26,408 nt of DNA from a virus: positions 1 through 26,408 of the IMG/VR virus record IMGVR_UViG_3300033571_012080; one strand, given 5' to 3'. Every line of letters starts with the position of its first letter. The stretch's first letter is position 1. The translations under genes and the position numbers were made by a program. Positions 1-26,408 of this stretch are shown piece by piece. Below the pieces are notes generated by a model, which made no database searches, had not been told where the DNA came from, and saw only the letters and a list, made by a program, of their open reading frames with translations.

Positions 1-264
1 CTGGCTTGTGGCTTCTCCTGCTGGACTAAGCTATCAGAGTATAAGACTAAATCAAAAGACTTCGGTAGTGTCTTTACACGCATAGAGCAGGCCATCTACA
101 CCAGCAAGCTGGAAGGGGCTGCAAGTGGCCTATTTAATCACAACATCATTGCCAGAGATTTAGGCCTAATGAACCAGGAGCAGGTCAATATGCAAGTGGT
201 GGAGGTCATTAAGCCAAGGCCTAACAAGAAGGGAGCAGAGAAAGAGGCTGATGCCGAAGGTTGA
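1..264 (+). CDS. Terminase small subunit (5'-truncated)
   Basis: Frame 1 is open from the window edge to TGA at 262-264, giving the last 87 residues of a protein. The stretch KLEGAASGLFNHNIIARDLG followed by a polar, Lys/Glu-rich tail resembles the C-terminal half of phage small terminase proteins, in which a helical segment precedes 'NIIARDLGL'. In that family the small subunit recognises the packaging site and hands DNA to the large subunit. It overlaps the large terminase gene by 14 nt, the usual small-large gene order, which supports the call. The start lies outside the window. Confidence 0.75.
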   Translation: MACGFSCWTKLSEYKTKSKDFGSVFTRIEQAIYTSKLEGAASGLFNHNIIARDLGLMNQEQVNMQVVEVIKPRPNKKGAEKEADAEG

Positions 265-1585
265 TCTCTCAAGTCCTGACCTTTGGCAGGAGAAGTACTT
301 AGAAGCAGTTACAGACCCAAAGACCTACAACATACTCTGGGGCGGTGCTGGAAGTGGCAAGAGCCAGACCATGATTCAGCTGTTCCTGGCTGAAATATGC
401 GACAACAAGGCTAACCAATTTCAGACCTTCTTTGTGATCCGCAAAGTAGCTGCTACCATCCGGAACTCAGTTTTTGCTGACTTCCGCAATAAGATTAGCC
501 AATGGGGGCTAGATAAGCTCATCAAGGCCAAGACTGGCTACATGGAGCTGCAATCAGGCACAAATAAGATTGTGTTTCTAGGTTGTGATGATCCTGAGAA
601 GCTCAAGTCATTGAGCCAGGCAAAGTACATTTGGATTGAGGAAGCCACTGAGCTGACCTTGGAAGACTTCACCCAGATAACTCTCCGACTGAGGGGTAAG
701 TCAGAGCATCCAAAGCGATTCTTTCTCACATTCAATCCGGTCTCAGATAGCCACTGGATTAAGAAGCGGTTCTTTGATGATGTGCCAGCCAAGGAGCAAA
801 ACCAAGTTCTCCGGCTGCATGGCACTTACAAGGATGCCATTGACTTTCTGGATGATGAGTATGTGACCAGGATGGAGGCACTCAAGTCAGTCAGCCAGAC
901 TTATTACGAGGTCTATGCCCTTGGGCAGTGGGGCATTTGGGATAGGGAGTCACTTTTTGCCACCAGCTTTGAGTACAGCAAGCATGTTTATGATGGCTAC
1001 ATCAAGGCCTCTCCGGTGCATAACCTTTACTTAGCCTTTGACTTCAATGTAACCAACACCTGCGTGGTGAGTCAGTACATAAAGAACTCTGAGGAGGGCA
1101 TCTATTATGCCACTATCAATGTCATCAAGGTCTACCGAGTAGGTGATCTTGCTGCCCTCTGCCAAACCATCCGGCAAGAGTTCCCAGGCATGACATACAT
1201 CATCAATGGTGATGCCTCCGGTGCTTCTCGCAATGCCTTTACTCAGGACAACATCAGTGCCTATGCCCTGATTAAGAACTACCTTCAGGTGAATGACATG
1301 CAGCTTCAGGTGGCTAAATCAAACCCTAGCCACATAGCCAGCAGGCTGGTGACTATCCTTGTGCTTCAGAAGGCCAAGGTGCAGATAAGTGGCAAGCGGT
1401 GTGAGGAGCTGGTTACAGACCTCAAGGAGGCCAAGGTAGATAGGCAGGGCAGCCTAGATGCCTGGAAGAACAAGAACCCGGACAAGTCTCATGCTCTAGA
1501 TGCCTTCAGGTATTTTATTTTCTCTAACTTTGCAGAGATAACTTCAAATTTCAATCTGGAAAAGTATGGCTCAATGCTGCAATAA
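251..1585 (+). CDS. terL: Terminase large subunit (packaging ATPase/nuclease)
   Basis: This 444-residue protein is the phage DNA-packaging motor: an N-terminal ATPase drives DNA into the procapsid and a C-terminal RNase H-like nuclease cuts the concatemer. Visible motifs are Walker A GGAGSGKS at residues 31-38, Walker B IWIEE at 127-131, and a coupling-type segment LTFNP near 159-163. Candidate nuclease acidic residues are D264 (LAFDFN), D321 (NGDAS) and D417 (HALDAFR). Overall it resembles PBSX/SPP1-type terminases. Length is normal for the family. It overlaps the small subunit by 14 nt and the next gene by 20 nt, implying translational coupling. Confidence 0.96.
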   Translation: MPKVDLSSPDLWQEKYLEAVTDPKTYNILWGGAGSGKSQTMIQLFLAEICDNKANQFQTFFVIRKVAATIRNSVFADFRNKISQWGLDKLIKAKTGYMELQSGTNKIVFLGCDDPEKLKSLSQAKYIWIEEATELTLEDFTQITLRLRGKSEHPKRFFLTFNPVSDSHWIKKRFFDDVPAKEQNQVLRLHGTYKDAIDFLDDEYVTRMEALKSVSQTYYEVYALGQWGIWDRESLFATSFEYSKHVYDGYIKASPVHNLYLAFDFNVTNTCVVSQYIKNSEEGIYYATINVIKVYRVGDLAALCQTIRQEFPGMTYIINGDASGASRNAFTQDNISAYALIKNYLQVNDMQLQVAKSNPSHIASRLVTILVLQKAKVQISGKRCEELVTDLKEAKVDRQGSLDAWKNKNPDKSHALDAFRYFIFSNFAEITSNFNLEKYGSMLQ

Positions 1586-1967
1586 CTGCTTCACCATTTG
1601 CCAGCCATTGGCAAGCTGCCCAGCAGCGGTCTATGTCTATGCTCCATTTGGCAGTTATGAGTCAGGCATCTTAGTCAATGTCACCAAGCCAGGAGTGAAT
1701 GTCCAAGGACAGCAGCTTCTGAATGTAGCTGGCGATGGCTTTGTTGAGATTGACCTAGAAGCATTGCCAGTTGGCTTCTTCAATCCTTATGGTGGGCAGT
1801 ACAGCCTAAACTTTGTCAATCCTGATAATAACAAAGTAATTACATTTACTGCCATTGATGGCAAGGAGTACGACAGCATCTGCCTGACCTTTACGCAGGT
1901 AGTGAGCAATCAGGAGACCGTGATAGCAATTATTAATCCTATAAATAATGACCAACCAGAACTATGA
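1566..1967 (+). CDS. Cys-rich small protein, possible structural protein
   Basis: 133 residues. The N-terminus is cysteine-rich (MAQCCNNCFTICQP), and the rest looks beta-rich with alternating hydrophobic residues and an 'IDLEALPVGFFNPYGG' segment. I recall similar proteins beginning with a CCxxCF-type motif in Bacteroidota phages, where they lie among virion genes, but I cannot name a function. The start overlaps the terL stop by 20 nt and the stop overlaps the next start as ATGA, so it belongs to the same transcription unit. A small virion or head-decoration protein is an inference from position only. Confidence 0.7.
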   Translation: MAQCCNNCFTICQPLASCPAAVYVYAPFGSYESGILVNVTKPGVNVQGQQLLNVAGDGFVEIDLEALPVGFFNPYGGQYSLNFVNPDNNKVITFTAIDGKEYDSICLTFTQVVSNQETVIAIINPINNDQPEL

Positions 1968-2359
1968 TATTGATGCAAGCTGTGGAGGCAAGCGCAGAGG
2001 CTGCTGCCTTATTGAACTCCCACACGATTCAGAACCTGCTGTTGTTGCTCTTAGTAGCAGCGAGCAGTGCGACCTTCTCTTTGTTTATGGACTACTTGCT
2101 GGAGGATCACCCACTTGGGCAGTGGTATCTCTCGCAGATTCAGAAACTCCCAACTTACCTGGCTAAGCCTCTGGGTGAGTGTCCAATCTGCTCAGGAGCT
2201 TGGCAGTTCCTGCTCATCTCTTACTTTATCTTTAGCTATCCAATTCACTTATGTTTAATCTTTTTAGGCGCAAATCACCTGTGCCTGCTTCTGTTCAACA
2301 GGTGGCAGAAGAAACTGCTCTACAAGAACAAGCAGGCAGAGTACTTTACCGGGGTGTAG
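1964..2359 (+). CDS. Small membrane protein with a CxxC motif
   Basis: 131 residues with a hydrophobic segment at about 23-46 and a second hydrophobic block at about 82-111 long enough for one or two passes, ending in a basic tail. Between them lies GECPICSGAW (C73, C76). A CPxC motif just before a membrane helix is seen in DUF1360-like small membrane proteins; the match is by eye. The start overlaps the previous stop as ATGA. Its 3' end overlaps the next gene by 109 nt in another frame, which is unusual here. A competing frame (1948-2166) is open over the same DNA but shows no motif. Confidence 0.65.
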   Translation: MILMQAVEASAEAAALLNSHTIQNLLLLLLVAASSATFSLFMDYLLEDHPLGQWYLSQIQKLPTYLAKPLGECPICSGAWQFLLISYFIFSYPIHLCLIFLGANHLCLLLFNRWQKKLLYKNKQAEYFTGV

Positions 2360-3047
2360 CACCAAAAGACCGTTGGGATCAGATTGAGTTTGCCTTCACT
2401 TCTGGAGGCATCAATTACTTCAAGTTCACAGCAGAGGTCAATGTACCATTCCAGAGGGCAGTAGCAGCCAGAGACATCTTTACCGAAGAGTTATGGCAAA
2501 TCAACCCTGACTATCTGAGAGGCTGGAACAATGGCCTAATCAACCTACTCATGGATAAGAAGAAGAAGGATGAGAAAAAGCTATATGAGATTGGTGTGCT
2601 GGCATCTAGGCTAAAGGAGCAGATGGACTTATCGGTTAGTCTGGTCAGGCAGATGAAGCTGGCAACTGTGGTGTACTTTGACGAGCAGGAGAACCCACTT
2701 GATTACCAGTACCCATACAACAAGTCCAAGCTGGAGCATTGGATGAAGCATAATGATGTCCAAGGTTTTTTTTTGAATCTGCCGGAGTACGCTTATCTGC
2801 CCTCTTTGACAGAGTACAGCACGAATTTCCCGAACTATTTGCAGGCCGAAACTCTGCAAAACCTAAACAGCCTGAAGCACATTATTGGACTGCAATCACC
2901 AGACAGCATAGGCAGCGATTTGATGAGCAGTATAGAGTTGCAAATGGAGATCCTGAGCGAATTAAATTCCTGGTCGAAAGGCCAATTTACGAGTACTACT
3001 TAATTGTAAGTAGTTATCTTGCGGATCAGAAGCGAAAGAAAAGATAG
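2251..3047 (+). CDS. Gene upstream of tape measure, read through a -1 frameshift; candidate tail assembly chaperone
   Basis: The zero frame runs from ATG 2251 to TAA 3001-3003 (250 aa, start MFNLFRRK). At 2766-2774 there is a run of nine T that contains the heptamer T TTT TTT in correct phase for -1 slippage. The -1 frame has a TGA at 2754-2756, just before the run, and is then open to TAG 3045-3047. It reads as a more natural protein (for example HYWTAIT, FLVERPIYEYYL, a basic end) and has more G at codon position 1 than at position 2, as in real coding DNA; the zero frame shows the opposite. The shifted product would be 265 residues. Position directly before the tape measure gene matches gpG/gpGT-type tail chaperones, which use such slippage. 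A homopolymer sequencing error is the main alternative. Confidence 0.7.
2766..2774 (+). promoter_or_regulatory. Slippery T9 run, candidate programmed -1 frameshift site
   Basis: Nine consecutive T, phased as ggT TTT TTT TTg in the zero frame, so that both P- and A-site codons can re-pair after slipping back one base. The -1 frame is closed 10 nt upstream and open for about 270 nt downstream. I did not identify a convincing stimulatory pseudoknot by eye. Confidence 0.6.
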
Positions 3048-3072
3048 GCCATAATTGGTGAAACATGTAAAG

Positions 3073-3098
3073 AGCCACTGGATTCCGGTGGCTTTTTT
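3073..3098 (+). terminator. Rho-independent terminator
   Basis: AGCCACTGG (3073-3081), loop ATT, CCGGTGGCT (3085-3093): a nine-pair stem with one G-T pair, followed by a run of T ending at 3098. It closes the terminase transcription unit before the tape measure gene. Confidence 0.9.
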
Positions 3099-3104
3099 AA
3101 TTGC

Positions 3105-3112
3105 TATCTTTG
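3105..3112 (+). promoter_or_regulatory. Bacteroidota -7 promoter element TATCTTTG
   Basis: Exact match to TAnnTTTG, 4 nt before the ATG at 3117 and directly after a terminator. No clear -33 TTTG is visible. With this spacing, transcription would start at or next to the start codon, giving a leaderless mRNA. Confidence 0.65.
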
Positions 3113-3116
3113 GGGC

Positions 3117-5807
3117 ATGGCAACTATTTCAACAAATGACATCAAGATCAGGTATGACATTGACCTGAGCCAATTACAAGCTGCTACAACTCAGTTTGAT
3201 AAATTGACAGCCGAAGAGAGAGCATTACTTGCTGAACTGGGAAAACTAAAGGACAGATTTAAAGAAACAGGAAAAGAAGGCAAGGAATCAACGGAAAAAA
3301 TGATTCCTCCAACCAAAGCAGCAGCAGGTAGTATTGCTGATTTAGAGGCTAAGGTTAGAAGATTAAATGCTGAAGTAAAAAATACAAATTCTACCAATGC
3401 TGATTACTCAACTAAAGTTAAGCAACTTAAATCTGCTCAAGATGAATTAAAAAAAGCCACCGACAACCTAAATAGTAGCCTCAAAAATGTCAAAGAAACT
3501 ACTCAGCAGGCTGGAGGTGGCATGTCACAATTTCAAGCTATTGCTGGCAAAGCTGGAGCTACATTAGCTGGAATTTTTGCTGCTTCAAAAATAGTTGAAT
3601 TTGGTCAAGCAGTAATTGAAACCACGATCAAGTTTGAATCAATGAAAAAAGCAATTGACTTTGCATCTGGGTCAGTTGAAAGTGGAAATAAGAATTTTGA
3701 GTTTATTAGAGAGACTGCAAGTAAATTAGGTCTTGACTTAAAAGGAGCAGTTGAAGGGTACAAGACCTTTGCCTCTGCTGCTAATTTAGCCGGGCAAAGT
3801 AGTGACGAAACCAATAGACAATTTGCAGCAGTAGCCAAAGCAGCACAAGTCATGGGATTGTCTGCAGAGGACACTAAAGGCGCATTTCTGGCTCTTGGAC
3901 AAATGATGTCCAAAGGCAATGTGCAGGCCGAAGAACTTAGAGGTCAGCTTGGTGAGCGACTTGTTGGAGCATTTGGCATAGCTGCTAAGGCTATGGGAGT
4001 AACCACAGGAGAGCTAAATAAGATGCTTCAGAAAGGTCAGGTGCTTGCTGCTGACTTCTTACCTAAGTTCGCCACTGAGCTTGAAAACACATTTGGAAAA
4101 GGTAATGATCAAGTTACTACACTTGCAGCCAGCCAGAACAGGTTTAATTCATCCATTGACCAACTAATTCTGGCAATAGGTAACAAGCTAAACCCATTCT
4201 TAAAAGGTGCTTATGACTTAGCTGCCGGAATAGCCACATCGCTTCAAAAGGCAGCAGGAGGAACAGGTGCTAAACAAGCAACTGATGAGCAGATTGCAGC
4301 CAGAAGGACAGAATCTGAACTAGCTCAGAAAATTCTTGACATAAGCATTAAGCAAGGAGTATTTATCAGCAGGCAATCAGCTGCTAGAGCATTGCTTGGA
4401 GAAATTGACCAAAGAATCACTAATGCTCAATTGAAGCAAATTGATGCAAGATTAACTAAGGATAAGATTAGACTAGAATCAGCTACCAAGGAGATTAGCA
4501 TATTACAAGAGCAGGAAAAGATATACGAAAAGATTGCTGGAGTAATAGTTAATACTCCACCTCCACCCAAACCAGTTGATGAGAAGGATTTAAAAGCTGA
4601 GTTTGACTACAGAATGAAATTGCTTGAGCTTGAAAAGCAACAATTGGTTTTAATGGCTCAAATTAGAGGTGATAAAAATGGCGAACTCGGTGCTGAAAAG
4701 ATATTCCAGGAAAAGGTTTATCAGTTAAGGAAGCAGTACAGCAATAGATTTATTGAGCTTATTAATAATGAAAAGGATGCCAGCGAAAAATCAAAAAATG
4801 AAAGAATTAATATAATCAAAAGTGAATTAAACGCTAGCAATTTACAGCGGAAAAAAGCAGCCAAGGATTTTCAAGATGCATCAAATGCTGAACTATTGAC
4901 TACTAAAACCGGTCTTGAATCTCTGCGAAATTTAACTGATGCAAACTATAAGCAGATGCAGCAGGACAAGGACAGAGCGATGAAGAAATCAATGGATCAA
5001 ACCAAGGCGCAGTATGAGTGGGAACTAAGAGAGTGGCAGAGGAAAGAGGAGATGAAAAATGCCATGACGCAAAAAGGCATAGAAATAGGTCAGACCTTAA
5101 TTGCTGGAGCATTTGATTACTATCAGAACACACTTAACAATGAGTTATCGGTGCTTCAGAAGCGTTATGACGAGGAGGTCAGGCTAGCAGATGGCAATCA
5201 GCAGAAGATTGATGAGGCTACTATTAAGTTCAGGGAAAAAGAAAAAGAAATTAAGACTCAACAATTCAGAGCGCAGCAGTTGCAGTCGATTGCTCAAATA
5301 GCCTTTGCAGCAGCACCGGAGATCATCAAGTATGCAGTGTCAGCTCCACCATTAGCTGCTTTAGTTGCTGCTCTTGCAGCTGCTCAGACTGCTGCTGTGT
5401 TAGCTCAGCCAGTTCCTGAGTTTGCAGAAGGTACTAAAGGCAAGCCATTCAAAGGGGGGAAAGCGATTGTTGGTGAGCGAGGAGTTGAGAAGGTTGTTAC
5501 AGAGTCTGGCAAGGTGTACTTTACTCCACCTACTGCTACCTTGGTAGACCTTCCAAAGGGCGCACAAGTAATTCCTAACCATGCGCTGAGTAAGCGAGAG
5601 GTATTCCTGGCTAATCATTATGCCAACAGAAGCAGCAGCATGACTGCCTCTCCGGTGGTAGGTGAGCTTCGTGAGTTAGGCACTATCCTGAAAGGCCTAC
5701 CAATCACCCAGCTTAACATGGATGAGCGAGGCTTTGAGAAGTTCATCAGGACTCCACGAAGAACAACTAAGATATTAAATAACAGATTTCGCAGTGATGC
5801 GTCATAG
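3117..5807 (+). CDS. Tail tape measure protein
   Basis: 896 residues; sets tail length and is ejected with DNA in siphoviruses. The N-terminal third is charged and heptad-like. At about residues 255-330 it carries the tape-measure N-terminal domain signature (MSKGNVQAEELRGQLGERL, then KGQVLAADFLPKF). A further coiled coil spans about 390-700, and an Ala-rich hydrophobic stretch lies at about 722-765 (APPLAALVAALAAAQ). The C-terminus (FAEGTKG...GERGVE...PKGAQVIPNHA) is the familiar tape-measure end. The first two thirds are clearly more AT-rich than the last third, suggesting mosaic origin. The gene is bracketed by a terminator plus -7 element on both sides, so it may be its own transcription unit. 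Confidence 0.95.
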   Translation: MATISTNDIKIRYDIDLSQLQAATTQFDKLTAEERALLAELGKLKDRFKETGKEGKESTEKMIPPTKAAAGSIADLEAKVRRLNAEVKNTNSTNADYSTKVKQLKSAQDELKKATDNLNSSLKNVKETTQQAGGGMSQFQAIAGKAGATLAGIFAASKIVEFGQAVIETTIKFESMKKAIDFASGSVESGNKNFEFIRETASKLGLDLKGAVEGYKTFASAANLAGQSSDETNRQFAAVAKAAQVMGLSAEDTKGAFLALGQMMSKGNVQAEELRGQLGERLVGAFGIAAKAMGVTTGELNKMLQKGQVLAADFLPKFATELENTFGKGNDQVTTLAASQNRFNSSIDQLILAIGNKLNPFLKGAYDLAAGIATSLQKAAGGTGAKQATDEQIAARRTESELAQKILDISIKQGVFISRQSAARALLGEIDQRITNAQLKQIDARLTKDKIRLESATKEISILQEQEKIYEKIAGVIVNTPPPPKPVDEKDLKAEFDYRMKLLELEKQQLVLMAQIRGDKNGELGAEKIFQEKVYQLRKQYSNRFIELINNEKDASEKSKNERINIIKSELNASNLQRKKAAKDFQDASNAELLTTKTGLESLRNLTDANYKQMQQDKDRAMKKSMDQTKAQYEWELREWQRKEEMKNAMTQKGIEIGQTLIAGAFDYYQNTLNNELSVLQKRYDEEVRLADGNQQKIDEATIKFREKEKEIKTQQFRAQQLQSIAQIAFAAAPEIIKYAVSAPPLAALVAALAAAQTAAVLAQPVPEFAEGTKGKPFKGGKAIVGERGVEKVVTESGKVYFTPPTATLVDLPKGAQVIPNHALSKREVFLANHYANRSSSMTASPVVGELRELGTILKGLPITQLNMDERGFEKFIRTPRRTTKILNNRFRSDAS

Positions 5808-5832
5808 TGTTTTGGTTTAGATTTATCAGATG

Positions 5833-5867
5833 AAAGAGCCTCTGCCTTGCAGGGGTTTTTTCTTTTT
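5833..5867 (+). terminator. Rho-independent terminator after tape measure gene
   Basis: CCTCTG (5839-5844), loop CCTTG, CAGGGG (5850-5855), then TTTTTT C TTTTT. The A-rich bases before the stem can also pair with the T tract, so it could act weakly on the other strand too. Confidence 0.8.
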
Positions 5868-5874
5868 ACCTTTG
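5867..5874 (+). promoter_or_regulatory. Bacteroidota -7 promoter element TACCTTTG
   Basis: Exact TAnnTTTG match 4 nt before the ATG at 5879, the same spacing as at 3105. A TTG at 5847-5849, 17 nt upstream, inside the terminator loop region, could serve as -33. Predicts a leaderless transcript for the next tail gene. Confidence 0.65.
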
Positions 5875-5878
5875 TCAC

Positions 5879-8260
5879 ATGGCAAACTGGAAATTTTACT
5901 TAGACAGCATTGAGGTTGAAGAGCCTATTGGCTGGGATGCGATTGAGTTCACGGCAATTCGCATGGAGAGTCATGGCATAGATCAGCCATTCAGCACCGA
6001 AGTTAAGTTCTATGACAAAGGGGCTAGATATATCAAGGGCATCTATGACCAGTACTTCATCAATCAGCCCATTGCCATAACCATCACCTCAGATGTAGGC
6101 TACAACAATGCTCCTTATCAATTTGATGGATTTCTGAACATGGCAATCTATGAGGAGCATAATGTATGCGACACTGACAGCTGGGAGATAACTGTTGGCA
6201 TCATTGATGACGAGTTCAGGGAGAAGTTCAAGGCCAGGCAGGAGATTGACATTGACCTAACTACTACCACTGACCTTGATGGCAATACAATCAGTGCATG
6301 CACTTGGGATAACACCAGACTACATAAGCAGGAGCTATACCTTGTTGGTAGCGGTCAGAACTTGGCTGACATTACTAATACATTGCAATTAAATCTAAAT
6401 GCATGGAGTCAAGTGCCAAGATATTTACCATTATACTGGCAGAACAGCGACTTTAAAAATCAATATGGCAGCACATTTGACTCAATGGGTGGTGATGCCA
6501 ATGCTCAGACAAGTATCCAGATTTTCAAGAATAACTCAGACTACATTCGGTCAATGGATTTTAATTCGTCAATTAAGGGTGAGTTTGAGTTTGTTATTAA
6601 CTCAGGAGTTGGCAACACAGCAAATATTAAATTCGAAATTGGATATTTAATGGATAATCCTGGTTATCCACTTGACCCGAGGTTTTATCTATTAGTGCCA
6701 ATTGCTGAGGTGCAATCGCCAATTTCTACAATAGGTGGAGGTATGGTTGCTTTTGATTTGTCATTGTCTGGAACTTTACCAATAGGCATAACTCTTGCTG
6801 TAAACGACAGAATATCAATTAGGATAAACTGGGGAGATAATGGAGCTTTCAAGCCTACTGATCCTGCAATTAATGCTACAATTGCTTATAATATAACCGA
6901 TATGTGTCTAAAGTTTTCAGAGAAGAACAACTTTGACTATGCCACCTTTGCCACTACTCTAACTATTGAAAAGTTTATTAGGAGACTCATTTACATCTAT
7001 ACCGGGTCAAATAATAAGCTACTTTCTGACACCTTTAGCGAGGAAGGTGATGGCTGCTACTGGAACAATGCGCTCACAAATGGCCTTCGCATCAGGAATG
7101 CTCCTACTGCGGAGGAAATTGTAAATGGCTGCACATTTGAAAATGAGACTCTGAGTGACACTAACTATGAGGTATCATTTAAGTCAATATTTGAGTCTCT
7201 TGACAGCATCTTCTGCCTTGGCTGGGCATTTGAGTGGACAGGTTCAGAATGGAAGATTAGACTAGAAACAAGAGACTACTTTTATCAGAACACAGTCAGC
7301 CAGACCTTTCCAAATGTAGAAGAAGTAACTCAGGCAGCCAAGGTTGATAAATTAGCCAACCAGGTAATCATAGGCTATGATGACAAATGGAAGAACATTA
7401 ATACAGCTGGTATCTGGGCAATTCACACGAATAGAAACTACTTCATAGGCAACAGAGCAATGGCTGAGAACTCATCAGCTAAGATTGACCTTCGCTCTAA
7501 GATTATTGCCGAAGGCTATGCCATTGAGGTGAGCAGGAAGCTGCAGTTCTTCGAAGACAACTCTGGATCATCCGACAGACCTAATGACTACAACACCTTT
7601 ATCATCTGGCTCAATCGCAATACATTGACCTTTGAGGAGGTTGAGAACACTGAGTATGGTCTTTATGAAGAGACCGGAGCATTAACAATTCTACCAGGTA
7701 AGGCATCCATGAGCAGCAATCAGATTACTGCAAGCAATAGTCCGGTTGGTGCTTTATACAACATTTATCACACTCCGGCAAGGGTTGCATGTAGGTGGTG
7801 GAAGGTGCTAGGCATGCACACTTATGGACTTACTAATCCAGTAATGCGCTATCAATCCGGGCAATATCAGGTGACCTACTCAAGCACAATTAATGGAAAT
7901 GATGAGAAGGAGGCCTGCATTGAAATTACTAGTGGAGCAATAGCTGAAAACTCAAACATCTCAGCAGCCATCTTAAAGTCAGATTATAAGAAATATTTGT
8001 TCAGACCAATTGAGGTGACATTTACTTACCCACAAAGTCTCTGCGATTTCTTAACTTTGAGCCAAGATGAGCAATACCAGAAAGTCAGGCTCACTTCGGG
8101 CAGTTTAATGATTGAGGGCTTTATCACAGAGGCTACCAATCAGCCGGAAGATGCTTCTGGAGGTACGACCAAATTCACATTGCTTACCTCTAACCTGCTA
8201 GCAGCACCGGGTGGAGCATTTGATGCTGGATTTGATGATGGATATGATAACGGTGGATAA
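5879..8260 (+). CDS. Large tail protein (distal tail/baseplate candidate)
   Basis: 793 residues, no motif I can name with confidence. It directly follows the tape measure gene, where distal-tail and tail-associated proteins usually lie. The N-terminus (about 1-150; 'WDAIEFTAIRMESHGIDQPFSTEVKF') and the C-terminal half look like a conserved tail scaffold. Residues about 165-345 are encoded by visibly more AT-rich DNA and read as a separate beta-sandwich-like module (FEFVINSG...FDLSLSG...DRISIRINW), possibly a swapped binding domain. The C-terminus is Gly/Asp-rich (GAFDAGFDDGYDNGG). The stop overlaps the next start by one base (TAATG). Confidence 0.75.
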   Translation: MANWKFYLDSIEVEEPIGWDAIEFTAIRMESHGIDQPFSTEVKFYDKGARYIKGIYDQYFINQPIAITITSDVGYNNAPYQFDGFLNMAIYEEHNVCDTDSWEITVGIIDDEFREKFKARQEIDIDLTTTTDLDGNTISACTWDNTRLHKQELYLVGSGQNLADITNTLQLNLNAWSQVPRYLPLYWQNSDFKNQYGSTFDSMGGDANAQTSIQIFKNNSDYIRSMDFNSSIKGEFEFVINSGVGNTANIKFEIGYLMDNPGYPLDPRFYLLVPIAEVQSPISTIGGGMVAFDLSLSGTLPIGITLAVNDRISIRINWGDNGAFKPTDPAINATIAYNITDMCLKFSEKNNFDYATFATTLTIEKFIRRLIYIYTGSNNKLLSDTFSEEGDGCYWNNALTNGLRIRNAPTAEEIVNGCTFENETLSDTNYEVSFKSIFESLDSIFCLGWAFEWTGSEWKIRLETRDYFYQNTVSQTFPNVEEVTQAAKVDKLANQVIIGYDDKWKNINTAGIWAIHTNRNYFIGNRAMAENSSAKIDLRSKIIAEGYAIEVSRKLQFFEDNSGSSDRPNDYNTFIIWLNRNTLTFEEVENTEYGLYEETGALTILPGKASMSSNQITASNSPVGALYNIYHTPARVACRWWKVLGMHTYGLTNPVMRYQSGQYQVTYSSTINGNDEKEACIEITSGAIAENSNISAAILKSDYKKYLFRPIEVTFTYPQSLCDFLTLSQDEQYQKVRLTSGSLMIEGFITEATNQPEDASGGTTKFTLLTSNLLAAPGGAFDAGFDDGYDNGG

Positions 8261-10239
8261 TGCCAACTAATTCAACCAGAAGTCAGCTAAATGCTCTGAC
8301 CTCAACCAATTTCCCGGACAACACTTCGCAGCTCATTTCTCCTGCTGATCTTAGGCAGTGGTTAGATGATGGCACAGCCTCATTCCTTACTCAGAAGGAT
8401 AAATCTACTCTGGAGAATGCTATCTATGAGTGTGAGGGGAGCGGATTAGCAGCATCTGCCAGCGTTAATCTGGCAAGTGCCACCGGAAACTTCCTGCACA
8501 TTACAGGAACTTACAATGGCATTGCATCATTTGGCAACTGTCCGGCAGGCGCAAGGTTTGTGCTGGTCTTTGATGGCATAAACACTCTTACCTATAATGC
8601 GACTTCACTAATATTACCAGGAGGAGCTGACATAACCACTGCTGCCAACGACTCTTGCATGATTATCAGTGAAGGCTCAGGTAATTGGAGAGTAGTAGGT
8701 TACTTTCCTGCTGCCGGAGGAGGAGGAGGAGGCTCAGGTACTGTAACATCAGTAGACCTTACAATGCCATCTGCCTTTGCTGTTTCTGGAAACCCAATTA
8801 TCACATCAGGAACATTAGCCGTAACTGGAGCAGGATTAGCAAGTCAATATGTGAGAGGTGATGGCACTCTTGCTAACTTTCCTGAAGTAACCGGAGGAGG
8901 GAGTTCAATAAGTTATTACCTTAATGGGTCAGTCACTCAACTGACAATAAGTGGAACTTTATATTATCAGATGAGCAAGACTCCGATTTTAGGAGGAGGA
9001 ACTAACTTTATTCGAACAAGTGCATCAGGTGATGGTTATGTTGCATCATTCATTACCGATGCAGGAGACCCTAATATTTTAGCCATACCTGGAGGAAACT
9101 TTAACATTGAGTTTTACTTTTCTGCATCATCAGGAGGCGGAAGTCCTCAATTTTATGCAGAATTATATAACTATGATGGTGCAAGTCTAACATTGATAGC
9201 CTCTGGAAGTACCAATCCAGAAGGCATTACAAATGGCACAACGGTAGACCAGTACTTCACTTCTATAAGTGTTCCGGCCACTTCTTTGGCATTGACAGAT
9301 AGGCTTGCAGTTAGAGTTTATGTGATTACATCTGGCAGGAATATAACCCTACATACGGAAGACAATAACCTTTGCCAAGTGATTACCACAATAAGCACAG
9401 GTTTAACTGCTCTTAATGGACTTACTGCCCAGGTTCAGACCTTTGCCACCGGAACAAGTGGTACTGACTTCACAATCAGTAGTGCAACCAATACACACAC
9501 CTTTAACATACCAGATGCCTCTGCATCTGCAAGAGGCTTAATAACCACAGGAGTGCAGACCCTGGGAGGGATTAAGACATTTGGAAACGGTGCAAGTGCC
9601 GGAGAGATAAGACTACTTGAGCCATCTGGAGCAGGAACAGAGTATGTCGCTATAAAAGCACCTGCGACATTAGCCAGTAATTTAGACCTGGTACTTCCAA
9701 ATGCCTCTGGCAGTAATACTAATGTACTATCAACAGATGGATCGGGAAATCTATATTGGGCAAGCAATGGGGGCTATGTTGTTCCTCAGTTTTTGCGTAA
9801 TTATACATTAGGCTCAGTTACTGGTACAACTGCTAATACTGTTGCTCAATCTGTTTTAATTCCGGCTAATACATTCATTGCAAATACCGGATTTAGGGCA
9901 GAAGTAAAGTTTAGCAGAACTGTTACTAACTCCTTAGGAGCAAGTCTATATTGTTACATCAATACTTCTGCGGCAATAGGAGGAGTTCAGGTTGTACTTG
10001 TCAGTATAAGTAGTGGTAATTTGAGCGGCATTGCAACAAGGTCTTTCTCAATAGCATCATCAACAAGCACCTTATATATTGCATCAACGGTTGGTGGCTC
10101 TGACTTTACTCAGGCAGGTGCTGCCTTTGGCAATAGTAATATTAACTGGGCGGTCAATCAGTATTTTGTGGTAAGTTTCCTAAACCAAGCTAATACACAA
10201 GTCTCAAATTGTTTAGCAATTGATATTTATCCAATATGA
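8260..10239 (+). CDS. Tail fibre-like protein, candidate receptor-binding protein
   Basis: 659 residues of low-complexity, Ser/Thr/Gly/Ala-rich beta structure. A Gly run (about 152-158) links an N-terminal domain to the segment GTVTSVDLTMPSAFAVSGNP...GTLAVTGAG...YVRGDGTL, a repeat type I associate with fibre proteins of Bacteroidota phages. After this come two jelly-roll-like modules (about 225-375 and 500-659) around a NIPDASASARGLITTG connector typical of fibre shafts. These features fit a trimeric fibre that contacts the host surface. The DNA from about 8890 is more AT-rich than the start, consistent with exchange of the distal part. Overlaps the next gene by 4 nt (ATGA). Confidence 0.75.
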   Translation: MPTNSTRSQLNALTSTNFPDNTSQLISPADLRQWLDDGTASFLTQKDKSTLENAIYECEGSGLAASASVNLASATGNFLHITGTYNGIASFGNCPAGARFVLVFDGINTLTYNATSLILPGGADITTAANDSCMIISEGSGNWRVVGYFPAAGGGGGGSGTVTSVDLTMPSAFAVSGNPIITSGTLAVTGAGLASQYVRGDGTLANFPEVTGGGSSISYYLNGSVTQLTISGTLYYQMSKTPILGGGTNFIRTSASGDGYVASFITDAGDPNILAIPGGNFNIEFYFSASSGGGSPQFYAELYNYDGASLTLIASGSTNPEGITNGTTVDQYFTSISVPATSLALTDRLAVRVYVITSGRNITLHTEDNNLCQVITTISTGLTALNGLTAQVQTFATGTSGTDFTISSATNTHTFNIPDASASARGLITTGVQTLGGIKTFGNGASAGEIRLLEPSGAGTEYVAIKAPATLASNLDLVLPNASGSNTNVLSTDGSGNLYWASNGGYVVPQFLRNYTLGSVTGTTANTVAQSVLIPANTFIANTGFRAEVKFSRTVTNSLGASLYCYINTSAAIGGVQVVLVSISSGNLSGIATRSFSIASSTSTLYIASTVGGSDFTQAGAAFGNSNINWAVNQYFVVSFLNQANTQVSNCLAIDIYPI

Positions 10240-10454
10240 TTGAGTTTATTTTAGAAAATGACATTATTATATTAAGTGAAGTAGCATACTCATTTGATAG
10301 TGTTGAGTTGATTGATGAGAATCAGGTAAACATTCACCTTTTCAATGATCAGTATAACTCCATTTATGCCTTAGTTTCCAATGATGTTACTATCAATGGG
10401 GTACTTCAGACATCCGGGCAAATGATAATTGATACTTTAAATGGGAAATCCTAA
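10236..10454 (+). CDS. Small acidic protein after fibre gene, unknown
   Basis: 72 residues, acidic and beta-prone (ENDIIILSEVAYSFDSVELI). Start overlaps the fibre stop as ATGA and its end overlaps the next gene by 14 nt, so it is translated within the tail operon. By position it could be a fibre chaperone or small tail attachment protein; nothing in the sequence proves this. Confidence 0.6.
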   Translation: MIEFILENDIIILSEVAYSFDSVELIDENQVNIHLFNDQYNSIYALVSNDVTINGVLQTSGQMIIDTLNGKS

Positions 10455-12999
10455 TTCATTTTACCGATTTGATCAGGGATGGAATGCCGGGTTTTACCCC
10501 GACAATCAGATTGTTTCTGACCTTCTCAATGAGGTTTACTCAGCAGTAAATGCTGCCTTACCTAGTATTGCAATTATTGGCACAACCACTTATGGACAGC
10601 TAAAGACTCAGGTAACTAACATTGTAAATCAGTATAATGAATCGCCTTACTATGGCAATTTTAAAGTTGAGGGCAATTTGATTTTTACCAGTCCTGATTT
10701 TATCTGGGATATTTCGGTAAAAGATGATTCACTTTATAAATTAGATGTTAGCCAGATTTTTTACATCAGCGGAACAGCAGCCAATGGAACACAAATATTA
10801 CTGACTAGCTCAATAGGTAGCTTTACTCCTGGAGCTTATTCAGGATCATTTGACACTACACTAATACCTGAAGAATTAAAGGTTCAAGAGGCTCTAGAGT
10901 GTGTTAATCTTAATGGGTCAGCTATCTTTCCGATAACATATCAGTATAATTCTACGATTCAAATAGCAACTTCTGGATTAGCCAGAGGAGCAAATTGGAA
11001 GCTAGATGATGGAGTGGTAAATCGGTTTCCTGCTGATACCTTGCCAAGGCAGAATAGAAGACAATTTGAATTGCCAGCACTTACTGGTGATGATCAATAC
11101 ATTATAAGCATAATGGATAGGATAGTTCAGGCTTCATTAAATGATCCTGATTACATTACTTCTATTTATGCCACATACGACAACTATATAATTCTGCCTG
11201 ATGGATGGGGTTCAAGTGTGGAGTATCCAAGTTACATCACCTATGAACGAGTGCAGTTTAATTACTCAAACTCTATTGACCGAGTATTTGCGTTGGTTGG
11301 CAGGAGAGATGGTTCAAGCTGGTTATGGCAGCGGTTTGTAACTAATATAATAACTCCTAGCATCTATAACTTCATTAATAACTATTCAGAAGTAACTCCA
11401 CTGCCGTATGAGCCAAACCAGGCAGGTAGGTGGCTTTATGGGGATAGTTTTTATGACTTTGAGTTTGTGGAGTTCAGCTCTGGATGCTATGTCTCTAATG
11501 AGTTCTATCCTATGCCTGCCAAGCCTGGTGACCAATGGCAGTTTAACATAGCTGACGCTAATCTTACGGGGCTTGATCAAGTCAATGTTGGATTATTCAC
11601 CGAGGATGGCACATTTGTGCAAAAGATAGGAACGGCAACCAAACCAGCAGACATTAGTTGCACCGACTTAAACTATTTATGTTCACATACATTCACTTAC
11701 ACACTTGCTGCCGAGGATGTAGAAGCCTATCTGATGTCAATTTCTGATACAGCATTTTTAGCAGTTGATTTTTATATTACATATCTTAAATATTACATTG
11801 TTAATAGTAGTAATGAGGAGATATCATCTGGATTGACTCAACTTTCATGGGCTTCTGATTCTGCATTAACAGTTGAGCAGGTAATATCACAATCATTATT
11901 ATCGGGAGTTATTTTTACTGAAAATGAAGGCTCATATACAATTGAGTGGACAGTTGATAACCTGCCATGTAATGACACTTATACATTTAAAAGTAATGCA
12001 GGCTATCCACTTACAGAAACTCTGATTTTTACCGGAGATGAGTATGAATGTGTTTGCCCAGTTTCAACTGTTGTTCCTACACAGCATCAGGCATCAGTAA
12101 CAATTCCGAGCAAGAATGGTTGCTTTAGGCTAGGAGCTTATAATGATCCACCAGTTACTTGTGCATTTACATTTGAGTTTACATTAGAAGGAATTGACCT
12201 TAGTGGGTACATTGCTGCTGTACAAGCTATCAGTGGAGGACTTGCTCCTTGGTTGATGTTTCAGATTTTAGCAACAGATAACTACTCTTATCAGCCTACC
12301 AATACAGAAACACCAGAAAGCATTGCTGCATGGTGCAACGCTAATATACCAGGAATGACTGTTGTGACCACAGAGTCATCCATGACATTCACATGGGTAC
12401 GCACTGGTCTTAATTGTGGTGAAACTTATATAATGAGTAATTGTAGCAGTACAAGTGGAGCAGCGGGTAGTTGTTCTGGATATTTCTGGTCTAGCGATCC
12501 ATTAAGTTGTGATTGTGAAACAAGTTATTACTTATACTCCCTGAGCAACATTATTAACATTGATGCCTCAGACTGCTTCTCTACCATCTTAGAGTTCTGG
12601 GCAGATACCAGCTCCATTTCCGAAGGCTTTGAGTACTTTGACAACTGGAAACAGCGCATTAGGATTGGACTTAATGGTGGAGGAGAAAAGCCAATCATTG
12701 AGGAGAACTTATACAGGCAATCCAATGGAGTACATCGCAGGCCTCAGAACAAGCAGGATTTATCCTTAGATTTGCATACAGATTTCTTCGACTTGGACAC
12801 ACAGCTAGCGATGACCGATGCCACCCGGCATCCTTACTTAGTCTGGGAAGGGAAGTCAATATTTGTGAAGGGAGATATTGAAGTTGCCACCATTCAAGAT
12901 TTCACAACACAATCATCTTTTGAGACTTTATCACAAATGAAGTTTCAGGCACTCAAACAAGGCTTTCAGCCAAGGAACTCAAGTTGCTTAACTTGTTAA
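10441..12999 (+). CDS. Large tail/virion protein with internal duplicated module
   Basis: 852 residues, not assigned to a family. The N-terminal part (about 1-450) is rich in aromatic residues and reads as beta structure; the last about 130 residues (FEYFDNWKQRIRIGLNGGG...) are encoded by more GC-rich DNA and look like a conserved end domain. In between, two related segments occur at about 488-519 (SGVIFTENEGSYTIEWTV, then NLPCNDTYTF) and about 636-668 (PGMTVVTTESSMTFTWVR, then GLNCGETYIM), each with a conserved Cys before TY. The middle is Cys-rich, which is unusual for a phage tail protein. Likely part of the tail tip or fibre assembly, judged by neighbours only. Confidence 0.7.
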   Translation: MGNPNSFYRFDQGWNAGFYPDNQIVSDLLNEVYSAVNAALPSIAIIGTTTYGQLKTQVTNIVNQYNESPYYGNFKVEGNLIFTSPDFIWDISVKDDSLYKLDVSQIFYISGTAANGTQILLTSSIGSFTPGAYSGSFDTTLIPEELKVQEALECVNLNGSAIFPITYQYNSTIQIATSGLARGANWKLDDGVVNRFPADTLPRQNRRQFELPALTGDDQYIISIMDRIVQASLNDPDYITSIYATYDNYIILPDGWGSSVEYPSYITYERVQFNYSNSIDRVFALVGRRDGSSWLWQRFVTNIITPSIYNFINNYSEVTPLPYEPNQAGRWLYGDSFYDFEFVEFSSGCYVSNEFYPMPAKPGDQWQFNIADANLTGLDQVNVGLFTEDGTFVQKIGTATKPADISCTDLNYLCSHTFTYTLAAEDVEAYLMSISDTAFLAVDFYITYLKYYIVNSSNEEISSGLTQLSWASDSALTVEQVISQSLLSGVIFTENEGSYTIEWTVDNLPCNDTYTFKSNAGYPLTETLIFTGDEYECVCPVSTVVPTQHQASVTIPSKNGCFRLGAYNDPPVTCAFTFEFTLEGIDLSGYIAAVQAISGGLAPWLMFQILATDNYSYQPTNTETPESIAAWCNANIPGMTVVTTESSMTFTWVRTGLNCGETYIMSNCSSTSGAAGSCSGYFWSSDPLSCDCETSYYLYSLSNIINIDASDCFSTILEFWADTSSISEGFEYFDNWKQRIRIGLNGGGEKPIIEENLYRQSNGVHRRPQNKQDLSLDLHTDFFDLDTQLAMTDATRHPYLVWEGKSIFVKGDIEVATIQDFTTQSSFETLSQMKFQALKQGFQPRNSSCLTC

Positions 13000-13005
13000 T
13001 TAACT

Positions 13006-13893
13006 ATGTCTATTTTCTCATTAACATGCCCCGATGTAGGGTGCTATCAGAACTTCCTGTGTGATCCGGAGTTCCAGAATAAAATTGTGGCGGTGGCTTA
13101 TGTTCGTAAGTCTGCTGCCCTGACTGCCCAAGAGAAGTCCACTGCTGACAGTTGGATTGCTGCTCTTTATGACCGTTATCTCAGTGGCGAGGCTTACCTG
13201 GTATTTAATACTTCAGGTGAAAAGCCAAAGCCTGAGACAGCTACTACTGCTGGTAGAGGTATGCAGAACACGAAGGCTTTAGCTAAGACTCATACTCTGA
13301 CCTATCAGGATATGCAAGTTGTGCAGAACAATATCCAGTTCTACAATGACATTCTTGGAACAGCCCAGAACTTTGATTTCTACTATTTCACTCCTAATCG
13401 CATCTGGGATGCCTCTGGCTACTATGTGACAGTTATCGGTGATCCTATTATCACTGCTGACCTCAACACTTACCAGATGGCTGAAGTGACCGTGAACTGG
13501 GTAAGCAAGGTTAATCCTCTGCCTTATGAGTTTGATACTGACACCTTCCTTGAGGGTCTTTATTACATTGTAACTCCAACATCTAGCTCAGGAATTGACA
13601 TCAGTAATGCTACTTCATGGACAGCTTGTGCTGATGCAGCTAGTGAAAGCGTTACCTTCGGTGCAGTTCTAAATGTAGGAGCTATATCAGGCGCACCTGA
13701 TCTGGTTTGGTCAGTTGAACAAACTCAGGACTCCGATGACATCAGCGACCTTGGAATGTCAATTGATTCCTCTGGAATCTTGTCATGGACAAATAGTGCA
13801 GAAGGAAGCTATGAGTTTATTGTTACTGCCACAAATCAGTATGGTTGTGTATTCGGGCAGATTACAATTAGTCTTACTATCACTACTTGCTAA
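13006..13893 (+). CDS. Tail tube candidate with C-terminal Ig-like domain
   Basis: 295 residues. The first about 185 residues form one domain containing a Cys-rich start (CPDVGCYQNFLC), 'VAYVRKSAALTAQEKSTADSW' and 'YYFTPNRIWDASGYYVTVIGDP'. The last about 85 residues (LGMSIDSSGILSWTNSAEGSYEFIVTATN) match the pattern of putative Ig-like (He_PIG/cadherin-like) domains, which often decorate the outside of tail tubes and capsids. Its place between the tail genes and the portal and its size make a major tail protein plausible; a decoration protein is the alternative. Encoded in GC-richer DNA with well-behaved codon use, as expected for an abundant protein. Confidence 0.65.
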   Translation: MSIFSLTCPDVGCYQNFLCDPEFQNKIVAVAYVRKSAALTAQEKSTADSWIAALYDRYLSGEAYLVFNTSGEKPKPETATTAGRGMQNTKALAKTHTLTYQDMQVVQNNIQFYNDILGTAQNFDFYYFTPNRIWDASGYYVTVIGDPIITADLNTYQMAEVTVNWVSKVNPLPYEFDTDTFLEGLYYIVTPTSSSGIDISNATSWTACADAASESVTFGAVLNVGAISGAPDLVWSVEQTQDSDDISDLGMSIDSSGILSWTNSAEGSYEFIVTATNQYGCVFGQITISLTITTC

Positions 13894-13900
13894 TTGAACT

Positions 13901-15706
13901 ATGGAAGAGTTAATCGGGGTACTCCTATCTAAGTTGCTTGACCGGAAAATCCGGGAAGGCAGGCACGACTACATTGAGGAAGCTCGTGAAAAAGCTGAGG
14001 AATTGGAGTATCACTTTGAGAACGAGTATCCCGAAAAGCTCTTACACACTCAGCATCCTAGCGAAGAGCCTTGGATGAAGGAGTATAGAAAACGCAGATG
14101 GCAAGCTCCTACAACCACTGCCACCGGAAGAGTGTTCACCTTCCTGCAAAAGATTCAGCAGGCTGATGACTTTAAAATCAGCTTTGAGTCTGACTTTAAA
14201 AAGACAGGCATAGCAGAGCGCATAGGTCTTCAGGATAACACGCTGAAGTATTATGTGGAGAATGAACTGCCAAAGACTGGAAGTCTTGAAACATGGCTTT
14301 TTAATGTCTTCTTGAAGACTTATCTAATGGATGCCAATGCTGTGGTAGTAACTGTTCCCAATTATGATGACTTCATTGAAAACCCAGCAGGCACAACTAC
14401 ACTAGACTGGTCTAAGCCATATCCTCACATTATTGAGAGCGAGGATTTGATTTGGGAGGGCGAGGACTATGTAATCACTAAGACTGAGGATTATGTGGAC
14501 ATGAATCGCAAGAAGTGGGATCAGTTCTTGTGCTTCACCACCGAAGGCCTGATGCTATTCAGGCAGGTCAATCAGTACACCTATGACCAGCCTTTCCAGG
14601 TATTCATTCTGCCTTACCAGTTCAGCTATCTGCCAGCATGCAAGGTTGGCAACATAATTTACGAAGAAGAAGATGGTCAGTTAGTCTATGACTCGGTGCT
14701 TGCTCCTTGCCTTCCGGCATGGAATGAAGTGCTATTCAGGACTGATGACCTTAATATACTATGGGCAACACATGCCTTGCCCCAGAAGTGGGCATTAAAG
14801 ATGTCACCATGCAAGACCTGCAATGGTACTGGCATCAGGACTAACCGCAAGGAAGAGAAGATAAGTTGTAATGACTGCTCAGGCTCAGGAAGGGCATCAA
14901 GTTCACCTTTTGGCCTGATGGAAATTAACATTGACCGGGTTAGTGCTGTAAATCCAACACCGCTTGTGCCTCCTGTGCCTCCGGCTGGCTACATTGAGAG
15001 GCCAACTGAGACCGTTAAGCTATTCCAGGAGGACATCTTGCAAAAGGAGTTTCAAGGGTTCAAGGCCATAGGTCTAGAGTTACTCAGCCAGATTCCTGCT
15101 GCTCAGTCAGGCATAGCCAAGGAGTATGACCGTAAGGAGCTTAATACCTTCTGCTTCTCTGTGACAGTGCATCTGGCTCAGGTTTACCGCAAGGTCTGCT
15201 ACTACATCATGTATCAGCGTTACAATTCACTCTTTGCATCCTCTCTGATGGACAGTGATAAAGTGATGGCTGCGCTGCCTCAGATTACTGTGCCTACTGA
15301 CTTTGATGTAACAACTGCCGACATGGTAGCAGAGCAGCTGACCAAGGCTATGAATGGGAAGTTTAACCCACTTATAACCGCAGGCATTGAGCAGGACTAT
15401 GTTGAGAAGCTATATGGCGAGAACAGCATACAAAAGACTTATCTAAAAATTCTTAGCCAGCTTGATCCACTTCCATTTAAGACCACAGATGAGAAGACTG
15501 TGTTGCTCTCATCCAATGGATGCACTCAATTAGACTACATCCTAAGTGCTAACCTAGCAGCATTTGTGATGCAGAAAGTGGATGAAGATGCTTCCTGGTA
15601 TGATAAGCCAGTGCAGCAGCAGAGAGCTGATGTCTATGCCTTGGCAGGTATTAAGATGGCTCAGATTCAGGCAGGAATTGTGCCTATAATGCCAGAAGGA
15701 GTTTAG
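13901..15706 (+). CDS. Portal protein carrying a DnaJ-like zinc motif
   Basis: 601 residues, called portal from size, from position directly before a MuF-like head protein, and from the portal-like layout: an N-terminal helical region, a middle beta region (FQVFILPYQFSYLPACKVG), and a C-terminal long-helix part (AIGLELLSQIPAAQSGIAKEYDR...YRKVCYYIMYQRY). The portal forms the dodecameric DNA gate of the head. Unusual is CKTCNGTG (C304, C307) followed by CNDCSGSG (C323, C326): two CxxCxGxG repeats as in the DnaJ zinc-binding domain, probably chelating one zinc. The shared leader TAATT..AACTATG also precedes the previous gene. Confidence 0.75.
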   Translation: MEELIGVLLSKLLDRKIREGRHDYIEEAREKAEELEYHFENEYPEKLLHTQHPSEEPWMKEYRKRRWQAPTTTATGRVFTFLQKIQQADDFKISFESDFKKTGIAERIGLQDNTLKYYVENELPKTGSLETWLFNVFLKTYLMDANAVVVTVPNYDDFIENPAGTTTLDWSKPYPHIIESEDLIWEGEDYVITKTEDYVDMNRKKWDQFLCFTTEGLMLFRQVNQYTYDQPFQVFILPYQFSYLPACKVGNIIYEEEDGQLVYDSVLAPCLPAWNEVLFRTDDLNILWATHALPQKWALKMSPCKTCNGTGIRTNRKEEKISCNDCSGSGRASSSPFGLMEINIDRVSAVNPTPLVPPVPPAGYIERPTETVKLFQEDILQKEFQGFKAIGLELLSQIPAAQSGIAKEYDRKELNTFCFSVTVHLAQVYRKVCYYIMYQRYNSLFASSLMDSDKVMAALPQITVPTDFDVTTADMVAEQLTKAMNGKFNPLITAGIEQDYVEKLYGENSIQKTYLKILSQLDPLPFKTTDEKTVLLSSNGCTQLDYILSANLAAFVMQKVDEDASWYDKPVQQQRADVYALAGIKMAQIQAGIVPIMPEGV

Positions 15707-15707
15707 T

Positions 15708-16574
15708 ATGGATGAGAGGCAACTGGAACTAATCAAGAAGATTCAGGAGCTTCAGATGGCTATTGAGAAGCGCATGGATGATGCGCTTCCTAAAGTATTT
15801 AAAAAACTATCAGACCAAGTCATTGACTTGGCAGGCAACTTAAGTCTAGATGCCAAAGACAGAGCCAAGACATTGAAGGAGCTAATCAAACTCAAGAAAG
15901 ACATTGCTGACACTATTGTTAATAATAGCCTTTATCAAGCTCAGGTTGCGGAGGTCATCTCAGGATTTGAGATGCTAAGTAAGTTATCCAATGACTATAT
16001 CAGCACGGTGCTGGATGATTTTAAGCCTAAGACTGATTTATATAAGGCAATCCTAGAAACTAACATCGCCACAACTAAGGAGGCTCTCCTAGGAGCAGGA
16101 ATCAGGAATAACTTTGGAACAGCAATTCAGGAGGTACTAAAGGATAACATCAGTGGCATAGGCACAAGGTCGGAGCTTAATAAGACACTGAGAAAGTTCA
16201 TTGAAGGCACAGAGGCAGAAACACCGTTTCTGAACAGATATATCAAGCAGACTACTAATGATGCTGTGATGACATTCAATGCTGAGTACATCCAGACAAT
16301 CAGCGATGATTTAGGAGTTGAATACTATCTCTATGCTGGCACTTTGATAGCCGATTCAAGACCATTCTGCACTGCCAGAGCAGGCAGATATTTCACAACA
16401 GAGGAAGTTCAAAACTGGGCTAATCTCAAAGGATGGCAGGGACGCATGGCTGGCACAAATAGCAGCACTATCTTTATTTATCGTGGAGGCTACAACTGCC
16501 GACACCAACTCTGGCCTGTTGCCAAAGAGCAGTATGAGCAGGCACAAGAGAGAGGCAGAGCAGGTCTGCGATAA
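15708..16574 (+). CDS. MuF-like minor head protein (phage head morphogenesis)
   Basis: 288 residues. The N-terminal two thirds are helical and highly charged. The C-terminal part from about residue 205 has the MuF-type signature: DSRPFCTARAGRYFTTEEV, W-x-GRMAGTNSSTIF, and GGYNCRHQLWPV (C at about 222 and 264). In the family this protein binds the portal and is needed early in head assembly. It starts 1 nt after the portal stop, the normal portal-MuF pairing, which supports both calls. The last residues meet a convergent gene on the other strand. Confidence 0.88.
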   Translation: MDERQLELIKKIQELQMAIEKRMDDALPKVFKKLSDQVIDLAGNLSLDAKDRAKTLKELIKLKKDIADTIVNNSLYQAQVAEVISGFEMLSKLSNDYISTVLDDFKPKTDLYKAILETNIATTKEALLGAGIRNNFGTAIQEVLKDNISGIGTRSELNKTLRKFIEGTEAETPFLNRYIKQTTNDAVMTFNAEYIQTISDDLGVEYYLYAGTLIADSRPFCTARAGRYFTTEEVQNWANLKGWQGRMAGTNSSTIFIYRGGYNCRHQLWPVAKEQYEQAQERGRAGLR

Positions 16575-16590
16575 GTGCAAAACTATTTCA

Positions 16591-16627
16591 CCCTACTTTT
16601 TCTCCCTATATGCCAAAAGTAGGGAGA
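16591..16627. terminator. Overlapping inverted repeats between convergent genes
   Basis: CCCTACTTTT (16591-16600) pairs perfectly with AAAAGTAGGG (16615-16624), and TCTCCCTA (16601-16608) pairs perfectly with TAGGGAGA (16620-16627). The two stems share bases and cannot form together. They lie at the meeting point of two convergent genes and include the 3' end of the minus-strand one, so a bidirectional terminator is likely, although no long T tract follows. Confidence 0.55.
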
Positions 16628-17099
16628 TAGGCTTTAGGTGCTTCTGCTCAACCACCAATCTTTTCCCATGCCCTAAATCCATTTCCTGCAAGCATTCCTC
16701 AATAGATTGCTTCCTGATGTAGCCTAGAATGATAACTTCTAAAGCCTCCTCATTTACATAGCATAAGATAAATATGTCTGCTCCTATCTCCTTGCGAGTA
16801 TTGAACACCAGTCTGCCAGTCTTATACTTAGTGGACTTGACCTGAATGTCATACTCATCCAGCATTAGGTCAGTGCTGCCTCCATCACCTTCCAGGTTAA
16901 TTGTAGTGTCAAATGGCAGCTTGAGAGCCTTGGCAACAGCATATTCACCTAGAACACCCAATAAATCAGCTTGTGCTTGTGTATTTCCCCAGCGAGCTAC
17001 TGAGGGGCGGTCTGGATTGACCTGATCTTTAAGGAAGTGCCTGCCTGTTGCCAGCACTTTGAGAAACTTGAGTTCTCGCTCTGTGATAGTTATCTTCAA
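16593..17099 (-). CDS. PD-(D/E)XK nuclease-like protein
   Basis: 168 residues with the core of a restriction-endonuclease-like fold: GEYAVAKAL with E52, then GDGGSTDLML with D77, then IQVKST with Q86 and K88, spaced as in PD-(D/E)XK proteins where Q can replace E. Phage members act as nucleases or resolvases; the substrate here is unknown. The start codon appears to be TTG at 17099, since no in-frame ATG lies upstream. It is a lone minus-strand gene between the head and lysis modules, convergent with the MuF gene and divergent (48-bp gap) from the next, a typical place for an extra 'moron' gene. Confidence 0.7.
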   Translation of the reverse strand: MKITITERELKFLKVLATGRHFLKDQVNPDRPSVARWGNTQAQADLLGVLGEYAVAKALKLPFDTTINLEGDGGSTDLMLDEYDIQVKSTKYKTGRLVFNTRKEIGADIFILCYVNEEALEVIILGYIRKQSIEECLQEMDLGHGKRLVVEQKHLKPISLLLAYREKK

Positions 17100-17147
17100 G
17101 TCGCATAATGGATTACAATATTAAGTCTAAAATATTGATATTTACAC

Positions 17148-17279
17148 ATGAAAAAAGCAAAAACAGGCAGCAATCCGGTTGCTAAGATTAGCTTTGGCAA
17201 GCGCAGAGAGGGCAAGCACCGTAAGGCCAGAAGGCCTAAGGATGGCAACTCAAAAAAATATAAAGGACAAGGAAGATAA
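17148..17279 (+). CDS. Short highly basic protein (43 aa)
   Basis: ATG 17148 to TAA 17277-17279. About a third of the residues are Lys or Arg (GKRREGKHRKARRPKDGN), so nucleic-acid binding or packing within the virion is conceivable. The stop overlaps the next start by one base (TAATG), and base composition fits the neighbours, which supports it as a real gene. It starts the plus-strand unit that is divergent from the nuclease-like gene. No family recognised. Confidence 0.65.
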   Translation: MKKAKTGSNPVAKISFGKRREGKHRKARRPKDGNSKKYKGQGR

Positions 17280-17512
17280 TGGCTGAGAAGAAGTTTAAAA
17301 CCAAGGTAAATGGCAAGACTGTCAAGTTCGGTGCTAAAGGTTACTCCATTGCACCTGGCACTCCTAAAGGTGACAACTATTGTGCGAGATCGAGTGGAAT
17401 CAAACCATGTAAAAACAAACCATGCCCGAATGATCTAAGTAGGCAGGCATGGGGCTGTGTGGGCAAAAAGTCTGTAAAAAGTGCAGCTAAAAAATTCACT
17501 CGCATTAAGTAA
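17279..17512 (+). CDS. Small basic protein with four cysteines, unknown
   Basis: 77 residues: a Lys-rich N-terminus, then GYSIAPGTPKGDNYCARSSG, a cluster KPCKNKPCPNDLSRQAWGC, and a basic end. The 'PGTxKGDxYCARSxGI...C...CPNxLSRxxW' pattern recalls a small protein or domain found in many aquatic phages and viruses, of unknown function; I cannot confirm the family name. The four Cys could bind a metal. One-base overlap with the preceding gene and close spacing to the endolysin gene place it in the late operon. Confidence 0.7.
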   Translation: MAEKKFKTKVNGKTVKFGAKGYSIAPGTPKGDNYCARSSGIKPCKNKPCPNDLSRQAWGCVGKKSVKSAAKKFTRIK

Positions 17513-17517
17513 TTTTA
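17510..17517 (+). promoter_or_regulatory. Possible degenerate -7 element TAATTTTA
   Basis: One mismatch to TAnnTTTG (final A) with the same 4-nt gap to the following ATG (17522) as at 3105 and 5867. It overlaps the previous stop codon. Weak on its own; listed because of the identical spacing. Confidence 0.3.
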
Positions 17518-17521
17518 CACA

Positions 17522-17881
17522 ATGCAACTAAAGCATTTTACACTTTCAGAGTTTGACTCACCTGATGCCCCAGGATCAGGTAGCCAAATGAAGCCTGAGT
17601 TTTTGCAAAGGCTGGATAATGCCAGAGCCATTGCCGGAGTGCCTTTTAAGGTTACTTCTGGCTACCGGACTAAGGCTCATAATGCTAAGGTTGGAGGAGT
17701 TGATGACAGTTCACATTGCCAGGGATGGGCAGCTGACCTAGCTGCTTCCTCCGGTACATCTAAGTTTCAAATTGTGAATGCGTTGCTAAAAGCAGGATTC
17801 ACTAGGATAGGAGTTGCAAGCTCATTTGTGCATGTTGATTGCGATCCTACTAAGCCTGCCCAGGTCATCTGGACATACTAA
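17522..17881 (+). CDS. Endolysin, peptidase M15-type (D-Ala-D-Ala carboxypeptidase-like)
   Basis: 119 residues, a single M15_3-type catalytic domain. Key residues are visible: SGYRTKAHNAKVGG (46-59), SSHCQGWAADL with zinc ligands H65 and D72, and FVHVD with H104. This family cleaves peptide cross-links of peptidoglycan, and in phages it is the lysis enzyme. There is no signal peptide or cell-wall-binding domain, so it needs a holin to reach the wall. It heads a compact lysis group with spanin-like and holin-like genes immediately downstream. Confidence 0.92.
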   Translation: MQLKHFTLSEFDSPDAPGSGSQMKPEFLQRLDNARAIAGVPFKVTSGYRTKAHNAKVGGVDDSSHCQGWAADLAASSGTSKFQIVNALLKAGFTRIGVASSFVHVDCDPTKPAQVIWTY

Positions 17882-17883
17882 TT

Positions 17884-18177
17884 ATGACTCACGAACTAAG
17901 GGGGGAGCTGATAAAGTTTATACATGATACTCCTGCCTACGGAGCTATCATCTTGACTAAATTGGCAAATCCAGAAGTACAGTTTTACAATGCCGGAGAA
18001 GAATGGCTATACCATCACGGCTGGTCATTCATTCTTATTTATAGAATTTACCGTGTGCTTCTGGATGTGCATAAAGGCTACATGGAGAAGGTGCTTTGGT
18101 ATGATGACTCAGATAACTTAGTGCCAATGACTGGCTATGCTAAATTACTTCGACAGATTAAATCACTACTTAAATGA
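17884..18177 (+). CDS. Small protein in lysis block, unknown
   Basis: 97 residues. A moderately hydrophobic stretch at about 46-62 (GWSFILIYRIYRVLLDV) might be an amphipathic or membrane-facing helix; the remainder is mixed. It starts 2 nt after the endolysin stop and overlaps the next gene by 4 nt (ATGA), so it is co-translated with the lysis genes. A lysis accessory role is an inference from context. Confidence 0.65.
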   Translation: MTHELRGELIKFIHDTPAYGAIILTKLANPEVQFYNAGEEWLYHHGWSFILIYRIYRVLLDVHKGYMEKVLWYDDSDNLVPMTGYAKLLRQIKSLLK

Positions 18178-18494
18178 CAATTCCAAAGGACACACTTATT
18201 CTTTTCCTCGTTTTCCTGCTTTATGTAGGCGGTGATATTTACACTGCTAATCAAGCCCACAAGAAGATAGATAATCTGATCAGGGAAAATGAGAAGTTCA
18301 CATCAGCAGCCTTTTTTCGCACAGCCAGAATGGATGGCAGGATTGATAGCCTCAAGGTTGAGACAGAGGCATTGGCTAAGACAGTCATTTATCTTGACTC
18401 ATGTCAGCAGAACAAAGCACAAAAAGCAGAGAAGGCAGAGAGGAGAGGCAAGTTCGTGGGAGGCCTGCTGAAGGCACTCTTCCCAGGGCTGTGA
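18174..18494 (+). CDS. Membrane-anchored coiled-coil protein, spanin-like
   Basis: 106 residues: an N-terminal membrane segment (about 8-22, ILFLVFLLYVGGDIY), then a charged helical region likely to form a coiled coil through about 95, and a basic, hydrophobic end (GLLKALFPGL). This layout is that of i-spanin (Rz-like) proteins, which bridge inner and outer membranes at the last step of lysis in Gram-negative hosts. No separate Rz1-like lipoprotein with a lipobox was found nested in or after it. Overlaps its neighbours by 4 nt on both sides. Confidence 0.6.
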   Translation: MTIPKDTLILFLVFLLYVGGDIYTANQAHKKIDNLIRENEKFTSAAFFRTARMDGRIDSLKVETEALAKTVIYLDSCQQNKAQKAEKAERRGKFVGGLLKALFPGL

Positions 18495-18721
18495 ACACTT
18501 CGCTGTTCAGCAAGCGCATGCAAGTCTATGCCTACACCTGCACCTCTGTGGTCATGGTAGGCTTGCTTTTAGGGGTAGGCTGGCTATATAAGATTGAAAA
18601 GGTACAGGCATCGGATTCGGTGCTGATGTTTATTCTAGGGCAGGTACTTAGTGCCTGGGTAGCTCTCACCAATAAGATTTTTAGGATTACTGCCCCTAAC
18701 ATCGGCAGTCCTGATAATTAG
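18491..18721 (+). CDS. Two-helix membrane protein, holin-like
   Basis: From GTG 18491 the protein is 76 residues with two membrane segments: VYAYTCTSVVMVGLLLGVGW and SVLMFILGQVLSAWVALTN, with a short polar tail. Two helices and small size next to an endolysin fit a class II holin-type protein. I chose GTG 18491 because it overlaps the upstream stop as GTGA, matching the 4-nt overlaps of this block; an in-frame ATG at 18401 would add a polar, unconvincing N-terminus lying inside the previous gene, and ATG 18518 is a shorter alternative. Confidence 0.65.
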   Translation: MNTSLFSKRMQVYAYTCTSVVMVGLLLGVGWLYKIEKVQASDSVLMFILGQVLSAWVALTNKIFRITAPNIGSPDN

Positions 18722-18722
18722 T

Positions 18723-18730
18723 TATTTTTG
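18723..18730 (+). promoter_or_regulatory. Bacteroidota -7 promoter element TATTTTTG
   Basis: Exact TAnnTTTG match 5 nt before the ATG at 18736, in the 14-nt gap after the holin-like gene. Predicts a leaderless or nearly leaderless transcript. No clear -33 element. Confidence 0.55.
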
Positions 18731-18735
18731 CCATT

Positions 18736-19770
18736 ATGAATTGCCTGCAAGACTACATCGGACTTAAAGGATGCACTACTGATGCTCCTCTGTCTGGCCT
18801 ATACATCAATGACTATCCCGGCATGAGTTCGGAGTTGCTGGACAAGATTGCCACTCCAGAGCAAGTGTCTTATGTGGGCATGTGGAATTCAGCGCAGGCA
18901 GTAAGCTATGTCAGACTGAAGAGAGATGTTCAAGCTGCATTATTCACATCAGCAGAGGCTCAACTAGATCAGGTGTTGTTCCAGACTCGCAAAGAGTTTG
19001 TGCAGCAATGGCAACAGGTGCAGACTGTACCAGCAGAGGCAATTCTAAAAGGAACATTCGTGAGTATTCAGGGAAGCAAGTACTTGAGCTTACGAGTCAA
19101 GCAGATTTACATATTTAATGCTGGGGCTGCTGTTAATAATATCCCTTGGTACATTTATCAAACTCAGGATGGCAAGGTGCTAGATAGTGGAACTGCTGAC
19201 CTGGTTGAGGGCATGAACTATGTGCAGGTCAATAAGGAGTTCTTCTCTGACTTCGATAAGCTCAACATCATGGTTGCTGTGGACTGCACTAATCTACCTA
19301 CCAGTACAGGCATGTTCAGTGATTATGGATGGCAGCAGATGGACTTAGAGTGTGCCTCAAGGTTCAGCTATCTGTGGCGCAATGGTTGGAGCATCTTTCC
19401 GGTTACTGCTCCACTTGGCTATGGCTTTGGAGACTCATGGAGTCAGGACAATAGCCAATCGGGTGTGTACATGGATGCTCAGTTGCTCTGCTCACTTGAT
19501 AGCTTCATCTGCGGTCAGAGAGAGTTTCTGCTGGATGCCTGGGCAAATCTACTCTGCTATCAAATCCTTTGGCAAAAGGTAGCATCACCCAGAGCTAACT
19601 ACTTCGCACAGGGCAACCGTGAGTTCACTGAGAGAGCAATGGCTACCTTCCTTGATGGCTACAACCAGAGCCTAGCAATCTGGGCAAGACAGTTGAACCT
19701 GAGAGGTGAAGGCCTGTGCTTCAATTGCGATAATGCCGGGTTGATCCAGCAGGGGTTTGTTAGGCCTTAG
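18736..19770 (+). CDS. Conserved-looking structural candidate
   Basis: 344 residues beginning MNCLQDYIGLKGC, followed by SGLYINDYPGMSSELLDKIA; I associate this kind of start with proteins in Bacteroidota phage virion gene clusters, but the exact role is unknown. The middle is beta-rich (SLRVKQIYIFNAG...QDGKVLDSGTADLVEGMNYV), and the C-terminus ends in a Cys pair (GLCFNCDNAGL). Its stop (TAG 19768-19770) interlocks with the stop of the convergent minus-strand gene, leaving no intergenic space. Own -7 element directly upstream suggests separate expression. Confidence 0.7.
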   Translation: MNCLQDYIGLKGCTTDAPLSGLYINDYPGMSSELLDKIATPEQVSYVGMWNSAQAVSYVRLKRDVQAALFTSAEAQLDQVLFQTRKEFVQQWQQVQTVPAEAILKGTFVSIQGSKYLSLRVKQIYIFNAGAAVNNIPWYIYQTQDGKVLDSGTADLVEGMNYVQVNKEFFSDFDKLNIMVAVDCTNLPTSTGMFSDYGWQQMDLECASRFSYLWRNGWSIFPVTAPLGYGFGDSWSQDNSQSGVYMDAQLLCSLDSFICGQREFLLDAWANLLCYQILWQKVASPRANYFAQGNREFTERAMATFLDGYNQSLAIWARQLNLRGEGLCFNCDNAGLIQQGFVRP

Positions 19771-20033
19771 ACTGAGCAACTTTCAAGCCTCTCAATCTCA
19801 TGGTTAAGATACCATTGAGCTTTCTTTAAGTCTTCCAGCTTGCTGCCCTTCTTTCCAGCTCTGCTAATATACTTGATAACATTGCCAAGGCAGAAACCTA
19901 GCTTCCATGCCTCTATTACCTTGATGGCTTCATAGGCATTGTCAGAGCCTCCATAATGCTGTGGATGATTGACCTGGTCAGCCTTTGCTGGCTCAGGCAA
20001 TGAATCGAAATAGCTGCTAATTATGTCTCCCAT
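19767..20033 (-). CDS. DUF3310-family protein
   Basis: 88 residues matching the small phage family DUF3310: VNHPQHYGG (21-29), IKVIEAWKLGFCLGNVIKYI (37-56), RAGKKGSKLEDLKKAQWYL (58-76). Members are widespread in phages, with no established biochemical function known to me. The first about 20 residues are a variable leader. Its ATG overlaps the stop of the upstream 61-aa gene by one base (TAATG on the minus strand), and its own stop lies inside the convergent gene's end. Confidence 0.92.
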   Translation of the reverse strand: MGDIISSYFDSLPEPAKADQVNHPQHYGGSDNAYEAIKVIEAWKLGFCLGNVIKYISRAGKKGSKLEDLKKAQWYLNHEIERLESCSV

Positions 20034-20218
20034 TATGGATAGTAAAATAAGGGTTTAGGATTACTGAATTTAGATATTTTGCTTTCTGATAGTAAATCAA
20101 GATCACGGTAAAGCTGACCATTTAAGTACCATCCAGCATGACGAGGCCTTGAGCGCATATTGATAAGCTCTGCCTTGACCAGAACATCATTGTGGTCAAA
20201 CTTTATTATTACCTCCAT
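20033..20218 (-). CDS. Small protein between tRNA-like gene and DUF3310 gene, unknown
   Basis: 61 residues from ATG 20218 (MEVIIKFDHNDVLVKAELI). I prefer this start over a longer ORF from 20284, because the longer version would read through the tRNA-like gene. Composition is mixed, with no recognised motif. The ATG lies only 4 nt after the predicted 3' end of the tRNA-like gene, so tRNA processing would leave an almost leaderless mRNA. Co-transcribed with the DUF3310 gene. Confidence 0.65.
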   Translation of the reverse strand: MEVIIKFDHNDVLVKAELINMRSRPRHAGWYLNGQLYRDLDLLSESKISKFSNPKPLFYYP

Positions 20219-20222
20219 TTTG

Positions 20223-20298
20223 TGGTGGAATCCGGAATCGAACCGGGGATGCAACCTTTGCAGGATTTGTGGGCCAACCCTCATTACGCCTTTCCACC
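20223..20298 (-). tRNA. tRNA-Cys(GCA)-like gene, imperfect fold
   Basis: On the minus strand GGTGGAA (20298-20292) pairs perfectly with TTCCACC (20230-20224), enclosing 76 nt in total with the discriminator A at 20223. The T-arm GGTTCGATTCC is canonical. The anticodon loop CTGCAAA gives GCA (Cys). Weak points: the D-arm is long and pairs poorly, the anticodon stem has a mismatch or bulge, the first T-stem pair is C-A, and the discriminator is A where Cys tRNAs normally have U. CCA is not encoded. It may be functional but divergent, or a decaying copy. Confidence 0.65.
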
Positions 20299-20350
20299 TA
20301 ACCCCGGAAGTTTGAATTATTCAGGGACAACCGGGAATGTTTTTGTTTGC

Positions 20351-20358
20351 CAAAGGTA
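20351..20358 (-). promoter_or_regulatory. Minus-strand -7 element TACCTTTG upstream of tRNA-like gene
   Basis: Exact TAnnTTTG on the minus strand, about 50 nt upstream of the tRNA-like gene. A TTTG lies 22 nt further upstream and could be the -33 element. It would drive the tRNA-like gene and the two small genes after it, separately from the methyltransferase region. Confidence 0.5.
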
Positions 20359-20370
20359 TTGAAAAGTGCT

Positions 20371-20464
20371 ACTTATTGCACAAATCTACGGCAATTGTTT
20401 GGTTTTGCCGTTGTTCTATGTTGCATATATCACGCAATATTGCGGCAATAGGATAGTTAGTAGC
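20371..20464 (-). repeat. Degenerate attC-like site after methyltransferase gene
   Basis: On the minus strand it begins GCTACTAAC (20464-20456), an exact copy of the box at 21711-21719, then TATCC, then TATTGCCGCAA, a loop, TTGTGCAATA, one base, and GTAGC. The arms pair with one bulge and one G-T pair. Compared with the two good sites it lacks one T of the final GTT. Together with 20465-20549, which holds only AT-rich sequence and the end of a doubtful ORF, it fills the gap between the phage promoter and the methyltransferase gene. Confidence 0.4.
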
Positions 20465-20549
20465 AAGCGGGCGGACGTGCTTCGATTGAAGTTCAGGATA
20501 GAAAAAAGTATTAAAAATTTTCCCTCCCTCTTTGTCTGCTTCGCAGCCA

Positions 20550-21653
20550 TTAGATTTTTGATAACCATTGTTCATATACTTGTTTTGCTATTTGTGCAGT
20601 CATTACAGGTGGAACACTCATTCCGATTAGGTAATTATATTGCACACCTTTAAAATTGTAATCTTGTGGGTAGCTTCCAATGCAACAGCTTTCTGCTTTA
20701 TTTGGCTTCCTGTATTCATCAAACAAATAAATAACATCAGAATTACTCGTGTATGTCATAGGAACAATGTCTTGATATAAATACTTATTTGTAAAGCATC
20801 TTTCAGCACCTTCAACCCTTTTGATTGTATCACAAAAACTTTCATCACCTTTTTTTCTGTTATTCCAATATTCAAACATTTTACCTTGTGAAGCAGGTCT
20901 GTCATCTATACCCTTCTCGTAAAATTCACCAAATCTAATTTCAGGCTCATTAAATTCAAGTTTTAATTTTGGATTTACAGTAAACATATCTTGCTGTTCT
21001 AAAAATGGTTCAGATAAATCTTTTCTTAATGCCACAAAAAACACTCGTTCCCTGCGTTGTGGAACTCCCATTTTTGAAGCATCTAAAAGCCAATGTTGGC
21101 AATAGTAACCAGCTAAATCAAATTCCCTATAAATTTGTCTAACATAGCTTTTTGCATCACCTAAAAGCAATCCTTTTACATTTTCTGCAATTACTACTTT
21201 TGGTTGTAGCTTTTTAGCCAAATCAATAAAATCAAAAAACAAAGTATCTAATATCTGTTCTGCTTGTCCTTCTCTAAATACCTTTTCTTTTCCCCAATCT
21301 TTCTCTCTATTCCCTGCCATTGAAAAGCTACTGCAAGGTGGTGAGCCATCTAAAATATCAAGTTCATACAATTCTTGCGGTAAATCACCACGCAATTTAA
21401 AGGTTTGTATAGGCTCTAAATAAGCGTATTTTGGGTTATGGTTGGCTTTGTATGCTTCAATCATTTTAGGGTCAATTTCATTGCATCCTAATACATCAAA
21501 ACCAGCTAATTTATAACCCATAGTTGAACCACCACCACAAGCAAAGCAACTAAACACTTTGCCCTTTTCTTTTGTAAATACTGCATCCTTCAAAGTCCAT
21601 TTGTAAGGAAAGTTATGTTTGGTTTTTTCAAAACCATTTTTGCCATCGCTCAT
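20550..21653 (-). CDS. C5-cytosine DNA methyltransferase (orphan)
   Basis: 367 residues with the C5-methyltransferase motifs in order: motif I FSCFACGGGSTMGY (34-47), motif IV GSPPCSSF with catalytic C107, motif VI AENVKG (156-161), motif VIII VPQRRERVFF (197-206), and a C-terminal motif X-like IGMSVPPVMTAQIA. It would transfer a methyl group from S-adenosylmethionine to cytosine in a specific site; the target-recognition region lies between motifs VIII and X and does not reveal the site. No restriction enzyme gene is next to it, so protection of phage DNA from host restriction is the likely benefit. It is more AT-rich than the phage genes and lies between attC-like hairpins, pointing to acquisition as a cassette. 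Confidence 0.95.
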   Translation of the reverse strand: MSDGKNGFEKTKHNFPYKWTLKDAVFTKEKGKVFSCFACGGGSTMGYKLAGFDVLGCNEIDPKMIEAYKANHNPKYAYLEPIQTFKLRGDLPQELYELDILDGSPPCSSFSMAGNREKDWGKEKVFREGQAEQILDTLFFDFIDLAKKLQPKVVIAENVKGLLLGDAKSYVRQIYREFDLAGYYCQHWLLDASKMGVPQRRERVFFVALRKDLSEPFLEQQDMFTVNPKLKLEFNEPEIRFGEFYEKGIDDRPASQGKMFEYWNNRKKGDESFCDTIKRVEGAERCFTNKYLYQDIVPMTYTSNSDVIYLFDEYRKPNKAESCCIGSYPQDYNFKGVQYNYLIGMSVPPVMTAQIAKQVYEQWLSKI

Positions 21654-21710
21654 TTTTAATACTTTTTTCTTTAGTGTTCCAATTAAACTTTAGTGCTGAA
21701 AATCCCGCCA

Positions 21711-21798
21711 GCTACTAACACGGGTTTGGCAAAATGGCTTTCCGACACACAAGCCAACGCACAAAAGCCACTTCGCCAAGCCCGAAAACGTTATGTGC
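21711..21798. repeat. attC-like recombination site 1
   Basis: Plus strand: box GCTACTAAC (21711-21719), arm GGGTTTGGCAAAATGGCTTT (21722-21741), 22-nt loop, arm AAAGCCACTTCGCCAAGCCC (21764-21783), spacer GAAAAC, box GTTATGTGC (21790-21798). The arms form 17 Watson-Crick pairs and one G-T pair over 20 positions. Outer AAC/GTT boxes plus long imperfect inner arms is the attC layout. The right box also supplies the stop codon (TAA on the minus strand) of the 76-aa gene. Confidence 0.6.
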
Positions 21799-22021
21799 CA
21801 TAAGACACCAACACCCAACCAATCCAAACGTGATTATGATAGCCGTCATAATAATGGTTATCATCATTGTGGACTATTTCAAATTTGAATTTTCTTTTAA
21901 GGTAAATGTCCAAATAGCACAATCGCCACCTAAATATTTTACCAGCTATAAAATGATTGAAGCCCCCATACTTTTTCAGACGGCTATCAAAAACACTTAT
22001 TCCATACTTAAATAATTTCAT
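21791..22021 (-). CDS. 76-aa cassette protein, unknown
   Basis: MKLFKYGISVFDSRLKKYGG... with a basic N-terminal half and an aromatic/His-rich C-terminal half (DDNHYYDGYHNHVWIGWVLV). No signal peptide or clear membrane helix; function unknown. I chose ATG 22021, which lies about 24 nt inside the cassette's left box on the minus strand, rather than ATG 22048, which falls in the attC-like site. Its stop TAA is embedded in the attC-like box, as is common for genes in integron cassettes. Confidence 0.65.
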   Translation of the reverse strand: MKLFKYGISVFDSRLKKYGGFNHFIAGKIFRWRLCYLDIYLKRKFKFEIVHNDDNHYYDGYHNHVWIGWVLVSYGT

Positions 22022-22036
22022 CGTTCTAAAACTTAC

Positions 22037-22137
22037 GGCACATAACAAGGGTTTTGCGTAATAGCCATATCAAGTGTCGTGGTTAATTTTAAGTTTCTAC
22101 TAAGGGCTACTACGCAAAGCCCGAAAACGTTACAAGC
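22037..22137. repeat. attC-like recombination site 2
   Basis: Plus strand: box GGCACATAAC (22037-22046), arm GGGTTTTGCGTAATAGCC (22049-22066), 38-nt loop, arm GGCTACTACGCAAAGCCC (22105-22122), spacer GAAAAC, box GTTACAAGC (22129-22137). The arms give 16 Watson-Crick pairs, one G-T and one mismatch of 18. It shares AAGCCCGAAAACGTTA with site 1, so the two are related. Confidence 0.6.
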
Positions 22138-22141
22138 AATA

Positions 22142-22357
22142 CTAATCACCATAAGTTTTCTCATAATACTCAACACTCCTGTCAAACCCCCGGAAGGCAA
22201 GGTTCATGGCAATGTAGGCGGCATCATGGGCATCAATGATTTGATCCTTTTCCATATCCTTTGCCTCCTCAAGTATGGATTGCCAAGTGAGTCTATCCTT
22301 TGGCTCTTCCCATAGCTTTTGAAATAGCCATTGCACTGCCGTCTGTTTATTCTCCAT
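22142..22357 (-). CDS. Small TAVxWL-type phage protein, copy 1
   Basis: 71 residues from ATG 22357: TAVQWLFQKLW near the N-terminus, an acidic helical middle, and the end YYEKTYGD. I associate 'TAVEWL...YYEKTY' proteins with early/accessory regions of Bacteroidota phages; the function is unknown to me. It is a paralogue of the gene just upstream. A longer ORF from 22426 would lie inside that upstream gene, so I reject it. Overlap with the upstream gene is 11 nt. Its stop sits only a few bases before attC-like site 2. Confidence 0.75.
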   Translation of the reverse strand: MENKQTAVQWLFQKLWEEPKDRLTWQSILEEAKDMEKDQIIDAHDAAYIAMNLAFRGFDRSVEYYEKTYGD

Positions 22358-22592
22358 AATTCTTCTCGTAATATGTGTCAAAATCATCTGGAGCTTCCTC
22401 CCCAGGGAAGAATAGAGTTCCTTCACTTAACTCTCTTATGTACTTGCAGCGTTTAAATCCTTCGGTATAAGCGGAAGATAATTGCTCATTGTGCATTGCC
22501 ATTGCCTGTTGGAATAACCCTTCAAATTGAACCTTCTGCCCATCGGATAGGTGGAGGTTCAATGCGTCTTGAAGCCACTCAACTGCGGTCAT
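22347..22592 (-). CDS. Small TAVxWL-type phage protein, copy 2
   Basis: 81 residues from ATG 22592: TAVEWLQDALN at the N-terminus, a helical middle (GLFQQAMAMHNEQLSSAYTEG), and YYEKNYGE at the end. It shares both ends with the next gene downstream, so the pair looks like a tandem duplication with a diverged middle. ATG 22592 lies one base after the stop of the upstream gene, which favours it over the ATGs at 22610 and 22604. Confidence 0.78.
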   Translation of the reverse strand: MTAVEWLQDALNLHLSDGQKVQFEGLFQQAMAMHNEQLSSAYTEGFKRCKYIRELSEGTLFFPGEEAPDDFDTYYEKNYGE

Positions 22593-22593
22593 C

Positions 22594-22773
22594 TTACTCT
22601 CCATCCTCATTATTAATTAATCGCTCAATAACATGCTTAATGTACATCAATGTAGATAGGCCTCCTGCCCAGTACTGCCTGGTCATTTGGATGTTTGACT
22701 CATGCTCCAAGAGCCACTCCTTAGTCTTGATTTCCTTATTGACAATAACCATTAGTTGTTCAAGTTCATTCAT
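22594..22773 (-). CDS. Short helical protein (59 aa), unknown
   Basis: ATG 22773 to TAA 22596-22594; begins MNELEQLMVIVNKEI and contains KTKEWLLEHESN. Acidic, mostly helical, no signal or membrane segment. Strong context support: the start overlaps the upstream stop as ATGA and the downstream gene begins one base after its stop. Confidence 0.72.
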   Translation of the reverse strand: MNELEQLMVIVNKEIKTKEWLLEHESNIQMTRQYWAGGLSTLMYIKHVIERLINNEDGE

Positions 22774-23000
22774 TGGATTAGTTCATCTATTCTAATATTG
22801 TGCTTATCAAAGACATCATTAACTCTTTCAATTAAATACCAGCCATCTATATGCTTGCCATCTTCCGACTCATCAACAGCCTTCCTAATTATTCCGGTTA
22901 GTTCAAAGATAGCAAGAGCCATGTCAAAGGACTTGATGAACCGAAAGTGAGCCATAGCATCATCTGAGTCATTTAGATTAAAATTGATTGTTGCTCTCAT
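22770..23000 (-). CDS. Small phage protein, unknown
   Basis: 76 residues: INFNLNDSDDAMAHFRFIKSFDMALAIFEL, then a charged end. The N-terminal 'NLND...AHxRxxKS.DMALA' pattern resembles a small protein I have seen in Bacteroidota phage accessory regions; no function is known to me. ATGA overlaps at both ends place it firmly in this minus-strand operon. Confidence 0.78.
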   Translation of the reverse strand: MRATINFNLNDSDDAMAHFRFIKSFDMALAIFELTGIIRKAVDESEDGKHIDGWYLIERVNDVFDKHNIRIDELIQ

Positions 23001-23707
23001 CTTATTTGTCTTTTTTTCAGTGATTGAAGGTGACCGATATGCTTAACAAAGCCTCTGCATAGGCACATGCCTACATAGCCAGCTTCGTAGTACTTCTTGT
23101 TGTATTGCTTTTCCGCAATGATGTGGTCATTGCTTCGCCATGTGCATAAGTCGCTGAACTTGCCCATTGCAAGGTAATCAGAGAGCCTCCTGAGTCCTGG
23201 ATTCCAAGTGAAGCCATGCCAGTCTCCCTTATAACGGTGCGCCAGTTGCTGGTATCTTACTCCCTTCTTAGTTAGCTTGACTCCGGGCAGTACAGTGTGA
23301 CCATTACGGTCATTAGGATGCCTGATCCACACACATGCACACTTAGGCTCAGCTTCCAGCACAGAGCGAGAATCGCCTATAAAGCCACTGTTATAAAACT
23401 CCCAGTCATCTTCGCAATGGAAAATGTATGGTGTCTGCACAAGGCTGTAAGTCTTATCAATAGCATTTACCTGCCCATCAAACTCACTGAATGTCCACTC
23501 AGCTCCAATTTGCCAGTGCCTCATCAGGAAGCGATTAAGCTCATTAATAAGTTGCTGGTTATACTGCCCTGAGTCATCATGAATGTAGAAAGCTGCCGGA
23601 GGCGCACCATCCCAATAAGACACTAGGCTGGAGATAGTTTTCTCCAGCAAATCCCACCTGCCACAACTGGTCAGGCAGACTGTTACATCACGATCACCCG
23701 AAAACAT
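22997..23707 (-). CDS. GT2-like glycosyltransferase
   Basis: 236 residues from ATG 23707 (a TTG at 23716 is the longer alternative). The N-terminus VTVCLTSCGRWDLLEKTISS, the segment YIHDDSG (41-47) and the DxD-like HCEDDWEF (97-104) are the hallmarks of GT-A fold, family-2-like transferases; the acidic residues bind the metal and nucleotide sugar. A lower Trp-rich region (WHGFTWNPGLRRL) probably shapes the acceptor site. It lacks membrane helices, so it likely acts in the cytoplasm on DNA, protein or a soluble precursor. It is tightly packed with small phage genes, so it is a phage gene rather than a host intrusion. Confidence 0.82.
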   Translation of the reverse strand: MFSGDRDVTVCLTSCGRWDLLEKTISSLVSYWDGAPPAAFYIHDDSGQYNQQLINELNRFLMRHWQIGAEWTFSEFDGQVNAIDKTYSLVQTPYIFHCEDDWEFYNSGFIGDSRSVLEAEPKCACVWIRHPNDRNGHTVLPGVKLTKKGVRYQQLAHRYKGDWHGFTWNPGLRRLSDYLAMGKFSDLCTWRSNDHIIAEKQYNKKYYEAGYVGMCLCRGFVKHIGHLQSLKKRQIR

Positions 23708-23813
23708 AAGTAACAAATTTGATGATTAATAAACCTATCAAGCAGGCATAGACTAAATAGAATGAGCATCTCCAAAGTGCCTCCTTAACCATTGAGTTTA
23801 TATGTCTGTTCAT
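23694..23813 (-). CDS. 39-aa single-helix membrane peptide
   Basis: MNRHINSMVKEALWRCSFYL, then a hydrophobic stretch (VYACLIGLLIIKFVTYVF). One membrane helix preceded by basic residues, so the N-terminus is probably cytoplasmic. It starts one base after the upstream stop (TAA T ATG) and its end overlaps the glycosyltransferase start by 14 nt; this packing is the main reason to accept so short an ORF. Function unknown. Confidence 0.55.
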   Translation of the reverse strand: MNRHINSMVKEALWRCSFYLVYACLIGLLIIKFVTYVFG

Positions 23814-23814
23814 A

Positions 23815-24117
23815 TTAAATAAAGTAAAGATTGTCGGCTAATAATAATTCAGTACCTGGAGCAATGTTTAGATAGTAATCTCCCCATGAGCGAATTTGAA
23901 ACTCAAATTGCTCCTTTGAAATTGTTAGTCCATAAAAGTTCAGATTGACTCTCTCACATTCATGGACAAAGCCAAGGTAGTAAATGTCACAGACTTCATA
24001 CACAAGCATTCTACCACCCATTAAAGCGACCTGATGCAGTTGATTGATGCTTGTTACTTTAATGTCTATCCACATGCTATTGTAAAGCATGCGGACACTT
24101 GTTTTTTCGAAATTCAT
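23815..24117 (-). CDS. First gene of minus-strand accessory operon, unknown
   Basis: 100 residues, mixed alpha/beta, with aromatic-rich patches (VYEVCDIYYLGFVHECERV, SWGDYYLNIAPG). No motif recognised. It heads the run of minus-strand genes that continues to at least 22142, and has a -7 element about 50 nt upstream in the divergent gap. Confidence 0.72.
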   Translation of the reverse strand: MNFEKTSVRMLYNSMWIDIKVTSINQLHQVALMGGRMLVYEVCDIYYLGFVHECERVNLNFYGLTISKEQFEFQIRSWGDYYLNIAPGTELLLADNLYFI

Positions 24118-24169
24118 AGGTATATTGGTTAGATTTGTAAGTGCAATACTAACGGATAAAAATTATCTG

Positions 24170-24177
24170 CAAAAATA
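24170..24177 (-). promoter_or_regulatory. Minus-strand -7 element TATTTTTG
   Basis: Exact TAnnTTTG on the minus strand in the 74-nt divergent gap, leaving a leader of roughly 45 nt before ATG 24117. Likely promoter of the accessory operon. I see no equally good element for the plus-strand gene at 24192. Confidence 0.5.
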
Positions 24178-24191
24178 TTTTAATAAATTTT

Positions 24192-24710
24192 ATGCCTGTT
24201 TATGATTCCACTTCTGCCTTCCTCCGGCAGCAACTAAAGAACTTCAAGGAGGCATCCAAGGCTGACAAGGTGCTAAGGGCAGCTGCTCTTTATGCTGCTC
24301 CTGCGGTGCAGGCTAGGGTGCAGCAGGATGGTGAGAAGTCAGATGGCGCACAAATAGGCAAGTATGGAGAAAAGGTAATTCCATCAGCATTTGGCAAGGC
24401 TCAATCATTTGCCAGCAAGAAGCGACTTAGTACATTAAGTAGCACCGACAGTTATAAGCAACTCCGGCAGAAGTTAGGTCTACAAACAGCATACATTGAC
24501 TTTACCTTCTCCGGTGATATGTGGAAGTCCTGGAGACCAGTGCCAATTAGTAATACAGCCTATGGAGTTGCATTCACCTCAGCAGAGCAACTAAAGATAG
24601 CTAATAGCCTAGAAAGCAGATTTGGCACTACCTTTGAGTTATCTAAAGAAGAACTAGAGCAATCACTTCAAATCATCAACCGTCTAGCAGTTGAATTTCT
24701 CAGCCGATGA
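24192..24710 (+). CDS. Tail-completion/virion morphogenesis candidate
   Basis: 172 residues, basic and helical at the N-terminus, then QDGEKSDGAQIGKYGEK, a Tyr/Gln-rich helix (YKQLRQKLGLQ), and FTFSGDMWKSWRPVPI...YGVAFTSAEQLKIA. The order 'DG-x-IG-x-Y ... LGLQT ... GDM..SW ... IA..LE.RFG' is like phage virion morphogenesis / gp10-type joining proteins that act at the head-tail interface. Followed with a 4-nt overlap by another structural candidate, as expected in a connector cluster. Confidence 0.65.
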   Translation: MPVYDSTSAFLRQQLKNFKEASKADKVLRAAALYAAPAVQARVQQDGEKSDGAQIGKYGEKVIPSAFGKAQSFASKKRLSTLSSTDSYKQLRQKLGLQTAYIDFTFSGDMWKSWRPVPISNTAYGVAFTSAEQLKIANSLESRFGTTFELSKEELEQSLQIINRLAVEFLSR

Positions 24711-25192
24711 TAGTCACTAAAGTAACAGTTGAGAGCGCACTAAAGAGTCTCTGCGAGAACTTAGCAGGCACATTTGTCGGCAACATGCTCAACTATGGGG
24801 AGGCTGTGGAGAGCATTGTGGAGGGATCAGCTGGCAACTATGTGACCAGGGATGGCTCAACTTATTGTGCTGTCAATGACACCTATCCACTTGTAGTATT
24901 CTTGGTGAGGGAAAATGCCTCAGTAGAAGCTACTCCAGCCGGAGGCAGGGCAGGAAGCCTACTAAGGACAGTCAATTTTAAGCTAATTGCTAACAGCAAG
25001 TTTGAAAACTCAGAGTTCGGAATCACATCAATCATAAACCGCACCAAAGGCATAACCTATGCAGGCACAGACTTCAATTCAAAAGCAATCGCAAGCCAGT
25101 ACTTCGGACTGCCAGAGCGAAACTTTGAAACCTTCTTCTTCGCAATTGACTTCTCAGTCACAGAGCGAATCAGTTGTGAAGTTGCCTGTTGA
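24707..25192 (+). CDS. Structural (connector/tail) candidate
   Basis: 161 residues. Start overlaps the previous stop as ATGA. The protein has a beta-rich middle (YPLVVFLVRENASVE; LLRTVNFKLIANS) and ends FETFFFAIDFSVTERISCEVAC. Size and position next to a morphogenesis-like gene suggest a tail terminator or connector, but no diagnostic motif is visible. The 3' end overlaps the following glycosyltransferase by 17 nt. Confidence 0.65.
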   Translation: MIVTKVTVESALKSLCENLAGTFVGNMLNYGEAVESIVEGSAGNYVTRDGSTYCAVNDTYPLVVFLVRENASVEATPAGGRAGSLLRTVNFKLIANSKFENSEFGITSIINRTKGITYAGTDFNSKAIASQYFGLPERNFETFFFAIDFSVTERISCEVAC

Positions 25193-25844
25193 TGCCATTT
25201 ACTTTATTAGTCTCCAGAGGGCAGCAGTCAGAAGAGCCAAGCTTCAGGAGCATCTATTAAGAAATGGAATTGTTGATAGGCATGGATGTATAGCCATGTG
25301 GCATCTGGCTAATAATGGCAGTAGGGTAGGTCATTCAGTTAATAACTCACTCAAGGCCTCTAAGCGCAGGCCTAAGATGTCAATCAGTGAGATAGGCTGC
25401 TGTGCTTCTCACCGGGAAGTTTGGACTAAAATTGTCCAGAATGGGCATCAGTCAGCTTTGATTCTGGAGGATGATGCCAGGTTTCACATTCAAAAGCTAA
25501 AACAACTTGTGACAAATTGGAACATGTTGCCAGAGTTTGACTTCCTGCATTTAGGCTGGGAGTATTATGCTGGCTATAAGGAGCAGACCATTGAGAAGGT
25601 TGAAATTGATGGACTGCCTAATCTCTGGAAAGGAGATGGCATGTGGCTGACCCATGCCTACATCATTACTAATGAATGCGCTTTGGATTGGCTAACTAGG
25701 ACACAAGTTCAGACTAATGGACTTGATGGCATGACCGCAGATATGCAGAGTGACTGCAGAGCCTATGGGTTTAAGCCAGGAATTGCTTACCAGGAGGTAG
25801 GCACATCAGGCCATTTAAGAAGCCAAATTCACCACACAGGGTAA
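25176..25844 (+). CDS. Glycosyltransferase family 25-type protein
   Basis: 222 residues from GTG 25176. Family-25 signatures are clear: YFISLQRAAVRRAKLQEHL at the start, SEIGCCASHREVW (71-83), ALILEDDARF with the acidic cluster at 97-100, and a late GLDGMTADMQSDCRAYG acceptor-side segment. Family 25 enzymes add galactose or related sugars to lipooligosaccharide or protein. I prefer GTG 25176 to ATG 25059, because the extra N-terminal 39 residues are Gln/Ser-rich and are simply the shadow of the upstream gene. It lies between virion genes, suggesting that a phage structural protein is the substrate. Confidence 0.85.
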   Translation: MKLPVDAIYFISLQRAAVRRAKLQEHLLRNGIVDRHGCIAMWHLANNGSRVGHSVNNSLKASKRRPKMSISEIGCCASHREVWTKIVQNGHQSALILEDDARFHIQKLKQLVTNWNMLPEFDFLHLGWEYYAGYKEQTIEKVEIDGLPNLWKGDGMWLTHAYIITNECALDWLTRTQVQTNGLDGMTADMQSDCRAYGFKPGIAYQEVGTSGHLRSQIHHTG

Positions 25845-25863
25845 ACTTTTAAACAATAAATAA

Positions 25864-26319
25864 ATGGATAATTTACAGTACATCCGTGATGCCATCAGAC
25901 AGCATGGCAACCGGGTTCAAGTTAAAGTAGTGCGCTGGGAAATCAACCCGGTAACCGGAGCGCAAGACATGCCTTTCGAAGTTTCAGTTAATGCTCAGAT
26001 TGCTCTCCGTGAGCTTTCTAAGGCAGTTAATAAACGCTCCTATTCATGGGCAAGGATTAGACCTTTGGGTGATGTTTATGTTGGCAAGGCACAGCCACAG
26101 GCCGACTTAAATAGTCTGAGCAATCCTGAGCTTCTCAGCAAGCTGAAGGAGGAACTGAAGGCTCAACTCCGTGCAGAACTTGAGGCTGAACTAGCTGCCG
26201 AAGTAGAAGAGAAGCCTAAGCGCAAGCGCAAGGTGGTAACTGATGAGGAGTCATTGATTGCTTCTCCTTCAGAGTCTCCATTTAACCCTGAACAAGAGTT
26301 AAACGATTTACCACTATAA
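25864..26319 (+). CDS. Hypothetical protein with charged coiled-coil tail
   Basis: 151 residues. The first about 75 form a compact mixed domain (VQVKVVRWEINPVTG...YSWARIRPLGDVYVG). From about 85 a Glu/Lys/Leu/Ala-rich helix (LSKLKEELKAQLRAELEAEL) leads to a basic patch KPKRKRK and an acidic/Ser-rich end. This could be a scaffold-like or head accessory protein near a capsid gene just beyond the window, but that is speculation from position. Confidence 0.65.
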   Translation: MDNLQYIRDAIRQHGNRVQVKVVRWEINPVTGAQDMPFEVSVNAQIALRELSKAVNKRSYSWARIRPLGDVYVGKAQPQADLNSLSNPELLSKLKEELKAQLRAELEAELAAEVEEKPKRKRKVVTDEESLIASPSESPFNPEQELNDLPL

Positions 26320-26322
26320 TTT

Positions 26323-26408
26323 ATGAATGTAAAAGAGTTTTTAATCCAGCAGGCAAAAAGAGCTGGGGTAAGTGATGATCCTGAGTTCAACCTGATGATT
26401 TCAGCTTC
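26323..26408 (+). CDS. Start of a gene cut by the window edge
   Basis: ATG 26323 opens a frame that runs to the end of the window (MNVKEFLIQQAKRAGVSDDP). It starts 3 nt after the previous stop. Only 28 residues are visible, too few to assign. Confidence 0.6.
   Translation, partial: MNVKEFLIQQAKRAGVSDDPEFNLMISA

Follow-up and report, generated by a model that had tools for sequence, protein, structure and literature searches.

An attI-like entry site and exchangeable, reversed gene cassettes in integrase-less tailed phages, with a candidate integron-type recombinase in Bacteroidota

A virus record of 26,408 bases (the whole of it is called the window below) was found to be a fragment of a tailed phage, with recognisable terminase, tape measure and portal protein, and to contain two consecutive integron-type cassettes at 20457-21790 and 21791-22129, each with private GTT/AAC boxes and an attC-like hairpin. 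Taken together with the junctions in related phages, this suggests that the phage carries an integron platform without an integrase and that recombination is supplied in trans, a reading that we consider likely.

Results

Two cassettes with private boxes and hairpins

The features of the array and its borders are as follows (a slash within a sequence marks the crossover).

20425-20456, plus strand: attI-like cassette entry site ATATATCACGCAATATTGCGGCAATAGGATAG/, crossover G20456/T20457
20457-21790, plus strand: cassette 1 (TTAGTAGC...ACG), 1334 nt, R'/R'' boxes 20456-20471 and 21704-21719
20550-21653, minus strand: C5-cytosine DNA methyltransferase, 367 aa (PF00145, 1.3e-44), reversed relative to attC polarity
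21711-21798, plus strand: attC-like site 1, R'' GCTACTAAC, arms CGGGTTTGGC and GCCAAGCCCG, R' side AAAACG/TTATG
21791-22129, plus strand: cassette 2 (TTATGTGC...ACG), 339 nt
21791-22048, minus strand: cassette 2 ORF, 85 aa, with its start inside the R'' box
22037-22137, plus strand: attC-like site 2, followed by phage flank TTACAAGCAATAC...
22142-22426, minus strand: phage core ORF and right-flank marker, ending beside the array, about 72-84% conserved among relatives

With the region read as an integron array, the exact crossover points are G20456/T20457, G21790/T21791 and G22129/T22130. An earlier sequence-only reading of this DNA had described private complementary boxes and two hairpins at these places, and direct reading of the sequence bore this out: box 20456-20471 (GTTAGTAGCAAGCGGG) pairs with 21704-21719 at 14/16 positions, box 21790-21804 (GTTATGTGCCATAAG) pairs with 22032-22046 at 14/15 positions, and AAGCCCGAAAACGTTA is common to both hairpins (21778-21793 and 22117-22132). 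Its interpretation of the segments as integron cassettes is supported; it overlooked the conserved attI-like left border and the backward orientation of the genes relative to attC polarity.

Beyond the GTT, the boxes match at 10/12 positions for cassette 1 and at 11/12 for cassette 2. For 90 cassettes located between adjacent sites and taken from other contigs, the 12 nt after GTT matched the AAC partner at 7.7 positions on average, as compared to 4.8 (sd 1.7) for mismatched pairs. Between the boxes, the L''/L' arms pair at 10/10 positions including wobble, and many different pair types occur per arm position across the sites, which had been selected for pairing. A strict hairpin finder identified 283 sites in the loci and 20 in the reversed sequence. 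A looser finder was dropped, as it gave nearly equal numbers of hits in reversed phage sequence; given this lack of specificity, the conclusions are based on box matches, aligned junctions and the stricter finders.

Integron attC sites recombine through their folded bottom strand, which has extrahelical bases. The DNA fold z-scores of the window hairpins were modest (-1.0 to -2.8 versus shuffles); for attC-like site 1 the bottom strand is the better-folding one, for site 2 it is not. Single-strand folding as sole proof was dropped, the thermodynamics being too weak by itself. A search of the window against Rfam returned no family at E up to 1. Variants of a 16-mer with AAACCC, which lie in other sequence without hairpins, were set aside as chance, and a promoter inside the hairpin loop was weighed by eye and discarded. 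A T-G mismatch is common at one fixed arm position in the attC sites, and the loops of both viral and bacterial sites (e.g. L014 and L122) are AT-rich with a loose TTTGT-centred repeat every ~20-25 nt.

The cassette 1 methyltransferase has visible PPCSSFS and ENV motifs, looks like an intact 5-methylcytosine enzyme and is 69% identical to the first-cassette methyltransferase in Flavobacterium phage tooticki6-1. Cassette 2 is also present in a second contig (L119), and its opening bases recur in another (L083) after a different attC. No family was found for its 85-aa ORF in Pfam and PHROG searches.

The hairpin family in viruses and Bacteroidota

When the hairpins were sought in viromes and Bacteroidota genomes, as the sequence-only reading had proposed, no fewer than 80 IMG/VR contigs and more than 100 Bacteroidota genome contigs proved to carry copies, every one with its own boxes. 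The core AARCCCGAAAACGTTA occurred in more than 100 IMG/VR stretches among the matches listed, the majority with a full hairpin, and a longer core in at least 117 genome stretches, almost all of them from Bacteroidota. The hairpin core was also seen in MAGs labelled Staskawiczbacteria, Betaproteobacteria and Bacillota (L130, L151, L154 and L199), which could be due to binning errors or to a wider spread.

A conserved attI-like entry site at the left border

The sequence ATATATCACGCAATATTGCGGCAATAGGATAG is retained immediately ahead of /TT in another 17 contexts from the window relatives, with several unrelated sequences upstream and different cassettes following the TT. The exact site pattern was present in 20 IMG/VR contigs, in which 15 different starts follow the site; in most relatives examined the first cassette after it is closed by matching boxes (10 or 11/12 in most cases) and a hairpin, and at least three relatives (L278, L281 and L347) look empty at this position. 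The left border of the array is shown by these comparisons to be a conserved attI-like site that receives different first cassettes at G/TT. Allowing three mismatches, the phage site was found in 0/395 sampled Bacteroidota genomes, so that it is no plain copy of a single common host attI.

Terminator-like inverted repeats (TTGTCAAG...CTTGACAA and GTCGCAAA...TTTGCGAC) lie directly before the entry site in L281, L283, L323, L325 and L347. The site was also observed at 3466-3498 of a 41.8-kb contig (L442) with a different upstream sequence, which may be an unrelated phage using the same entry site.

Insertion and excision at G/TT

In L347, which belongs to the window's own phage family, the empty site reads AATAGTATAG/TTATCAGCAATT..., and the corresponding filled site in L388 reads AATAGTATAG/TTAGGTGC...(809-bp cassette)...CCCTAACG/TTATCAGCAATT..., the downstream flank being that of L347. 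The ORF in the 809-bp cassette has a DPPY methyltransferase-like motif. Between the cultured Flavobacterium phages mumin6-1 and mumin6-3 exactly 506 bp were excised, changing AACG/TTATGC to AACG/TTAACC, and 11 cultured phages with a conserved left flank (ATCATGTAATATTGTAG/TTA) have several different cassettes in first position. The check put forward in the sequence-only reading, i.e. whether the break in relatives falls at G/TT, was passed in all three comparisons, and as judged from these alignments insertion and excision of cassettes occur precisely at this point. Out of 450 pairwise breakpoints, 188 were at most 12 nt from a hairpin GTT, for which 8% of positions qualify, and many of the remaining ones sit at the common left border, a position that the hairpin finder left uncounted. 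At the window's genome position L314 has an array of a single cassette, the attC of which is 95% identical, and the window thus resembles an array of this kind with the methyltransferase cassette added at the entry site.

An IntI-like recombinase beside bacterial arrays

A PF00589 search of 17 phage records (the window, ten related viral records and six complete cultured phages) gave no recombinase, confirming the earlier observation that an integrase is missing from the phage. These phages thus have neither a recombinase adjoining the attI-like site nor an intI gene next to attI within one element, as a complete integron would have. An IntI-related recombinase was found in 13/117 Bacteroidota loci of at most 8 kb, picked by the hairpin alone among the matches listed, where chance would give about one (a rough expectation inferred from the copies seen). 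These recombinases were called by NF040815 ('site-specific tyrosine recombinase/integron integrase') or fell just under its cut-off; three of them were tested by profile and the remainder of the 13 by tblastn.

The recombinase is mostly located directly upstream of the array and on the same strand, and in F. silvisoli (L264) it is followed by nine attC sites. When the bacterial attI was located by box complementarity, the first cassette started 81-143 nt past the end of the recombinase match in 10/13 arrays, and these attI sites mostly consist of a palindrome, ~11 nt and AG/TT. The Bacteroidota recombinase is without ~42 residues of the IntI insertion: the spacing from GKGxKDR to HxLRH is 70-71 aa in nearly all of these enzymes, as compared to 112-113 in IntI1 and Vibrio IntI. 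Its TIGR02249 scores of 191-236 bits (cut-off 265) fit the missing insertion, and none of the 29 searched Bacteroidota genomes carrying these attC sites had a match above the cut-off. In a small, midpoint-rooted tree the Bacteroidota recombinase joins IntI (support 100/99) and forms a group of its own (88/87), with XerC/XerD in a separate clade. These data show an association in Bacteroidota of an apparently IntI-like recombinase with the same attC family. Two attC-bearing IMG/VR contigs encode relatives of this recombinase with 43% and 36% identity (L093, 9459-10226, a long branch in the tree, and L054, 4237-5013, respectively); the two contigs could come from phages or prophages that encode an enzyme themselves, or from a host.

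Polarity and cargo of the phage cassettes

The gene of a usual integron cassette reads towards its own attC, and the genes of the window cassettes are reversed. Among cassettes closed by matching boxes, to which the count was restricted, the main ORF ran against attC polarity in 68/72 viral cassettes and with it in 98/106 bacterial cassettes (68:4 versus 8:98, Fisher's exact test, p = 9e-35, with related cassettes not being fully independent). The 65 viral cassette ORFs included 23 matches to N6_N4_Mtase, 4 to MT-A70, 3 to C5 methylase and 1 to D12, corresponding to at most 31 proteins, and one ORF matched a TET-associated glycosyltransferase. None of the 25 families seen most often among 75 bacterial cassette ORFs was a DNA methyltransferase. 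By these counts the phage cassettes are shown to differ as a seemingly separate pool, with inverted polarity and enrichment for methyltransferases.

Discussion

Relation to known systems

The sequence-only reading had assumed few or no reports of attC arrays in tailed phages, which did not hold: PMC9892861 (Qi et al. 2023) describes attC clusters with methyltransferases in virulent phages, including Polaribacter P12002L, with 5/6 tested attC sites active with IntI1, so that the general idea is not new. The CALINs described there resemble the window in having attC-bounded cassettes in integrase-less tailed phages, methyltransferase cargo and, in one case, a Bacteroidota phage. An attI-like site is not described for them in the sections covered, and in the window relatives insertion, excision and an inverted pool were seen by comparison. 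P12002L was rejected as a carrier of the same hairpin family, since both the hairpin and the AATATTG site are absent from its cassette region.

The canonical IntI integrons (class 1 and the Vibrio superintegron) are alike in having attI beside a tyrosine recombinase, R''/L''/L'/R' hairpins and a G/TT crossover, and the Bacteroidota recombinase groups with IntI. They differ in that the Bacteroidota enzyme is ~42 aa shorter in the IntI insertion and points towards the array, and in that the phage version is without a recombinase and has its genes reversed relative to attC. The closest cultured counterparts are Muminvirus, Lillamyvirus and Hattifnattvirus of Baltic Flavobacterium (PMC7077304), which have a reversed-gene array, several methyltransferases, an attI-like site and one attC with stretches of more than 95% identity to window site 1, but a different backbone, for which megablast gave no match to the window, and an attI variant that is shorter (ATCATGTAATATTGTAG/TT). 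In that paper, where integrons are nowhere mentioned, the phages plating poorly on LMO6 were without one particular methyltransferase, and plating efficiency tracked its presence.

Among open-licence papers, preprints excluded, none was found to describe an attI in a phage, an inverted pool of phage cassettes or an insertion-less Bacteroidota integron enzyme, and given this scope we make no claim of priority.

Proposed mechanism

In the mechanism that we propose, the phage would retain the attI-like site at 20425-20456, circular cassettes with an attC-like hairpin would enter it between G and TT, and cassettes would be excised or exchanged at attC sites, as supported by the comparison of relatives. 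Catalysis would take place in trans, most likely by an IntI-related tyrosine recombinase of Bacteroidota, and would presumably use single-stranded folding of attC. Phage cassette genes read from the attC side to attI, the reverse of what is seen in bacterial cassettes, and would probably be transcribed from the phage side; with this inverted orientation a newly inserted cassette would come to lie at the distal end of the phage-side transcript. Given that the pool is rich in DNA methyltransferases, the platform most likely enables phages to swap protection against host restriction, and the benefit would be evasion of that restriction.

A host enzyme acting in trans, already suggested in the sequence-only reading, is the best-supported mechanism, considering the absence of a phage recombinase and the IntI-like enzyme upstream of bacterial arrays. 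We infer that this enzyme acts on phage DNA and that the phage probably borrows the unusual recombinase from its Bacteroidota hosts. With the phage-type attI in 0/395 genomes, the enzyme is tied to the phages by the shared attC type only. Canonical IntI uses its specific insertion on attC hairpins, and the lack of this insertion counts against the assumed activity of the Bacteroidota recombinase on these hairpins; the moderate folding and the failure of site 2 to favour the bottom strand likewise count against the explanation that we regard as best. On balance the evidence leans towards a widespread Bacteroidota integron lineage, with an IntI-sister recombinase without the insertion, being exploited in trans by virulent phages that have their own attI and a separate, inverted pool given over largely to DNA modification, with anti-restriction genes swapped singly.

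Three other explanations have to be weighed. Host XerC/XerD or a different resident tyrosine recombinase could catalyse the same cassette exchange, and both the absence of a recombinase from the phages and the palindromes in the attI-like site (CGCAATATTGCG and GATAGTTATC, seen by eye) would fit, given that Xer-type enzymes bind palindromes. However, the same attC family is adjoined by the array-linked recombinase in 13/117 short loci among the matches listed, in the majority of which an array on the same strand begins after it, and XerC/D form a clade separate from this enzyme, which makes the explanation improbable. We find it rather more doubtful that the cassettes are old acquisitions which co-infecting phages now exchange by homologous recombination at their hairpins, with no active site-specific recombination: the attI-proximal junctions have little beyond GTTA in common (L347/L388 and the 11 cultured phages) and the mumin6-1/6-3 deletion fuses two different attC sites at AACG/TTA, although many hairpins are more than 90% alike, phages recombine readily and part of the breakpoints lie away from GTT.

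Movement of canonical cassettes by a true, class 1-like IntI of the host appears very unlikely. The GTT/AAC boxes and hairpins match, and IntI1 recombined 5/6 tested attC sites of other phages in E. coli according to PMC9892861, but TIGR02249 gave no match above cut-off in the 29 Bacteroidota genomes with these attC sites, the arm spacers of 1 nt and 5 nt are unlike those of the Vibrio and class 1 sites compared, and just one complete integron in Bacteroidetes is reported with IntegronFinder 2.0 (PMC9024848). Bacteroidota integrons might have been missed by this program because their recombinase is without the IntI-specific insertion.

Returning to recombination in trans by the Bacteroidota enzyme, the findings point to a common integron-like system in this phylum and raise the question of how a recombinase without the IntI-specific insertion would read the hairpins. 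In the earlier picture attC clusters in phages were few and of unclear use, and here a phage family appears to have a dedicated insertion site. Whole cassettes, many with methyltransferases, distinguish cultured phages that are otherwise nearly identical, and cassette exchange is thus a testable route to a changed fit to host restriction.

Other features near the array

The minus strand at 20221-20303 resembles a tRNA-Cys, with a T-loop (TTCGATTC), a GCA anticodon-like loop and a CCA end. It is ~90% conserved in three relatives (L299, L302 and L305) and folds no better than shuffles, and ARAGORN reported no tRNA in the window, including this segment, which is possibly a decayed or odd phage tRNA. 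Two further ORFs at 22997-23716 (no match in a PHROG search) and 25059-25844 look glycosyltransferase-like by eye and are possibly involved in modification of phage DNA or of the host surface.
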